Shown in pieces: positions 1 through 64,000 of a stretch of 64,000 nucleotides of DNA. The stretch is from Chitinophaga pinensis (lineage in GTDB: Bacteria; Bacteroidota; Bacteroidia; UKL13-3): NCBI GenBank assembly GCA_945860865.1, contig CAMARW010000002.1:1-64000 (forward strand), read 5' to 3'. Within the stretch, counting starts at the first letter, position 1. Every line of letters starts with the position of its first letter. The position numbers were made by a program, and so were the translations under genes. The notes beneath the pieces are model-generated. The model was not told the DNA's origin. It saw only the letters and a program-made list of their open reading frames with translations, and searched no databases.

Positions 1-39
1 TTCGTTCAATTTATCAAGCCAGCTTTTCTTGATTGCCAT
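1..39 (-). CDS. N-terminal fragment of an unidentified protein
   Basis: Reading leftward from an ATG at position 39, thirteen codons (MAIKKSWLDKLNE) run open to the edge of the window, so only the N-terminus is visible. The peptide is basic, amphipathic and starts with a good ATG. It has no signal peptide or recognisable motif. The gene lies about 180 bases downstream of tRNA-Asn on the same strand, but a terminator lies between them, so it probably has its own promoter in the AT-rich 40-114 interval. I do not recognise the family from thirteen residues. Confidence 0.45.
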   Translation of the reverse strand, partial: MAIKKSWLDKLNE

Positions 40-114
40 ATTATTTAATTGTACGTGCAAAAATACAAAAAAAGCTAAAAAAAGAAGCAGCTGCCTTGAC
101 TCGCTAAAAGACAC

Positions 115-139
115 AAAAAAAGCCGACGGACTGTCGGCT
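115..139 (-). terminator. Rho-independent terminator of tRNA-Asn
   Basis: A seven-base stem AGCCGAC/GTCGGCT with a five-base loop is followed on the minus strand by a run of Ts (the A run at 115-120 on the plus strand). It sits directly downstream of the minus-strand tRNA, which it most likely terminates. Confidence 0.8.
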
Positions 140-141
140 TT

Positions 142-218
142 TGGCTCCCTCTCCTGGACTCGAACCAGGGACCCCATGATTAACAGTCATGTGCTCTAAC
201 CAGCTGAGCTAAGAAGGA
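142..218 (-). tRNA. tRNA-Asn (anticodon GTT)
   Basis: On the minus strand the 77-base sequence folds as a complete cloverleaf. The 7-bp acceptor stem is TCCTTCT with AGAGGGA (one G-U pair). The D arm is GCTC/GAGC, the anticodon arm CATGA/TCATG with loop CTGTTAA, and the T arm CCTGG/CCAGG with loop TTCGAGT. The anticodon is GTT, so it reads AAC and AAU. A G discriminator and CCA are encoded. The gene stands alone and is followed by its own terminator. Confidence 0.96.
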
Positions 219-304
219 ATTTATTTCCCTTACGGGGATGCAATGATAGGAATTCATTTTTAATTTCGCAATATTTGCAGCATAAAAATTTAAAAAAAAA
301 TTAC

Positions 305-1243
305 ATGAGTTTATTAGTCGTTGGTAGTGTGGCATTTGACGCCATTGAAACACCGTTTGGAAAAACAGATAAAATTGTTGGAGGGGCTGCTTCCTACATT
401 GCTTTGGCCTCTTCTTACTTTACAAAGGGGTCAAATTTAGTGGCTGTAGTGGGCGAAGATTTCCCTAATGAGTTTATTGAACACCTTAATAAGCATGGGG
501 TAAACACAGAAGGCTTGCAAATTAAAAAGGGCGAAAAGTCTTTCTTCTGGAGTGGTAAATACCATACCGACATGAACTCAAGAGACACCTTGGTTACAGA
601 ACTAAATGTTTTGGGCGATTTTGACCCTATTGTACCAGAAGCGTATCAAGATTGCGAATTTTTGATGCTTGGAAACTTAACGCCAAAAGTACAACAAACT
701 GTTATTGAGCGCTTGCATAAACGCCCTCGACTAATTGTAATGGATACCATGAACTTTTGGATGGAAATTGCATTAGATGATTTAAAGCAAACCTTAAAAA
801 TGGTAGATGTTTTAACCATTAATGATGAAGAAGCGCGTTTACTTTCTGGCGAATATTCTTTGGTAAAAGCAGCTGCTAAAATCCAAGCAATGGGCCCTAA
901 ATTTTTGATTATCAAAAAAGGAGAGAACGGCGCCTTATTGTTTCATGGTAAAGAGGTGTTTTTTGCCCCAGCATTGCCATTAGAGGAAGTGTTTGACCCA
1001 ACAGGTGCAGGTGATACTTTTGCAGGTGGATTTATTGGATACCTAGCTAAAACTGGAGATATCAGTTTTGAGAACATGAAAAATGCAATCATTTATGGTT
1101 CGGCCATGGCCTCTTTCTGCGTAGAAAAATTTGGCACTGAAAGAATCATAGATTTAAGTCAAGAAGAGTTAGACCACCGTATCAACCAATTTAAACAACT
1201 AGTAAGGTTTAATATGGGTGCAAATCTTGCATCTGGCAATTAA
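305..1243 (+). CDS. PfkB-family carbohydrate kinase
   Basis: This 312-residue protein is a ribokinase-like (PfkB) kinase that transfers phosphate from ATP to a sugar or nucleoside, presumably in the cytoplasm. Seen in the sequence: the N-terminal strand LLVVGSVAFDAIETPFG, the glycine pair GGAASYIA that begins the substrate pocket, and the C-terminal signature DPTGAGDTFAGGF near residues 229-241, whose GAGD aspartate is the catalytic base. The upstream ATG at 275 would add ten lysine/asparagine-rich residues that do not fit the family, so I start at 305 where the first beta strand begins. The substrate cannot be read from the sequence; ribokinase, adenosine kinase or fructokinase activity are all possible. 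The gene is monocistronic and ends at a shared terminator facing katG. Confidence 0.9.
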   Translation: MSLLVVGSVAFDAIETPFGKTDKIVGGAASYIALASSYFTKGSNLVAVVGEDFPNEFIEHLNKHGVNTEGLQIKKGEKSFFWSGKYHTDMNSRDTLVTELNVLGDFDPIVPEAYQDCEFLMLGNLTPKVQQTVIERLHKRPRLIVMDTMNFWMEIALDDLKQTLKMVDVLTINDEEARLLSGEYSLVKAAAKIQAMGPKFLIIKKGENGALLFHGKEVFFAPALPLEEVFDPTGAGDTFAGGFIGYLAKTGDISFENMKNAIIYGSAMASFCVEKFGTERIIDLSQEELDHRINQFKQLVRFNMGANLASGN

Positions 1244-1261
1244 TACGTTCTAAAATAATTT

Positions 1262-1302
1262 TAAAAAAAAAGGAGCAAACAGAAATGTTTGCTCCTTTTT
1301 TT
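1262..1302. terminator. Bidirectional terminator between the PfkB gene and katG
   Basis: A 9-bp perfect stem (GGAGCAAAC/GTTTGCTCC) with a six-base loop is flanked by an A run on the left and a T run on the right. It can therefore end transcripts from both converging genes. Confidence 0.88.
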
Positions 1303-1320
1303 GATTAATGCAATTAGAAT

Positions 1321-4641
<3,321 letters not shown>

Positions 4642-4647
4642 ATAGCT

Positions 4648-5004
4648 TTACAGCTTTTTCACAAACTCACTTTTGAGCGCCATGGCGCCAAAACCAGGCA
4701 CCTTACAATCTATATTATGATCGCCAGCAACTAGCCTAATGTTAACCACTTTGGTTCCAACCTTAATGGCTTTAGCAAAACCCTTCACGGGCAGATCTTT
4801 TACAATACTAACAGCATCTCCATCTTGCAACACATTGCCGTGCGCATCTTTCACCAATAATTGGTCTGAACCTAAACTGGCTTCCAAGGCATCCTCTGAA
4901 GGGCTCCACTCATGTGCGCATTCTGGACAAACCATTAGATGGTCCATTGGATAGGTATATTCGCATTTACAAAGCGGGCAAGGCATTATTTTATCATCTG
5001 ACAT
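4648..5004 (-). CDS. PhnA/YjdM-family zinc-ribbon protein
   Basis: This small cytoplasmic protein (118 residues) has an N-terminal zinc ribbon with two CxxC pairs, CPLC near residue 9 and CPEC near residue 31, followed by a PhnA C-terminal domain ([47 protein letters not shown]). The family was named for alkylphosphonate utilisation, but PhnA is not part of the C-P lyase pathway and its role is unresolved. No phosphonate genes are near. The gene converges on oxyR and has its own upstream region facing the pirin gene. Confidence 0.88.
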
Positions 5005-5087
5005 AGGGCGAAGGTGAAGTATTTAATGGCAAAACAAAAACTTATTATTCTTGTAGTAATTATATTGTAGTTCTAATAGGTTAAATT

Positions 5088-5768
5088 ATGCTAAAATCAG
5101 TATTACACAAAGCAGAGACACGCGGTAGCGCCAACCATGGTTGGTTACAAAGCAAACACACTTTTAGCTTTGCCAATTACCACCACCCAGAGCGCATGCA
5201 TTTTGGCGTTCTGCGCGTTTTAAACGACGATTACGTGGCGCCAGGCATGGGGTTTGGCAAACATCCGCATGATAATATGGAAATTATTTCCATACCGCTC
5301 GAGGGCGATTTGGAACACCAAGATAGCATGGGCAATACCTCAGTAATTAAAAACGGCGATGTACAGATAATGAGTGCTGGAACGGGCATTACCCACAGCG
5401 AATACAATAATAGTAAAACCGAGGCTGTTAAATTTTTACAGATTTGGGTATTTCCCAATCAAAGAAACGTAACACCCAGGTACCAACAAATTAGCTTAAA
5501 TAAAGCAGATAGAATAAATAAATTTCAGCAAATAATCTCCCCATCTCCAGAAGATGAAGGATTATGGATGCACCAAAATGCTTGGTTCTATTTAGGTGAT
5601 TTAAGCATAGGTTCAACCCAAAACTATCAAATAAAAGGCCAAGTTCAGGTGGCAGATTTTATGCTATCCGAGAGAGATGGATTGGGTTTGTGGGATTTTG
5701 AAACCATTAGTTTTGTTGCCACAACTGATACACAGTTATTGCTTATGGAAGTTCCCTTGGAATTGTAA
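5088..5768 (+). CDS. Pirin-family cupin protein
   Basis: This 226-residue protein has a bicupin pirin fold. The N-terminal metal site is visible as GKHPHDNMEI (two His) and later THSE (His and Glu), the four ligands found in pirins, some of which have quercetin dioxygenase activity. The opening SANHGWLQSKHTFSFANYHHPE is cited here only by its ends, SANHGW and YHHPE, which are pirin hallmarks. The protein is probably cytoplasmic, since no signal peptide is present. Its last 33 bases overlap the 3' end of the converging ClC gene. The family contains both enzymes and transcription cofactors, so a specific reaction cannot be given. Confidence 0.9.
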   Translation: MLKSVLHKAETRGSANHGWLQSKHTFSFANYHHPERMHFGVLRVLNDDYVAPGMGFGKHPHDNMEIISIPLEGDLEHQDSMGNTSVIKNGDVQIMSAGTGITHSEYNNSKTEAVKFLQIWVFPNQRNVTPRYQQISLNKADRINKFQQIISPSPEDEGLWMHQNAWFYLGDLSIGSTQNYQIKGQVQVADFMLSERDGLGLWDFETISFVATTDTQLLLMEVPLEL

Positions 5769-6977
5769 AATCTTTTGATAATATTTTCGCTTGATGTTTC
5801 CCATAGGATGCGCACTATAAATTCCGGTAAAACCAGAAAACATAAATGCCATAGTACAAGCTAAAAGTAGGTAAAAGAATATATTAAATCCAAACAATTC
5901 GGCGCCCATTATAATGGAAGAAACTGGCGCATTACTAGCACCTGCAAAAACTGCAATTAAGCCCAAGGCGGCTAACAAAGAGATAGGCAATGGTAAAACC
6001 CAAACAAGCACACTCCCCAGCGTAGCGCCTATAAAAAATAATGGCGTAACCTCACCCCCTTTAAACCCCGCAGTAAGAGTAATTACCGTTAGCAGAATTT
6101 TTAATAAAAAGTAATAAGCAGGCTGTGACTCATTAAAAGATGCTACAATGGTATAGATACCTAAACCTGTTAAATTAGGCACCTCAAGCAGCATAACCAA
6201 TGAAAGTACTATGAATGCACCTAAAATAATTCGCAAGTAATTATTTTGAATTGAGCCAAATAACTTTGCAGAGATTAGGTTTAAACGCACAAAAACCTGT
6301 GCTGCCAAACCAAAAAAAACGCCTGCTATGGCAACATTAATAAGAACGGGAAAAGAAAAAATTGGCAATGCAACAGGCGGAAATTGCGTGTGCACTGCAC
6401 CCCAAAATAAACAAGTATAATGTGCCACAAAAGCGGCGAGTAAAGTAGGTAAAACAGATTCTTTAACTTGGTTTTTAGCCCATAAAAACTCAAATGCAAA
6501 AATAAAGCCTGCCCAAGGAGTACCAAAAATTGAAGCAAAACCAGCGCTAATACCCACCAATAAAAATAAACGCTTGTCAGTTTCATCCAATTTAAATAGA
6601 CGAGCCAAAACACTTGCCATAGAGCCGCCCATTTGAACAGCTGTGCCTTCTCTACCAGCAGAGCCGCCAAACAGATGTGTGAGCACTGTACCTATAAAAA
6701 TAAGCGGTGCCATTTTCCAAGAAACAGACTTGTTTGTTTGCGCGTATGACCAAATTAAAAGATTACTTCCTGCTGCCGATTCTTTACCCCAATTTAAATA
6801 CAAATACTGAATAATAATGCCAGCAAGTGGCAAAAAGTAAACCAGCTGTATTTGATTAGCTCTAAGGGCAGTTGCCCAGTTTAAAGTACCTAGAAAAAAC
6901 GCAGATAAAGATCCAATAAAAACGGAGGTCAATATTACGACTGCTAAAACCTTAAAATATTTACCTAAATCAGTCAA
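5736..6977 (-). CDS. ClC-family chloride channel or chloride/proton antiporter
   Basis: This polytopic inner-membrane protein has 413 residues. The ClC selectivity motifs are visible: GGSAGREGTAVQMGG, with the gating glutamate at residue 110, and KGGEVTPLFFIGATLG in the second half, corresponding to the GxFxP region. The GSGIP loop is less conserved, reading AAGSNLLI. There is no CBS pair at the C-terminus, so it resembles the short prokaryotic type. Whether it is a channel or an exchanger cannot be settled here. It ends inside the 3' end of the pirin gene on the other strand. Confidence 0.9.
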   Translation of the reverse strand: MTDLGKYFKVLAVVILTSVFIGSLSAFFLGTLNWATALRANQIQLVYFLPLAGIIIQYLYLNWGKESAAGSNLLIWSYAQTNKSVSWKMAPLIFIGTVLTHLFGGSAGREGTAVQMGGSMASVLARLFKLDETDKRLFLLVGISAGFASIFGTPWAGFIFAFEFLWAKNQVKESVLPTLLAAFVAHYTCLFWGAVHTQFPPVALPIFSFPVLINVAIAGVFFGLAAQVFVRLNLISAKLFGSIQNNYLRIILGAFIVLSLVMLLEVPNLTGLGIYTIVASFNESQPAYYFLLKILLTVITLTAGFKGGEVTPLFFIGATLGSVLVWVLPLPISLLAALGLIAVFAGASNAPVSSIIMGAELFGFNIFFYLLLACTMAFMFSGFTGIYSAHPMGNIKRKYYQKILQFQGNFHKQ

Positions 6978-7081
6978 TTTTTATGTTTGATTTGCTACTA
7001 AATGGTATGCAATCGTTAGAGGATAATTGGCAGTTTAAACCAAGCAGATAACACCTAAAAATTAAGCGCAATGCTGCGAGC

Positions 7082-7525
7082 TTAAAACCTAATTAGGGGA
7101 ACGTTCCAAGGAATTCTAGACAAAACTAAAACCAAGCCAAGGGCATAAAAAATTAAACTGCGCTTATGTTTATCTAAATCTGCATATGCTTTCTTTGAGC
7201 GGATACGTCCAATTTGAATTAAAGCTACAGCAATAATCATGGTTAAAGGATGTTCAATTAAAATAAATCTCACTGCTTTATCTTTCATAGAAGCACCCAT
7301 ATTGCTAAGGGCTGCTTGCACATTTGGACTAACAAACCAAAGGATGATTCCGAGTAAAAGCATGGTGTGGGCCGCGGCAACTAGCAAAGCACCCGCTGTT
7401 TTGTCGCTTTTGGTATAAGTAGATCCTCCACTAACACCCATAACAGCCTTAAAAATAGCATACAAAGCAGCTGCAAGGAAGAACCAACGAACTAAATTGT
7501 GAATAGATAGTAATAAATCGTACAT
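7082..7525 (-). CDS. Four-helix integral membrane protein, possibly haem-binding
   Basis: This 147-residue protein has four hydrophobic segments, near residues 8-28, 43-65, 92-108 and 122-140. Histidines lie in or next to three of them (LSIHNLVRW, AAAHTMLLL, EHPLTMI). That layout recalls small b-type cytochromes, but no haem has been shown and I do not recognise a characterised homologue. I prefer the ATG at 7525 because the next upstream ATG (7543) adds only six polar residues. The gene stands alone, between the ClC gene and comEC. Confidence 0.7.
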   Translation of the reverse strand: MYDLLLSIHNLVRWFFLAAALYAIFKAVMGVSGGSTYTKSDKTAGALLVAAAHTMLLLGIILWFVSPNVQAALSNMGASMKDKAVRFILIEHPLTMIIAVALIQIGRIRSKKAYADLDKHKRSLIFYALGLVLVLSRIPWNVPLIRF

Positions 7526-7598
7526 AGTGTTTTTTTGTTTCAAAGCTAAGTAATCAGTATCTTAAGTCAAATATTATTTTTAATTAATTCTGTAAAAC

Positions 7599-9647
7599 AT
7601 GCATAGCTTTTGGCAACAAATGCCTTTTGTACGAATTTTATTTGCCTTTCTGATTGGCGTAATCGGTTCAGATATTTTAACCATAAGCACTGAATATATT
7701 GCTATTGCTGGGTTATTGGGACTTATTTCATTGAAAATTGAAAGTCGTTTTTCAACCAAAATACATTCTCCCTTAGGGGCAGGTTTACTCTATTTTTCCC
7801 TATTTATTTGCCTAGGTAGCCTTTGTTTAAACCTGCAAAAAACTAGGTTGAATAGTCAACACTTTAGCACAAAAACAAACCAAGTGCTTTTGGTTCAAAT
7901 TACGCAAAAACCACAGCTAACAAAAACAGGATGGAAGGCTGAATCTGCAATTATAGCTGACCTTTCCAGCGATTTAAAAACAGGGAACAGCCAAGGAAAA
8001 ATAATCCTATTTGGCAAAACTAATCCTTTGTTACCTTCGGGCTATGGCAACCAATTTTTAATTAAATCAGGTATTCAAGAAATTGTTTCCAATAACAATC
8101 CTGGCGGATTTGATTATAAAACCTACATGTTAAGAAAAGGGATTTATTACCAATGCTTTATAAACGAAAAAAACGCTCAGTTATACAAAGAAAACCAAGG
8201 AAACTTATGGATGCAAAAGGTCTTTAAATTTCAAGATTATATTCATTTTTGTTTAGGTCAAAACCTATTGGGTAAAAATGAAATTGCTATTGCTGAAGCG
8301 CTGTTATATGGTTATGATAAAGAGATTGACGACGAAATAAGCGATGCCTACAGCAAAACTGGAACTTTGCATGTATTAGCGGTAAGCGGCATGCATGTTG
8401 GCTTAATTTTTATGCTATTACGCTGGCTATTAACCCCTGTTTTAAATCTGCCCAAAGGTAAGATTTGGGTAGCTATTTTGCAGCTATTGGGCATCTGGAT
8501 TTATGCGGTATTATGTGGCTTATCTCCCTCTATTTTGAGAGCTTGCGTAATGTTTAGCTTTGTAATAATTGGCAAGCAAATTAACCGAAGCAGCAATCCA
8601 TTTAACAGTTTAAGTGCCGCTGGATTTTTTCTCTTAATTCTCAATCCATTTATGATTTACAATGTTGGTTTTCAATTAAGTTTTGCGGCAGTTGCGGGCA
8701 TCCTTGGATTTTATCCCTATCTTAATTTACTCGTTCAATTTAAGCACCATTTTACTAACGAAATATGGAAAATAATTGTCATTTCCTTAGCGGCTCAAAC
8801 ATTAACTTTACCCATTAGCATCTATTATTTTCATCAGTTTCCAAATTACTTTTTAATTGCTAATCTCATTATTATTCCGCTTAGCACAATTATTATTTAT
8901 GGTGGCATAATTTTACTTTTGGTTTCACCCATCCCAATCTTAGCTTCTTGGGTTGGCTATGGTGTAAGTAAATTAATAACATTAACCTCAGGCATAACTT
9001 TATTTATGGCCCAATTACCTTATTCTTCCATAGACAAAATTGTTTGGAATGCACCCATAATAGTGGCCTACTACCTTACCGGAATTGCCCTAATTCATTA
9101 TTTTTCGGATAGAAATATAATGGCATTGAAAAGCATCCTAATTATTTGGGCCGCCATTGCCCTATTTGGCCTGAACCAAACTTACCAGCAAGCTAACACA
9201 CACAAATTATCCTTGTATGCTAGTAATAAAAGCTTAGTATTTCAAATACACCATGCGCATACCTTACAGATTTGGTATAGAGGAAAAAATTCAGTTCAAT
9301 TTAAAGAAAAATTGGTTCAGCCTTATACCCTTTGCTACCCAGTAAATAAAGAAATTTGGAACCCAATAGACAGCCATAATTATTTTTTAGCCTTGAACCC
9401 AAACAAGCATCTATACCTCTTGCAAGAAAGCGCCCTGCCTTTCGGCAAGAACATGGATATTCTCTTCATTTCAGGCAAAAAAAAACAAGATTTAGATAAA
9501 ATAATTCGGTTCAATAACATAAAAAAAGTGGTTTTGAACGCAGATGTACCTTATTACAAAAAGAACGATTACCTAAAAATATTGCGAAAAAGTAAAATTC
9601 CTTTTCATGACGTAGCAGAAAATGGCGTCTTTGAATTATTATTGTAG
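7599..9647 (+). CDS. comEC: ComEC/Rec2-family DNA uptake channel
   Basis: This 682-residue polytopic protein belongs to the ComEC family, which carries single-stranded DNA through the inner membrane during natural transformation. Seen: N-terminal transmembrane helices, a DUF4131-like beta region (about residues 100-200), and the competence-domain signature GTLHVLAVSGMHVGLIF near residue 257, followed by many transmembrane segments to about residue 510. The remaining 170 residues show no metallo-beta-lactamase motif (HxHxDH), so this is a short ComEC lacking the nuclease-like domain of Gram-positive forms. The stop codon lies 2 bases before the start of the next gene, suggesting co-transcription. 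Confidence 0.92.
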   Translation: MHSFWQQMPFVRILFAFLIGVIGSDILTISTEYIAIAGLLGLISLKIESRFSTKIHSPLGAGLLYFSLFICLGSLCLNLQKTRLNSQHFSTKTNQVLLVQITQKPQLTKTGWKAESAIIADLSSDLKTGNSQGKIILFGKTNPLLPSGYGNQFLIKSGIQEIVSNNNPGGFDYKTYMLRKGIYYQCFINEKNAQLYKENQGNLWMQKVFKFQDYIHFCLGQNLLGKNEIAIAEALLYGYDKEIDDEISDAYSKTGTLHVLAVSGMHVGLIFMLLRWLLTPVLNLPKGKIWVAILQLLGIWIYAVLCGLSPSILRACVMFSFVIIGKQINRSSNPFNSLSAAGFFLLILNPFMIYNVGFQLSFAAVAGILGFYPYLNLLVQFKHHFTNEIWKIIVISLAAQTLTLPISIYYFHQFPNYFLIANLIIIPLSTIIIYGGIILLLVSPIPILASWVGYGVSKLITLTSGITLFMAQLPYSSIDKIVWNAPIIVAYYLTGIALIHYFSDRNIMALKSILIIWAAIALFGLNQTYQQANTHKLSLYASNKSLVFQIHHAHTLQIWYRGKNSVQFKEKLVQPYTLCYPVNKEIWNPIDSHNYFLALNPNKHLYLLQESALPFGKNMDILFISGKKKQDLDKIIRFNNIKKVVLNADVPYYKKNDYLKILRKSKIPFHDVAENGVFELLL

Positions 9648-9649
9648 TA

Positions 9650-10426
9650 ATGGAATCGTTAGTTTTATATGAAGTAATTGATAGGGTTGGTTACCTTACT
9701 TTGAACAGACCAGAAAAAAGAAATGCCTTGAGCTATTCTTTTGTGCAGGAAATTAAAAAGGCACTTAAGTTGGCAGAGCAAGATAGCCTTTGTAAAGTTA
9801 TTGTTATTAAAGCCAATGGCGAAGCTTTTTGCTCTGGCGCAGATTTAGCATCATTGCAGCAGTTGCAAAACAATACTTACGAAGAAAATTTAGCCGATAG
9901 CAAGCACCTAGCTGAACTCTATTTGCAGATTTATCAGAGCAAAAAAATTATTATTTCATTAGTGGAAGGCGCGGCTTTCGCAGGTGGTTGCGGATTAGCT
10001 ACTATATGTGATTTTTGCTTTGCAAATGTGGATGCTAAATTCGCTTATACAGAAGTTAAAATTGGATTTATTCCTGCCATTGTAATGGTTTTTCTATTGC
10101 GCATGGTTGGCGAAAAAATTGCTCGAAAAATACTTCTAACTGGAGAGGTTTTTAATGCAGAAAAAGCACTTGAATTTGGCATTATTACTGGCATTAATAA
10201 ACCCGAAACAATTGCAGAAGAAGTGCATCAATTTGCGGTAAAACTTTGTAATACAACATCCGCACAAAGTATTGCTACTACAAAAGAAATGTTAGCTAAA
10301 GTTCCTGAACTTACTTTATTAGAGGCTATTGATTATGCTACCAATATGAACGCCCATGCCAGGGCATCTGATGATTGCAAAAAAGGCATAAGCGCCTTTT
10401 TAAATAAAGAAAAGTTGTCATGGTAA
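9650..10426 (+). CDS. Enoyl-CoA hydratase/isomerase (crotonase superfamily)
   Basis: This cytoplasmic 258-residue crotonase-fold enzyme acts on acyl-CoA thioesters. Seen: CSGADL and AGGCGLATICD, which build the oxyanion hole, and YTEVKIGFIPAIV, which supplies the second acid/base glutamate. The first catalytic glutamate position of classical crotonase (GGGCEL) is glycine here (GGCGL). That one-glutamate pattern, with the PAIV motif, resembles methylglutaconyl-CoA hydratases of leucine breakdown more than general enoyl-CoA hydratases. The assignment is inference. It is translationally linked to comEC upstream and overlaps the next gene by 7 bases. Confidence 0.88.
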   Translation: MESLVLYEVIDRVGYLTLNRPEKRNALSYSFVQEIKKALKLAEQDSLCKVIVIKANGEAFCSGADLASLQQLQNNTYEENLADSKHLAELYLQIYQSKKIIISLVEGAAFAGGCGLATICDFCFANVDAKFAYTEVKIGFIPAIVMVFLLRMVGEKIARKILLTGEVFNAEKALEFGIITGINKPETIAEEVHQFAVKLCNTTSAQSIATTKEMLAKVPELTLLEAIDYATNMNAHARASDDCKKGISAFLNKEKLSW

Positions 10427-11124
10427 AAAAAGCTGTTTTAATAAATTTTCTATTGCTCATCACTTCAGGAGCTTTTGCGCAATCTATTATAAAAGAAGGT
10501 AAAATATTATTTGACATCAGTTACAAAAATTTACCGCCAGCAATGCTTAGAAACGAACACATGCTTCCACATGATGCCAGTTTTTACTTTAAAGAAGAAA
10601 AAACACGAATGGAAATGGGCATTAGTGGTATGGGTAAAAACAGCACCATACACAATGATAGCACGACTAAAAATACCGTTTTGTTAAATATTAAAGGTAA
10701 GAAATTTGCCCTTATTAAATCGGATAGTGAAATGACTGAGGTGCGCAAAAGCATGGCAATTTCTGATAGCAGTAAAAAGTTTGTTAGTGTTAAACTGGTG
10801 GATGAATTTAAAAAGATAACTGATTTAAATTGCCAAAAAGCGATTATACTAAAAAGTGTGAATGGTGTTATGCAAGAATCTAGCTGTTGGTTTACCAGAG
10901 AAATACCACCTTACAATACAAAAAACGACCCCAACCTAAAGGATATTCCTGGGTTTTTGATGCAATACAACTTAGAGGAAAATGGCATAAGTATGACCAT
11001 GACGGTTAAGTTGGTGATGCGAATGATGTTAGAGGATAGTTTCTTTGAAATTCCGCTAGGTTATCAATTGGTAAACGAAGAAGAACTCAACCGAATTTTA
11101 ATGGTAATGCAAAACGAAAGATAA
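10420..11124 (+). CDS. Secreted or periplasmic protein of unknown function
   Basis: This 234-residue protein has a clear signal peptide (MVKKAVLINFLLLITSGAFAQ, cleavage near residue 21). The mature part is mixed beta, with FDISYKN early, FYFKEEKTRMEM and CQKAIIL later, and a single Cys pair. The layout is reminiscent of DUF4412/GLPGLI-type Bacteroidota proteins, but I cannot confirm that by eye. The start overlaps the crotonase stop (ATGGTAA), so the two are translationally coupled. It ends 1 base before the 3' end of the converging regulator gene. No function is proposed. Confidence 0.75.
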   Translation: MVKKAVLINFLLLITSGAFAQSIIKEGKILFDISYKNLPPAMLRNEHMLPHDASFYFKEEKTRMEMGISGMGKNSTIHNDSTTKNTVLLNIKGKKFALIKSDSEMTEVRKSMAISDSSKKFVSVKLVDEFKKITDLNCQKAIILKSVNGVMQESSCWFTREIPPYNTKNDPNLKDIPGFLMQYNLEENGISMTMTVKLVMRMMLEDSFFEIPLGYQLVNEEELNRILMVMQNER

Positions 11125-11125
11125 A

Positions 11126-12040
11126 CTAGTTTACCCTCGAATAAAGATCTGATATGCTGCTAATTGAATCTAAATAAGTAATAAAATCTTTGAGCGTATC
11201 TATTAATACAACATTACCACATTTTTCTATATTGCTTCCAGAAAATTGAACCCCAGTAAGAATGATATTACTCTGAGGCCATGTTTCCGACAAAAATTCA
11301 ATAAATGCTTGTTTGTCTAAATCGGGTTGTGCTATGGTCATCATTGTTACAAGATAATGCGGATTTTCTTTCCCGAAGGCATCTCGTAAATCAACTAAAG
11401 GAATCTCTTGCCCTAAATATAAAACTTCATGTCCGCGGCTACGAATGAGATAATTTGCAAAAAGTAAGCCAAGCGAATGCCTTTCACTCTCGGGCAAAAA
11501 CAATAAAAATTTACGTTGAGAACTATTGTATTTGCCAACTTGCCCATCAATGGCTACATACATTTTCTGGCTGATGATATTAGAAACAAAATGCTCGTGT
11601 GAAGGCAAAATACATCCTACTTGCCACAATAAACCTACTTCATTAAAAAAAGGAAACACAATGTGCATAAAGGTATGCTCCATGCCATATTGTAAAATAT
11701 ATGTATTGAGCAATTTATGAAAACCAGTTTCATCAAAACTCATCATTGCCGAAATGAATGAGCGAATATGGATTTTATACTCTGTAGCATGTTGCCCCAG
11801 GTGCATCACTTTTTCAGCAATTTCGTTGGTAGTTAATTTGGCTATTTCAGAAATCTTGTACCCATTTTCATTCAGTGCACTAATGCTTAGTAAAGTTTTT
11901 AAGTCAGCATCGGTGTAATACCGTATATTCGTGTCGCTTCGTTTGGGTATAACAATTCCATAGCGTTGCTCCCATATACGCAAAGTATGACTTTTAACAC
12001 CCGTAATTGCCTCAATATCTTTGATCGAAAATGTTCCCAA
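11126..12040 (-). CDS. CarH-type MerR regulator with B12-binding domain
   Basis: This 304-residue protein has three parts: a MerR-type DNA-binding domain (residues 1-70, SHTLRIWEQRYG), a helical cap (about 85-170) and a Rossmann cobalamin domain (about 175-300). The cap has Trp139 and the Glu149-His150 pair, the same W-x9-EH spacing that shields the upper axial ligand in CarH photoreceptors. The cobalamin loop reads ERHSLG, keeping His188 as the lower ligand although the usual Asp is Glu. It therefore probably binds adenosylcobalamin and represses in the dark, with light releasing it; that is inference from the family. The start is TTG: no in-frame ATG lies between the upstream stop and it. 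It is divergent from an SDR gene. Confidence 0.86.
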   Translation of the reverse strand: MGTFSIKDIEAITGVKSHTLRIWEQRYGIVIPKRSDTNIRYYTDADLKTLLSISALNENGYKISEIAKLTTNEIAEKVMHLGQHATEYKIHIRSFISAMMSFDETGFHKLLNTYILQYGMEHTFMHIVFPFFNEVGLLWQVGCILPSHEHFVSNIISQKMYVAIDGQVGKYNSSQRKFLLFLPESERHSLGLLFANYLIRSRGHEVLYLGQEIPLVDLRDAFGKENPHYLVTMMTIAQPDLDKQAFIEFLSETWPQSNIILTGVQFSGSNIEKCGNVVLIDTLKDFITYLDSISSISDLYSRVN

Positions 12041-12103
12041 AATAATTTCATTAAAAACTTAAACTAATAACATTGTGCACTTAAATTTGTTTTAAATAAC
12101 ATC
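12041..12103. promoter_or_regulatory. Divergent promoter region of the CarH-type regulator and SDR gene
   Basis: This 63-base spacer holds a Bacteroidota -7 element TAAATTTG at 12082-12089 for the SDR gene, 14 bases before its ATG. Two direct repeats of ACTTAAA (12057-12063 and 12079-12085) lie exactly 22 bases apart, two DNA turns, and the second overlaps the -7 element. They are reasonable candidate operators for the tetrameric regulator encoded to the left; this has not been shown. Confidence 0.5.
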
Positions 12104-13003
12104 ATGAAAAAAATTTTAATCACTGGTGGAACGGGACTCCTTGGATCAAACCTTACCAAACAACTAGAAAATAATGGCTTTGAGGTTTCATATTTAAGTA
12201 GAAATCCAAAAAAAGGGAGAAGATCCATGTATTTTTGGGATCCAGCAAAAGGAGAGATAGATACAGATGCTATACAAAATACCCAGGCGATTATCCATTT
12301 AGCTGGCGCCGGCGTAGCAGATAAAAGCTGGACAAGTGCCTACAAAAAAGAAATTTTAACAAGCAGAACCTTGAGCACACAGCTGTTGCATCAAACGCTA
12401 AAAAACAACGCACATCAGGTACAAAGTTTTATAGGAGCTTCTGCCGTTGGCATTTATGGCACACACCCAATAGGCATAATGCATGAAGAAAGCAACACTG
12501 CCTCCAGTTTTTTGGCAGATGTATGCAAACATTGGGAAGAAGAATCGCTTAAAATTGCCGAATTGGGCATAAGAACCTGTTTGGTTAGAATTGGAATTGT
12601 TTTAGCCAAGGAGGGCGGATTTATAAAGGAAATTGCCCAGCTAGCTAAGTTTGGTTTGGCCGCCCCATTGGGAGCAAATGGATTACATACACCCTGGATA
12701 CACATCAATGATTTGAGCAGAATTTTCATTCATTTACTCAAAAACAAAGAACTCACGGGTATTTACAATGGAGTTGCACCTCACAATGCTACGAATGATT
12801 TTATTACCAATTCTATTTGCAAAGCTTTAGGTAAACCGCAAATTTTGCCTCCCGTACCCAAATTTGCCCTCCAGCTGCTCAAGGGCGAAATGGCCGAAAT
12901 GTTGCTATCTAGCCAGCAGGTTTCTGCTAAAAAAATATTAGATACTGGCTTTATTTTTGAATTTGATGAAGCTAATCAAGCCATTTCAGATATTTTAAAA
13001 TAG
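12104..13003 (+). CDS. TIGR01777-family NAD-dependent epimerase (SDR)
   Basis: This 299-residue extended short-chain dehydrogenase-like protein begins with a Rossmann motif (ILITGGTGLLGSNL). It then shows the family's IIHLAGAGVADKSW and SASAVGIYG-like GASAVGIYG segments, TPWIHINDL, and a C-terminal DUF1731-like tail (FALQLLKGEMAEMLLSSQQVSAKK). Homologues include YfcH/SDR39U1. The substrate is unknown. Known biology: genes of this family are often found beside B12- or light-responsive MerR regulators. Here it is divergent from such a regulator and probably under its control. Confidence 0.9.
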   Translation: MKKILITGGTGLLGSNLTKQLENNGFEVSYLSRNPKKGRRSMYFWDPAKGEIDTDAIQNTQAIIHLAGAGVADKSWTSAYKKEILTSRTLSTQLLHQTLKNNAHQVQSFIGASAVGIYGTHPIGIMHEESNTASSFLADVCKHWEEESLKIAELGIRTCLVRIGIVLAKEGGFIKEIAQLAKFGLAAPLGANGLHTPWIHINDLSRIFIHLLKNKELTGIYNGVAPHNATNDFITNSICKALGKPQILPPVPKFALQLLKGEMAEMLLSSQQVSAKKILDTGFIFEFDEANQAISDILK

Positions 13004-13087
13004 GTGGCTCATCGTTTTTAATTCAATTTCTTATATTCGAAAAATAAATATTTGCTCAAATAAACCCGAACAAATTAATAATACTAC

Positions 13088-13849
13088 ATGAATAAATTAT
13101 TCTTATCGGCACTTTTATTTTGCTTTGGCTTAAATCAAATTGTGGCACAAACCACTGCAGAAAAACTATATCAACCCGCTGTTTTAATTGAACTATTCTC
13201 GTCGGAAGGCTGCGGAAGTTGCCCTTATGCAGGTGCATTCCTTAAAGAAGTAATTCAAATTTCAGACAGCAGCAAATCGCCTGTTTATGTATTAGATTAC
13301 CATGTAGTAATTTGGAATAGATCTGGTTGGGTAGATCCTTTTTCAGACTCAGCCTATTCGCTTCGTCAGCAAGAATATGTTTACAGAAAAAACCTCAAAG
13401 CATTGTATACCCCAATGGTTTTTATTAACGGTGCAGACAAAGACTACGCGGGCGGAGACAAGCGTGGTATTGGCATGGGCATTCAATCTGCTTTAAGCAA
13501 ACCCAGCAAACATTATTTACGTTCAAAGGTAACTGGCATAGCCAATGAAGATAGTTTACTCATTGCCTACCAAGCTTGGGGCAATCTAGATTCTATGCAA
13601 TTAATGGTAGCTTTTGTGCAAAAAGAAATTAATAGTCAGGTTAAAGCTGGAGAAAACGCCGGACTTGTTCTGCACCACCAAAATGTGGTACGTGGCATTT
13701 ATACAAAACAAATAAAAGGGGAAGAGGGCATGTTTAAAATACCCGTTAACCAAGAATTAAACTTAGAGAACTTTCGTCTTGTGCTTTTTCTACAACACAA
13801 ACGCACCTGGGATATTGTAGCCGCAGATCAGTTGAATTTTAAGTTTTGA
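13088..13849 (+). CDS. DUF1223 thioredoxin-fold secreted protein
   Basis: This 253-residue exported protein has a signal peptide (MNKLFLSALLFCFGLNQIVAQ). The mature domain opens with the DUF1223 hallmark IELFSSEGCGSCPYA, where CGSC occupies the redox-active position of a thioredoxin-like fold, and continues with YTPMVFINGADKDYAGG. Members are periplasmic and their physiological substrate is unknown; a thiol-redox role is inferred from the CxxC. The gene converges with the M1 aminopeptidase, and the gap between them is filled with short repeats. Confidence 0.85.
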   Translation: MNKLFLSALLFCFGLNQIVAQTTAEKLYQPAVLIELFSSEGCGSCPYAGAFLKEVIQISDSSKSPVYVLDYHVVIWNRSGWVDPFSDSAYSLRQQEYVYRKNLKALYTPMVFINGADKDYAGGDKRGIGMGIQSALSKPSKHYLRSKVTGIANEDSLLIAYQAWGNLDSMQLMVAFVQKEINSQVKAGENAGLVLHHQNVVRGIYTKQIKGEEGMFKIPVNQELNLENFRLVLFLQHKRTWDIVAADQLNFKF

Positions 13850-13856
13850 TTTTTAA

Positions 13857-13943
13857 AAATTACGATATACAAATTACGAGTTACGACATACAAATTACGA
13901 GTTACGAATTACGAATTACGAAATTAAAATTTAGGATTTAGAA
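13857..13943. repeat. AATTACGA-type interspersed repeat cluster
   Basis: Several degenerate copies of AATTACGAGTTACG and AATTACGA are packed head to tail, followed by GGATTTAGAATTT. The same two sequence families recur around the transhydrogenase operon (38985-39005, 39449-39469, 39782-39863). Here they fill the space between two converging genes. No coding potential is visible. Confidence 0.85.
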
Positions 13944-13944
13944 T

Positions 13945-16470
13945 TTAAAAGCCGAACTCTTTCCAATTGGCCACGGGTAGTTGGCTGCGCTCTGCAATTT
14001 CTTGTAAAACAGACTCCATTTGTTTGTTTTTATCTCTATCACTATTGGTTTGGTGATAGGCTTTAAGAATGCGCAAACCTTCTTTTAAATCGGCCTCATT
14101 TTGTGTGGCCAAATACTTTCCATAAGCACTCAAAATAGCATTACGGCTGAACCCAAACTTGCCCAAAACACCCTTGAAATAGCTGTTCTTACCCGGTGTG
14201 GCTTGTGCAGCATACATATAGGCAATACGCTTTTGCAAACCCGCATTTGGCAAATGTTCTAATGCACCGCAGGCTTTTATTCCTTTTGCCGAATCATTTT
14301 CAAACAAAGCCTCCAAGCAGGTGCCCACAACCGAATAGGATGAGTCGTTTAAACCCTCCATAATTATTGGTTCAACCAAACTCCAATTACTTTTTGAAGC
14401 TAACCAATAGTAAGCATCTTCGCGCAAATAAGATTCTTGGGCAGATTGTGCCAAACGAATCACTTCCTTTTCAAACGAAAAATAGAGCGAGTCGTAATAG
14501 CTAAATAGGTTCATACCGGCTTGTTTATAAAACGGCTCGTTACTATTTAAACAATAGCGCACAGCATCTTCTAAAACAGCTTTATCCTCTGTATACTTTA
14601 AGTAAGATAAGGCTTCTATTGCCGCTATTTTAGCTTGGTAGGTAGGAGCTGTTTTTAATTGTAATAACCAAGCAAAAGGTAGTTTTACTTCTACCAATTC
14701 GCCCGGCAAATTACCCATGGCATCTAACCAAAAAGCAGCAATTCTGGGAGCGTTTTCTCCCACTTTAGGCAAAGGTAATTTAAAGGCTTCCTTCTTCTTT
14801 TGAATGTGAATGGGTATGGTTTGTAAACTTAAACTTCTACCATCAGGCTCCTCTACCAAATAAGACAATTTAGTTTCAATATCAAACAATCCAAAAGCAG
14901 AATCTTGCTGTTGTTGCACCAAAACATTCCACCCCTTTTCTTTCGCATCAAACTGCAATTGATTAACCAAAACTGGATGGCCTATGCCCTCCCACCATTG
15001 CTTAAAAAACAAATGCAAATCTCTGCCGCTGGCTTCTTCCATGGCATGCCGCAAATGGTCAATATCAGTAGATTTATACGCATTTTTAGTGAGGTACAAT
15101 TGCATCCCTTTAAAGAAAGCAGAATCGCCCACGTAAGCCCTTAAATGATGCAAAATCCACGACCCTTTTTGGTAGCTTACCACATCAAACATATCATCGG
15201 GCTGGGCGTAAAAATGGCGCACCGGACTAACATAAAACTTGGAGGTGCTTCTTAGGTATGCCTTTAAGTTTTTGGCAAACACTTTATCTGCGTAGGTTTT
15301 GCCGTAGGTTTTTTCGTTAAAAAGGTATTCTCCATAGGTAGCAAAGCTTTCGTTTAGTGGCAACTGACTCCATGTTTTGCTGGTTACCAAATCGCCAAAC
15401 CAATGGTGAAACAACTCGTGAGCAATAATATCTTCGTGGTTATTATCTAGGTGCTCACGTGGGTTATGTTGCACATTTTCATAGTGCACCACCGCGGTGG
15501 TATTTTCCATGGCTCCACTTACAAAATCTCGGCAAACCACCTGCGCGTATTTATCCCAAGGGTAAGCAACGCCAGTAATTTGAGAAAACGTTTCTAGCAT
15601 TTGAGGTGTTTTACCAAAAATAAGCTCGGCATATGGAGCAAAAGCTGGTTCTAGATAATAACTAACGTCTTTGCCACGCCATTGCGTTTTATGGATTTTA
15701 AAATTACCCACAGCCAGCATCGTTAAATAAGGTGCATGGGGTTTTAACTGCTGCCAATGGTCTACACGTTTGCCATTTTTTACAAGCTTACTGCTTTTTA
15801 ACAAACCATTACTCAAACTAACATCAGCAGAGTCTACTGTTAAATAAATATCCTGCGTATGTTTTTCGTGCGGCAAATCTATAGTAGGAAACCAGCAAGA
15901 ATTATATTCTGTTTCGCCTTGTGTCCATATTTGGCGGGGCTTATTGGGATCGGTACCCAGCGGATTAATAAAGTACAATCCCCTAGAATCTGTAATAGCC
16001 GCGCCACCATCGGCCTTTAATTCATTAGGCTTAGCAATGTATTTTATCCAAATCTGGGCAGTATCGTTTAGGTTCAAACGGGCACTTAAAGAGATGATTA
16101 TTTTTTTGCTCTCATAAACAAAAGGTACTGCAATAGTATCTTTTTGTTGAATAATAGCCACATTTTGCAATTCAAAACCCTGGGCATCTAAAGTAATTTC
16201 TTGCATACTTTGGGAATATGGTTTTATCCATAAATGGGCCGAACCTATTACCCATTGATTGGGGTAATCAAAAGATAAGTGCAATTTGGTATGAATTAAA
16301 TCGGCTACCTGTGCGGGCATGGGCTGGTATTGCGAGGGCTTTTTAGTTTTGGGTTGAACCAAAACCTCCTCCATCATAAAATTTTCTATGGGCATTGCTG
16401 CCTTTTTATTTATTTTGCAGCTCACTAAGACGCTAAGCAAAATGAATAGGGGGAAAATATTTTTTTTCAT
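13945..16470 (-). CDS. M1-family zinc aminopeptidase lipoprotein
   Basis: This 841-residue metallopeptidase removes N-terminal amino acids from peptides. The substrate-anchoring motif GAMEN lies at residues 319-323. The zinc site HELFHH starts at residue 351 and the third ligand is Glu374 in NESFATYG, matching HExxH-x18-E. The N-terminus is a lipoprotein signal (MKKNIFPLFILLSVLVSC, lipidated Cys18), so the enzyme is tethered to a membrane and faces the periplasm or exterior. A C-terminal helical repeat region follows from about residue 600. It is monocistronic and divergent from the biotin carrier gene. Confidence 0.93.
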   Translation of the reverse strand: MKKNIFPLFILLSVLVSCKINKKAAMPIENFMMEEVLVQPKTKKPSQYQPMPAQVADLIHTKLHLSFDYPNQWVIGSAHLWIKPYSQSMQEITLDAQGFELQNVAIIQQKDTIAVPFVYESKKIIISLSARLNLNDTAQIWIKYIAKPNELKADGGAAITDSRGLYFINPLGTDPNKPRQIWTQGETEYNSCWFPTIDLPHEKHTQDIYLTVDSADVSLSNGLLKSSKLVKNGKRVDHWQQLKPHAPYLTMLAVGNFKIHKTQWRGKDVSYYLEPAFAPYAELIFGKTPQMLETFSQITGVAYPWDKYAQVVCRDFVSGAMENTTAVVHYENVQHNPREHLDNNHEDIIAHELFHHWFGDLVTSKTWSQLPLNESFATYGEYLFNEKTYGKTYADKVFAKNLKAYLRSTSKFYVSPVRHFYAQPDDMFDVVSYQKGSWILHHLRAYVGDSAFFKGMQLYLTKNAYKSTDIDHLRHAMEEASGRDLHLFFKQWWEGIGHPVLVNQLQFDAKEKGWNVLVQQQQDSAFGLFDIETKLSYLVEEPDGRSLSLQTIPIHIQKKKEAFKLPLPKVGENAPRIAAFWLDAMGNLPGELVEVKLPFAWLLQLKTAPTYQAKIAAIEALSYLKYTEDKAVLEDAVRYCLNSNEPFYKQAGMNLFSYYDSLYFSFEKEVIRLAQSAQESYLREDAYYWLASKSNWSLVEPIIMEGLNDSSYSVVGTCLEALFENDSAKGIKACGALEHLPNAGLQKRIAYMYAAQATPGKNSYFKGVLGKFGFSRNAILSAYGKYLATQNEADLKEGLRILKAYHQTNSDRDKNKQMESVLQEIAERSQLPVANWKEFGF

Positions 16471-16503
16471 ATTGGGTTTGAAGGTGCAAGTAAATAAATT
16501 TCT

Positions 16504-16998
16504 ATGTTAAATATAAAAGTAAACAACCAGGATTTTGTATACAATACCATCAGCGGAACGGCATTGTTAAATGGCAATCCTGTTGAAGCAGATGTTATCA
16601 AGTTGGCTCCTAACAAATATCACCTTTTAATTGCAAACCAGAGCTATTCGTTAGAACTTTTAGAAAAAGCGGAAAACAGCAAAACCATGCTTGTTTTGGT
16701 TAATGGCGTAAAACAAGAAATTAGCATCAAAGATAAATATGATGCATTGCTTAGTCAGCTAGGCATGGATAAATTAATGGCTAACAAAAATAATAACCTC
16801 AAAGCCCCCATGCCTGGATTGGTTTTACGCATTATGGTAAACGTAGGAGATACGGTAAAAAAAGGCGATCCGCTATTAGTTTTAGAGGCCATGAAAATGG
16901 AAAATGTAATTAAGGCAGATGGTGACGGAACCGTGAAAAGAATTGCGGTTGAACCCAAACAAGTGGTAGAAAAAAATACGCTACTGATAGAACTTTAA
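16504..16998 (+). CDS. Biotin carboxyl carrier protein subunit
   Basis: This 164-residue protein ends in a biotinyl/lipoyl domain from about residue 98. The motif EAMKMEN is present, with the biotin-accepting lysine at residue 131, and APMPGLVLRI opens the domain. The N-terminal 95 residues form a small beta domain seen in the carrier subunits of propionyl- or methylcrotonyl-CoA carboxylases of Bacteroidota. No carboxylase subunit is adjacent, so the partner must lie elsewhere. The alanine/proline-rich linker of fatty-acid AccB is absent. It converges with the small ORF at 17003. Confidence 0.9.
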   Translation: MLNIKVNNQDFVYNTISGTALLNGNPVEADVIKLAPNKYHLLIANQSYSLELLEKAENSKTMLVLVNGVKQEISIKDKYDALLSQLGMDKLMANKNNNLKAPMPGLVLRIMVNVGDTVKKGDPLLVLEAMKMENVIKADGDGTVKRIAVEPKQVVEKNTLLIEL

Positions 16999-17002
16999 TC
17001 GT

Positions 17003-17164
17003 TTAAGAGCAACGCTGCTTTCTTATTTCTGGCTGAACCAAAAGCTCCTTTTTGGAAGTATTAATTTGCGCATCCAAAGAAGGCAAATTAGCCTTATTGT
17101 TATCTAAATTTTGTTGCGCATACTTCGCCCACTGAGAATTATTTAAGCACTTTGTTGCATCCAT
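17003..17164 (-). CDS. Small ORF overlapping the truncated sigma factor gene
   Basis: A 53-codon frame starts with ATG at 17164, 22 bases before the end of the sigma-factor frame, and stops 5 bases from the end of the biotin carrier gene. The peptide starts MDATKCLNNSQWAKYAQQNL and ends in QRCS. It is hydrophilic, with no membrane segment. Overlapping start and stop codons suggest translational coupling, the arrangement usual for an ECF sigma factor and its regulator. I do not recognise the family. It could be a shortened anti-sigma partner or a companion protein. Confidence 0.5.
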   Translation of the reverse strand: MDATKCLNNSQWAKYAQQNLDNNKANLPSLDAQINTSKKELLVQPEIRKQRCS

Positions 17165-17580
17165 AAAAAACTAATTAACACATAATGAATACCTAATTCT
17201 GTGAGAGAAATTTTTAAATTTCTTTTGGCATTTTGAATGGCACTTTTTACTTCATTTAAAGTAAATCCTGTTTGCTTACCTATCTCATCATAGGATGCAC
17301 CTTCTAAATAAAACAAACGAATACAAGTCTGTTGTTTTAGGTTCAGGCCAAACATGGCTTTTTCTAATGATTGTAATTTTTCTTCTAGCTGCGGCATTTC
17401 AGTTACAGGATGCAAAAAAGCCGCCTTTTCCATAAATTCATTTTCATCTGCATCAGCATCTAATTCTAAAAGCTTAATAAATTGAGGCTTTCTAAGCTGC
17501 ATTAAACAATAATTTTTAGTGATAGTATACAGCCAGGATTTAAAATTTTTTACCTCATGCTTGTGCAGGGTAAGCAACAA
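17143..17580 (-). pseudogene. ECF-type sigma-70 factor lacking its N-terminus
   Basis: The frame encodes the end of sigma region 2 (LHKHEVKNFKSWLYTITKNY, then CLMQLRKP) and a complete region 4 (LNLKQQTCIRLFYLEGASYD, then EIGKQTGFTLNEVKSAIQNA, then KRNLK). ECF factors of this type normally have about 60 more N-terminal residues carrying regions 2.1-2.2 for core polymerase binding. Upstream of 17580 the frame stays open but gives Phe/Lys/Tyr-rich sequence unlike any sigma factor, and there is no ATG, only TTG. Similarity stops within a few codons of a perfect 14-bp inverted repeat. I read it as a 5'-truncated remnant. A functional short sigma started from TTG is the less likely alternative. Confidence 0.75.
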
Positions 17581-17585
17581 ATAAA

Positions 17586-17621
17586 GGAAAAGGAATTTTG
17601 CTTTTATAAAATTCCTTTTCC
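17586..17621. repeat. Perfect 14-bp inverted repeat at the sigma-factor breakpoint
   Basis: GGAAAAGGAATTTT (17586-17599) and its exact complement (17608-17621) flank an eight-base loop. It sits between the truncated sigma gene and the start of the PNGase F-like gene (ATG at 17646). It could be a terminator stem, an operator, or the scar of a rearrangement. Confidence 0.8.
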
Positions 17622-17645
17622 GATTATATTGCTCAAAATATTTGT

Positions 17646-20600
17646 ATGAAAAAAACAGTTTTACTCCTTGCCTATTTTACCTATCTAATATCATTAGTTT
17701 CGGCGCAAAACCCGGGCGATACTATTAAAGTTAAAACCTTTCATTATGGCAGCAATACCCGAGACACCTTAGCCAGGTTTCCGACAGGAAATATTGCTTT
17801 CGAAAAAATTATTATGAAGTATAATATGCGTTGTAAAAACGCATTGGTAAGTACCAGCGATAATAGAAATTTAGGTTGTGGCGAATGGGATTATTCTTGT
17901 AATACTTATATTGTAGACTCTTCAAAAGTAGAGGCGGTGCAGGCTACCCAACCCAAATATATTATTAGCAATTTTACTGGAAACAACTTTGCATTCACAA
18001 GCAAAGAGGTGTTTGATTATTACCGATTTACACAAAAGAAAACACAATTAAATAGCATTATTTCAGACTCGCAATTTGCTATTGGCACAGGCAGCCGTTA
18101 TTCGGCTACTCCAGTATTTACTCCAGCACATTCGGGTAAATCGCAGTATATCTACACAGCGGCAGAACTCTCTGGCGCCATGTTAGGTTCAGGCCAGCTC
18201 AATAGCCTTATTTTAAATGCGCAAACCAACGGTACTAAAGCCGGATTTTTAAAGGTAAAGATAAAACATACTAAGCGTCAGAATTTGGAGAACGGTATGC
18301 CAGAATTAAGCGGATTTACCGATGTGTATTTTAGCGATTATAGCTTTGTACAAGGAGCCAACAGAATTCCTTTTCATACGCCATTTACTTGGAATGGTGC
18401 AGATAATATCATAGTAGAATTTTCATTTACCAATAGTGTAGCGCAAAACCCAATTCAATTTGCAAGCGATTCTCTTGGTTCGGCCATGGGTTTATTTGCC
18501 ATAAATAATTATGCCCTGAACCTATCTCACTTTGGTGAAGCGAAGCTAGATACTACCCAATTTTCGAGCATTAAAAACGAAATCACTATCTCGTTTTGGG
18601 CATTTGGAAATGCCAACCAAATGCCAATTACAACCACTATTTTGTATGGCTACGATGCCAACCCAAACAACAGGCATTTAAACATTCATTTACCTCATGC
18701 CAACAACAGTGTGTTTTTTGATTGTGGCTTTTCTGCCGGCAACTACGATCGTGTAAATAAGGTAGCTACCCTAGCAGAAATGGGTGGCAAATGGAATCAT
18801 TGGGTGTTTATAAAAAACGCTGTAAGTGGCGATATGAAAGTGTTTTTAAATGGCGAATTATGGACATCTGGCACAGGAAAATTGAGGCCAATGAACATTT
18901 TAAACCTCATACTTGGCAAAGACCAAAACGGCAACAGTAACTACAAGGGAAAAATGAATCAATTGATGATTTGGAACAAAGCTTTGCCAGATTCTATGAT
19001 TGGAAGCATAACAAGGAATTTTAAATCACAACAAGCACCCTTAGCAGCAAATTTAGTTGCCTATTACCCAATGGATGAAGGTAGTGGAAACCAATTAAAT
19101 GAGTTCATCAATACCAAGCAAGTTACAGGCAAAAACTTTAGATGGAGCTACGATAGAGGTGAGCAATTAAGCTATGGATTTACAAATAACTTACTTAGAC
19201 CAAGCATTATTTTTACGAGGTCTGAATTGAATACAAGTATAACGCCAACAATTGTGCAAGACTCTATGCAACGTGCAGCCCATGTGATAGAAGAATACAG
19301 CATTACTTCTAAACAAGGCGTATTTCCAATAATTAATGATATTGTAAATTTAGTAAGCACCACCACCAATTATTATTCTGCTTCTCCTAGCCTTGTTTAC
19401 AACGGAGATTTAGCTAATTTACCGCTTGTAGATAGCACAAACAACAGCTCAGAAGGCAATATTGCTTTAAGCAATTTAACATTCTTTCGCAGGTTTCCTT
19501 GGCACAATGAAATCATGTCGTTTGTTACCCCTTATGGCATTGGGCTGAACCTAGGTGTTGAAGGCAAAACATGGTACTTTGATGTATCAGACTTTGAACC
19601 TATTTTAAAAGGAGACAAGCGCATTTTAATGACATTAGGCGGCCAAAATCAGGAACAAAATGATGTTGAATTTTGGTTTATTGTTGGAACTCCTCCGCGC
19701 AATGTAGTGGAGTTTAATCAGATTTGGCAAGGCACCAATAGAACCGGACAAGCAGCATTAACTGCCATTAATAACCAGAATAGATTTGCTCCAGAAACCG
19801 TTACCATCCCAAGTAACGGCAAGTATTTTAAAATGCGTTCTAGCATAACTGGTCATGGTGCCGAAGGCGAGTTTGAAGCCAATGGTGGTCAGGTTAATCA
19901 CTACCTTAACCTAAATGGTGGAGCCAACGAATTTGAATGGATTGCTAGTGAAGAATGTGCTTTTAATCCGGTTTTCCCGCAAGGCGGAACTTGGGTGTAT
20001 GATAGACAAGGTTGGTGCCCCGGACAAAGATCTTTATTAAAAGAGTTCGACCTTACTCCGCTTTTAAGTGCAGGTTCTACTGCTAGTATAGATTATAATG
20101 CAAGTGAACCCCAAAGAGCAGGAGGAGCTTATAATTTCCATGTGGCGCACCAATTGGTAAGTTATGGCGAATTTAACTTTAATAGAGATGTGAGAATAAT
20201 GGATATTCTGCAACCAAACAATGCCATTGTGCATGGCAAGAAAAACCCTATGTGCGACAATCCAAAAATTGTGATTCAGAACTCAGGTAAAAATCCAATT
20301 ACCCAAATGGTTATTAGTTATGGCATAAACAATGGAACGCCTTTAACACACGAATGGAAAGGCAACTTATTAGCTTTGCAAACAGATACCATTGTTTTGC
20401 CGCACAAGGGAACATTATGGAATAGTGGCATAAGTGGCAACAACAATACTTTCTTTACACAAATTACCAAAGTAAATGAAACAGATAATGATGAGTATGT
20501 ACTAAACAATAAAATGAGCGTTCGCTTTACCTTACCAGAAATTGTACCGTCGGTATTTACATTGGAGTTTAGAACCAACAACCGACCTACAGAAAACTCG

Positions 20601-21125
20601 TATAAACTTTTTGATGATTGGGGTAATTTAATAGATAGCAAAGAGTTTACAGATGCCAATACCACTTTTACTAAGCAATACAACTTAGGAGGCTGCTATA
20701 AATTAGTAGTTGAAGATAAAGGTCATGATGGCGTGCAATGGTGGGCCAACGCTGCGCAGGGCACAGGGTTTGTAAGGTTGAGAAGGGCCAACAATTCTAT
20801 TTTAAAAACCTTTCAACCCGATTTTGGCGGCGGATTTGAGTATTCGTTTACAACCAATTGGGCATTGAATATTGATGAATCAACTATTGAAAACGAAATT
20901 ATGGTATACCCTAATCCAAGTAGAGGTGAAATACATATAACAGGTAATTATTTAAACGGAGCCACTGCAACAATCTACGATTTATTGGGCAAAGAATTAA
21001 TGCATATAAGCAAGCTAAAAGAATCCGAAAACAGCATCCAAACAGGATTCCTTGGTTCGGGCATGTATGTTTTAAAAATAGAAACGAGCAAAGGCACTCT
21101 TTCCAAGAAAATTAGTGTTGAATAA
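17646..21125 (+). CDS. PNGase F-like T9SS-secreted protein with LamG domain
   Basis: This 1159-residue cell-surface or secreted protein starts with a signal peptide (cleavage near residue 20). Residues 20-290 form a Cys-containing beta region (NLGCGEWDYSCNTY). Residues 305-452 are a concanavalin/LamG-like domain (ITISFWAFG, WNHWVFIKN, LILGKDQNG). About 630-850 resembles peptide-N-glycosidase F, with the N domain (TPYGIGLNLG, KTWYFDVSDF) and the C domain (VEFWFIVGTPPRNV, SITGHGAEGEFEANGG, GTWVYDRQGWCPG). From about 1080 comes a type A T9SS sorting domain (MVYPNPSRGEI to TLSKKISVE). A role in removing N-glycans from glycoproteins is inferred; catalytic acids were not checked against a structure. 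It is by far the largest accessory gene here. Confidence 0.86.
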   Translation: MKKTVLLLAYFTYLISLVSAQNPGDTIKVKTFHYGSNTRDTLARFPTGNIAFEKIIMKYNMRCKNALVSTSDNRNLGCGEWDYSCNTYIVDSSKVEAVQATQPKYIISNFTGNNFAFTSKEVFDYYRFTQKKTQLNSIISDSQFAIGTGSRYSATPVFTPAHSGKSQYIYTAAELSGAMLGSGQLNSLILNAQTNGTKAGFLKVKIKHTKRQNLENGMPELSGFTDVYFSDYSFVQGANRIPFHTPFTWNGADNIIVEFSFTNSVAQNPIQFASDSLGSAMGLFAINNYALNLSHFGEAKLDTTQFSSIKNEITISFWAFGNANQMPITTTILYGYDANPNNRHLNIHLPHANNSVFFDCGFSAGNYDRVNKVATLAEMGGKWNHWVFIKNAVSGDMKVFLNGELWTSGTGKLRPMNILNLILGKDQNGNSNYKGKMNQLMIWNKALPDSMIGSITRNFKSQQAPLAANLVAYYPMDEGSGNQLNEFINTKQVTGKNFRWSYDRGEQLSYGFTNNLLRPSIIFTRSELNTSITPTIVQDSMQRAAHVIEEYSITSKQGVFPIINDIVNLVSTTTNYYSASPSLVYNGDLANLPLVDSTNNSSEGNIALSNLTFFRRFPWHNEIMSFVTPYGIGLNLGVEGKTWYFDVSDFEPILKGDKRILMTLGGQNQEQNDVEFWFIVGTPPRNVVEFNQIWQGTNRTGQAALTAINNQNRFAPETVTIPSNGKYFKMRSSITGHGAEGEFEANGGQVNHYLNLNGGANEFEWIASEECAFNPVFPQGGTWVYDRQGWCPGQRSLLKEFDLTPLLSAGSTASIDYNASEPQRAGGAYNFHVAHQLVSYGEFNFNRDVRIMDILQPNNAIVHGKKNPMCDNPKIVIQNSGKNPITQMVISYGINNGTPLTHEWKGNLLALQTDTIVLPHKGTLWNSGISGNNNTFFTQITKVNETDNDEYVLNNKMSVRFTLPEIVPSVFTLEFRTNNRPTENSYKLFDDWGNLIDSKEFTDANTTFTKQYNLGGCYKLVVEDKGHDGVQWWANAAQGTGFVRLRRANNSILKTFQPDFGGGFEYSFTTNWALNIDESTIENEIMVYPNPSRGEIHITGNYLNGATATIYDLLGKELMHISKLKESENSIQTGFLGSGMYVLKIETSKGTLSKKISVE

Positions 21126-21133
21126 AACCAAGA

Positions 21134-21307
21134 TTGATTACTGCAATAATTTGCATTGGATTATTGGCAAACATGTCACAAGTTTTGGGTCAGGATAAGT
21201 TAAAAGAAAGCAGCAGCAAACATGGTTTAGGCGCGGGCTTTGCTACCTATAGAAATTTTAGCAATATAAATTTAACTGGAGAAACCGCTTTGTATGATAA
21301 GTTTTAA
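21134..21307 (+). pseudogene. Orphan signal-peptide ORF, probably a gene fragment
   Basis: Starting at TTG 21134, 57 codons encode a convincing signal peptide (LITAIICIGLLANMSQVLG) followed by QDKLKESSSKHGLGAGFATY and a short polar tail ending LYDKF. The only ATG (21173) falls inside the hydrophobic stretch. Such a peptide is what one expects from the first 60 codons of an outer-membrane or secreted protein whose remainder has been lost. It begins 8 bases after the PNGase F-like gene and ends about 60 bases before the left palindrome of the ATPase element. Confidence 0.5.
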
Positions 21308-21369
21308 GTAACTAAAAATAAAATTGCTGAAAATACAATATGCTAAAAAACAGAAAATTACAAAAATAA

Positions 21370-21410
21370 TACTTGACAAATACGGAATCAGATTCCGTAT
21401 TTGTCAAGTA
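21370..21410. repeat. Left palindrome of the ATPase cassette
   Basis: A perfect 20-bp inverted repeat around a single A at 21390. The arms begin TACTTGACAAATACGGAATC. It lies 15 bases downstream of the ATPase stop codon (minus strand). It shares the core CAAATACGGAATC-A-GATTC... with the right palindrome, but the outer bases differ (TTGA/TCAA here, TTGT/ACAA there). Confidence 0.93.
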
Positions 21411-21425
21411 AATGTTTCTAGCGAA

Positions 21426-22586
21426 TTAGTTTTTAATGAACGCTATTTCTTTCCAATTTAAGATACTAATTTTATCTAAGGAAGCTGTTTTGCCTGTAAA
21501 AACCACGAATGCTTTTTTAACATTGGGATTAATTTTTTTCCAATAGTTTATACCCTTCACATAATCTGTGGTAAATGTGGCAGAAGTTTTTATTTCTATA
21601 GGCACCACTTGAGCAGATTGATCTAATAACACATCAATTTCGTTGCCGGTTCTATCTCGCCAATAAAACAAATTACTACGCTGACCATTGTTAAATCTGG
21701 CTTTTAACAGTTCTAAAATAATAAGGTTTTCAAACAAAGCTCCCCGCAAGGGATGCGTATTTACATGTGACTCTGTTTCTAGCTCTAACAAAGAGCAACA
21801 TAAACCTGTATCGTAAAAATACAGCTTGGGCATTTGCGTTAATCTTTTGCCTAAATTGTTATAAAAAGGCTGCAACCTAAAGGCAATAAAACTGGCTTCT
21901 AAAATGCCAAACCAACTCAATACCGTTTTTTGATCTACGCCAGTATCATTGCCAATAGAGGTATAATTAACTTCTTGTCCTACCCTAGAAGCACATACTT
22001 TTAAGAAGCGTTGAAACATGGCTAAATTGGTAATATTCTTTATTTGCCTCACATCTCTTTCTACATAGGTAAGCAAGTAATTGGGATAAAAATCTACGGG
22101 CTTTATTTTTCTATCATACAACCTGGGGTAGCCGCCATTTAAAATGAGTTTATTTAAACTTTGTGTGCCATGTTTACTGCTGGCTAATTCGGTAAAACTA
22201 AATGGCAACAAGTGTATAAAAGCAATTCTACCCGCTAATGTTTGCGAAATACTTTCCAATAAGAGTAAGTTTTGCGAACCTGTAATGATAAACAAACCTA
22301 CCTTATTGGGTTGATCATCTATTACGCCTTGCAAGTAAGATAAGAGCTGCGGCACACGTTGTATTTCATCAAATATGGCGCCCGTTTTGTACTGATCCAA
22401 AAAAGCACGAGGATCTTTGGTAACCAATAAAATATTATCTTGATTTTCGAAACTGACATAAGGCTTTTTAGGAAACAGCTCTTTGGCAAGCGTAGTTTTA
22501 CCCGATTGCCGCGGACCTAATAAACCCACTGCAGGAAACTTTTTAGCCAATTGCTTAATCTTAGTTGAGGCATCTCTTTGTATCAT
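21426..22586 (-). CDS. AAA ATPase with DUF4143 (PD-(D/E)XK-like) domain
   Basis: This 386-residue protein belongs to the AAA_14/DUF4143 family. Seen: Walker A GPRQSGKTT (residues 24-32), Walker B AIFDEIQ (70-76), sensor-like TGSQNL (102-107), and a C-terminal domain with NEIDVLL (about 315) and PIEIK (329-333), the D...ExK pattern of PD-(D/E)XK nuclease folds. The cellular role of this widespread family is not established. I start at ATG 22586: a TAnnTTTG element (TACCTTTG on the minus strand, 22591-22598) ends 5 bases before it, implying an almost leaderless transcript. The open frame continues upstream through the palindrome to 22640, which looks accidental. Palindromes flank both ends. Confidence 0.88.
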   Translation of the reverse strand: MIQRDASTKIKQLAKKFPAVGLLGPRQSGKTTLAKELFPKKPYVSFENQDNILLVTKDPRAFLDQYKTGAIFDEIQRVPQLLSYLQGVIDDQPNKVGLFIITGSQNLLLLESISQTLAGRIAFIHLLPFSFTELASSKHGTQSLNKLILNGGYPRLYDRKIKPVDFYPNYLLTYVERDVRQIKNITNLAMFQRFLKVCASRVGQEVNYTSIGNDTGVDQKTVLSWFGILEASFIAFRLQPFYNNLGKRLTQMPKLYFYDTGLCCSLLELETESHVNTHPLRGALFENLIILELLKARFNNGQRSNLFYWRDRTGNEIDVLLDQSAQVVPIEIKTSATFTTDYVKGINYWKKINPNVKKAFVVFTGKTASLDKISILNWKEIAFIKN

Positions 22587-22590
22587 AATA

Positions 22591-22598
22591 CAAAGGTA
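22591..22598 (-). promoter_or_regulatory. -7 promoter element of the ATPase gene
   Basis: On the minus strand TACCTTTG matches the Bacteroidota TAnnTTTG element. The ATG follows after 4 bases, so transcription should start at or next to the start codon. No -33 TTG lies at the usual distance; that region is taken up by the palindrome. Confidence 0.55.
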
Positions 22599-22605
22599 TT
22601 TATTT

Positions 22606-22640
22606 TTGTCAAATACGGAATCAGATTCCGTATTTGACAA
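22606..22640. repeat. Right palindrome of the ATPase cassette
   Basis: A perfect 17-bp inverted repeat around A22623, with arms beginning TTGTCAAATACGGAATC. It lies 20 bases upstream of the ATPase ATG, just upstream of the putative -7 element, so it could also serve as an operator for that gene. Confidence 0.93.
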
Positions 22641-23493
22641 GTAATTTTTTTACAAGTAATTGCTTACTAATATTTTATAAAAATTGGTGTTTTAAAAAAT
22701 AGAATAGAAATTAAAATGGATGCTGCGAAAATAAAGCGTTTTTAATCTTTATCAATGGCATCACAATAGTTTTGAATGATATAAAAAGTATACCCAATAT
22801 TGTATTCAAAATAGGGTCCTCAGATATCACTTCTTTTATGCACCAATCATAGCAAAATAATAGCCAAGCAATAAAAATGCTATGGCAATTAACATTCCCC
22901 TACCCCATCCAAAACTGCGTTTTTGTTTTAATACTATTTTGTAAAAGCCAAAATAAATAAAATTAAAGCACCCAAACAAAAGCTTTTTGTTGCTCAGAAA
23001 AATAACTAAAGGCAAATACCAAAGCAATTAGCAGCTTAATACAACTTATCATCTGCAATAGCGTTTTACTTTATCTCTGACTATATGCATCTATTTATGG
23101 AATATGTTAAGGTCATAGAATCTAATTTTATTGATTTGTGGTAGAATTCTTGTGGTTCCAATTGTGTTGTTTTTACCAGGTCTTTACCTGTTTTATTGGT
23201 AATTTATTTACTGGCAGAAATCGTACAAAAGAAAAAATTTTATACTCAGCAGTAAAAATGGATTTTGCATTTCTCGCTATAGTTGCATTTACATTTTTTC
23301 ACATAAAATTGAATTTGCCGCAATTTGTGCATCTACATACTTTTCTATTAGGGCAATGAAAAACAGCCCACAAAAGTAAATCGTGTTTTAGTTTACGGCT
23401 AAAGGTTTTGATATTCATAGATAATTTGTATTTCATTAAAAGTTTTTGTTAATTCGGACATATCCTAATGAAGATATATTGGTTTAAATGCTT
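22641..23493. other. Geneless, apparently decayed stretch
   Basis: I find no convincing gene in these 850 bases. Short frames encode hydrophobic pieces that look like remains of membrane proteins: minus strand 22836-23027 ends KRSFGWGRGMLIAIAFLLLG then YYFAMIGA, a second small frame (VISEDPILNTILGIL) lies to its left, and plus-strand pieces around 23150-23250 read VVPIVLFLPGL and PVLLVIYLLAEIVQKKK in different frames. Frame changes and early stops suggest decay. This stretch directly adjoins the ATPase cassette. Confidence 0.6.
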
Positions 23494-23501
23494 TAAGTTT
23501 G
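23494..23501 (+). promoter_or_regulatory. -7 element of the TPR/HTH regulator gene
   Basis: TAAGTTTG matches TAnnTTTG and lies 24 bases before the ATG at 23526, giving a short leader. I see no -33 element at standard spacing. Confidence 0.5.
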
Positions 23502-23525
23502 AGATAATACCAACCGTTATTATAA

Positions 23526-25163
23526 ATGTTTTTATCCGTTATAACTGTATCTAAAAATTTTTTATTAGTTTTCATAATTAATTTTTCTACTATACTTCTG
23601 GCTGAACCTAAACCAAATAAAGAAGTTGAACAACATAGTTGGACAAATTCAAATGTTGCGCTAGAAAATAAGTTTAATGCATTAGACTCCTTTTATCAAT
23701 TGAACCACCTAAAATTCCCAGATTCTACATTGGTAATAGTAAATTATCATTATCAATTAGCCATTTCTTCAAATCAACCCATGGAGCAATTTGAGGCAAT
23801 AAAGAATAAAGGAAATATACTTAGGCTAAAAGGACTTTACAAGGAGGCTATGAGCTCTTATCAAATTGCATATGAAATTGCAAAAAAGTTGGACAATCCA
23901 CTTTTGATGGCTAAAATCGAAGGAAATAAAGGAAATATTTATGCCTACCAACGAGATTATCTTTCGGCTATAAATCATTTTTCGAAAGCTCTTTCCACCT
24001 ATGAAAAGATTGGCAATAGCAATGGAAAAAGAACTATGCTTACCAGCCTTGGCAACATGTTTTTACTCATTCAAGATTACAAAAAAGCATTAAGCTATTT
24101 AGAGCCAGTTTTAGAGGAATTAAAAGTCCAAAAAATTGATGACCGAAGCCTAGGAATTGTTTATACAAATCTTGGTTGGGCACATTATAAACTTTCAAAT
24201 TGGCGTATGTCTGAGGAGTCATATGAAAAGGCCTTGAAAATATTAAAAAGAGAAAATGCCCTTTTTTACGTGGCGGAAGTTTATGCCAATTTAGGAAGAC
24301 TTCATAAAGAGCTGAATAATGATTCACAAGCATTAAATTATTTAAAAAAATGTATTGAATTAAATTCATTGTTAGGTGTAAAAGAAAATGAACTAGAAGC
24401 AAAACTATTATTGGCAGAATTAATTGCTGATAAAGACCCTAGAAAGGCCCTAAATATGGCAATTTCTATGAAATCTTCTATCGATAACGAGCATGATATT
24501 CTGCTTTTACGAGATTTATATTCCCTTTTACATACTTGTTACAAGAAAATTGGAACTATAGCCTTTGCATTAGAAAGCCATGAAATGTATGCAAGATATA
24601 ACGACAGTGTGCAAAAGGAGATAAACGGATTTCATACCATTCGAACTGCTTATGAAAAAGACACTAAACTTTTATTAGACAATTTGCAATTAAAAACAGA
24701 ACAAGAAAAGAAAGATTTACAAATCAAACAATTGAAACAAGTAATTGGATTAATTTTCTTTTCACTTCTAATAATTTCTGTTTCATTATATTATATTTAC
24801 GCTATTAGGAAAAAGAATTTAAATGAGCGAGAAAGCCTGTTAAAAGAAATCGCAAAGTTAAAATTAAATGAAAAAAAGAGCTTAGTTGTCAATTCGAAGG
24901 ATTTTATGTTTCATCGCGAATTAATTGAGCAAACAATAAATCGGAGGTTAAACGAAACTGACTGGAAAGTGCTACACATATTATTAGAAGATGCTACCTA
25001 TTCGAATCGTGAAATTGCGGAAAAGGTTTCCATGAGTATTGATGGAATTGGTTCATCTTTAAAACGTATGTATCTATATTTTGATGTAAAAGAAACTAAA
25101 TATAGGAAAATCGCTTTATTACATACAGTTATGAATATTTCTAGTGTCGTTAACTCCAATTAA
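23526..25163 (+). CDS. Membrane-anchored TPR protein with LuxR-like HTH domain
   Basis: This 545-residue regulator is built in the Bacteroidota style: an N-terminal signal/anchor, about seven tetratricopeptide repeats (roughly residues 60-370; for example GNILRLKGLYKEAMSSYQIA and NLGRLHKELNNDSQALNYLK), a coiled coil, one transmembrane helix at about 402-425 (VIGLIFFSLLIISVSLYYIY), and a C-terminal helix-turn-helix (LNETDWKVLHILLEDATYSN, REIAEKVSMSIDGIGSSLKR). The TPRs are predicted periplasmic and the HTH cytoplasmic, so it may sense an envelope signal and act on DNA directly. Its natural target is the next gene, whose promoter carries repeated TTTCACCCTT boxes. Ligand unknown. Confidence 0.85.
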   Translation: MFLSVITVSKNFLLVFIINFSTILLAEPKPNKEVEQHSWTNSNVALENKFNALDSFYQLNHLKFPDSTLVIVNYHYQLAISSNQPMEQFEAIKNKGNILRLKGLYKEAMSSYQIAYEIAKKLDNPLLMAKIEGNKGNIYAYQRDYLSAINHFSKALSTYEKIGNSNGKRTMLTSLGNMFLLIQDYKKALSYLEPVLEELKVQKIDDRSLGIVYTNLGWAHYKLSNWRMSEESYEKALKILKRENALFYVAEVYANLGRLHKELNNDSQALNYLKKCIELNSLLGVKENELEAKLLLAELIADKDPRKALNMAISMKSSIDNEHDILLLRDLYSLLHTCYKKIGTIAFALESHEMYARYNDSVQKEINGFHTIRTAYEKDTKLLLDNLQLKTEQEKKDLQIKQLKQVIGLIFFSLLIISVSLYYIYAIRKKNLNERESLLKEIAKLKLNEKKSLVVNSKDFMFHRELIEQTINRRLNETDWKVLHILLEDATYSNREIAEKVSMSIDGIGSSLKRMYLYFDVKETKYRKIALLHTVMNISSVVNSN

Positions 25164-25170
25164 AAATGAG

Positions 25171-25239
25171 TTTCACCCTTTTAAGTGTTAATTTCACCCT
25201 TAAAGGTGATGTTTAGTAGTTAATTCAATGGTAATTTTG
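25171..25239 (+). promoter_or_regulatory. Promoter with repeated TTTCACCCTT boxes
   Basis: TTTCACCCTT occurs at 25171-25180 and again at 25192-25201, 21 bases apart on the same DNA face. The second copy is part of a dyad TCACC-CTTAAA-GGTGA (25194-25209). A -7 element TAATTTTG follows at 25232-25239, 24 bases before the next ATG. This is a typical activator layout, and the TPR/HTH protein just upstream is the obvious candidate to bind; binding is inferred. Confidence 0.6.
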
Positions 25240-25263
25240 CGTTTATCTTAAAAAATTTAAAAC

Positions 25264-25893
25264 ATGAAAAAATTATTTTTACTATTTATTTTAGCATTTG
25301 TTTGCATACAAATTAATGCTCAAACACAAAAACACATTTCGGGATTACTGGTAAGTAAAATTTATTTACCTGTGGCAAACTATGACGTAACTGTAATAGA
25401 TTCCTCAACTGGTCCAAATTCTAAAGTGGCTAAATATACTTACTCTACAGATAGTGCGGGGAAGTTTAATGATACTATTGAGCTACAAGGTAAAACCGGA
25501 ACGCTATGGTATATTGCTGCAGATAGTTGTGGTTTCGCAACCATGCAACTTTCTTACGCGTTAAATACACCTTTCAAAATGACAACAGCGGGTGTTAGAT
25601 TGTGTAATGTTAATGCCATTAGCACAAACTTATCTTCTAGATTAGCTTCAAATTATCGTATCTCTGGTTTTCCTATTCCATTTATTGATGAGTTTTTTGT
25701 TGAGGTTTTTGATAATGATGTCAATGATTTTACCTTTAAATTATTGGACATAAATGGAAGAATTATTGTTGTAAATTCTAGTATTTTTAACAATAAAATT
25801 AAGATTGACATGAATGAGGTATCACCTGGAACCTATTTTTTATTGATCTCTTCAAAAGGTGAGTTCGTTAGCACCTTAAAGTTGGTAAAATAA
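25264..25893 (+). CDS. Small secreted protein with T9SS sorting domain
   Basis: This 209-residue protein has a signal peptide (MKKLFLLFILAFVCIQINAQ). The beta-sandwich-like region (about residues 25-120; HISGLLVSKIYLPVANYDVT, YSTDSAGKFNDTIEL) resembles carboxypeptidase-regulatory or surface adhesin domains. The C-terminal T9SS type A-like sorting domain (FPIPFIDEFFVEVFD, FKLLDINGRIIV, PGTYFLLIS, STLKLVK) would send it to the cell surface. The middle domain is not recognised further. The promoter carries paired boxes, and the gene is probably controlled by the TPR/HTH regulator upstream. Confidence 0.78.
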   Translation: MKKLFLLFILAFVCIQINAQTQKHISGLLVSKIYLPVANYDVTVIDSSTGPNSKVAKYTYSTDSAGKFNDTIELQGKTGTLWYIAADSCGFATMQLSYALNTPFKMTTAGVRLCNVNAISTNLSSRLASNYRISGFPIPFIDEFFVEVFDNDVNDFTFKLLDINGRIIVVNSSIFNNKIKIDMNEVSPGTYFLLISSKGEFVSTLKLVK

Positions 25894-26333
25894 AGGAAAT
25901 AAGCATACCGTTCGGTGGTGTATTGGCCATTATCGGCCCTTCTGTACTTAGCACCATTTAAATTATTTTTGCTCATAATAAATTTATTTATAACACAAAT
26001 CTAAGCACATACAATCATCTATATAATAATATATTATAAACAAATAGTAATTAAAATACCTAAAAACAGTTAATATTATTAACAAAAAAACTGTGTAAAA
26101 CATTTTACTTTTAAAAACTAAATTAAAGCTGTTTATATTATTAAAAAATTAAATGTTTAAGCATATTTTAGGTAAGCTCTTATGCTCCTATCACAATTTC
26201 CTGCAATATTTTGATGATTGAGAAAGTTCATAATTCAGAAGTTCATTTATGCGCTGGCGAGTTTTGGGTGATTATTATATAAGGAAAATTAGGCGAACTC
26301 AACAATCTGTAAGAGGGTTAATTTGTTTATAGA
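25894..26333. other. AT-rich intergenic stretch without genes
   Basis: These 440 bases are very AT-rich with many stops in all frames. I see no ORF, RNA fold or promoter that I would defend. Confidence 0.6.
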
Positions 26334-26363
26334 AGAAAGAGTAAGAGAAACAGAAAGAGTAAA
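26334..26363. repeat. GAAAGAG-type repeat left of the four-helix-bundle gene
   Basis: Two copies of GAAAGAGTAA lie in tandem. The segment 26343-26363 matches 26826-26846, on the other side of the gene, at 19 of 21 positions in the same orientation. It begins 8 bases beyond the stop codon of the gene. Confidence 0.75.
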
Positions 26364-26371
26364 AAAACCCA

Positions 26372-26728
26372 CTACGATTGTGAGGAAAGGTTCCTTATCA
26401 TCGTATACAAGATTCTAGATATTTCTTCGTATTCTGTCTTTAATTCTGTATGAATACTTTGGGTAATTTCTTGTTGTGCAAACAGCAAATCTAGCAAGGC
26501 AGAACACTCGAATACGGAACCTCTGGCAATTGTAAAAAAATATTTCCTTTCCTTAATACTCGTTCTTCCGCTACCCTCCGCAATATTTAACATGATGCTT
26601 AAACTTGCCCTGCCAAATTGATTTTTTACATAGGCTGGAATATTTTCATATTGTTGAAGTACCGCCATTACTCGCCTTTGATTAGCAAAAGCCTTATTGT
26701 ACGCTATTAACTTCTCATAGGGGAACAT
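26372..26728 (-). CDS. Four-helix-bundle protein (S23/IVP family)
   Basis: This 118-residue all-helical protein belongs to the four-helix-bundle family first seen as ORFs in 23S rRNA intervening sequences. Family marks: the opening YEKLIAYNKAFANQRRVM, the conserved GRASLSIMLNIAEGSGR between helices 2 and 3, and FFTIARGSVFECSALLDLL. The full usual length is present. The molecular function is unknown. It is flanked on both sides by GAAAGAG-type repeats (26343-26363 and 26819-26873) and lies between a geneless stretch and ssrA. A second, broken member lies at 39060-39428. Confidence 0.9.
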   Translation of the reverse strand: MFPYEKLIAYNKAFANQRRVMAVLQQYENIPAYVKNQFGRASLSIMLNIAEGSGRTSIKERKYFFTIARGSVFECSALLDLLFAQQEITQSIHTELKTEYEEISRILYTMIRNLSSQS

Positions 26729-26818
26729 GGCGATTTATTTTCTTTCAAAGAAAGGATTCGAAATCGTTTTATAATAGGCAAGACTGAAAATAAATCGTAG
26801 AAATAGGATAAGGGGAGA

Positions 26819-26873
26819 AAGAGGCGAGAGAAAGAGAAAGAGTAAATATCTCTTTCTCTTTCTCTCGCCTCTT
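26819..26873. repeat. Very long perfect hairpin of GAAAGAG sequence
   Basis: Arms of 24 bases (26819-26842 and 26850-26873) are perfectly complementary around the loop TAAATAT. One arm is almost pure purine. It lies 11 bases beyond the 3' end of tmRNA, where it may act as a terminator stem, although it lacks a strong T tract. Its left arm and loop repeat the sequence on the other side of the four-helix-bundle gene. Confidence 0.9.
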
Positions 26874-26883
26874 CCCTCCAATG

Positions 26884-27248
26884 TGGAGCTGCAGAGATTC
26901 GAACTCTGGTCCGGAAGTGCAATGGTCACGCTTTCTACATGTGTAGCGCAACATTAAATTCGGCCTAGGCGGGTTGTTGTGCTTACCAACCTAAACTATA
27001 TTTACTAAATACTCTTTACAGCCAGTAACCACACTGCAAAAAGTCCCTGTTTGATGACGGTTCTAGTGGATGTGCAACAAGACAAACACACCCGAACCGA
27101 AGGCATCGCGTAATCGTCCTGATTAGGCAGCCATTGCGAATTGAGTTTCGCCAACTATGGTTTTGGAAATTGAGATTATAGTGCCAACTATCCAATGCAC
27201 TACATGCTTACATGCCAATCAATCACCCCGTCAATACCGGTCAGCCCC
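26884..27248 (-). ncRNA. ssrA: tmRNA (ssrA)
   Basis: This 365-base transfer-messenger RNA rescues stalled ribosomes. The 5' end GGGGCTG pairs with the 3' CAGCTCC (one G-U) to make the alanine-type acceptor stem. The T arm (CAGAGTTCGAATCTCTG) precedes the 3' end. The CCA is not encoded, since CAT follows the discriminator A. The reading frame at 27123-27152 (minus strand) encodes GETQFAMAA followed by TAA, so tagged proteins end in A-GETQFAMAA. Penultimate codons give AMAA rather than the common ALAA. A -7 promoter element lies just upstream. Confidence 0.96.
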
Positions 27249-27267
27249 AGAAATAAAGAACACGATA

Positions 27268-27275
27268 CAAATGTA
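27268..27275 (-). promoter_or_regulatory. -7 element of ssrA
   Basis: Minus-strand TACATTTG matches TAnnTTTG and ends about 20 bases before the mature 5' end of tmRNA, leaving room for a short 5' leader removed by RNase P. Confidence 0.6.
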
Positions 27276-27393
27276 CAATAAATTAAAGCAATTATAATTC
27301 ACAGATTACCTTTTATAAGAAAATAGCATAAAAATTCTCCTTAAATAGAAATTTGCTTTATTTTGCAAGCTCAATACTTAAATAATAAAACAC

Positions 27394-28782
27394 ATGCAAT
27401 ACGATGTAATTGTAATAGGAAGCGGCCCAGGCGGATATGTAGCTGCCATTCGTGCCAGTCAGTTAGGTTTAAAAACTGCTGTTGTAGAAAAAGCAGAATT
27501 AGGTGGCGTTTGTTTAAATTGGGGTTGTATCCCAACCAAAGCCTTGTTAAAATCGGCCCAGGTATTTGAATATATCAAACATGCAAAAGATTACGGAATA
27601 GAAGTTGGTTCGGCCAGCCAAGATTTTGGCGCTGTAGTAAAACGCAGCCGCGATGTTGCCAATGGCATGAGCAAGGGCATTGCTTTTTTAATGAAGAAAA
27701 ATAAGATTGATGTAATTGCAGGTTACGGTAAACTAGTTAGTGCAAGCAAGGTAGAAGTTACCGATGCCGCAGGCGCTAAGGCTACACATGATGCCAAGCA
27801 TATTATTTTAGCTACAGGATCTAGAAGCAGAGAGTTACCTAATATTAAGTTAGATGGTAAAAAAGTAATTGGATACCGCGAAGCAATGGTTTTACCTGAG
27901 CAACCAAAAAGCATTTTAGTAATGGGAAGTGGCGCCATTGGCTGCGAATTTGCCTATTTTTATAATGCCATGGGTACAAAGGTTACTATCGTTGAATTTA
28001 TGCCTACTATTTTACCTGTAGAAGATGAAGAGGTAAGCAAAGAAGTGGCTAAATCTTTCAAAAAAGCAGGCATAGAAATTATGACAAGCGCTTCTGTAGA
28101 AGCCGTTGACACCAGCGGTGAAGGCTGTAAAATAAAAGTAAAAACAGCAGAAGGAATGAAAGAATTACAAGCAGATATTGTACTTTCTGCTGTGGGTATT
28201 CAAACCAATTTAGAGAACTTAGGATTAGAATCACTAGGCATAAAAACAGATAAAGGCAAGGTATTGGTAGACGATTTTTATGCCACTAACCTAAAAGGCG
28301 TTTATGCCATTGGTGATATTGTTAAAGGTCCAGCTTTGGCCCACGTTTCTAGCGCCGAAGGAATTATTTGCGTAGAGAAAATTGCGGGTCACCACCCAGA
28401 GCCATTAAATTACAACAATATTCCAGGATGTACCTATTGCTCTCCAGAGGTTGCCTCTGTAGGGTATACAGAAAAGGCCGCTAAAGAAGCTGGATATGAA
28501 ATTAAAGTGGGTAAATTCCCATTCTCTGCTAGCGGTAAAGCTAGTGCCGGTGGCGTAAAAGAAGGTTTTGTAAAACTTATTTTTGATGCCAAATACGGCG
28601 AGTTTTTGGGCGCACACATGGTTGGTGCTAATGTTACCGAAATGATTGCTGAGGTAGTAGTTGCCAGAAAACTAGAAACCACAGGCATGGAGATTATCAA
28701 ATCTGTTCATCCACACCCAACCATGAGCGAAGCCATTATGGAAGCAGCTGCACAGGCTTATGGCGAGTGCATTCATTTGTAG
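27394..28782 (+). CDS. lpdA: Dihydrolipoamide dehydrogenase (first copy)
   Basis: This 462-residue FAD enzyme reoxidises dihydrolipoyl groups of 2-oxoacid dehydrogenase complexes or the glycine cleavage system, making NADH. Seen: FAD motif GSGPGG (9-14), redox-active disulfide Cys40-Cys45 in GGVCLNWGCIPTKAL, NAD motif MGSGAIGCEFAYF, and the C-terminal active-site dyad His441 and Glu446 in HPHPTMSEA. It is monocistronic and ends at a strong terminator shared with the TolC gene. A second copy lies at 48094-49488; the two differ around the disulfide (NWGCIPT here, NVGCIPS there), implying different complexes. Confidence 0.95.
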   Translation: MQYDVIVIGSGPGGYVAAIRASQLGLKTAVVEKAELGGVCLNWGCIPTKALLKSAQVFEYIKHAKDYGIEVGSASQDFGAVVKRSRDVANGMSKGIAFLMKKNKIDVIAGYGKLVSASKVEVTDAAGAKATHDAKHIILATGSRSRELPNIKLDGKKVIGYREAMVLPEQPKSILVMGSGAIGCEFAYFYNAMGTKVTIVEFMPTILPVEDEEVSKEVAKSFKKAGIEIMTSASVEAVDTSGEGCKIKVKTAEGMKELQADIVLSAVGIQTNLENLGLESLGIKTDKGKVLVDDFYATNLKGVYAIGDIVKGPALAHVSSAEGIICVEKIAGHHPEPLNYNNIPGCTYCSPEVASVGYTEKAAKEAGYEIKVGKFPFSASGKASAGGVKEGFVKLIFDAKYGEFLGAHMVGANVTEMIAEVVVARKLETTGMEIIKSVHPHPTMSEAIMEAAAQAYGECIHL

Positions 28783-28801
28783 AAACCTATTATATTTTAA
28801 T

Positions 28802-28829
28802 AAAAAAGGCGCCCAAAGGCGCCTTTTTT
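28802..28829. terminator. Bidirectional terminator between lpdA and the TolC gene
   Basis: AAAAAAGGCGCC and its exact complement flank the loop CAAA, giving a G/C-rich stem with an A run on one side and a T run on the other, so it serves both converging genes. Confidence 0.92.
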
Positions 28830-28830
28830 A

Positions 28831-30297
28831 TTAAAATAATTTCGTTCCACTTGCCCATTGCAATTGGTATTTTGCTTTGGCATATTTGGCGCTAAGTTCT
28901 GCTAATTTAGATTGAGCCTCGAGCAAAGCTCTTTCGCGTTGGTTAATTAAAAACAAAGAGCTTTCGCCGCTTTCAAATCGCATTTCTTCGGCATTGCGCA
29001 ACAAAGAAGCGTTCAGAACCAAACGCTGCTGAATATTTATCATTTGCTCTGCCGTTACCAGTTGGTTGTAGGCAATTAAAATGCGGTTTTCAATTTCTCT
29101 TTTACCTTGTTGCAATTGAAACTGATTTTGCTGAATTTTATAATTTGTGAGCTGCAATTTACCTCGCTCCTTTCGTAAAAATACGCTGCTATAAAAAGAC
29201 AAACCATATTTGTAATTGCGCATAAACAATGCATCTACCTCATCTCTACTGCCGGCTGTATAGGTTTGAAATGGAATATATTCGAGGTTTAACTGTGGCT
29301 TTAAATTCTCTACAGCCAATTTTCTATCCAATTCAGATTGCTTTAACTTAAACTGCAACTTTTGCAAATCTGGGTGCAGCGTATTGGCATTTTCTGTTAA
29401 ACGTTGAATAGAATCCCTACTAATTTTTTCTACGTTTGAGCCCAAGGGAGAAGGAATTACAGCAGGTGATAATATCAAAGGTTGATTTTGCTCGTTCCAT
29501 AAAAAATTAGAAATCGTTAAACCAGCGTTTTGAAACACCAAAGTTTGCTCTAACAACAAAGCTTCTCTCCTTTGGTATTCTACCCAAGCTTCCACGCTAT
29601 CAATGGGCTTTTCTTCGCCAGCATTAATGCGTTGCACAATAAAGTTTATTCTATTTTGAGCCAAAAGAAAGTTCTCTTGCATCAATTTATATTGGGCGTA
29701 AGATTGTTGCCAATCCCAATAAACCTTTGCGGCATCCAGCAATAACTTATTGATTTGAGAAATTTGTTCGGCTTGGTTCAGACCTTGTAATAATTGAGCG
29801 TGACGAAGTTCGTTTCTGCGCTCATCTGTAATTAATCCGCGTAGTAAAGGCACCGAAACGCCCGCATAAAAGAGTTGGTATTGTACATCTCTTGTGCCGC
29901 CTGTAAGCTCATTAAATTTACCTTGTTCTGGACTTACAGAGATACCGCTGCTTTGGTCTAAACCTGCTTTAAAATCGACACCTGGGAAGGTTGGAATTTT
30001 TATTTGCGGCTCTATGTATTGGAACGAGTTTTTATCATTGGTTTGTTTGCCCCTTATATTGGTTTGCACCACAGGGTCAAAAGCCCCACGGGCAGAACGC
30101 AGCTCAGCTTTGGCCATTTCTGGAAGCAAATTAGCGGCCTTAGCAATAGGGTGAAACTTTATAACTTGATCGTAAAAAGCATCAAACACCAACAAACTGG
30201 TATCCTGTGCTTTAATGGCGTTTGGGTTCAAACAGATTAGAAATGCCAGTAATGCAGGAAAAAGCTTAATATGTTTTAAAAATATGCTACTTTTCAT
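28831..30297 (-). CDS. TolC-family outer-membrane efflux protein
   Basis: This 488-residue protein has a signal peptide (cleavage after KAQ, near residue 31) and the duplicated long amphipathic helices of TolC (AKAELRSARGAFDPVVQTNI; LLEQTLVFQNAGLTISNFLW; IENRILIAYNQLVTAEQMIN; LEAQSKLAELSAKYAKAKYQ). It forms the outer-membrane duct of a tripartite exporter. It is the last gene of a three-gene operon after an ABC subunit and an HlyD-type adaptor, starting 3 bases after the adaptor's stop codon. Cargo unknown. Confidence 0.9.
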   Translation of the reverse strand: MKSSIFLKHIKLFPALLAFLICLNPNAIKAQDTSLLVFDAFYDQVIKFHPIAKAANLLPEMAKAELRSARGAFDPVVQTNIRGKQTNDKNSFQYIEPQIKIPTFPGVDFKAGLDQSSGISVSPEQGKFNELTGGTRDVQYQLFYAGVSVPLLRGLITDERRNELRHAQLLQGLNQAEQISQINKLLLDAAKVYWDWQQSYAQYKLMQENFLLAQNRINFIVQRINAGEEKPIDSVEAWVEYQRREALLLEQTLVFQNAGLTISNFLWNEQNQPLILSPAVIPSPLGSNVEKISRDSIQRLTENANTLHPDLQKLQFKLKQSELDRKLAVENLKPQLNLEYIPFQTYTAGSRDEVDALFMRNYKYGLSFYSSVFLRKERGKLQLTNYKIQQNQFQLQQGKREIENRILIAYNQLVTAEQMINIQQRLVLNASLLRNAEEMRFESGESSLFLINQRERALLEAQSKLAELSAKYAKAKYQLQWASGTKLF

Positions 30298-30300
30298 AGA

Positions 30301-31668
30301 CTATTTTTTTGATTTAGAAGCCTCTTTGGGGCCTTCTATGTTGGCAATAAAATCGGGCGGAAATCCATTAAATTGACGCCACATTTCGTACCAAACGCGC
30401 ACACGGCTAAGCATGGCCCAACCATAAATGCCACCGCCGGCTCGCACTAATTCTGGCCAAGGTTTATCGGCAGGATCTGGCACAACCAAAACCCTAAATT
30501 GCCCATTGCTGCTGTTTACCCTATCTACGGCCTGAACCAAGCCACCAAAAGTACCTACCCCTACATCTGGCCAACCAGAGAAAACGAGGGCAGGCCAGCC
30601 ATCAAATTGAATGCGCACGGGTACACCAATTTTCATTAAAGGTAAATCCATTGCACGCACATACAACTCTACCGCCATTTTTGAGTGGGCAGGCATAATG
30701 GTAACCAAATCCTCTCCTTCTTTTATTAACTCGCCAATACCAGATTTCATGGCTTTTACCACATAACCTGTTTGCGGTGCGCGAATGATATAAAAACCTG
30801 AACGTAACTCTAAATTAGAGAGTTCTACCTGCATTTTAGAAATTTCTGCCCTGCTTTCGAACAACTCACCAGTGGCTTCGTTAATAATAGATTCTGCTTT
30901 CGAAATTTTATCTATGTAATCTGCCTCTACTGCGTTTAACTCTATCTCTGCATTAATTAATTCGTTCTGAACCGAATTATATTTATTATCAGATTCTACC
31001 AATTTAGCATTGGCTTCCTGGGTTTTATTGTTTCTATTTTGGAGTTCGGTTAAAGAGGCAAGTCCTTTTTTAAAAAGCGCATCTAAACGAGTAAACTGAT
31101 CTTGCGCCATTTGGTAATTAATTTTTGCAGCATCCAAAGCGGCCTTTTCTGCAGCCACTTTAAAACGCATTTGCTTAACCTTATTGCGCGATTGCTCTAG
31201 TTTAAAACGCAATCCATCTTTGAGCGCCGCCACTTGTTTCTGCGTGGCCCCAATTTTACCTAACTTAGCCTCAACCGCATCTTGTTTATTAGCAATTTGA
31301 TCGCTGGTTCTGCTAATCATTTGCGGATCAAAAAACTTGTCTTTTACCTCCGTAATTACGCATATGGTATCTCCCTTAGCTACCAATTGTCCTTCTTGCA
31401 CTAACCATTGCTTTATTCTTCCTGCAATAACTGAAGGAATAACTTGTGGCCTATCCTCTGGACGAAGTGGCGTAACTTTCCCTTTACCTTGCACATTTTG
31501 CTGCCAAGGTAAAAATAGTACTAAGAAAAGAAATCCCAACAAGCCAAGCAACCAGTTTCTAATTATTTTGTAGCGCTTGGGCGTATTTACTAATTTTAAT
31601 GCATAAAACTGATTGCTTTCTTGGGTTATTTTTTCCGTTTTCACTTTTTTCATCTCCATTTTAAACAT
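30301..31668 (-). CDS. HlyD-family membrane-fusion adaptor
   Basis: This 455-residue periplasmic adaptor links the ABC subunit to the TolC duct. It has a short cytoplasmic N-terminus, one transmembrane helix (about 38-56, NWLLGLLGFLFLVLFLPW), a split lipoyl-like domain (GRIKQWLVQEGQLVAKGDTI ... RAPQTGYVVKAMKSGIGELI), and a coiled-coil hairpin of about 200 residues between them. Its ATG overlaps the stop codon of the ABC gene (TAATG), so translation is coupled. ATGs at 31659 and 31653 are alternative starts. Confidence 0.9.
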   Translation of the reverse strand: MFKMEMKKVKTEKITQESNQFYALKLVNTPKRYKIIRNWLLGLLGFLFLVLFLPWQQNVQGKGKVTPLRPEDRPQVIPSVIAGRIKQWLVQEGQLVAKGDTICVITEVKDKFFDPQMISRTSDQIANKQDAVEAKLGKIGATQKQVAALKDGLRFKLEQSRNKVKQMRFKVAAEKAALDAAKINYQMAQDQFTRLDALFKKGLASLTELQNRNNKTQEANAKLVESDNKYNSVQNELINAEIELNAVEADYIDKISKAESIINEATGELFESRAEISKMQVELSNLELRSGFYIIRAPQTGYVVKAMKSGIGELIKEGEDLVTIMPAHSKMAVELYVRAMDLPLMKIGVPVRIQFDGWPALVFSGWPDVGVGTFGGLVQAVDRVNSSNGQFRVLVVPDPADKPWPELVRAGGGIYGWAMLSRVRVWYEMWRQFNGFPPDFIANIEGPKEASKSKK

Positions 31669-33890
31669 TAACTATTAGGTAAAGTGTTTCTGGTAACCAG
31701 TTCGTTGTAGCTTCCAGAATCTATCATTTTACCATCCCTCAATACAATTATTTTATCACAACGTTGCATTACATCTGGGGCATTGCTGGTAACTACCACG
31801 GCAAATTCTCCAGAGAATAAAACCTCAAATAGTTTGGTTTTTTCTGCCGATTGCACATTGTGAAAAAACTCATCAATTAAAATTAGTTTTGGATGCAGAA
31901 CCAAACTTCTTGCCAATAATATTTTTTTGACAACATTGCTTGGGAAATTAGCACCTGCTGGGTAAACAGCCGCTTGCAAACCATCTTCTAGGTTAGAAAT
32001 AAAAGTATCTAAACCAGTGATATTACAAGCATTTAAAATATCTTTTAAAAGAATACCTTTTCTTCCTAGCGTAATATTTTCTTCTATGGTACCCTCAAAC
32101 ACATCAGAAATATTAAGATTATCTCCAATCATTGATCGGTAGCTGCTCATATTAAGCTCTTTAATAGAAATTCCGTTTAACTTAATAACACCCTCATATT
32201 GCTCAAACAAACCAGCAATTGTTTTTACCAAGGTTGTTTTTCCGGCATCATTAAAACCTGCCAAACAAATCTTTTCTCCTTTATTGATATCGAAACTAAT
32301 TTTATGGTAAGAATAATCTCTAGCCCCAGCATATTTGTATGATAAATCACAAAGTTCTAACCTAAAATGCTCCTCTACATTAAGATCTGCAACATCTCTA
32401 CCTGCATTGCGTTCCATTTCTAAATCGGTAACTTGGGCTATTTTATCAAGCGCAGTAAGCATATCATAAACCACTGCAACGCTGCCAATTAGCTTTTCTA
32501 CCGAATTAATAACCAATAAAATAATTATTTCTGAGGCCACAAACTGACCCAAATTTATTTGTTCGGTAAATACGAGCGCACCGCCTAATATGAGTAAACC
32601 TGCTGTTATAGCTGTTTTAAATACCACGATGGCAGAAAACTGCTTAACTAAAATACTAAAATGTTTCTTTCTGTAACTAATATATTTTTCTAGTAACCTA
32701 TCTGTTTTGCTTAAAGGTAACCCAGCGTTTCCAGCTAATTTAAAAGATTGAATAGACCTACCTAACTCTTCCAACCAAAAAACTACTTTGTATTTATATT
32801 TAGATTCATAAATACTGGTTTCTAAGCCTTTTTTGCTGGTAAAGTAAAAAACTAGAAATATTACAAAAATAACAACTACTCCAAAAACAATAAAATAGAC
32901 ATGGTAGAAAGAGAGTAGTACTAAACCAAAAAATATTTGAATGATGGCAGAGGTAAAATCTATTAAAATTTTGGGTAAAGATTTTTGAACATTTAAAACA
33001 TCAAAAAACCTATTTACAAGCTCTGGCGTGTATTGTTGCCTAATTGATTCAAGTTTCAACCGTGGAATTCTGAAGGCAAAATCGAATGCGGTTTTGGCAA
33101 AGAGACGTTGTTGTAGAATTTCTACCAAAGATAGCTGTTGAATTTGTAACCAACCAGAAACCATAGTGGCTAAAATCACCAAAATCATTAGCACAAAAAC
33201 ACTCTCTATCATTAATCCACCGCTCATTAAGCCTACAATAGCCTGAATACCAAGCGGAAGGGTTAAATTAACCAAGGCAATCATTACGGCAAAGAAGTAT
33301 AAGTGATAAATGTCCTTCTTCTCAGAATGCAACAAAAACCAAAGGCGATTAATTGGCTTTAAGGCTTTAGCACCATATGAAGAAGAAAAATTATTTTCTA
33401 TTTTAAAACCGGTGATATAAAAAATCTCCTCTTGGGGGTCGAGGCTTTTATCTGCCAAATTTTCTAGGTTCAAATCATTTTCTTGAACCATTTCTTTGCA
33501 GGTTTTAAGATTGTTGGTACAAGCCTCTTCCGAATCAAAATAGAGATCAACACAACCATCCAGAGAATCTTTAATTACCTCAATTTTTTTGCCATCTCTA
33601 GGTTTAATTAACATAGGAGTTAACGTATTTTTGTCTTTGTGGAAGGCAATAATTGGGAAGCTAAGGTTTTTCAAAAGTGCTGCAAAATCTGCCTTGCTAG
33701 CGCTTCTTAGCGTAAAATCGAAAAACGCAAATTCACCAATATCAATCAATTGTTCATGAAATGATTTGAAAGAATTGCCATAAACATCCTTGTATCTAAA
33801 TTTGTGTTCATGCAAATCGAAATGGTCTAATGAAACCTCCGATAACATGGCGAACTTTTCTACGAGCTCAATAATTTGTTTTCTAAGCAT
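31668..33890 (-). CDS. Type I export ABC subunit with degenerate ATPase domain
   Basis: This 740-residue membrane protein has three parts: about 195 N-terminal residues of unknown fold with no peptidase-C39 catalytic Cys, six transmembrane helices (about 200-470), and a nucleotide-binding domain. Walker A is GFNDAGKTT and Walker B LILIDEF, so ATP could bind. The LSGGQ signature is replaced by FPSNV, the D-loop is lost (HNVQ), and the H-loop histidine aligns with Asn (TSNAPDV). ATP hydrolysis may be weak or absent. ATG 33938 is an alternative start adding 16 residues; 33890 (MLRKQIIELVEKF) opens the first predicted helix. It is first in the operon with the HlyD and TolC genes and divergent from pckA. 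Confidence 0.84.
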   Translation of the reverse strand: MLRKQIIELVEKFAMLSEVSLDHFDLHEHKFRYKDVYGNSFKSFHEQLIDIGEFAFFDFTLRSASKADFAALLKNLSFPIIAFHKDKNTLTPMLIKPRDGKKIEVIKDSLDGCVDLYFDSEEACTNNLKTCKEMVQENDLNLENLADKSLDPQEEIFYITGFKIENNFSSSYGAKALKPINRLWFLLHSEKKDIYHLYFFAVMIALVNLTLPLGIQAIVGLMSGGLMIESVFVLMILVILATMVSGWLQIQQLSLVEILQQRLFAKTAFDFAFRIPRLKLESIRQQYTPELVNRFFDVLNVQKSLPKILIDFTSAIIQIFFGLVLLSFYHVYFIVFGVVVIFVIFLVFYFTSKKGLETSIYESKYKYKVVFWLEELGRSIQSFKLAGNAGLPLSKTDRLLEKYISYRKKHFSILVKQFSAIVVFKTAITAGLLILGGALVFTEQINLGQFVASEIIILLVINSVEKLIGSVAVVYDMLTALDKIAQVTDLEMERNAGRDVADLNVEEHFRLELCDLSYKYAGARDYSYHKISFDINKGEKICLAGFNDAGKTTLVKTIAGLFEQYEGVIKLNGISIKELNMSSYRSMIGDNLNISDVFEGTIEENITLGRKGILLKDILNACNITGLDTFISNLEDGLQAAVYPAGANFPSNVVKKILLARSLVLHPKLILIDEFFHNVQSAEKTKLFEVLFSGEFAVVVTSNAPDVMQRCDKIIVLRDGKMIDSGSYNELVTRNTLPNS

Positions 33891-34016
33891 TGCCTTTTGA
33901 ACGATTTTTAGGGAAAAAAGTTTTTTATGGTGATACAAAAAAAATAATTACCCATTGATTTTCATCATTTTTTTTATTAAAATCTTTTATACAAATTTGA
34001 TAATATTTAATTTGGT

Positions 34017-34046
34017 TTTGAATAGCCAAAGTAAAGTTTATTTTTG
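34017..34046 (+). promoter_or_regulatory. pckA promoter
   Basis: TTTG (34017-34020), an 18-base spacer, then TATTTTTG (34039-34046) fit the Bacteroidota -33/-7 promoter. Transcription should start near 34052, which rules out the upstream ATG at 34044 and supports the pckA start at 34077. Confidence 0.75.
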
Positions 34047-34076
34047 CGACACTTAAAAACAGACAATTGCCTGATT

Positions 34077-35672
34077 ATGATAAACAAAGACATCTCAGAA
34101 AAAGTAATGAAAAGTGCCTCAGTGGCGCATCTCAATTTAACACCTGCTGAATTAGTTCGTCACGCCATCATTAATGGTGAAGGAACTTTGAACGATACAG
34201 GAGCATTAATGGCAGATACCGGTGAGTTTACTGGAAGATCTCCCAAAGACAAATTCACAGTTTGTGACGCTAAAACCGAAAACACGGTTTGGTGGGGAGA
34301 TGTGAACTTTAAATTTGACCCCACAAAATTTGATGCATTACTTGAAAAAGTAATTGCTCATTATGCCAACAAACAAGTTTATGCCCGCGATGCCTATGCT
34401 TGCGCCGACGACCGTTACAAATTAAAATTACGCGTAATCAACGAAACTGCTTACCATAATTTATTTTGTTATAACCTATTTCTTCGTCCAACCCAGGAAG
34501 AAACTAACAACTACGAACCAGAATGGTTAATCTTAAACGCGCCAAGCTTTAAAGCTGTGGCAGCAGAAGATGGAACCCGCCAACATAATTTCTCTATCAT
34601 TAACTTTACTAAAAAAATTATTTTAGTGGGCGGTAGCGGCTATACTGGAGAAATGAAAAAAGGCATCTTTACAGTTTTAAACTACATTTTACCTGAAGAA
34701 AGAAATACCCTTTCTATGCATTGCTCTGCCAACATTGGCAAAAATGGCGATACTGCTATTTTCTTTGGCTTGTCTGGAACCGGTAAAACTACTTTAAGTG
34801 CCGACCCAGATCGCAAGTTAATTGGTGATGATGAGCACGGTTGGGCTGATGATAGTGTATTTAACTTTGAAGGAGGTTGCTACGCAAAGTGTGTTGATTT
34901 AACGCAAGAAAAAGAACCACAAATTTATAATGCCATTAAATCTGGCGCATTACTAGAAAACACAAGATTTATTCCAGGAACTAATACGGTAGATTATACC
35001 AATATCAGCGTTACAGAGAATACACGTTGCGCTTATCCAATTCATGCCATAGATAATATTGCAGTGCCATCTGTTGGTAAAGCGCCAGAAAATGTATTCT
35101 TCTTAACAGCTGATGCGTTTGGTGTGCTTCCTCCAATCTCTAAATTAACACCAGCACAAGCTATGTACAGCTTTATTAGCGGATATACAGCTAAAGTTGC
35201 CGGAACAGAAGCAGGCGTTACAGAGCCACAAGCTACTTTCTCTGCCTGTTTTGGAAAAGCATTCTTGCCTTTACACCCAGGAAAATACGCTAAAATGTTG
35301 GGCGAAAAATTAAAAGCCAATCCAAATATCAATGTTTGGTTAATTAATACGGGCTGGACAGGTGGTGCTTACGGAGTAGGTTCAAGAATGAAATTGCCTT
35401 ATACCCGCGCCATGATTACTGCCGCGCTTAATGGCGATTTAAACAATGTAACTTTTGAACAACACCCAGTTTTTGGCTACCAAATGCCAACAAGCTGCCC
35501 TAATGCACCAGATGAATTATTAAACCCACGCAATACCTGGGAAGATAAATCTGCTTATGATGCGCAAGCCAATAAATTAGCAAATATGTTTGTTAAAAAC
35601 TTTGAACAATATGCCAGCGGAGTAGATGCTGAAATTTTAGCTGCTGCACCAAAAGCTACACAACAAGCCTAA
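34077..35672 (+). CDS. pckA: Phosphoenolpyruvate carboxykinase (ATP)
   Basis: This 531-residue cytoplasmic enzyme converts oxaloacetate and ATP to phosphoenolpyruvate, CO2 and ADP, the gluconeogenic step. Seen: GEFTGRSPKDKF, the kinase motif GLSGTGKTTLSADP (about residues 237-250), the metal site GDDEHGW, and the late FSACFGKAFLPLHP. The length is typical. Start 34077 is chosen because the promoter's -7 element overlaps the earlier ATG. A terminator follows, though it lies just before a small membrane-protein gene that may receive read-through. Confidence 0.96.
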   Translation: MINKDISEKVMKSASVAHLNLTPAELVRHAIINGEGTLNDTGALMADTGEFTGRSPKDKFTVCDAKTENTVWWGDVNFKFDPTKFDALLEKVIAHYANKQVYARDAYACADDRYKLKLRVINETAYHNLFCYNLFLRPTQEETNNYEPEWLILNAPSFKAVAAEDGTRQHNFSIINFTKKIILVGGSGYTGEMKKGIFTVLNYILPEERNTLSMHCSANIGKNGDTAIFFGLSGTGKTTLSADPDRKLIGDDEHGWADDSVFNFEGGCYAKCVDLTQEKEPQIYNAIKSGALLENTRFIPGTNTVDYTNISVTENTRCAYPIHAIDNIAVPSVGKAPENVFFLTADAFGVLPPISKLTPAQAMYSFISGYTAKVAGTEAGVTEPQATFSACFGKAFLPLHPGKYAKMLGEKLKANPNINVWLINTGWTGGAYGVGSRMKLPYTRAMITAALNGDLNNVTFEQHPVFGYQMPTSCPNAPDELLNPRNTWEDKSAYDAQANKLANMFVKNFEQYASGVDAEILAAAPKATQQA

Positions 35673-35692
35673 ACCTTGTTTAATACTTTTAG

Positions 35693-35725
35693 AAAAGAGA
35701 CACTCCTTTTGGGTGTCTCTTTTTT
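35693..35725 (+). terminator. pckA terminator
   Basis: AGAGACAC and GTGTCTCT form a stem with flanking A and T runs (TCTCTTTTTT), placed 20 bases after the pckA stop codon. Confidence 0.85.
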
Positions 35726-35736
35726 ATTTTTACACC

Positions 35737-36039
35737 ATGCTACAAACTAATCCATCAGAAAAAAAAGACCCAGGCTTTCAATTTTCCTTGAACCTAATGG
35801 TAATTGGTGGAACCTTGCTTTTATGCTGGATCATAAGCCTCAATAAACTGGTGATACATTACTTTAGCAGTAAATTAGACCTTAATAGCAGACAACTTTA
35901 TAAGATAAATGTAATGGAAAGCGAAACCTTTCAAATCTTTAGTGAAAGAGAGCTTTACTTTACCTGGCTTAGTTTCAGCTTATCTTTAATTGGGCTAATT
36001 ACAGTGATTTACAAACTAGTTAAAACCTGGAGACAATAA
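35737..36039 (+). CDS. Small membrane protein with two helices
   Basis: This 100-residue protein has two hydrophobic segments (about residues 20-38, LMVIGGTLLLCWIISLNKL, and 75-93, WLSFSLSLIGLITVIYKL), both ends predicted cytoplasmic, and a polar loop of about 35 residues between. No family is recognised. I use ATG 35737 rather than 35713, which lies inside the pckA terminator's T run. It ends 2 bases before rsmE, so the two are probably co-transcribed. Confidence 0.65.
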   Translation: MLQTNPSEKKDPGFQFSLNLMVIGGTLLLCWIISLNKLVIHYFSSKLDLNSRQLYKINVMESETFQIFSERELYFTWLSFSLSLIGLITVIYKLVKTWRQ

Positions 36040-36041
36040 AT

Positions 36042-36749
36042 ATGCAATTTTTTTATTTACCCAATTTAGACCAAGATGATTTTGAATTTTCTGAGGAAGA
36101 ATCTAAACATTGTATAAGGGTTTTGCGTAAAAAGAAAGGCGACCAAATTCAGTTAATTGATGGTAAAGGAACTGAGGCCTTAGCCGAAATTGTTTCGGAT
36201 AACCCCAAAAAATGTAGCGGACAAATTGTGCAGAGAATACTGCACAAACCCAATAGAAATTACCATTTACACCTAGCCATTGCCCCTACCAAAAATTTTG
36301 ATCGCATGGAGTGGATGCTCGAAAAATGCATAGAAATTGGTGTAGATGAGATTAGTTTCATAATAACTGCCAACAGCGAACGCGATAAAATAAACCTAGA
36401 ACGCTGCGAAAAAATTGCCATTGCTGCCATTAAACAAAGCAAACAATTTTACTTGCCAAGCATCCATCCTATCCAAACTTTTCAAGCTTTTTTGGATCGA
36501 ACCAATAATATACAGAACAAATGGATTGCCTGGTGCGAAACAGACAAAACATCTACCTTAATTGCTCAATTAAAAGAAACACCTGATACCAATACCGTAA
36601 TTTTAATTGGCCCTGAAGGAGATTTTTCTGCAGATGAAGTAAAACAGTCTGCAAAAAAAGGGTTTAAATTGTGTTCATTGGGTCCAAATATTCTAAGGAG
36701 TGAAACGGCAGCCGTTTATGCTACAGTAGTTTGTAGTGCTAAAGAATAA
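36042..36749 (+). CDS. rsmE: 16S rRNA (uracil-1498-N3)-methyltransferase
   Basis: This 235-residue SPOUT-class methyltransferase modifies U1498 of 16S rRNA using S-adenosylmethionine. Seen: an N-terminal PUA-like domain (HCIRVLRKKKGDQIQLIDGK), APTKNFDRMEWMLEKCIEIG, and the C-terminal trefoil-knot motifs LIGPEGDFSADE and LGPNILRSETAAVYA, which bind AdoMet. It follows the small membrane-protein gene with a 2-base gap and leads toward the DUF4159 gene. Confidence 0.95.
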   Translation: MQFFYLPNLDQDDFEFSEEESKHCIRVLRKKKGDQIQLIDGKGTEALAEIVSDNPKKCSGQIVQRILHKPNRNYHLHLAIAPTKNFDRMEWMLEKCIEIGVDEISFIITANSERDKINLERCEKIAIAAIKQSKQFYLPSIHPIQTFQAFLDRTNNIQNKWIAWCETDKTSTLIAQLKETPDTNTVILIGPEGDFSADEVKQSAKKGFKLCSLGPNILRSETAAVYATVVCSAKE

Positions 36750-36836
36750 ATTTTATATCCTATTTTAAATGTCTGTTTTTAATTGTGCAGCAAATTATAA
36801 TTGCATAATAACAAAAGAACCCAGCATATTTGCAGT

Positions 36837-37493
36837 ATGAGGTTACTTCAAATTTTAATAGGGTTATTATTGCTTGTTAGCTCTTCTTTTGCGCCTGCAC
36901 CTGCTTTAAAAATTGCCAAGTTAAAATACAATGGCGGAGGAGATTGGTACGCCAATAAAACATCTTTGCCCAACTTAATTGCCTTTTGCAACAAAAACCT
37001 AAATATGCAAATTGCACCCGAGGAAGACATAGTTGAAGTGGGTAGCGCAGATCTTTTTAACTACCCTTTTGTGCATTTAACCGGACACGGAAACATTATT
37101 TTTTCGGACCAAGAAGCCAAAAATTTGCGTAGGTATTTATTAGCTGGCGGCTTTTTGCACGTAGATGACAATTATGGTTTAGACAAGTTTTTTAGGCGCG
37201 AAATAAAAAAGGTTTTCCCCGAATTAAATTGGGTTGAATTACCATTTAATCACCCCATTTATCAAAAGCCATTTCAATTTACCAATGGCTTACCCAAGGT
37301 ACATGAGCATGATAACAAACCTTCGCAAGGGTTTGGTTTAATATACGAAGGTCGACTACTTTGCTTTTACACCTTTGAGTGCGATTTAGGCAATGGTTGG
37401 GAAGACCCAGAAGTACATAACGACCCAGAACCCGTAAGGCAAAAAGCCTTGCAAATGGGCGCCAACATTGTGAGTTATGCTTTTTTGAAGTGA
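36837..37493 (+). CDS. Exported DUF4159 protein
   Basis: This 218-residue protein has a signal peptide (MRLLQILIGLLLLVSSSFA). The remainder is a DUF4159 domain: KLKYNGGGDWYANKTSLPNL, VHLTGHGNIIFSDQE, RRYLLAGGFLHVDDNYG, and FNHPIYQKPF, a glutamine-amidotransferase-like fold whose usual catalytic Cys is not evident. The function is unknown. ATG 36837 starts the signal peptide; the earlier ATG (36801) adds twelve polar residues and is rejected. It is on the same strand as rsmE, about 90 bases on, and converges with pntB. Confidence 0.87.
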   Translation: MRLLQILIGLLLLVSSSFAPAPALKIAKLKYNGGGDWYANKTSLPNLIAFCNKNLNMQIAPEEDIVEVGSADLFNYPFVHLTGHGNIIFSDQEAKNLRRYLLAGGFLHVDDNYGLDKFFRREIKKVFPELNWVELPFNHPIYQKPFQFTNGLPKVHEHDNKPSQGFGLIYEGRLLCFYTFECDLGNGWEDPEVHNDPEPVRQKALQMGANIVSYAFLK

Positions 37494-37512
37494 GGTTTGG
37501 AGAAAAACTCCA

Positions 37513-38970
37513 TTACCCCAAAGCCTTAATCTCATTTACTAATTCGGTAAGCGCTTTTTTGGCATCTCCAAACAACATGCTGGTTTTAGGTTTAAAGAAC
37601 AACTCATTTTCTATACCGGCATAACCTGCCTTCATAGAGCGTTTGTTTACAATAACATTAGCCGCATTTTCTACATCCAAAATAGGCATTCCATAAATAG
37701 GAGAATTTGGATCTGTTTTGGCGGCAGGATTTACCACATCATTTGCTCCTACAACCAATACCACATCTGTAGATGCAAACTCTGGATTTATCTCTTCCAT
37801 CTCCAATAACTTATCGTAGCTCACATTACTTTCTGCCAATAACACATTCATATGTCCGGGCATTCTACCGGCTACTGGGTGTATGGCATATTTTACCTCC
37901 ACGCCTTCGGCTTCTAATAGTAATTCTAAATCGTGCACCACATGCTGCGCCTGCGCTACCGCTAATCCGTATCCTGGCACAATAATTACCTTTTTGGCAT
38001 AGCGCATTAAAATGGCTGCATCACTGGCTGTAACCTCTTTAATACTGCCCTCAAAACTACTGCTAGTTGCCGCTTCGCCTTTAACTCCTCCACCAAAATT
38101 ACCAATGAGTACATTGAGTAAAGAACGGTTCATTGCTTTACACATCACTATGGTTAATAATGTTCCGGCTGAACCAACCAAAATACCACCCACCAACATT
38201 ACTTTATTATCGTATAAGAAACCACCAAAAGCGGCAGCTACACCTGTAAATGAATTGAGTAAAGAAATAACAACAGGCATATCTGCTCCACCAATTGGCA
38301 ATACAAATAATACTCCATACAGCAAGGATAATGTGAGTACCAAATAAAAATATAAATGGGCGTTAGCAGCATCGCCGGTAATTACTAAGTAAGCCAAGCC
38401 TACAATAACCAACAACAAACCAATGTTTATAAACTGTTGCTGACCCAAACTCTTGTCTTTTACCTTACCGCTCAGCTTGCCCCAGGCAATCATACTTCCA
38501 GAGAAAGAAACAGAACCAATAACCATACCGGCCAAAATAATAAGCAATCTACCGGTAATTGCAGAGGTATTACCTGGAACCAATGCCATAACAGCCATCA
38601 TTGGATTAGCCATAGAATCACTTAAATGTTGAAACTCTATAATTGATATGAGCATGGCACAAGCGCCACCCATGCCATTAAATAAACTCACCATCTCTGG
38701 CATGGCCGTCATTTGCACCTTTTTGGCCGCTATAAAACCCAGCACGGTACCCACTGCAAGTGCGCCAAAAATGAAACCCAAATTGTGTAAATGTGCGCCA
38801 GATTCTGGACTCACATACAAAAATATGGTTCCAAAGATGGCAATACCCATTCCAAAAGCCGCAATTAAATTGCCCTTCCTAGCTGTTGCAGGATTACCCA
38901 AAAACTTTAGCCCCAAGATAAATGTAACCGAGGCAATAAGATAGATTAGTTGTAGTATATTGTTTTCCAT
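37513..38970 (-). CDS. pntB: NAD(P) transhydrogenase subunit beta
   Basis: This 485-residue subunit contains about eight transmembrane helices (residues 1-260) and the C-terminal NADP(H)-binding domain (IVPGYGLAVAQAQH, HPVAGRMPGHMNVLLAE, DVVLVVGANDVVNPAA). With the split alpha subunits upstream it couples proton flow to hydride transfer from NADH to NADP+. In most Bacteroidota the three pnt genes are contiguous; here about 500 bases containing a broken four-helix-bundle gene and inverted repeats separate pntB from pntA2, so its expression may depend on read-through. Confidence 0.95.
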   Translation of the reverse strand: MENNILQLIYLIASVTFILGLKFLGNPATARKGNLIAAFGMGIAIFGTIFLYVSPESGAHLHNLGFIFGALAVGTVLGFIAAKKVQMTAMPEMVSLFNGMGGACAMLISIIEFQHLSDSMANPMMAVMALVPGNTSAITGRLLIILAGMVIGSVSFSGSMIAWGKLSGKVKDKSLGQQQFINIGLLLVIVGLAYLVITGDAANAHLYFYLVLTLSLLYGVLFVLPIGGADMPVVISLLNSFTGVAAAFGGFLYDNKVMLVGGILVGSAGTLLTIVMCKAMNRSLLNVLIGNFGGGVKGEAATSSSFEGSIKEVTASDAAILMRYAKKVIIVPGYGLAVAQAQHVVHDLELLLEAEGVEVKYAIHPVAGRMPGHMNVLLAESNVSYDKLLEMEEINPEFASTDVVLVVGANDVVNPAAKTDPNSPIYGMPILDVENAANVIVNKRSMKAGYAGIENELFFKPKTSMLFGDAKKALTELVNEIKALG

Positions 38971-38984
38971 AAAATTTAAAATTC

Positions 38985-39005
38985 GAAATTCTAAATCCGA
39001 AATTC
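38985..39005. repeat. Left arm of the inverted repeat around the broken four-helix-bundle gene
   Basis: This 21-base segment (beginning GAAATTCTAAATCC) is the exact reverse complement of 39449-39469. Degenerate extra copies of AATTCGAAAT continue on its right side. It lies 15 bases upstream of the pntB start codon. Confidence 0.9.
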
Positions 39006-39059
39006 GAAATAGGATTTGCCTGGTTCGAAAATCAAATTTTCCAAGTTATTATTAATTTA

Positions 39060-39428
39060 TTAGTCTACTTTAATTGATAATTTTTTAAGAATATTTCCAA
39101 GAATTAACATTAATTCATGCGCTTCTTGAACTAATTTGTTTCGTTCAATTTCTAAATCTTTTATTTAATTTGTATCCAAAAGCAACAACCAATATTTGCT
39201 TTCCTTAGCCTCTTTTCTACAAATTTTCAATTTCATTAATCTATCCTTATCACCTAAACTTTCATTGGCCTCGATATAATTTGCACCCACAGAACCTGAT
39301 GACCTAATTAATTGCTTACCATCCTCTTGATTATTTATGTTGTAAGGCAACCGCTTCACAAATCTTCTTATTGCTAATGAAAACTGAAATGTTCGCTCCT
39401 CCAAATCGTAAATTTTAGTTTCATTCAT
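39060..39428 (-). pseudogene. Four-helix-bundle gene broken by a nonsense codon
   Basis: The frame encodes a four-helix-bundle (S23/IVP family) protein: YDLEERTFQFSLAIRRFVKR, QLIRSSGSVGANYIEANES and CRKEAKESKYWLLLLDTN. It then hits TAA after 87 codons and continues in the same frame for 34 more codons (IKDLEIERNKLVQEAHELML onward) to a second stop. The two parts together give the normal family length of about 122 residues, and a one-base change CAA to TAA would explain the break. It is inserted between pntA2 and pntB and flanked by exact 21-base inverted repeats. Either a pseudogene or a read-through product. Confidence 0.85.
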
Positions 39429-39448
39429 ATTTTCGGATTTAGAATTTA

Positions 39449-39469
39449 GAATTTCGGATTTAGAATTTC
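39449..39469. repeat. Right arm of the inverted repeat around the broken four-helix-bundle gene
   Basis: Exact reverse complement of 38985-39005. A second partial copy (CGGATTTAGAATTTAGAATT) lies immediately to its left. It directly adjoins the stop codon of pntA2. Confidence 0.9.
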
Positions 39470-39470
39470 A

Positions 39471-39764
39471 TTACTTTTTCTTCTTAAACATTTCCAGCAT
39501 CCTATCCGTTACCACAAAGCCGCCTACCACATTGAGGGTGCCGAGAATTACGGCGAAAAAACCAAGGATTAGTGACACCAAATGCGTGGCTTCGCCCATC
39601 ACAATAATAGAGCCAATGATCACTACCCCATGGATAGCATTTGCCCCACTCATTAAAGGCGTATGCAATACACTTGGCACATGTCCGATTAATTCTATAC
39701 CCACAAAAATCATTAAGATAATGAGGTACATTAGTTCTAAGTTTTCTGTTATAATGTTTAACAT
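39471..39764 (-). CDS. pntA: NAD(P) transhydrogenase subunit alpha, membrane part
   Basis: This 97-residue protein corresponds to the C-terminal membrane portion of PntA, encoded separately (often called PntA2 or PntAB). It has three transmembrane segments: MYLIILMIFVGIELIGHVPS, GVVIIGSIIVMG and LVSLILGFFAVILGTLNVVG. HTPLMSGANAIHGVV is the conserved loop. It is the second gene of the pntA1-pntA2-pntB set and is separated from pntA1 by a repeat hairpin. Confidence 0.93.
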   Translation of the reverse strand: MLNIITENLELMYLIILMIFVGIELIGHVPSVLHTPLMSGANAIHGVVIIGSIIVMGEATHLVSLILGFFAVILGTLNVVGGFVVTDRMLEMFKKKK

Positions 39765-39781
39765 AGTTTTTTTTAATTACA

Positions 39782-39863
39782 AATTACGAGTTACGAATTA
39801 CGAATTACGAATTATGAGTGTAGTCTTGATTTTCATTTCACCCGTAATTCGTAACTCGTAATT
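39782..39863. repeat. AATTACGA repeat hairpin between pntA1 and pntA2
   Basis: Copies of AATTACGAGTTACG at 39782-39802 are matched by an exact 21-base reverse complement at 39843-39863, with a 40-base loop. In RNA this would make a strong hairpin inside the operon. The same family occurs at 13857-13943. Confidence 0.9.
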
Positions 39864-39882
39864 CGTAATTATTTATTATCAA

Positions 39883-40986
39883 TTATTTTAAAATTTTCCC
39901 TTCGTGGCAAATAAGTGTTCCTTTAGTAATCTCCTCTTCCAATTCCCACTTAAAGGCGTCTTTGGTGGCGAGGTGGTTTAATAAATTCTGAATGTTTTTG
40001 GCGTATAGTTCGCTGGCATTTTGCGGCAGTGTTGCCGGCAAGTTGGCTATTCCAATAATTTGCACGCCATGTTTAATTACCGTTTTATCTACCTCACTCA
40101 ATTCGCAATTTCCGCCCTGTTCTACAGCCATATCTACAATTACACTTCCGAGTTTCATTTGCTTAACCTGCTCTTCCGTAATCAGTACTGGCGCCTTTTT
40201 GCCCATTACCAAAGCAGTTGTTATCACTAAATCTGCCATAAACAAACTCTTGTTTACCGCTTCCTTTTGTTTGGCCAAATAATCTGCCGAAACTTCTTTG
40301 GCATAACCTCCTTCTACTTTGGCCGCTTCCTCAGATTTTACCTCAATAAATTTACCCCCTAAACTCTCCACCTGCTCCTTAGTTTCTGGTCGCACATCGC
40401 TTACCTCCACAATGGCACCCAAACGTTTGGCGGTGGCTACAGCTTGCAAACCAGCAACGCCAGCGCCATAAATAAGCACACGCGCTGGTGTAACCGTTCC
40501 GGCGGCTGTCATTAACAAAGGAAAAATTTTACCCATATTGGCTGCGCCTAAAACTACCGCTTTGTAGCCTGCTAAATTGGCTTGCGAACTCAAGGCATCC
40601 ATGTTTTGTGCACGCGAAATGCGCGGAATGGCATCCATGCCAAAAGCACTTATTTTCTTTTCATTTAATTGCTGAACCAAATCAGGATTAAACGCAGCGT
40701 ATAGGTAAGAAATTAATACCGCACCATCTTTCATGGCTGCCATTTCTGAAGCATCTGGGGCATTTACTTTTACTACAATATCCGCTTCCGCCAATGCATT
40801 TGCTTTATCAGTGGCAATTAAACAACCCATTTTCTCATACGCTTCATCACTAAAATTGGAAGCATAACCCGCATTGGGTTCAAGCAAAATTTGATGCCCC
40901 ACTTTTATTAAATTCTGCGCTACTTGCGGCGTAAGTGCCACCCTATTTTCTCCAGGGCGAGTTTCTTTTAATACTGCAATTTTCAT
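39883..40986 (-). CDS. pntA: NAD(P) transhydrogenase subunit alpha, NAD-binding part
   Basis: This 367-residue soluble subunit (PntA1) binds NAD(H). Seen: the alanine-dehydrogenase-like N-terminus (IAVLKETRPGENRVALTPQV), the dinucleotide motif VLIYGAGVAGLQAVATAKRL and the substrate loop IVDMAVEQGGNCEL. It is the first gene of the operon; the membrane half of alpha is a separate downstream gene. Divergent from the histone-deacetylase-like gene. Confidence 0.94.
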   Translation of the reverse strand: MKIAVLKETRPGENRVALTPQVAQNLIKVGHQILLEPNAGYASNFSDEAYEKMGCLIATDKANALAEADIVVKVNAPDASEMAAMKDGAVLISYLYAAFNPDLVQQLNEKKISAFGMDAIPRISRAQNMDALSSQANLAGYKAVVLGAANMGKIFPLLMTAAGTVTPARVLIYGAGVAGLQAVATAKRLGAIVEVSDVRPETKEQVESLGGKFIEVKSEEAAKVEGGYAKEVSADYLAKQKEAVNKSLFMADLVITTALVMGKKAPVLITEEQVKQMKLGSVIVDMAVEQGGNCELSEVDKTVIKHGVQIIGIANLPATLPQNASELYAKNIQNLLNHLATKDAFKWELEEEITKGTLICHEGKILK

Positions 40987-41074
40987 TTTTTATACGCTGT
41001 TGTTTTCTTTATTTGCACCCTAAATTTTACTTCAATGATACATTTTAAAATTAATTTTATCGCAAATTAGTAAC

Positions 41075-41977
41075 ATGTTTAAAATAGCTTTTTCACCTAT
41101 ATACCAACATCCATTACCAGACGGACATCGTTTTCCGATGTTAAAATACGAGCTAATACCCAAACAGTTATTATATCAAGGTAACATCCAAGCCAGTGAT
41201 TTGTTTGAACCTAATTTGGCTCGAACCGAAGACATCTTGCATACCCATACGGCAGAATATGTAGACCAATTATTTCATTTAAAATTAGATGCTGCCCATG
41301 TTCGACGAATTGGCTTTCCGCTTTCGAAAGTATTAGTTGAAAGAGAAAGATGTTTATTGCAAGGCACCTTAGACTGCGCCCTTTTTGCCCTAACAGATGG
41401 TATTGCAATGAATATTGCCGGCGGCACCCACCATGCTTTTGCCAACAGAGGTGAAGGTTTTTGCTTACTCAATGATATAGCTTTTGCGGCCAATATGTTA
41501 TTGATTCAACAAAAAGTAAAACGCATTTTAATAGTAGATTTAGACGTACACCAAGGAAATGGAACCGCTGCCATTTTTAAAAATAACCCAGCCGTTTTTA
41601 CTTTAAGTATGCATGGCGGCGATAATTATCCATTTCATAAAGAGCAATCAGATTTAGACATACCACTTTTGGCAGGTACAACAGACCAAACCTATATAAA
41701 TTTGCTGAACCAATACTTGCCTAAAACAATCGAGGACCATAAACCCGACTTTATTTTTTACCTCTGTGGCGTGGATGTTTTAGCCAGCGATAAGCTTGGA
41801 AAATTAAATTTAAGCTTAGAAGGATGCAAAATGCGCGACGAAATTGTTTTTAATTTAGCTAAAACTAACAAAATTCCGGTTGCTTGTGCCATGGGAGGAG
41901 GCTATTCGCCAAAGATTTCCGACATTGTCGATGCTCATTGCCAAACCTTTAAAGTAGCTCAAAATATTTTTTTCTAA
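41075..41977 (+). CDS. Histone-deacetylase-family amidohydrolase
   Basis: This 300-residue zinc-dependent deacetylase-fold enzyme probably removes acyl groups from amines or lysines; the true bacterial substrate is unknown. Seen: the catalytic His pair in GGTHHAF, zinc ligands in DLDVHQGNGTA (Asp and His) and in LCGVDVLASDKLG (Asp), and the active-site Tyr in MGGGY. The sequence is closest in style to the class IV (HDAC11-like) group common in bacteria. No signal peptide. Divergent from pntA1. Confidence 0.93.
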   Translation: MFKIAFSPIYQHPLPDGHRFPMLKYELIPKQLLYQGNIQASDLFEPNLARTEDILHTHTAEYVDQLFHLKLDAAHVRRIGFPLSKVLVERERCLLQGTLDCALFALTDGIAMNIAGGTHHAFANRGEGFCLLNDIAFAANMLLIQQKVKRILIVDLDVHQGNGTAAIFKNNPAVFTLSMHGGDNYPFHKEQSDLDIPLLAGTTDQTYINLLNQYLPKTIEDHKPDFIFYLCGVDVLASDKLGKLNLSLEGCKMRDEIVFNLAKTNKIPVACAMGGGYSPKISDIVDAHCQTFKVAQNIFF

Positions 41978-42050
41978 AATCTTTCTCAGCTATTGATTTT
42001 TTGCTTTTTGAAACTTTATTTCACGGCGTGAACGGGAAAGTTTTTTTCCC

Positions 42051-42083
42051 TTGACATTTTCAAAATTTTAACGTTTAAATTTG
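42051..42083 (+). promoter_or_regulatory. Promoter of the acidic small protein gene
   Basis: TTGAC (42051) and TAAATTTG (42076-42083), with 22 bases between TTG and TA, form a full Bacteroidota promoter. Two dyads lie just upstream: TTCAC-GGC-GTGAA (42020-42032) and GGGAAA-N5-TTTCCC (42034-42050). They are plausible operator sites. Confidence 0.7.
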
Positions 42084-42105
42084 TAGAGAGAAAAAATTCA
42101 GCAGC

Positions 42106-42348
42106 ATGACGAAGGCTAAAAAACCAGCAGCAAATGTGGCAGCAACTAAAAATGAAGCAGCCCCTAAAAAAACTAGTCCGAAAAAGAACTACATGGTAGA
42201 TGATGAGGATGAAGACGAGGACGTATTAGACGAGAAAGAAGTGGATGAAGATGACGAACTAGATGCTGACTTAAACGACGCAGATATTGTGATTCCTAAA
42301 TCTTTTGATCCTTTTGATGACGATGACGACGATGATGATGATTTTTAA
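42106..42348 (+). CDS. Small bipartite protein: basic head, polyacidic tail
   Basis: This 80-residue protein has a Lys/Ala/Pro-rich first third (AKKPAANVAATKNEAAPKK) and a second half dominated by Asp and Glu, ending in DDDDDDDDDF. It is almost certainly disordered. Such proteins may act as nucleic-acid mimics, chaperones or metal buffers, but nothing here decides. A full promoter and a strong terminator enclose it, so it is expressed as a single gene, probably strongly. Confidence 0.82.
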   Translation: MTKAKKPAANVAATKNEAAPKKTSPKKNYMVDDEDEDEDVLDEKEVDEDDELDADLNDADIVIPKSFDPFDDDDDDDDDF

Positions 42349-42383
42349 TTAGCTACCTATGCAATAAAACAATACTATAGAAT

Positions 42384-42413
42384 AAAAAAAACCACCTTTG
42401 GGTGGTTTTTTTT
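42384..42413. terminator. Bidirectional terminator
   Basis: ACCACC/GGTGGT stem with flanking A8 and T8 runs and a four-base loop, between the acidic-protein gene and the converging lipoprotein gene. Confidence 0.88.
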
Positions 42414-42984
42414 ATTCTCTTTTCCAGATTAATTCTGGCGAGCGCACTACATTGCTTTGGTTTAAATTTCTGTCGTACAAATAAAATTGGTAAACCACAG
42501 TATCTTGCGCATCTGGGTGTGGCGAAGGCGCTATTTTAACTTCTATATCTCCCCTTATGGCCTTGTGGCGCCCATCGGGTGTTATATTTTCTACCCTATA
42601 AACATATTTTAAGGTATCGTATACCGGAGGCACAGAATCTGGCTCCAATTCCTTTATAACTTGGCTAAACTTATTATTAAAGCGCTCAAAATAATCTATG
42701 TGTAAATTGTAGTAATAAGGGTTTGCTGCTTCATTATAACGATTTCTATCAGGCTGAAAAGGAGGAAAAGTATCTTTTTGGTTCAGACCAATATCTCCAT
42801 CTCCATCCTTAAAAGAAAAAGTGAGAATCATGATAGAATCTATACCATCCGAACCACGCAAAAAGTTGGCAGATTTATACTCAATTAAGGGAATGGAAGA
42901 ATAAATTTCCTTTGTTTTACAAGCGCTTAAAAACCCCAATAAAACTAAGATATAAAAAACTGTATATTTGATGGAATGAATCAT
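42412..42984 (-). CDS. Putative lipoprotein of unknown function
   Basis: This 190-residue protein has a lipoprotein signal (MIHSIKYTVFYILVLLGFLS, then AC, lipidated Cys near residue 22). The mature part contains FSFKDGDGDIGLNQKD, a calcium-site-like acidic loop common in Bacteroidota surface lipoproteins, and a beta-rich remainder. I start at ATG 42984, which begins the signal; the longer frame to 43080 runs into the opposite gene. Its ATG and that of the gene on the other strand lie within the same nine bases (ATGAATCAT). Confidence 0.8.
   Translation of the reverse strand: MIHSIKYTVFYILVLLGFLSACKTKEIYSSIPLIEYKSANFLRGSDGIDSIMILTFSFKDGDGDIGLNQKDTFPPFQPDRNRYNEAANPYYYNLHIDYFERFNNKFSQVIKELEPDSVPPVYDTLKYVYRVENITPDGRHKAIRGDIEVKIAPSPHPDAQDTVVYQFYLYDRNLNQSNVVRSPELIWKRE
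42963..42970 (+). promoter_or_regulatory. -7 element giving an almost leaderless transcript
   Basis: TATATTTG fits TAnnTTTG and ends 5 bases before the ATG at 42976, so transcription should start at or next to the start codon. It lies inside the coding sequence of the opposite lipoprotein gene. Confidence 0.55.
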
Positions 42985-43959
42985 TTGGATGAACGCATAT
43001 TTAACCCAAAGGTAAATAATTTTAATCATTTGTGTTTGGAGCTTTTTAAATTTCAATACAAACATAACGCAGTATATCAAAAATATTGTGGTTTTTTAGG
43101 CATAACAAATCCTGAAACCATTACAGAAACAGGCCAAATACCTTATTTGCCCATTGAATTTTTTAAGCAGTTTGAGGTTAAATCTTTTGACCAAAAAGCT
43201 ACAAAAATATTTTATAGTTCGGCTACTGGTAAACAAGGAAATAGTGCTCACCATGTGAAAGATTTGGCCATTTATGAAAAGAGTTTTTTTACTGCTTTTA
43301 ATAATTATTTTGGACAAACAAATCAAACTTGTTTTTTAGGCTTGCTTCCCTCCTATTTAGAAAGAGAAGGTAGTTCGTTAATTTACATGGTTCAAAAACT
43401 CATGCAAGCATCTAGCCACCCTTTGAGCGGCTTTTTTATGTATGAACACGAAACCCTTCAAAACAGAATTATTCAATTAGAAAAAAGCAAACAAGACTAT
43501 ATCCTTTTTGGGGTGAGTTTTGCTTTATTAGATTTTGCCGAAAAATTTCCAACGGAAATTAAACATGGCAGAATAATAGAAACAGGAGGCATGAAAGGGC
43601 GCAAAAAGGAAATAACCCGCGAAGCCTTATTTTACGAGCTGAACCAAGCTTTTAAAACAGATAATATCTTCAGCGAATATGGCATGACAGAGCTAATGAG
43701 TCAGGCCTATGCCGGCAAAAACGGAAGGTATGAATGTGCAGATTGGATGCAAATTTCTGTGGTAGACCCCAACGATCCTTTTACAGAAGTTGCGGCTGGC
43801 AAAACCGGATTAATTAGAATCATTGATTTAGCCAATATCTATTCATGCGCTTTTATACTTAGCTCAGATTTAGGCAAAAAATACCCAGATAACAGCTTTG
43901 AAATATTAGGCAGACATGATAGAAGCGAAATGCGAGGCTGTAGTTTGTTGGTGGGGTGA
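42976..43959 (+). CDS. LuxE/acyl-protein-synthetase-like protein
   Basis: This 327-residue member of the adenylate-forming (ANL) superfamily resembles the acyl-protein synthetase LuxE. Seen: FYSSATGKQGNSAHH (a P-loop-like TSG/TG motif), GMKGRKKEITREALF, FSEYGMTELMSQAY (the YGxTE motif), and a C-terminal DLG segment with GRHDRSEMRGCSLLV. It may activate a fatty or other carboxylic acid and pass it to a Cys or carrier. No luciferase or reductase gene is near. Its start codon is nested with that of the divergent lipoprotein gene. Confidence 0.84.
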   Translation: MNHLDERIFNPKVNNFNHLCLELFKFQYKHNAVYQKYCGFLGITNPETITETGQIPYLPIEFFKQFEVKSFDQKATKIFYSSATGKQGNSAHHVKDLAIYEKSFFTAFNNYFGQTNQTCFLGLLPSYLEREGSSLIYMVQKLMQASSHPLSGFFMYEHETLQNRIIQLEKSKQDYILFGVSFALLDFAEKFPTEIKHGRIIETGGMKGRKKEITREALFYELNQAFKTDNIFSEYGMTELMSQAYAGKNGRYECADWMQISVVDPNDPFTEVAAGKTGLIRIIDLANIYSCAFILSSDLGKKYPDNSFEILGRHDRSEMRGCSLLVG

Positions 43960-43978
43960 TTTTAGCATCATGTAAAAC

Positions 43979-44010
43979 AAAAAAGGCGAACCAAATGGTT
44001 CGCCTTTTTT
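43979..44010. terminator. Bidirectional terminator
   Basis: GGCGAACC/GGTTCGCC stem, loop AAAT, flanked by A6 and T6, between two converging genes. Confidence 0.9.
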
Positions 44011-44031
44011 GTGTATTTGTTCATCTTAAAA

Positions 44032-46065
44032 TTAACGAACAATATTCATTTTCTTAACCGCTGTTTTACCATTTACAGTTAATTCTACAAAGTATAAACC
44101 ATTAATTAATTGCTCACACTGAATAGTGTTGTTTAAGCTATTAATATCTTGCTTTAATACTTCTCTACCATTCATATCTAAAATACGAACAGCTGCATTG
44201 CTGCTAGAGCCTGTAAAATTTACTTCAAAACTAGTTGTAGCAGGATTTGGATAAACACTTAATCCTAACTCATCAATTTCTGCCACAGAAACACCACCAT
44301 TTGGTGCAGTTGAAGCAGATTGCCAAACTATTTTATCGTTATCATCTTGTAAAAATACTACAGCAAATAAATTACCAAATTCTTCTACAGAATGCTCAGT
44401 TGCTAAATTGATTAAGTTAGTGGCTTGAGCATCTGCTGGCAAACGATAGTTTCCAGCGAAAGTAAATGATTGGGTGTAAGGAACTGCTGTTCCTGCTGTT
44501 AAACTAATTGGTGCACCTGCAGCAGATGGCAACATCTTTTTAAATACATTAAAAAACTCAGTTTCACCGTTGTTTTTAATATTCTTGGTTGTTCTTGTTT
44601 CTAACACAGCAACACGTAATTTTAAATTAGTATTACTAAAAGGTTGTACAGGCGTAACATTACCAGAAACAGTAACTGTTTTTCCGCTTCTTACTAAGTT
44701 AGCAGAAATAGTTGCCAAAGAAGGGATAGCATTAGCACTGCTGAAATTTGCTGTTGTATAAGAATTAGAATTTGCACTAGCACCCCAAGTACTATTTCCA
44801 TCTACCGTTAACCAAGGAGCAAATCCAGCTCCATAATAACTAAATCTAGTTCCAACTTCTGCAGTATAATATGGATCACCAGAACCAGGGAAGTTAGTTT
44901 GATACTTAATTAAGTTCCATTTGGCTTTATTTTGATCAAGCACATTTTTTAAGTTGGTATTACCTGGCGCACAAGGAGGACAAGTAGATGAAGTAAAGAT
45001 TTCATGCAAAACCATTCTTGGCACAGTAGAATTTACTATTGTAAGCGTTCCTTTAGCATTGTTATTAGATGAATCTCCATCTGCACCTGCATTTGGGTTA
45101 CTTGCCCAAACATCAATATTAAAATCGCCAGGAGTACTAGAGCTGAAAGGGATATTATGCGTAAAATCATAGGTACCTGCACCACTACCTGCTACATTTA
45201 ATCCAGATAATAACATAGATTTTACATCTCCATTGATAGCATAATGTAATCTAAATGAGCTTAAGCTTTGTGAACCAAAATTTGTAATTTTACCTTTAAT
45301 ACTGATATTTTCATTCTTCTTTTCAAATTTTGGTAAATTTAAACTAGTAATTTCAATATCATTTTGTGGCTGAGGAGCTGGCCTAAATTTAAATACATTC
45401 ATATCTGCATAAGCATCATCAGCAGAAGGCGTAGACCATGCATAAGCAGGAGAACCTGGCACAGAGTAACCAACTGTTCCATCTTCATTGTTTACACCAA
45501 TAGTACCAACAATAGGCGAACCAATTTGATTTAATACTACATCAAATTGCTTACCTTCATATATCATGATGGCAGCAGACGCATAACTAGCAGCCAAATT
45601 GGTAACAGATAACCACTGAATTACATGTACACGATTTGGAGCGGTGCCATAAGTAAAAGAAACAACTTGATCTGGAACTCCACCACCTGATGCTAATTTG
45701 AAATCATACCAAAAAGCAAAAATGGCATTTTTAGGTGCATTGGCATTTGGAAGCGCCATTCCAGCACCTGTATTGATGGTTTCAGAAGTGTTAAAGGTCA
45801 TGAAACCATTATCACTCACTTTGTATGAAGTTACAGGCTTACCAAAGAAATTCCATGCAAATGGCAAGGTTTGATCTGCAGAAAAAACATTGTCCTTGGT
45901 AGGCTCAATTAATTTCACTGCATTGTTGCCAGTAGCTAAAGAAAACTTGTAATTGTAGTTAGCGTCTTTTACGCCTTTACTTTGCAGGGTGTAGTACCCT
46001 TGCGCTTGCACATTGCCCAATAATCCAAGAGCAATTGCAGTTAAAGTTAGTAGTTGTTTTTTCAT
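44032..46065 (-). CDS. T9SS-secreted protein with thioredoxin-like Omp28 domain
   Basis: This 677-residue protein has a signal peptide (MKKQLLTLTAIALGLLGNVQA), a beta-rich N-terminal half (about 22-350) that includes a CARDB-like segment (NDIEITSLNLPKFEKKNENI), and then an Omp28/thioredoxin-like domain (RMVLHEIFTSSTCPPCAPGN) with a CPPC pair. The C-terminal type A T9SS sorting domain (LGLSVYPNPATTSFEVNF to TAVKKMNIVR) sends it to the cell surface. Probably an extracellular redox or adhesion protein. Monocistronic. Confidence 0.87.
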   Translation of the reverse strand: MKKQLLTLTAIALGLLGNVQAQGYYTLQSKGVKDANYNYKFSLATGNNAVKLIEPTKDNVFSADQTLPFAWNFFGKPVTSYKVSDNGFMTFNTSETINTGAGMALPNANAPKNAIFAFWYDFKLASGGGVPDQVVSFTYGTAPNRVHVIQWLSVTNLAASYASAAIMIYEGKQFDVVLNQIGSPIVGTIGVNNEDGTVGYSVPGSPAYAWSTPSADDAYADMNVFKFRPAPQPQNDIEITSLNLPKFEKKNENISIKGKITNFGSQSLSSFRLHYAINGDVKSMLLSGLNVAGSGAGTYDFTHNIPFSSSTPGDFNIDVWASNPNAGADGDSSNNNAKGTLTIVNSTVPRMVLHEIFTSSTCPPCAPGNTNLKNVLDQNKAKWNLIKYQTNFPGSGDPYYTAEVGTRFSYYGAGFAPWLTVDGNSTWGASANSNSYTTANFSSANAIPSLATISANLVRSGKTVTVSGNVTPVQPFSNTNLKLRVAVLETRTTKNIKNNGETEFFNVFKKMLPSAAGAPISLTAGTAVPYTQSFTFAGNYRLPADAQATNLINLATEHSVEEFGNLFAVVFLQDDNDKIVWQSASTAPNGGVSVAEIDELGLSVYPNPATTSFEVNFTGSSSNAAVRILDMNGREVLKQDINSLNNTIQCEQLINGLYFVELTVNGKTAVKKMNIVR

Positions 46066-46206
46066 ATTAGTTTTTTGATTTAAGTTTAAACTTTAGTGAA
46101 TATCATTAAAATGTTAAATCATTTGCAAGCTGAGAAAAAAAAAGGAAGATTCAAAACAAAAAAAACAATTAAAAAAATACTTTAAATTTGTTAAAGCAAA
46201 ACATCC

Positions 46207-46578
46207 ATGAACAAAACCATTTTAGTTGTACTTATTTTATGTTTTGGTTCGGCCAAAAACTTTGCACAAAAACTTGGAGAGCATGATATAACTAAGCCTT
46301 ACGCAGAAATTGAATATAGCAATGGCGATGTTTTGCAAATAAAAAAAGCTCCCCAACATGTTGGCAAAGTGCAAGGAACCATTGGGGCAGATTATACGTC
46401 TTCAGAAATTTTTGCCCTACCCACCCGAAGCATCAATAAAATTTCGGGCTTAACCATGGGTGTTAATTTTTATGGCGGACAAGACCCTGTATTTAAAGGC
46501 ACAACGGGAGGCACCGCCTATTTTGTAGACGGCATTCGGGTGCGCAGTGCCTTAGGCATCGCAGGATTTATCTATTAA
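46207..46578 (+). CDS. Small exported protein resembling a TonB-receptor plug
   Basis: This 123-residue protein has a signal peptide (MNKTILVVLILCFGSAKNFA). The mature part contains FALPTRSINKISGLTMGVNF and GGTAYFVDGIRVRSAL, matching the plug domain of SusC/RagA-type TonB-dependent receptors, but there is no barrel and no C-terminal sorting domain. It could be a stand-alone plug-like protein or a relic of a receptor. It runs 11 bases into the 3' end of aspA on the other strand. Confidence 0.72.
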   Translation: MNKTILVVLILCFGSAKNFAQKLGEHDITKPYAEIEYSNGDVLQIKKAPQHVGKVQGTIGADYTSSEIFALPTRSINKISGLTMGVNFYGGQDPVFKGTTGGTAYFVDGIRVRSALGIAGFIY

Positions 46579-47977
46579 TAAACTTGGGGTGAATGAGGTT
46601 TTCTACTGAGAAAATTTGCTCCCACTTTTCTTGGCTTATGAGTTTTTGCTCTATTACTACAATTTGATGAATAGTTTTACCAGTTTTTAAAGCTTCGCCG
46701 GCAATACCCGCGCATATTTCATAACCAAAAATAGGATTGAGCTGCGTAACAATGCCAATACTATTCATAACCATAGCCGCGCAATGGTCTTTATTGGCGG
46801 TTATGCCCAACACACATTTATCTATTAAGGATATAATGGCGTTACCCAAATATTCAAACGAAGTAAACATCGCAAATGCAATGATGGGTTCCATCACATT
46901 TAACTGCAATTGCCCAGCCTCGGCAGCCATGGTAACAGTTAAATCTTGACCAATTACATAATAACAACTTTGATTTACCACCTCTGGAATTACAGGGTTA
47001 ACCTTGCCCGGCATAATAGAACTACCGGGCTGGCGTGGCGGTAAATTTATCTCGTTAAAACCTGTGCGTGGTCCGCTGCTAAGCAAGCGTAAATCGTTAC
47101 AAATTTTAGAAATCTTTACTGCATTTCTTTTAAGCGTTCCCATTATTTGCATATAGGCACCTGTATCGCCAGTGGCTTCAATTAAATCTGGGGCCAATGT
47201 AACCTCAATACCGCTTTCTTTGGCCAAATATGCTACACACAACTCAGGATAAGCCTCGGGAGCATTTACGCGTGTGCCTATGGCCGTAGCACCCATGTTT
47301 ACTTCTAAGATTAATTTCTGTGCTTCTTGCAACCTTGTAATATCTTCGCTAATGGTGGTGGCAAAGGCATGAAATTCTTGACCTAATGTCATGGGAACAG
47401 CATCTTGCAACTGCGTTCTACCCATTTTTAACACCTCATTAAACTCAAGGCCTTTTTTACGGAATGCGTCTTCTAGGTCTTGTAATATCTTGAGATAGTC
47501 GGTCATTTTCATATACAATGCTAACCTAAAAGCGGTAGGGTAAGCATCATTGGTAGATTGCGAACAATTTACATGGTTATTGGGGTGAAGAAAATCATAA
47601 TCGCCTTTCTTTTTACCCATAAACTCTAGGCCTAAATTGGCAATTACCTCGTTGGCATTCATATTACAAGAAGTGCCTGCACCACCTTGAATTAAATCGC
47701 TTACAAATTGATCTTGGTATTTACCGGCAATTAACTCATCGCAACCAAAGCAGATGGCTTCGGTAATTTCGGGTGTTAAAACCCCACAATCTCTATTGGC
47801 TAAAGCAGCGGCTTTTTTCACATACCCTAAGGCTTTAATAAACCTTTGTTCGCGCGAAATGGGAATACCAGTTATATTAAAATTTTCTTTTGCCCTATAC
47901 GTTTGGATGCCATAATATAAATGGTCTGGAATATCCAATTCGCCCAAGAAATCATGCTCTTTTCTAGTTGCTGTCAT
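46568..47977 (-). CDS. aspA: Aspartate ammonia-lyase
   Basis: This 469-residue enzyme of the fumarase/aspartase superfamily reversibly splits aspartate into fumarate and ammonia. Seen: GGAGTSCNMNANEVIAN, HPNNHVNCSQSTNDAYPTA, MGRTQLQDAVPMTLGQEF and the catalytic-loop signature GSSIMPGKVNPVIPEVVNQ. Length and motifs fit aspartase rather than fumarase, as the Thr/Ser of the substrate loop follows the aspartase pattern; some ambiguity remains. It stands alone, with a terminator of the next gene upstream. Confidence 0.9.
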   Translation of the reverse strand: MTATRKEHDFLGELDIPDHLYYGIQTYRAKENFNITGIPISREQRFIKALGYVKKAAALANRDCGVLTPEITEAICFGCDELIAGKYQDQFVSDLIQGGAGTSCNMNANEVIANLGLEFMGKKKGDYDFLHPNNHVNCSQSTNDAYPTAFRLALYMKMTDYLKILQDLEDAFRKKGLEFNEVLKMGRTQLQDAVPMTLGQEFHAFATTISEDITRLQEAQKLILEVNMGATAIGTRVNAPEAYPELCVAYLAKESGIEVTLAPDLIEATGDTGAYMQIMGTLKRNAVKISKICNDLRLLSSGPRTGFNEINLPPRQPGSSIMPGKVNPVIPEVVNQSCYYVIGQDLTVTMAAEAGQLQLNVMEPIIAFAMFTSFEYLGNAIISLIDKCVLGITANKDHCAAMVMNSIGIVTQLNPIFGYEICAGIAGEALKTGKTIHQIVVIEQKLISQEKWEQIFSVENLIHPKFINR

Positions 47978-48038
47978 GCTTTTTAAAATTTCTCAATGAT
48001 AGTAATTTTTAATAATAGTTATGGAAATATACCAAATA

Positions 48039-48075
48039 AAAAAGGCCGTGCTTGCAAAACAAGAACGGCCTTTAA
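48039..48075 (-). terminator. Terminator of the second lpd gene
   Basis: AAAGGCCGT and ACGGCCTTT plus CTTG/CAAG make a long stem with one mismatch and a five-base loop, flanked by an A run that gives Ts on the minus strand. It lies 20 bases after the lpd stop codon. Confidence 0.82.
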
Positions 48076-48093
48076 ATTCAATATTAATTAAAA

Positions 48094-49488
48094 CTACATA
48101 TGCAAAGCTCTATTAGCTGTGGCGGCCAATGCAGCCTCTTTTACCGCTTCGGCATAAGTTGGGTGAGCATGACTCATACGTGCAATATCTTCGGCACTGG
48201 CTCTAAACTCCATGGCAACCACTGCTTCGGCAATTAAATCTGCCACACGCGGACCAATCATGTGAACGCCTAAAACCTCATCGGTTGTTTCATCGGCTAA
48301 AATTTTAACCAAACCATCAATATCCATGCTGGCACGAGCTCTGCCTAAGGCACGCATAGGGAAAGAACCCACTTTATATTTAGTTCCTGCTTTCTTTAAC
48401 TCTTCCTCTGTAGCACCTACACCTGCCACCTCTGGCCAAGTATAAACCACGCCCGGAATTAAATTATAATTGATATGCGGTTTTTGTCCAGCTATTACCT
48501 CTGCCACAAAAACGCCTTCCTCTTCTGCTTTGTGGGCCAACATAGCACCTTTTACTACATCACCAACTGCGTATATTCCTTTTACATTGGTTTCTAAATG
48601 CGCATCCGTTTCTATTCTACCACGCTCATCCATTTTTACTCCTGCAGCTTCTAGGTTCAAACCGTTGGTAAATGGTTTTCTGCCCACACTAACTAAACAA
48701 TAATCGCCTGTAAAACATACTTCTTCCCCTTTGTCGTTTTCAGCGGTAACGGTAACCTCTTCACCTGCATTGGTAGCAGATTTTACCTTGTGGTTGAAAT
48801 AGAAAGTAAAGCCCAACTTTCTTAAACTGCGTTGCAATTCTTTACCAAGTGTAGCATCCATAGTTGGGATAATAGTATGGGTATATTCTACCACCGAAAC
48901 TTTGGCCCCCAAACGGGCGTATACTGAACCTAATTCTAAACCAATTACCCCACCACCAATAATGATTAAATGCTTCGGAATTTCCTTCATATCTAAGGCC
49001 TCCGTTGAAGTAATAATTCTGGTTTTATCTATAGCAATACCCGGCAATGTGCTTGGTTTTGAACCGGTAGCTATAATTACCTTATCAGTTTCTATTTGCT
49101 GTTCGGTTTCACCACTAATTAAAATGGTATTTTTATTTACGAACGAACCTAACCCTTTGTAAACATCAATTTTATTTTTCTTCATTAGAAAGTCGATGCC
49201 CTCACAGGTAACCTTTACCACGCCATTTTTGCGCTCAATCATTTGGGCCAAATTAACCTCTAAATTACTTAGCTCAATACCATGCGTTTTAAAATTATGG
49301 GATGCATTATGGTAGTGTTCAGAACTGTCTAAAAGCGCTTTGGAAGGTATACATCCTACATTTAAACAGGTGCCACCCAAAGTGTTGTACTTTTCTATAA
49401 GGGCAGTTTTAAAACCCAATTGGGCACAACGAATGGCGGCCACATAACCGCCAGGACCAGAACCAATGATTGTTACATCGTATTTCAT
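48094..49488 (-). CDS. lpd: Dihydrolipoamide dehydrogenase (second copy)
   Basis: This 464-residue FAD enzyme resembles the mitochondrial/2-oxoglutarate-dehydrogenase type E3. Seen: GSGPGG (9-14), the redox disulfide Cys41-Cys46 in GGTCLNVGCIPSKAL, NAD motif IGGGVIGLELGSVY, and the His-Glu dyad in SHAHPTYAEAVKEAA. It is on the same strand as odhB, with a glycosyltransferase gene on the other strand in between, so both may serve the 2-oxoglutarate dehydrogenase complex. I start at ATG 49488; ATG 49509 adds seven non-homologous residues. Confidence 0.94.
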   Translation of the reverse strand: MKYDVTIIGSGPGGYVAAIRCAQLGFKTALIEKYNTLGGTCLNVGCIPSKALLDSSEHYHNASHNFKTHGIELSNLEVNLAQMIERKNGVVKVTCEGIDFLMKKNKIDVYKGLGSFVNKNTILISGETEQQIETDKVIIATGSKPSTLPGIAIDKTRIITSTEALDMKEIPKHLIIIGGGVIGLELGSVYARLGAKVSVVEYTHTIIPTMDATLGKELQRSLRKLGFTFYFNHKVKSATNAGEEVTVTAENDKGEEVCFTGDYCLVSVGRKPFTNGLNLEAAGVKMDERGRIETDAHLETNVKGIYAVGDVVKGAMLAHKAEEEGVFVAEVIAGQKPHINYNLIPGVVYTWPEVAGVGATEEELKKAGTKYKVGSFPMRALGRARASMDIDGLVKILADETTDEVLGVHMIGPRVADLIAEAVVAMEFRASAEDIARMSHAHPTYAEAVKEAALAATANRALHM

Positions 49489-49597
49489 AATAGAAAAAAA
49501 TTTATGCAAATGTAACTCGAAACAGAGGAAATGAAAAAGTTTGAGGTCAATATTACAAAGATTTCTTTAATAATTGCCTTTAACCTAAACTTGTAGC

Positions 49598-50350
49598 ATG
49601 AAGATTTTACCTATTTCTGTAGTAATTATATCAAAAAATGAGGAGGCAAATATTGCACGGGCTATACAATCTGTGCTTCCTGTTTGCAATGATGTAATTG
49701 TGGTAGATAGCGGTAGCACAGATAAAACTATTGCCATTGCCAAAGAACTAGGTGCACAAATTATTGAACATCCTTGGCAAGGATATTCGAAGCAAAAGAA
49801 CATAGGTAACGCTGCCACAAAACATGCTTATATATTTAGCATTGATGCCGATGAGGCATTCTCACCTGAATTGCGTGAAGAATTAATTGCACTTTTTGGT
49901 TTAGGCCAACTAAAAACGATGTACCGCGTTAATTTAATAAACCATTACTGTGGTAAACCCATAAAAAACGGTGCTTGGTACCCCGATTGGCATTATAGAT
50001 TATTTGATAAAACCCAATTGCATTGGAAAGAAAACGATGATGTACACGAAGGTTTAAGTTATGATAAACAAACAAGTAGGGGAAATTTTAAGGAACATTT
50101 GTTTCATTTTACCACCCAAACCGACGCGTATTACCTGCAAAAAATGGAACAATATGCGCAGCTTTTTGCCAGTAAAATGAGGCCTAAAAACAAAAAAGGA
50201 GGACTACTCAAAGCATTGAGCAGCGCCGCCTTTCGGTTTGTAAGGGAATATATTTTTCAAAGGGGTTTTTTAGATGGCCAGGCTGGATTAAAAATTGCCA
50301 AGGCGCACTTTATTTATACCTATAAAAAATACATGTATTTGGGTTTATAA
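49598..50350 (+). CDS. Family 2 glycosyltransferase (WaaE/KdtX-like)
   Basis: This 250-residue GT-A enzyme transfers a sugar from an activated donor, probably in LPS core or O-antigen assembly. Seen: the N-terminal [30 protein letters not shown], metal-binding DAD in [10 protein letters not shown], and the WaaE-like [14 protein letters not shown] and EDVHEG-like DDVHEGL. The C-terminal helix carries [20 protein letters not shown]. It is a single gene between two minus-strand genes; its last bases overlap odhB's end. Confidence 0.9.
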
Positions 50351-51565
50351 TCCTAGTAACAATTTATTGGGATCTGCTCCCTGCGTTAATAGCAAAGTTG
50401 GGTTTTCTAGGCATTGTTTAACTTTTACCAAGAAACCAACCGACTCTCTGCCATCTATTATTCTGTGGTCGTAACTTAATGCCACGTACATAATTGGGCG
50501 AATTACAATTTGCCCGTTTTGCACCACAGCGCGCTCAACAATATTGTGCATACCTAAAATAGCAGATTGCGGCGGATTAATAATTGGCGTGCTAAGCATA
50601 GAACCAAAAACACCACCATTGGTGATGGTAAAAGTCCCACCGGTCATCTCCTCTAAGCTCAATTTATTATCACGGGCTTTGCCGGCCAAACGCATCACTT
50701 CGGCTTCAATTTGGGCTAAGTTCATGCTTTCTGCGTTTCTAATAACAGGCACTACCAAACCTTTTGGTGCACTTACAGCAATAGAAACATCGCAGTAATC
50801 GTGGTAAATAATTTCTTCGCCATTGAGGTAAGCATTTACCGCAGGAAACTGCTGTAATGCCACACAAACCGCTTTGGTAAAGAAACTCATAAATCCTAAA
50901 TTTACGCCATGCGTTTCTTTGAATTGATTTTTAAACTGATTGCGTAAATCCATGATTGGCTTCATATCTACTTCGTTAAAAGTAGTTAACATGGCTGTTT
51001 CATTTTTAGCTGCCAACAAACGCTTCGAAACCGTTTTGCGCAGGGAAGTCATTTTTTCCACCCTATCATTGCGCAATTTTTGCTCGTTTTGGGTAGTTTT
51101 AAGTTCTGCTTTTAAAGCATCACTTTTTAAAATACGTCCATCTTTGCCTGAACCAATAACTTGTTTTGAATCAATCCCTTTTTCTGCTAGGATCTTTTGC
51201 GCGGCTGGTCCAGCGCTGCCGGTAGCATAATTATTATTGGCAGGCGCCTCTGCAACTTTAGCAGGAGCAGCTTCTTCTTTTTTAGGAGCTGCAGCTTTCA
51301 CCTCTGGCTGAGCCGAGCCTTCGGGACGAGGTGCTTCTGTATTAAGTTCGGCAATTAAATCGCCCACTTTAATGGTATCGCCTTCTGCTCCATGGGTAGT
51401 AAGCAAACCGGCAGCTTCTGCGTTGAGTTCAAAGGTAGCCTTATCACTTTCTAGTTCGCAAAGCAACTCATCCATTTCAACATAATCGCCAGTTTTTTTA
51501 TTCCAGCGGGCTATGGTTACTTCACTAATTGATTCTCCAACAGTGGGAACATTTATTTTAAGCAT
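50345..51565 (-). CDS. odhB: 2-oxoglutarate dehydrogenase E2 (dihydrolipoyl succinyltransferase)
   Basis: This 406-residue E2 has one N-terminal lipoyl domain (lipoyl-lysine 42 in [11 protein letters not shown]), an Ala/Pro/Glu-rich linker, a small E1/E3-binding domain (about 122-152, [20 protein letters not shown]), and a catalytic domain ending [11 protein letters not shown] (His367, Asp371). VGESISE and the single lipoyl domain favour the succinyl over the acetyl transferase. Unusually no E1 (sucA/odhA) gene is next to it; upstream is a 97-residue ORF of unknown function. Confidence 0.93.
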
Positions 51566-51780
51566 AGTTTAAAGCATAAATTTAAATGCAAATTAAGCTA
51601 ATAAGGAAAGATTATTCAAGTAATTACAAGAAATGCGCATAAATTTAATTTGCTTTACGAAAACTTTGCGTCGTTATTTATCCATTAGTCGGTTGAATTT
51701 ACCCATTAAATAAATAAAAAAAACATTATTTTTCTCATTACCAAATCAACTGGGTGTAACAATCAATTATGGCAATTTAC

Positions 51781-52074
51781 CTATTTAAATTGCAAACGCG
51801 TGAGGGCTTTTTGTTCCACCCGTTTGTATATTAAATGGGCCAGTTGAGGCGCAATTAGCTTGGCATCGGATGCGCTAAACAAGGCTTTTACCTTGCTTTC
51901 GTCTACATCAATTCGGTATAAAATATTCCACAATTTCTCTAAATCATGCAATAAAAGCTGAACCAAAACTTCTGCCAATGCGGCTTTTATTTGCTCCTCT
52001 GAAAAGGCCACATGAATCTCAAAATCTTTCCGAATTAACTCGTGTGTTACCTGTAAAAGTGCTTGATTCATCAT
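51781..52074 (-). CDS. Conserved-looking small helical protein, unknown
   Basis: This 97-residue, mostly helical soluble protein begins MMNQALLQVTHELIRKDFEI and ends RVEQKALTRLQFK. It has no signal peptide, metal site or membrane helix. The pattern of hydrophobics is regular, as in a real coding gene, and codon use resembles its neighbours. I do not recognise the family. The start may be either of two adjacent ATGs. It is upstream of odhB on the same strand but separated by about 215 bases in which I see no gene. Confidence 0.65.
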   Translation of the reverse strand: MMNQALLQVTHELIRKDFEIHVAFSEEQIKAALAEVLVQLLLHDLEKLWNILYRIDVDESKVKALFSASDAKLIAPQLAHLIYKRVEQKALTRLQFK

Positions 52075-52242
52075 ACAAAGTAAGGGAAAAGATATTGTTC
52101 ATCATTAATTCTTGTGTTTTATTAGAACAATTATTCAAAAATCAGAAAGAATCAATTATTTTGCAGCAATTTTAGTAAGCAGTTTTTGGTTCAACCCAAA
52201 AGACTTGCTGAAAAAGGGTTTTTAATATAAAAAACATAAAAT

Positions 52243-54510
52243 ATGGTATTTGATTTAGAAATGATTAAAGCGGTATACAGCCGCATGGGCGAGCGTATTG
52301 AAGCTGCCAGAAAAGTGGTAAATAAACCGCTTACTTTATCTGAAAAAATTCTATACAGCCACCTTACTGAAGGCAATGCTTCGCAAGCATACGAAAGAGG
52401 CAACAGCTACGTAGATTTTGGTCCGGATAGGGTGGCGATGCAAGACGCAACTGCACAAATGGCATTGCTCCAATTTATGCAAGCAGGCAGACCCAAAGTG
52501 GCCGTTCCTTCTACTGTTCATTGCGACCATTTAATTACAGCTAAAGTGGGTGCCGAGCAAGATTTAGCCTATGCTAATAAAGAAAGTAAAGAAGTTTATG
52601 ATTTCTTGGCATCTGTTTCTAATAAATATGGTATTGGTTTCTGGAAACCAGGTGCAGGTATTATTCACCAAGTGGTTCTAGAAAATTATGCATTCCCTGG
52701 TGGTATGATGATTGGTACCGACTCTCACACCGTAAACGCTGGTGGTTTGGGTATGTTAGCCATTGGTGTGGGTGGTGCAGATGCTTGTGATGTAATGGCA
52801 AGCCTTCCTTGGGAACTTAAATTTCCAAAGCTAATTGGCGTAAAATTAACAGGTAAGTTAAACGGATGGACCGCCCCTAAAGACGTTATTTTAAAAGTAG
52901 CAGGTATCCTTACCGTAAAAGGTGGAACAGGTGCTATTGTTGAATATTTTGGAGATGGTGCCACCAGCATGAGCTGCACCGGAAAAGGAACTATCTGTAA
53001 CATGGGCGCCGAAATTGGCGCTACCACTTCTACTTTTGGTTACGATGAAAGTATGGAAAGATACTTGCGCGCAACCGGAAGAAACGAAGTAGCTGATTTA
53101 GCCAACGGCATTAAAGCACATTTAACCGGCGACCCAGAAGTATATGCCAACCCAACAGCTTACTTTGACCAAGTAATTGAGATAAACCTAGACGAGTTAA
53201 CCCCGCATCTGAACGGTCCGTTTACACCAGATTTAGCCACACCAGTTTCTGAAATGAAAGACGCTGCTGCTAAAAATGGTTGGCCTTTAAAAGTAGAATG
53301 GGGATTAATTGGCTCGTGTACTAACTCATCGTATGAAGATTTATCGAGAGCTGCGTCCATTGCCCGCCAGGCTATTGAGAAAGGCTTAAGTACCAAAGCA
53401 GAATTTGGTATTAACCCAGGCTCTGAACAAGTAAGATTTACCGCCGATAGAGATGGTTTATTAAAAACCTTTACCGATTTAAATGCAAGTATTTTTACCA
53501 ACGCTTGCGGACCATGCATTGGAATGTGGGATAGAGTGGGTGCAGAAAAAGCAGAGAAAAACACCATCGTACATTCGTTTAACAGAAATTTTGCTAAACG
53601 CGCAGATGGCAATCCAAATACCTATGCGTTTGTTGCCTCACCAGAAATGGTTGCAGCCATTGCCATTGCCGGAGATTTATCTTTTAACCCTATCACAGAT
53701 ACTTTAATAAACAACAAGGGAGAAGCAGTTAAATTAGATGCTCCTGTGGGCGACGAATTGCCTACAAAAGGCTTTGCTGTGGAGGATGCTGGCTATCTGA
53801 AACCGGCAGCCGATGGCTCACAGGTTAATGTAGCCGTATCGCCAACTTCGGATAGATTGCAATTATTAGACCCTTTTACTGCCTGGGAAGGAACAGATTT
53901 AAAAGGATTAAAACTCTTAATTAAGGCTAAAGGCAAATGTACTACCGACCATATTTCTATGGCCGGACCATGGTTAAAGTACCGCGGACATTTGGATAAT
54001 ATTTCGAACAATATGTTGATTGGTGCTGTAAATTTCTTTAATGAGAAAACAGACAGTGTAAAGAATCAATTAACTGGCGAATACCAATCGGTGCCAAAAG
54101 TACAACGTGCCTACAAAGCACAAGGTATTGGTTCTATTGTAGTAGGAGATGAAAACTATGGTGAGGGTTCTTCTAGAGAGCATGCAGCCATGGAGCCACG
54201 CCACTTAGGTGTGCGTGCTGTTTTGGTAAAATCTTTCGCTAGAATTCACGAAACAAACCTTAAAAAGCAAGGCATGTTAGGGTTAACATTTGCTGATAAA
54301 AATGATTACGAGAAATTTTTAGAAGATGATGTTATAGATATTATTGGCTTAACAGATTTTACGCCAGGCAAACCATTAACGTTGCAGCTTACTCACAAAG
54401 ATGGTAGCACAGAAAGCATAAGCGTTAACCATACTTATAATGCCCAACAAATAGAATGGTTTAAAGCGGGTGGTGCTTTAAATATTATTCGCAAGCAAGT
54501 TGCAGGGTAA
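52243..54510 (+). CDS. acn: Aconitate hydratase (mitochondrial type)
   Basis: This 755-residue [4Fe-4S] enzyme interconverts citrate and isocitrate in the TCA cycle. Seen: the cluster cysteines in [11 protein letters not shown] and ACGPCIGMW, the substrate region [20 protein letters not shown], and the swivel domain [20 protein letters not shown]. Length and motifs match mitochondrial aconitase rather than AcnA/IRP (about 890) or AcnB (about 865). Monocistronic, ending at a strong terminator facing the subtilase gene. Confidence 0.95.
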
Positions 54511-54523
54511 TTTATTTTAAACA

Positions 54524-54560
54524 AAAAAAGCCCCGTACCAAATTGGTGCGGGGCTTTTTT
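54524..54560. terminator. Bidirectional terminator after acn
   Basis: GCCCCG and CGGGGC stem with an inner ACCAA/TTGGT extension, A7 to the left and T6 to the right. Serves acn and the converging subtilase gene. Confidence 0.9.
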
Positions 54561-54581
54561 ATTGAGCAATGCTCAATGTTT

Positions 54582-56177
54582 TTAATTCAAAACAACCTCA
54601 CCTTTACTAACCTTATCAGCTAAAAGCAAAGCTTCATAAGCATTAACAATAGCTCCGGTTACAGATATATCACTAAGTTGGGCTTTGGTTTTAGTGCCCG
54701 GAATAAGAATTTTTTCCTTACATGGAACAGCACTTTTAAGTATAATTTGTTTGGTTTGCGCTGCTGTTAAATTGGGGTAGTTTTGGCGAACCAAAGCCGC
54801 TACACCAGCCACAACTGGAGCTGCCATGCTGGTTCCATCAAAGCTACTATACTCGCTACCTGGCACGGTAGAATTTATTGCCACACCCGGCGCAAAAACT
54901 TCTACTTCTGCCTTACCATAATTTGAAAAAGTAGCTACCCTACCCTTTTTACCTTTTTGCCAACCCGAAGCACCAACCTCAATCCAGTTGGGAACAGTAG
55001 TGCTTGAACCAACGAGCTTAGGTGAAGGATAAAACCTATTAGTAGACAAATTCTCTGCATCGTTACCAGCTGCATGCACCAACAAAACATCCTTGTTTAA
55101 AGCATAAGTTACAGCCTCATCTACAGCCTGTTTGTTAGGGGATAATTTCTTTCCAAAACTCATATTTATAACCTTAGCACCATGATCTACCGCATATCTA
55201 ATGGCATTGGCAATATCTTTATCGCGCTCATCCCCATTTGGCACCACGCGCAATGTCATGATACGAGCTTCGCCGCAAATACCTTTAATGCCTGTATTAT
55301 TAGATCGTTCGGCTGCAATAATTCCCGCTACATGCGTTCCATGATCTGTATTATTTGCTTCTACCTGGTTATTGCCATAAAAACGCTCATTTACATTGGC
55401 ATAATTATCTCCTACCAAATGACGCGAATCAAAATCCATATTTAAATTGTATTCAACCATCGTTTTCAACTTCTTTTCGGCATCGCTAAATTGAGTCATA
55501 ACAGGAGATTTCTCCATACCACCCGTTTTAACAATGTATTTAGCAATCATTAAAATACCCTTTTCTTGCTTTTCAGTTACTTTAATAGCATTCATTTGCT
55601 CCTCAGTTGGGTTCTTAGTTCCGGTTCTTTCAATCATTTTTTCTATCATAGAAACAATGGTTTTAAACTGCTGGTACTGCCCATTAAGTTCGCTAAAATT
55701 TTTGTCGTACAAATCACGTGCTGTTAAATACATTTCGCGCTCATCATCATTTTTAAAAGTGGGTAACTCCCCCTCTTTTAAACCTAAACCTTTGTAAGCC
55801 GCCATTACACGCACGTATTCATAAGTATCTTCTGCCACATTACCCGTTGGTCCCCCAATAAAATTCCAACCAAACACATCATCTATATAACCATTCTTAT
55901 CATCATCTAAGCCATTTCCTGCTACTTCCTTTTCATTTACCCACAATATATTTTTTAAATCTTCATGACTAACATCTGTGCCTGCATCGATAATAGCAAC
56001 GATAATTTTTTCTTTATTTTTGCCAATAGGCAACTCTTTGTAGGCACGTTCTGTGCTTACTCCCCACACTTTATCTTGCTTTAAATCTAGGTTGAACCAA
56101 TTATCTGGCGCTTTTTTTTGCGCAAATAATTGAAAAGAAGTGGCTAGCGCTATGGCTAAAACTGTAATTAATCTCAT
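54582..56177 (-). CDS. Exported subtilisin-like (S8) serine protease with a large insertion
   Basis: This 531-residue protease has a signal peptide (MRLITVLAIALATSFQLFA). The catalytic triad is visible: Asp64 (IIDAGTDVSHEDL), His279 (DHGTHVAG) and Ser450 (FDGTSMAAPVVAG), with oxyanion Asn372 (AAGND). The gap from Asp to His is 215 residues instead of the usual 35-60, because a charged helical insertion of about 160 residues (residues 115-265, for example NDDEREMYLTARDLYDKNFS) lies between. There is no T9SS sorting domain, so it is probably periplasmic. Monocistronic. Confidence 0.9.
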   Translation of the reverse strand: MRLITVLAIALATSFQLFAQKKAPDNWFNLDLKQDKVWGVSTERAYKELPIGKNKEKIIVAIIDAGTDVSHEDLKNILWVNEKEVAGNGLDDDKNGYIDDVFGWNFIGGPTGNVAEDTYEYVRVMAAYKGLGLKEGELPTFKNDDEREMYLTARDLYDKNFSELNGQYQQFKTIVSMIEKMIERTGTKNPTEEQMNAIKVTEKQEKGILMIAKYIVKTGGMEKSPVMTQFSDAEKKLKTMVEYNLNMDFDSRHLVGDNYANVNERFYGNNQVEANNTDHGTHVAGIIAAERSNNTGIKGICGEARIMTLRVVPNGDERDKDIANAIRYAVDHGAKVINMSFGKKLSPNKQAVDEAVTYALNKDVLLVHAAGNDAENLSTNRFYPSPKLVGSSTTVPNWIEVGASGWQKGKKGRVATFSNYGKAEVEVFAPGVAINSTVPGSEYSSFDGTSMAAPVVAGVAALVRQNYPNLTAAQTKQIILKSAVPCKEKILIPGTKTKAQLSDISVTGAIVNAYEALLLADKVSKGEVVLN

Positions 56178-56242
56178 TTGTTAGGTTAGTTTTAAAGTCA
56201 CAATTATATTTGATGTTTCTGTTATACCCTAAAAAAAAATAC

Positions 56243-56374
56243 ATGGTGAAAATAAATGAAAAGCATCCGATTAAAAATGAACAAAACGCTTTTACCAAAA
56301 TTTACTGGCTGCTGATAGCTTTTTTAATTGTGCAAATTACCATTTATTACATTTTGAGTATAAACATACAATGA
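56243..56374 (+). CDS. 43-residue membrane peptide coupled to the symporter gene
   Basis: ATG 56243 opens a frame of 43 codons: a polar N-terminus (MVKINEKHPIKNEQNAF), then one transmembrane helix (KIYWLLIAFLIVQITIYYIL) and a short tail ending at TGA. The stop overlaps the symporter's start codon in ATGA, so translation is coupled. I do not recognise a family. Some sodium/solute symporters have a small second subunit, which makes a partner role plausible. Confidence 0.62.
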   Translation: MVKINEKHPIKNEQNAFTKIYWLLIAFLIVQITIYYILSINIQ

Positions 56375-58065
56375 GTGCATTAGACTGGTTCGTACTTATT
56401 TTCTCCTTAATGGGCATTGCTGCATACGGCATGTATAAAAGCCGAGGCGCTACTAATATAGAAAGCTATTTAAAAGGCGACAACCAAATTCCTTGGTACA
56501 TGGTTGGCCTTTCCATAATGGCTACGCAAGCCAGTGCCATAACGTTTTTATCTGCACCTGGGCAAGCCTATACAGATGGAATGCGCTTTGTGCAATATTA
56601 CTTTGGCTTACCCATTGCCATGATTGTAATAAGTATCTTTTTTATCCCCATTTACAACAGGCTCAATGTATTTACAGCTTATGAATTTTTAGAGAATCGG
56701 TTCGACCAAAAGACCCGTGTTTTTACCTCTTTGTTATTTTTAACCCAACGCGGTTTAGCTTCTGGCTTAACCCTGTACGCGCCCAGTTTAATTTTATCTG
56801 CACTCTTAGGTTGGAATATTTACTATACCAATTTATTTATTGGCGGCATTGTTATTCTATACACCGTGGCTGGTGGTTCTAAAGCGGTAAGTTATACGCA
56901 CCTGCAACAAATGACCATTATTTTTATTGGTATGTTTATAGCCGGTTACATGATTGTGCACCTTTTACCTGATGGCATTGGCTTTACAGATGCCATTAAG
57001 ATGGGTGGCAAATTGGGCAAAATGAATGTGATAGATTTAAGTTTTGACCTAAGCAATAAATACAATATTTGGAGCGGATTAATTGGTGGCTTTTTCTTGG
57101 CACTCTCCTACTTTGGCACAGACCAATCGCAGGTTTCTAGGTATATTAGCGCCAAAGATTTAAGGCAAAGCAGAATGGGTTTATTAATGAACGGATTTAT
57201 TAAAGTGCCTATGCAATTTTTCATTTTGCTATTGGGAGTATTGCTATTTGTATTTTACCAATTTAAACCTGCGCCCTTGTTCTTTAACAACAACGAAACA
57301 GAAAAACTTGAAGCCAGTGCCTATAATCCAGCTTGGCAAAAAATAAAGGGAGCCCACGAAGCCCTGCAAGAAGACCGCAAAACAGCCGCATTTGGCCTGA
57401 CCCAAAGCATTCAAACAGGCAATGAAACAGCCATCAAAGAACACCAAGACTACTTGGTTCAGAGCGAAAAAGAATTATTGGTGCTTAAAAAACAAGCCAC
57501 CGATTTAATGAAACAAAACGACCCCAAAGCCGAAACCAATGATACCAATTATATCTTTTTAAGGTATGTAATAGATTATTTACCACACGGACTCATTGGT
57601 TTGTTAATAGCAGTTATTTTTGCTGCTTCTATGCAAAGTAAATCGGCCGAGTTAAACGCCTTGGCCTCTTGTACCATTGTAGATATTTACAAACGTAGCT
57701 TTAAAAAAGAAGCCAGCGACGCCCATTACCTGAGCGCCTCCAAATGGACCACCGCGTTATGGGGACTTTATGCCATTGGCGTGGCCATGTTTGCCAACAA
57801 ACTAGGCAGTTTAATTGAGGCGGTAAATGTACTTGGCTCTCTGTTTTACGGAACCATTTTGGGGATATTCTTAGTTGCGTTTATGTTTAAAAAACTAACA
57901 GGTTCAAGCACCTTTTATGCTGCCATTGTTACAGAAGCCATTGTACTCTTTATGTACTTTTTTACAGATATCAGCTTTCTTTGGTTTAACCTTTTTGGCA
58001 GTATTTTGGTTATTGCTTTTAGCTATACCATTAACTGGGTTCAGCACTCCTTTAATTTTAAGTAA
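56371..58065 (+). CDS. Sodium/solute symporter (SSS family)
   Basis: This 564-residue membrane transporter of the SSS family has about 13 helices. Seen: the family core LSIMATQASAITFLSAPGQA, YTVAGGSKAVSYTHLQQ, LSYFGTDQSQVSRY, and the late IFAASMQSKSAELNALASC. Between helices near residues 300 and 410 there is a charged loop of about 90 residues (NETEKLEASAYNPAWQKIKG, LEKELLVLKK-like SEKELLVLKKQA), much longer than in PutP. The substrate cannot be deduced; sugars, sialic acid or amino acids are all possible. It is coupled to a 43-residue membrane ORF upstream. Confidence 0.92.
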   Translation: MSALDWFVLIFSLMGIAAYGMYKSRGATNIESYLKGDNQIPWYMVGLSIMATQASAITFLSAPGQAYTDGMRFVQYYFGLPIAMIVISIFFIPIYNRLNVFTAYEFLENRFDQKTRVFTSLLFLTQRGLASGLTLYAPSLILSALLGWNIYYTNLFIGGIVILYTVAGGSKAVSYTHLQQMTIIFIGMFIAGYMIVHLLPDGIGFTDAIKMGGKLGKMNVIDLSFDLSNKYNIWSGLIGGFFLALSYFGTDQSQVSRYISAKDLRQSRMGLLMNGFIKVPMQFFILLLGVLLFVFYQFKPAPLFFNNNETEKLEASAYNPAWQKIKGAHEALQEDRKTAAFGLTQSIQTGNETAIKEHQDYLVQSEKELLVLKKQATDLMKQNDPKAETNDTNYIFLRYVIDYLPHGLIGLLIAVIFAASMQSKSAELNALASCTIVDIYKRSFKKEASDAHYLSASKWTTALWGLYAIGVAMFANKLGSLIEAVNVLGSLFYGTILGIFLVAFMFKKLTGSSTFYAAIVTEAIVLFMYFFTDISFLWFNLFGSILVIAFSYTINWVQHSFNFK

Positions 58066-58092
58066 AAAGAAAGGGCGGCCATGTGAGGCCTG

Positions 58093-58803
58093 CTATTTAA
58101 CTATAAACTCACCCTCTAATTCGGGCACAAAATTGTAGATATCTTGTTGCAAGCAAAAGGCAACATCGTCTGTTTGCACATTTAAGCTAGTAAATCTTTT
58201 TGCATGAGAGCTTAAACGCACCAAGTCCTCTAGGTTATCTTGATATTGGCGAAACAAAGAATGTGCAGAAAAAGAGGCATCATCGGCCATTTCATAAACC
58301 TCTAAAAGCTTGTGAATAACCGCTCCTGCAAAAACAGTATCCTCAATATTGTATTTGTCTTTCCAACCAGAACACAATAAAACAACTTCCTTATCGAGCG
58401 TAATAATGCGTTCAGCTAAAGCAGAAATATTTAAAAAAGAGCCAATTAAAATTCGGTGAGGAAACATAGCCTTTGCCATTTTAATAGCTTTGGTTCCATT
58501 GGTAGTGGTAAAGGCAATATTTTTACCCGCCAAAAAAGGATTTTCATATTCAAAAGGCGAATTGCCCATATCAAATCCTGGGACTTTAACGGCATTGCGT
58601 TCGGCCGAAATAATAAAATCAAAATCCTTAAAAATCAAACATTCTTCGGGAGAAGCAATGGGCAAAATTTTATTTACACCCGTATTAAAAGCTACGCACA
58701 TAGTAGATGTGGCGCGCAAAATATCTATAACAACAACTGTTTTATCCTTTAAATCGTACAAAGGCAATAAGGCAGGCGTGTAAATTACTTCTACTTTTTT
58801 CAT
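58093..58803 (-). CDS. comB: 2-phosphosulfolactate phosphatase (ComB family)
   Basis: This 236-residue protein matches the ComB family: VIDILRATSTMCVAF near the start, the conserved GFDMGNSPFEY and FTTTNGTKAI, and LLCSGWKDKYNIEDTVFAG. In methanogens ComB hydrolyses phosphosulfolactate in coenzyme M synthesis. Bacteroidota do not make coenzyme M, so here it probably makes sulfolactate for another purpose, or has a related substrate; that is inference. Monocistronic and convergent with the symporter gene. Confidence 0.9.
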   Translation of the reverse strand: MKKVEVIYTPALLPLYDLKDKTVVVIDILRATSTMCVAFNTGVNKILPIASPEECLIFKDFDFIISAERNAVKVPGFDMGNSPFEYENPFLAGKNIAFTTTNGTKAIKMAKAMFPHRILIGSFLNISALAERIITLDKEVVLLCSGWKDKYNIEDTVFAGAVIHKLLEVYEMADDASFSAHSLFRQYQDNLEDLVRLSSHAKRFTSLNVQTDDVAFCLQQDIYNFVPELEGEFIVK

Positions 58804-58822
58804 GCTGTATTTTGTTTAAAAC

Positions 58823-58856
58823 AAAAGGGCAAGAACGCCTTAATTCTTGCCCTTTT
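58823..58856 (-). terminator. gcvT terminator
   Basis: AAAAGGGCAAGAA and its exact complement form a 13-bp stem with an eight-base loop. It lies 16 bases after the gcvT stop codon on the minus strand. Confidence 0.88.
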
Positions 58857-58871
58857 ATGTCTTACTAAACC

Positions 58872-59948
58872 TTATAAAAATGGAACTTTAACCACTTTTG
58901 CTTTAATGGCTTTATCGCGTATTTCAATAAAAATTTCTGTATCAGTTTTGCTGTGTGCAGCACTTACATAACCCATTCCAATTCCCTTGCTTAGGGTGGG
59001 CGATTGTGTACCAGAAGTTACCTCACCAATTACATTACCTGCCGCATCTTTAATGGCGTAATGCTGACGAGGAATACCTCTATCAATCATTTCAAAACCA
59101 ACCAATTTCTTGCTGGCACCGTTTTCTTTTATTGCCTTGTGGTGTTCATGATTAATAAACGGTTTGGTAAACTTGGTAATCCAACCTAAACCTGCTTCAA
59201 TAGGCGAAGTTTCGTCGTTTATATCATTGCCATACAAGCAAAAACCTTTTTCTAAGCGGAGGGTATCGCGTGCACCCAAACCAGCAGGTTCAATATTAAA
59301 TTCTTTACCGGCCTCAAACAAAGCATCCCATAATTTTTTGGCATCTTTATTCCAAACGTATAGTTCAAATCCGCCCGAGCCCGTATAACCTGTGTTCGAA
59401 ATAATAATATCTTCACATCCAGCCACGCTGCCGGTGGTAAAAGTATAATACTCCATTACACTTAAATCTACTTCCGTTAGTTTTTGAATAACTTTAATGG
59501 CGTTCGGACCTTGCACCGCTAATAAACTAAGGTCGTCGCTCATGTTTGTCATTTCTACGCCAAACGTATTGTGTTGGCTAATCCAATTCCAATCTTTCTC
59601 AATATTGCTGGCGTTCACTACTAAGTAATATTCAGTTGCCGAGTAGCGATACACCAATAAATCGTCTACAATACCACCTTTATCATTTGGCAAGCAAGAA
59701 TACTGCACTTTACCATCACTTAGTTTTGAGGCATCGTTGCTGGTAACTAATTGAATTAGGTCTAAAGCTTTTTCGCCAACCAGTTTAAATTCGCCCATGT
59801 GACTCACATCAAAAACGCCCACGCTGTTTCTTACGGCATTGTGTTCTTGAATTAAGTTATTGTATAATACAGGCATATTATAGCCTGCAAATTCAATCAT
59901 TTTTGCACCTAAGGCAACGTGTAGGTCATTGAGTGTAACGTATTTCAT
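58872..59948 (-). CDS. gcvT: Aminomethyltransferase (glycine cleavage T protein)
   Basis: This 358-residue enzyme takes the aminomethyl group from lipoyl-H protein, releases ammonia and makes methylenetetrahydrofolate. Seen: the start [65 protein letters not shown] and [20 protein letters not shown]. Length is typical. H and P protein genes are not in the window. The dihydrolipoyl dehydrogenases here could supply the L protein. Confidence 0.95.
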
Positions 59949-60004
59949 TTTTTATTTTTGCTTGTAATTTTATGCTTCAAATTAAACTAAAAATAGCGAG
60001 AAAT

Positions 60005-62749
60005 TTATATCCTTCTATTGTCGAACCAATCTTTACGTTTAGGGATTTTTAAATCGCTTAAAACAGATGATTTTACCTGTATGTTAAAAATAAAATACTG
60101 GTTTCCAAAAGCGCTTAAGGGCGTCCAGGCAAAGGTAAATTGCCAGCAATGTAACTCTCTGCGCAAATCTATACCCAAATGAGAAATCTTCTTTTGAGTA
60201 AAATCATAACCACTATTAAAATTAAGGAACCAATTTTTAGTAGGTGTAAGTGTGCCGTTAAACGAAAGTGTTTGCACAAATTTCTCAATATTAGGATTAA
60301 TTTGAGACGTATAATTGTAGTTAATGGTATAATTTAAACTCAAGTTCCAAGGTATAGGCTGATCCAAAAATTGCGCATCATCCATTTCTTTTTTCTTTCT
60401 TTCTATGGCTTTTTCATCTTTACTTTTAAACATTTCTGGTGTTAAACTAGCCCCAATACCCAAATTTCCATTGGTTATAACCCCTAATTTATTCTGTTCA
60501 TTAAAATAATACTTGTTTATTCTCTGATAAAACGAATTACCATTTACAGTTACAATTTCATTTACATAAGGATCTAAAGTTGCTCCTCCATTCAAATTTA
60601 CAGTTTTAAACAAAGTGGTTCGCCATGAAATTGGAATGGTACTTAAATTCATTGAATCGGCAAAAATATTATAACTACCTCCAAACCTTAAACTCTCAAA
60701 AATCTTTATTTTCTCTACCTTCATAGCAGTATCTTTTCCTTTCTTCCACTTAACCTCGAAATTATTATCAACCCCAAAATTTATATTGCCTTGTCGGCCC
60801 CGACCCGGCCCACCAAAAAGAGAATTTTCGAAAATAGAATACTGTGCAGTTCTTCCGCTTGTATCAGCTTTTACTTCTCTGTAATACCCATAATTTGGCC
60901 TGCCAAAATCGGGCACATAACTAAAACTCAAATCGGGGTTAACTACATGCCTTAAAGCTTGCAACTTACCTTTCTTAAATTGCAGCATACCATAAAAACG
61001 CGTAGATAAGCCTCCTCTTAAAGAATATTGATAGGCCCTATTAAAACCCCCAACAATATTATTCTGAACTTTCTTTTGCTCCTCATCAAAGGTTTTGTTC
61101 ACTGTTTTTAATGTCCACACTTCACTGTAATCTGCACCAATAGAAAAAGTATAAAACTTTAAAATATTAAAAGAATTCTGGATACCAATGTTATGCCTGG
61201 CACCATTACGCATTACAGAATCAAAAAAGAGCTTAGTATCTGCACCATTTCTATTTTTGAAAAGGAGAGTATCTTTAGTGTTTATTAAATTTTGAACCGA
61301 ACCAATATAATTCACAGAAGTTTTTTCGTACCATTTATCGGCAGTAGATTTCCATTTAGGCTTAAAGGGCTGAAAAGAAGCAGCAGAAAAAGTTAAATCT
61401 GGCAAAGTGATAGCTACATCCCTTGTTTGCGTATTTTGCGAGGCACGGGTAGTAGCATTTAAATTGTATTTCCCTTTAGCTATAGATTTAGAAAAGTTTA
61501 TAGAAGAGTTTATATTATTATTAAACGCAGTATTATTGGTTGAATAAGTATTAAACGCCAAATATTGATTGCCCACCAAATTTACGTCGGCTCCAAAAGA
61601 AGTTCCAGGCCTAGCTTTTTGATCCATGGTATGGCGCCAATTTATATTAAACGTATTAAACTCTTGGTAATTGGGATCTTCGGGCATGCCTGTTTTATTG
61701 TAGGCAAAATTTGCGTTGAGGTTTCCTTGGTAGTGGTACCTATTATTATAATTCATTCTGCCACCTAACTGCCAGCTTAAATTGGCGTAAATATCTCCAA
61801 GTATAGCCAAATCTGCTTTTTCACCCAAACCCAAGTAATACCCACCTTGGCGTAAAAAGAAGCCACGACCAGCAGCATTACCGTAGGCAGGGATGATAAT
61901 TCCAGATTGCTGCCCACGCTTTAATGGGAAAATACCAAAGGGCACAATCAAAGGCGTTCTAACTCCAGCAATGGAAAGGTTTGCCGGACCTGTAATTACC
62001 CTCGAGCCTGGAATAACCTTTAATTTATTTGCCAAAATAGCAAAATGTGGCTCATGCGCATCGCAAGTGGTGTAATAACTGTTTCTAATGTAAAAGTTAT
62101 TAAACTCATCTCTTTTTACACGCTCACCCTTAATAAAGCCCTCTCCTTCTTGGGTTCTAAACTCGCGCATCAAACCCCGTTTAGTTTGATAATTAAAGGT
62201 TACTTCCTCTATGTTGTAAGTATCGGCTCCTTGCTTAAATTGTGGTGTATTGGTTAATTTACCGGCACTGTCTTTTTCGCCTATTGCATTTACTAAACTA
62301 TTATCAAGGTTAATTTTGATAATAGCGGCTTTCATTTCATATTTTTCAAAATTTATTTCGGCACTCTTGTATAGCGTGGCTACTTTATCACTGGCTAAAT
62401 ATACAATAGAGTCTTTTGCCTTGTAAGTTACCTTATCTTTAACGGCCGAACTGGTGCGAGGAAGATAATTGCTATCTACCAAATTAGAATCTGGAAGACT
62501 TATAGAGATTGATTTAGCAGTATCATCAACAATATAAACAACTGATTGATTGAATATTACAATATGGTCGATATTTTTATTTGTGGATGTGCCTGATAAA
62601 GTGACTAATTTTGTTTCTGAAGGCTTGGAAACAGCATAAACAGGTTTAACAACCGTTAATATGATAAAAGCGGATAAAAGTTGATAAAAAAGCCAATTTG
62701 GCCTTAAAGACAAAGGATATGAAAAAAAGTATTTCAATGTTTGATGCAA
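60005..62749 (-). CDS. lptD: LPS-assembly protein LptD
   Basis: This 914-residue outer-membrane protein inserts lipopolysaccharide into the outer leaflet. An N-terminal OstA-like beta-jellyroll (about residues 100-240, DKVTYKAKDSIVYLASDKVA) precedes a large beta barrel (LKVIPGSRVITGPANLSIAG to FQPF and beyond). The C-terminus reads LHCWQFTFAWTPLSAFGNQY. The N-terminal hydrophobic segment is preceded by about 17 polar residues, so the start is a little uncertain. Its first 31 bases overlap the amidase gene on the other strand. Together with the amidase and the MCE protein it forms an envelope cluster. Confidence 0.9.
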   Translation of the reverse strand: MHQTLKYFFSYPLSLRPNWLFYQLLSAFIILTVVKPVYAVSKPSETKLVTLSGTSTNKNIDHIVIFNQSVVYIVDDTAKSISISLPDSNLVDSNYLPRTSSAVKDKVTYKAKDSIVYLASDKVATLYKSAEINFEKYEMKAAIIKINLDNSLVNAIGEKDSAGKLTNTPQFKQGADTYNIEEVTFNYQTKRGLMREFRTQEGEGFIKGERVKRDEFNNFYIRNSYYTTCDAHEPHFAILANKLKVIPGSRVITGPANLSIAGVRTPLIVPFGIFPLKRGQQSGIIIPAYGNAAGRGFFLRQGGYYLGLGEKADLAILGDIYANLSWQLGGRMNYNNRYHYQGNLNANFAYNKTGMPEDPNYQEFNTFNINWRHTMDQKARPGTSFGADVNLVGNQYLAFNTYSTNNTAFNNNINSSINFSKSIAKGKYNLNATTRASQNTQTRDVAITLPDLTFSAASFQPFKPKWKSTADKWYEKTSVNYIGSVQNLINTKDTLLFKNRNGADTKLFFDSVMRNGARHNIGIQNSFNILKFYTFSIGADYSEVWTLKTVNKTFDEEQKKVQNNIVGGFNRAYQYSLRGGLSTRFYGMLQFKKGKLQALRHVVNPDLSFSYVPDFGRPNYGYYREVKADTSGRTAQYSIFENSLFGGPGRGRQGNINFGVDNNFEVKWKKGKDTAMKVEKIKIFESLRFGGSYNIFADSMNLSTIPISWRTTLFKTVNLNGGATLDPYVNEIVTVNGNSFYQRINKYYFNEQNKLGVITNGNLGIGASLTPEMFKSKDEKAIERKKKEMDDAQFLDQPIPWNLSLNYTINYNYTSQINPNIEKFVQTLSFNGTLTPTKNWFLNFNSGYDFTQKKISHLGIDLRRELHCWQFTFAWTPLSAFGNQYFIFNIQVKSSVLSDLKIPKRKDWFDNRRI

Positions 62750-63576
62750 ATCTAAATAAAGTATTGAATTTACCGAAATGGGAAATAATTATGCCATTAT
62801 TGTTGGTTTTATTTTTTTATTCCTTTACGCCCCCACCTGGAAAGAAAATTCAAAAGAAAACTATAGCTACAATTGTTATAGATGCCGGCCATGGCGGACA
62901 TGATCCTGGGTGCATTCATGCGGGTGTTAAAGAAAAAGAAGTAACTCTTGCCATAGCACTATCCATTGGCACAAAATTAAAAGAACAATTGCCCGACATA
63001 AAAATTATTTATACCCGCACGGGGGATAAGTTTGTGAATTTATGGGAACGTGCAGTTATTGCCAATAAAAACAATGCAGACTTATTTATATCTATCCACT
63101 GCAACTCTACTAAAAATACGGCCATACATGGCACAGAAACTTTTGCTATGGGCCTAAACCAAAGTGCAGGAAACTTAGATGTGGCTAAAAGAGAAAATCA
63201 AGTGGTTTTATTAGAAGATGATTATTTGAGTAAATATGAAGGGTTCGACCCTAATTCACCAGAATCACATATTTATTTTTCTTTATCACAAAACGCACAC
63301 ATGGAACAAAGTGTGAATTTAGCTGCTAAGGTAGAAAAGCAAATTAGCAAAAATGTTAAAAGACCTAGCAGAGGAGTTAAACAAGCTGGTTTTGTGGTTC
63401 TTTGGAAAACCAAAATGCCGAGTATATTAATAGAAACTGGTTTTTTAAGCAATATAGAAGACCGCAAGTATTTAACTAGTAAAGAAGGTATTGATAAAAT
63501 GTCGAACAGCATAGTAGATGCAATTTTAGAATATAAAAAAACATACGAAACAGTTTCTACCAATAAGATTAATTAG
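62719..63576 (+). CDS. N-acetylmuramoyl-L-alanine amidase
   Basis: This 285-residue amidase_3 enzyme cuts the bond between N-acetylmuramic acid and L-alanine in peptidoglycan. Seen: a transmembrane or signal segment (IIMPLLLVLFFYSF), zinc ligands in VIDAGHGGHDPG (His) and later SIHCNS (His), and the C-terminal PSILIETGFLSN with the catalytic Glu. I start at ATG 62719 or possibly 62737; both fall within the start of lptD on the opposite strand, so the two genes share a short overlap and no separate promoter region. Confidence 0.92.
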   Translation: MKKSISMFDANLNKVLNLPKWEIIMPLLLVLFFYSFTPPPGKKIQKKTIATIVIDAGHGGHDPGCIHAGVKEKEVTLAIALSIGTKLKEQLPDIKIIYTRTGDKFVNLWERAVIANKNNADLFISIHCNSTKNTAIHGTETFAMGLNQSAGNLDVAKRENQVVLLEDDYLSKYEGFDPNSPESHIYFSLSQNAHMEQSVNLAAKVEKQISKNVKRPSRGVKQAGFVVLWKTKMPSILIETGFLSNIEDRKYLTSKEGIDKMSNSIVDAILEYKKTYETVSTNKIN

Positions 63577-63595
63577 CATTGGTGCACAATTTCAT

Positions 63596-63603
63596 TATTT
63601 TTG
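63596..63603 (+). promoter_or_regulatory. -7 element before the MCE-family gene
   Basis: TATTTTTG fits TAnnTTTG and lies 16 bases before the TTG start codon of the MCE-like gene. Confidence 0.5.
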
Positions 63604-63619
63604 CTAAAAAGAATTTGCT

Positions 63620-64000
63620 TTGAAAATAAATAAAGAATTTAAGATTGGCTTATTTGCTGCATTCTCTCTAGCAGCTCTCTATTTTGGCTATAATTTCTTG
63701 CGTGGAAAAAGACTATTTTCTTCCTTAAATACTTACTATGTTACTTACAATAAAATTGATGGTATCGTAAAATCTACCCCCATATATTTTAAAGGTTTAA
63801 AAGTGGGTCAGGTAGAAAAACTTAGCCTCATACGCACCGATAGCGCCAATAGAATCTTAGCAACCCTGCTCATAGACAATAAAATTACCCTTTCTAAAAG
63901 TAGCGAGGCCATGATTGTAAGCATGGATTTACTCGGTGGAAAGGCCATTTCTCTCAATATCCCTTCGCTGGTTGACCCAATCTTTGAAGGCGACACTCTC
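63620..64000 (+). CDS. MCE/MlaD-family lipid-transport protein (3' end beyond window)
   Basis: The 127 visible codons encode an N-terminal transmembrane helix (EFKIGLFAAFSLAALYFGYN) and the start of an MCE domain (TYYVTYNKIDGIVKSTPIYF, KGLKVGQVEKLSL, VSMDLLGGKAISLNIP). MCE proteins bind lipids in the periplasm and, with an ABC transporter, move phospholipids between membranes. The start is TTG at 63620, supported by the -7 element just upstream and by the absence of an ATG before the helix. It follows the amidase gene by about 40 bases. Confidence 0.87.
   Translation, partial: MKINKEFKIGLFAAFSLAALYFGYNFLRGKRLFSSLNTYYVTYNKIDGIVKSTPIYFKGLKVGQVEKLSLIRTDSANRILATLLIDNKITLSKSSEAMIVSMDLLGGKAISLNIPSLVDPIFEGDTL

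Follow-up and report, generated by a model that had tools for sequence, protein, structure and literature searches.

Organization of the locus

The locus described here lies in the window, by which we mean the whole 64,000-nucleotide stretch of Chitinophaga pinensis DNA that was analyzed, and it consists of a single gene with one palindrome on either side. Its features, together with a gene remnant in the flank, are the following:

21146..21307, plus strand: remains of a beta-barrel gene, in the flank and outside the cassette; found near the cassette in the relatives G599, G601, and G608
21370..21410, no strand: 3′ (downstream) palindrome of 41 bp, with 20-bp arms and a central base, starting 15 nt past the stop codon
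21426..22586, minus strand: AAA_14/DUF4143 gene (PADLOC PDC-S01) encoding 386 aa, with the ATG at 22584-22586 and the stop codon at 21426-21428
22591..22598, minus strand: Bacteroidota −7 promoter box TACCTTTG, with 4 nt between its end and the ATG
22606..22640, no strand: 5′ (upstream) palindrome of 35 bp, with 17-bp arms and a central base; the presumed self-recognition or operator site

Since both lengths are odd, each palindrome is perfect except for the unpaired central base. The two share an identical 27-base core (21377-21403 in the 3′ and 22610-22636 in the 5′ palindrome), so that the preliminary description of the locus is borne out by the sequence in this point. Of the two spacings given there, the 15 bases after the stop codon agree with our count, whereas the distance before the ATG is 19 nt and not 20; the center of the 5′ palindrome lies about 37 nt upstream of the ATG. 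Among the 11 inverted repeats listed for the window (arms of at least 10 bases), only these two combine arms of at least 17 bases with a loop of 0 or 1, and a chance origin of the two palindromes is negligible. In the entire 2.59-Mb genome the 27-base core occurs at two sites only, both of them at this gene, and in close relatives the 3′ palindrome is found paired with a 5′ partner. The flanks had been described as decayed, which holds for at least one side, where pieces of the beta-barrel gene are left; the same gene is an open frame of 177 aa in the three relatives named above.

Elsewhere in the window, at 26819-26873, a GAGA-rich palindrome with 24-bp arms is located about 90 bp before a 118-aa ORF (26372-26728), which we take to encode a protein of the four-helix-bundle, 23S intervening-sequence type.

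The encoded protein

The protein matched the Pfam families AAA_14 (PF13173; 94.2 bits at a cut-off of 27, E 8e-27) and DUF4143 (PF13635; 178.9 bits at a cut-off of 28.1, E 8.2e-53), and residues 1-367 matched the PADLOC profile for PDC-S01 (PDLC04790) at E 2.9e-98. Three parts can be distinguished:

Residues about 1-135: AAA+ ATPase, followed by a linker
Residues about 186-243: helix-turn-helix/winged helix
Residues about 268-386: PD-(D/E)XK-like C-terminal domain

The Walker A and B motifs and the C-terminal pattern of the PD-(D/E)XK type that had been noticed beforehand are present in the form of GPRQSGKT, FDE, and E...D...ExK. In the 127 intact proteins, taken from 132 loci, that were used for the analysis of conservation, residues of the ATPase and the nuclease are nearly invariant, with E286 and D318 conserved in 127 of 127 and E331 and K333 in 126 of 127 sequences. 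The ratio dN/dS was 0.01-0.03 in six close pairs, in two of which dS was saturated. Judged from these alignments, the protein is under very strong selection, in keeping with a functional gene.

A structure model of the protein (pLDDT 86.3, pTM 0.85) contains three helices in the helix-turn-helix stretch (residues 188-200, 208-215, and 219-231). Fold matches were obtained with the archaeal AAA+ proteins 2qen (Z 14.5, 244 aligned residues, rmsd 3.5, model residues 1-268) and 2fna (Z 13.7, 244 aligned residues, rmsd 3.8, model residues 1-267), and the match takes in the AAA core together with a C-terminal part of these chains that is presumably a winged helix. The nuclease region of the model had block pLDDT values of 77-96; fold matches extended mainly over residues 1-304, with the nuclease domain left uncovered, and a sequence search of solved structures returned nothing useful. 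A known transposase or recombinase domain is absent, given that Pfam returned only AAA_14 and DUF4143 and that NCBIfam and PHROGs gave no significant match.

Linkage of the palindrome to the gene

A pattern of the core, with up to 3 mismatches allowed, was scanned against 296 Bacteroidota genomes and matched in three of them. These are the window's own genome, G292, where a 51% identical homolog has the palindrome 17 nt ahead of its ATG and no 3′ copy, and G146, where an imperfect site does not adjoin a homolog. A looser pattern matched in 23 of 62 genomes of the family. Every exact match in the family coincides with the element; most carriers have two, and carriers with a single exact match have the element cut by a contig end or have lost one of the copies. 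Further matches comprise a one-mismatch solo palindrome after aspS in G642, from which the gene is absent, and five two-mismatch matches elsewhere in five family genomes. No exact palindrome was found away from the gene in the 296 phylum and 62 family genomes, 2.9 million viral contigs contained no exact copy of the 27-base core, and the 41-mer had no match in plasmid and phage collections.

The proposal that the gene and its palindromes form one linked cassette is upheld by these searches, as the core occurs only at the gene and the exact copies in the family track it. The search for scattered palindromes without a link to the gene, which covered the genome itself, the family, and viral, plasmid, and phage sequences, found no exact copy of that kind. 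Occurrence of the palindrome only at the gene is what is expected for self-control. At the aspS-pth site in the genus of G642, the gene is present in G638, G639, and G643, a remnant of part of an arm is left in G305, and nothing is found in G644; from this series, loss of the gene seems to be followed by decay of the palindrome site.

Palindromes at homologous genes

Protein searches yielded a match in 60 of 345 genomes of the class (at E 1e-60) and in 26 of 64 genomes of the family (at E 1e-80). Palindromes with a score of at least 10 were counted at 102 oriented loci, with all close relatives kept, in a stretch reaching from 85 nt upstream of the start to 10 nt downstream of it. A palindrome before the ATG was present in 70 of the 102 homologs, compared with 13 of 592 control windows. 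An inverted repeat in the 3′ flank was found in 27 of 102 and repeats on both sides in 25 of 102, where the 27 downstream repeats include some unrelated hairpins. More trustworthy is the count of matching copies: a 3′ copy matching the 5′ one lies no more than 160 nt downstream at 21 of the 58 loci with a 5′ score of at least 12 (alignment scores 21-43), whereas it is missing from the other 37 (alignment scores 12 or less). The class sample alone (71 loci) contained 46 palindromes on the 5′ side, 10 on the 3′ side, and 9 on both. The bracketing by a palindrome pair that was reported for the window thus does not extend to most homologs, whereas the 5′ palindrome alone is mostly present. In G605, the 3′ copy has been lost and the gene is intact.

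Significant upstream repeats of any kind were detected in 98 of 131 homologs, compared with 9 of 81 control ORFs, and were not found in the remaining 33. A phylum sample that was not picked by similarity to the window gene was made up of the hits from 41 genomes (39 non-own DUF4143 hits at E 1e-20) and five paralogs from the own genome; upstream repeats precede 27 of the 43 genes that were usable out of 44. Among homologs on plasmids, 9 of 17 are preceded by a repeat with p ≤ 0.02, examples being a palindrome with 18-bp arms in Moraxella and direct repeats in Sulfitobacter, and of the homologs on viral contigs at most 2 of 9 have an inverted repeat near the start.

The palindrome sequence varies between lineages and its arms stay complementary. 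For the 5′ arms of the window clade, 345 of 357 cells are paired, compared with a shuffle maximum of 333; the 3′-site counts and the 3′-5′ permutation for this clade include one false 3′ hairpin (L203).

Two of the plasmid loci may be mentioned for their surroundings. On the Wolbachia plasmid pWALBA2 (NZ_CP101659.1), a 49% identical homolog lies near an Rpn nuclease/putative transposase gene, and no significant palindrome was found before it. On plasmid pEMTOL02 of Emticicia oligotrophica, a homolog in opposite orientation is located between araA (arabinose isomerase) and the gene for L-ribulose-5-phosphate 4-epimerase, an arrangement that looks like an insertion into a sugar operon.

Predicted promoter architecture

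In 71 of 130 homologs, compared with 4 of 110 control ORFs, the motif TAnnTTTG, which we take to be the Bacteroidota −7 consensus, is followed by the ATG after 0-12 nt, and in 59 of 130 the spacing is exactly 4 nt. This distance would place the start of transcription at about the ATG, and the gene is probably leaderless, with the palindrome covering the promoter that the box predicts. Of the 58 elements whose 5′ palindrome is strong, 28 have the box in the spacer that separates palindrome from ATG, 9 show an overlap, and 21 do not have it. The phylum sample contained the box at only 3 of 43 genes, so that this layout is either restricted to the wider clade of the window or the starts chosen in that sample are wrong.

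The 3′ copy begins shortly past the stop codon, and T-rich DNA follows it in the window, which might also indicate ordinary RNA hairpins, namely a terminator at the 3′ end and, at the 5′ end, a hairpin that blocks read-through translation. However, the 5′ copy lies upstream of the inferred transcription start, and the 3′ copy both shares the sequence of the 5′ copy and coevolves with it, for which a terminator has no need. Together with the lack of a matching 3′ copy in the 37 strong-5′ homologs mentioned above, this makes RNA hairpins a very improbable explanation.

Coevolution of the palindrome with the helix-turn-helix

Divergence of the palindrome was compared with divergence of the protein in 69 non-redundant homologs (less than 85% identity, palindrome with at least 11 of 14 pairs), and the two distances were correlated (Mantel rho 0.42, p 0.0005). 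After the remaining three segments of the protein had been controlled for, the helix-turn-helix (residues 186-243) gave a partial r of 0.189 (p 0.002), whereas none of these other segments gave a significant partial correlation (p 0.098-0.228). A scan with 30-residue windows, in which whole-protein distance was held and 500 permutations set a floor of p 0.002, peaked at residues 191-220 with r 0.234 and a family-wise p of 0.002, equal to this floor. The peak was at the same residues, with r 0.286, in the 45 homologs of less than 60% identity, and 38 homologs with at least 13 of 14 pairs gave a broader signal over residues 151-230 with its peak at 181-210. Family-wise p values across the three data sets were 0.002, 0.002, and 0.004, at modest partial correlations of about 0.2-0.3. 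The part of the protein whose divergence tracks that of the palindrome is accordingly the helix-turn-helix, at residues about 191-230.

The preliminary description had considered that the protein might act on the palindrome. By virtue of the coevolution with its own helix-turn-helix, it very probably does so. A palindrome near a promoter is also the generic shape of an operator, and a regulator of the host could bind it in place of the encoded protein. However, the site is found only at this gene, the subfamilies have sequences of their own, and it is the gene's own helix-turn-helix that divergence tracks, which leaves a host regulator scarcely credible.

Paralogs and the L005 subfamily

Of the seven DUF4143 matches in the genome of the window, one falls below the cut-off. 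One paralog, L005, is 32% identical to the window protein and is bracketed by a palindrome pair of its own with unrelated sequence, consisting of a perfect 51-mer on the 3′ side and an imperfect palindrome on the 5′ side. Nine members of its subfamily within the genus have a common flank and therefore sit at one conserved locus. Among 17 members of at least 60% identity, the 5′ site is present in 14 and the 3′ site in 17 (at least 14 of 19 pairs), and some of these palindromes are perfect over up to 61 bp. Arm pairing amounted to 244 of 280 cells on the 5′ and 310 of 340 on the 3′ side, compared with shuffle maxima of 217 and 274, respectively, where the sites had been picked for pairing and the shuffle offsets this selection only partly. 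Ten variable pair columns in each of the 5′ and 3′ arms show alternative Watson-Crick pairs. The 5′ and 3′ copies of one element differ at 3.86 positions on average, compared with 10.07 for unmatched copies (permutation p 1e-4). For 11 of 14 elements, some 5′ copy from another element is at least as close as the element's own 3′ copy, which speaks for a shared constraint and is not proof of frequent conversion.

Three further paralogs of the own genome (L007, L008, and L010) have direct repeats of a motif before the ATG and not one palindrome, with a different sequence in each case.

Genomic sites and mobility

Within the family, the element occupies sites at aspS (in three genera), at the window locus (in G599 and G604 besides the window's own genome, and nearby in G601), at a locus shared by G458 and G605, and at others in G598, G600, and G613. 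Homologs of 65-71% identity with the same type of palindrome occur in one Olivibacter, one Chitinophagaceae, and one Cytophagales genome, and one homolog from another order (L209) has both palindromes. The tree of the element broadly follows that of aspS, with differences at, e.g., G613 and G600 and low support in places. Window-type copies number one per genome in the family listing and one in the own genome. As judged from these sites and trees, the gene relocates and transfers over long times.

Neither a clean empty site nor a target duplication was found at the loci examined, where neighborhoods vary. In blastn comparisons of relatives, alignments at first appeared to end at the palindromes or close to them. 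A boundary test compared 98 different-site pairs with 38 same-site pairs and found similar overhangs in the two sets, owing to the fast divergence of spacer DNA; some of the pairs counted as different are mislabeled, and G604, which was so labeled, has a T9SS neighbor in common with the window site. Similarity of the element exceeds that of aspS only among the window's genome, G599, and G601 (93.6 vs. 84.8, 88.2 vs. 80.7, and 90.5 vs. 80.2%), with the remaining five pairs within five points either way, and for this reason no claim of transfer is based on this comparison. The idea that the cassette moves or is copied as a unit is therefore supported as far as changes of site and homologs in other orders are concerned, and is not supported with regard to precise bounds, an empty site, or several copies.

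Two candidate events were rejected. The element in G601 is not a recent relocation, as it lies in the same neighborhood with other genes or DNA beside the palindrome. The G458/G605 locus is not empty in G404, as this intergenic site there holds a different DUF4143 gene (L163, 2003-3248, 375 aa), whose ATG is preceded by repeated GGGGAAT...ATTCCCC palindromes of its own. A separate observation was made in Olivibacter sitiensis (L204), where the cassette lies between two very similar small helix-turn-helix genes (2008-2337 and 3667-4044), as if insertion came with a duplication of the neighbor.

The different chromosomal sites within one family, the homologs in other orders, and the solo palindrome of G642 at a site where relatives carry the gene might imply a single-gene mobile element with the palindromes as its termini, which the encoded protein would cut so that the unit is excised or copied without a separate transposase. 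Copying through a hairpin would moreover explain arms that remain perfect despite the drift of their sequence. However, the single window-type copy per genome, an element tree close to that of aspS, and the missing target duplications and clean empty sites do not fit well with this explanation. The same is true for the L005 subfamily, which keeps both palindromes at one locus across a genus, for the frequent absence of the 3′ copy, and for the low dN/dS, and we consider such an element rather unlikely. That the PDC-S01 nuclease itself acts on the palindrome, perhaps in cruciform shape, and that the locus would thereby be a transposase-free self-moving element and not only encode a repressor, appears unlikely. 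If true, one of the most common "defense candidates" would be a new class of selfish cassette.

A probable self-recognizing, autoregulated cassette

The reading that fits these observations best is that of a self-recognizing, autoregulated single-gene cassette, to which we assign a probability of roughly 60%. The traits of an operator module are found together at this locus, as a symmetric site covers the gene's own inferred promoter, is unique to the gene, and coevolves with its DNA-binding domain. The symmetry of the site and the coevolution suggest that a symmetric dimer, or a higher oligomer, of the protein would bind the palindrome and that its own helix-turn-helix would make the contact. 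The 5′ palindrome would cover the core promoter of a leaderless gene, and the bound protein should for this reason repress its own transcription. The 3′ copy, where present, may provide a second binding site, and one assembly could then bridge both ends of the gene. Binding or hydrolysis of ATP might switch this assembly upon a trigger and release both expression and nuclease activity; given the PDC-S01 label, invading DNA would be the obvious candidate for such a trigger.

Several observations lean against this cassette reading, namely the homologs without an upstream repeat, the low counts of repeats at homologs on viral contigs and plasmids, the rarity of the box in the phylum sample, the mostly absent 3′ copy and its loss in G605, the modest correlations, and the nuclease domain outside the fold matches. 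Moreover, perfect palindromes of 35-61 bp are longer than the binding of a repressor usually needs, which counts against an operator. Alternatively, the palindromes might mark self versus non-self, with a nuclease that targets DNA relative to its own site, such as incoming DNA in which this site is present or lacking, and a pair that protects or licenses the home locus. The nearly invariant nuclease residues, the match to PDC-S01, and the co-resident paralogs with different palindromes are in line with this possibility. However, a foreign target was not seen, exact copies of the core being absent from the viral contigs and the 41-mer from the plasmid and phage collections, and a role in self-marking is considered decidedly unlikely.

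With autoregulation as the preferred reading, those PDC-S01 members that carry palindromes gain a predicted DNA ligand beside their own gene and a named segment that would read it, which makes the biochemistry of the family testable with one protein and one oligonucleotide. The tight self-regulation suggested here may partly explain why such genes might be without visible effect after transfer to another host. Matched palindromes would also help to annotate PDC-S01 members.

Comparison with known systems

Toxin-antitoxin operons and phage repressors are autoregulated genes with palindromic operators. The cassette resembles such loci in having a palindrome over the core promoter that is presumably bound by the locus's own protein. 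It differs from them in that one protein would here be regulator, ATPase, and nuclease, and in that many members have a palindrome without a mismatch over 35-61 bp, of which a further copy sometimes lies on the 3′ side.

In IS200/IS605 and REP/RAYT elements, a single gene has palindromes at both ends that are recognized by its product, and the single gene with palindromes at both ends is what the cassette has in common with them. Unlike these elements, it lacks an HUH/Y1 domain (according to Pfam), has one window-type copy per genome, and is not accompanied by scattered exact palindromes. The palindrome-associated transposable elements of Haloquadratum are small and without such a gene; likened by description only, they share with the cassette the link of a palindrome to a mobile unit.

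As far as the available parts of the respective texts go, PDC-S01 is the fourth most common defense across prokaryotes, counted 29,494 times in bacteria and 9,986 times in archaea, and consists of an ATPase joined to a domain of the PD-(D/E)XK superfamily, within a group of candidates, the PDCs, that remain unvalidated (PMC12988326). In the section of a rumen survey that could be accessed, it is the most frequent individual locus (PMC13356809), and an excerpt of a Thermus study, dealing with genes that plasmid DNA changed, tabulates an AAA_14/DUF4143 gene with a value of 6.6 (PMC4406477). Among the literature matches listed, which include these three sources, the text available contains no description of palindromes at DUF4143, COG1373, AAA_14, or PDC-S01 genes, and the same excerpts make no mention of autoregulation or a leaderless promoter for PDC-S01. 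The window gene belongs to the same protein family as this single-gene phage defense candidate, and what is new relative to the descriptions of PDC-S01 is a cis element that, by comparison of homologous sequences, coevolves with the protein.
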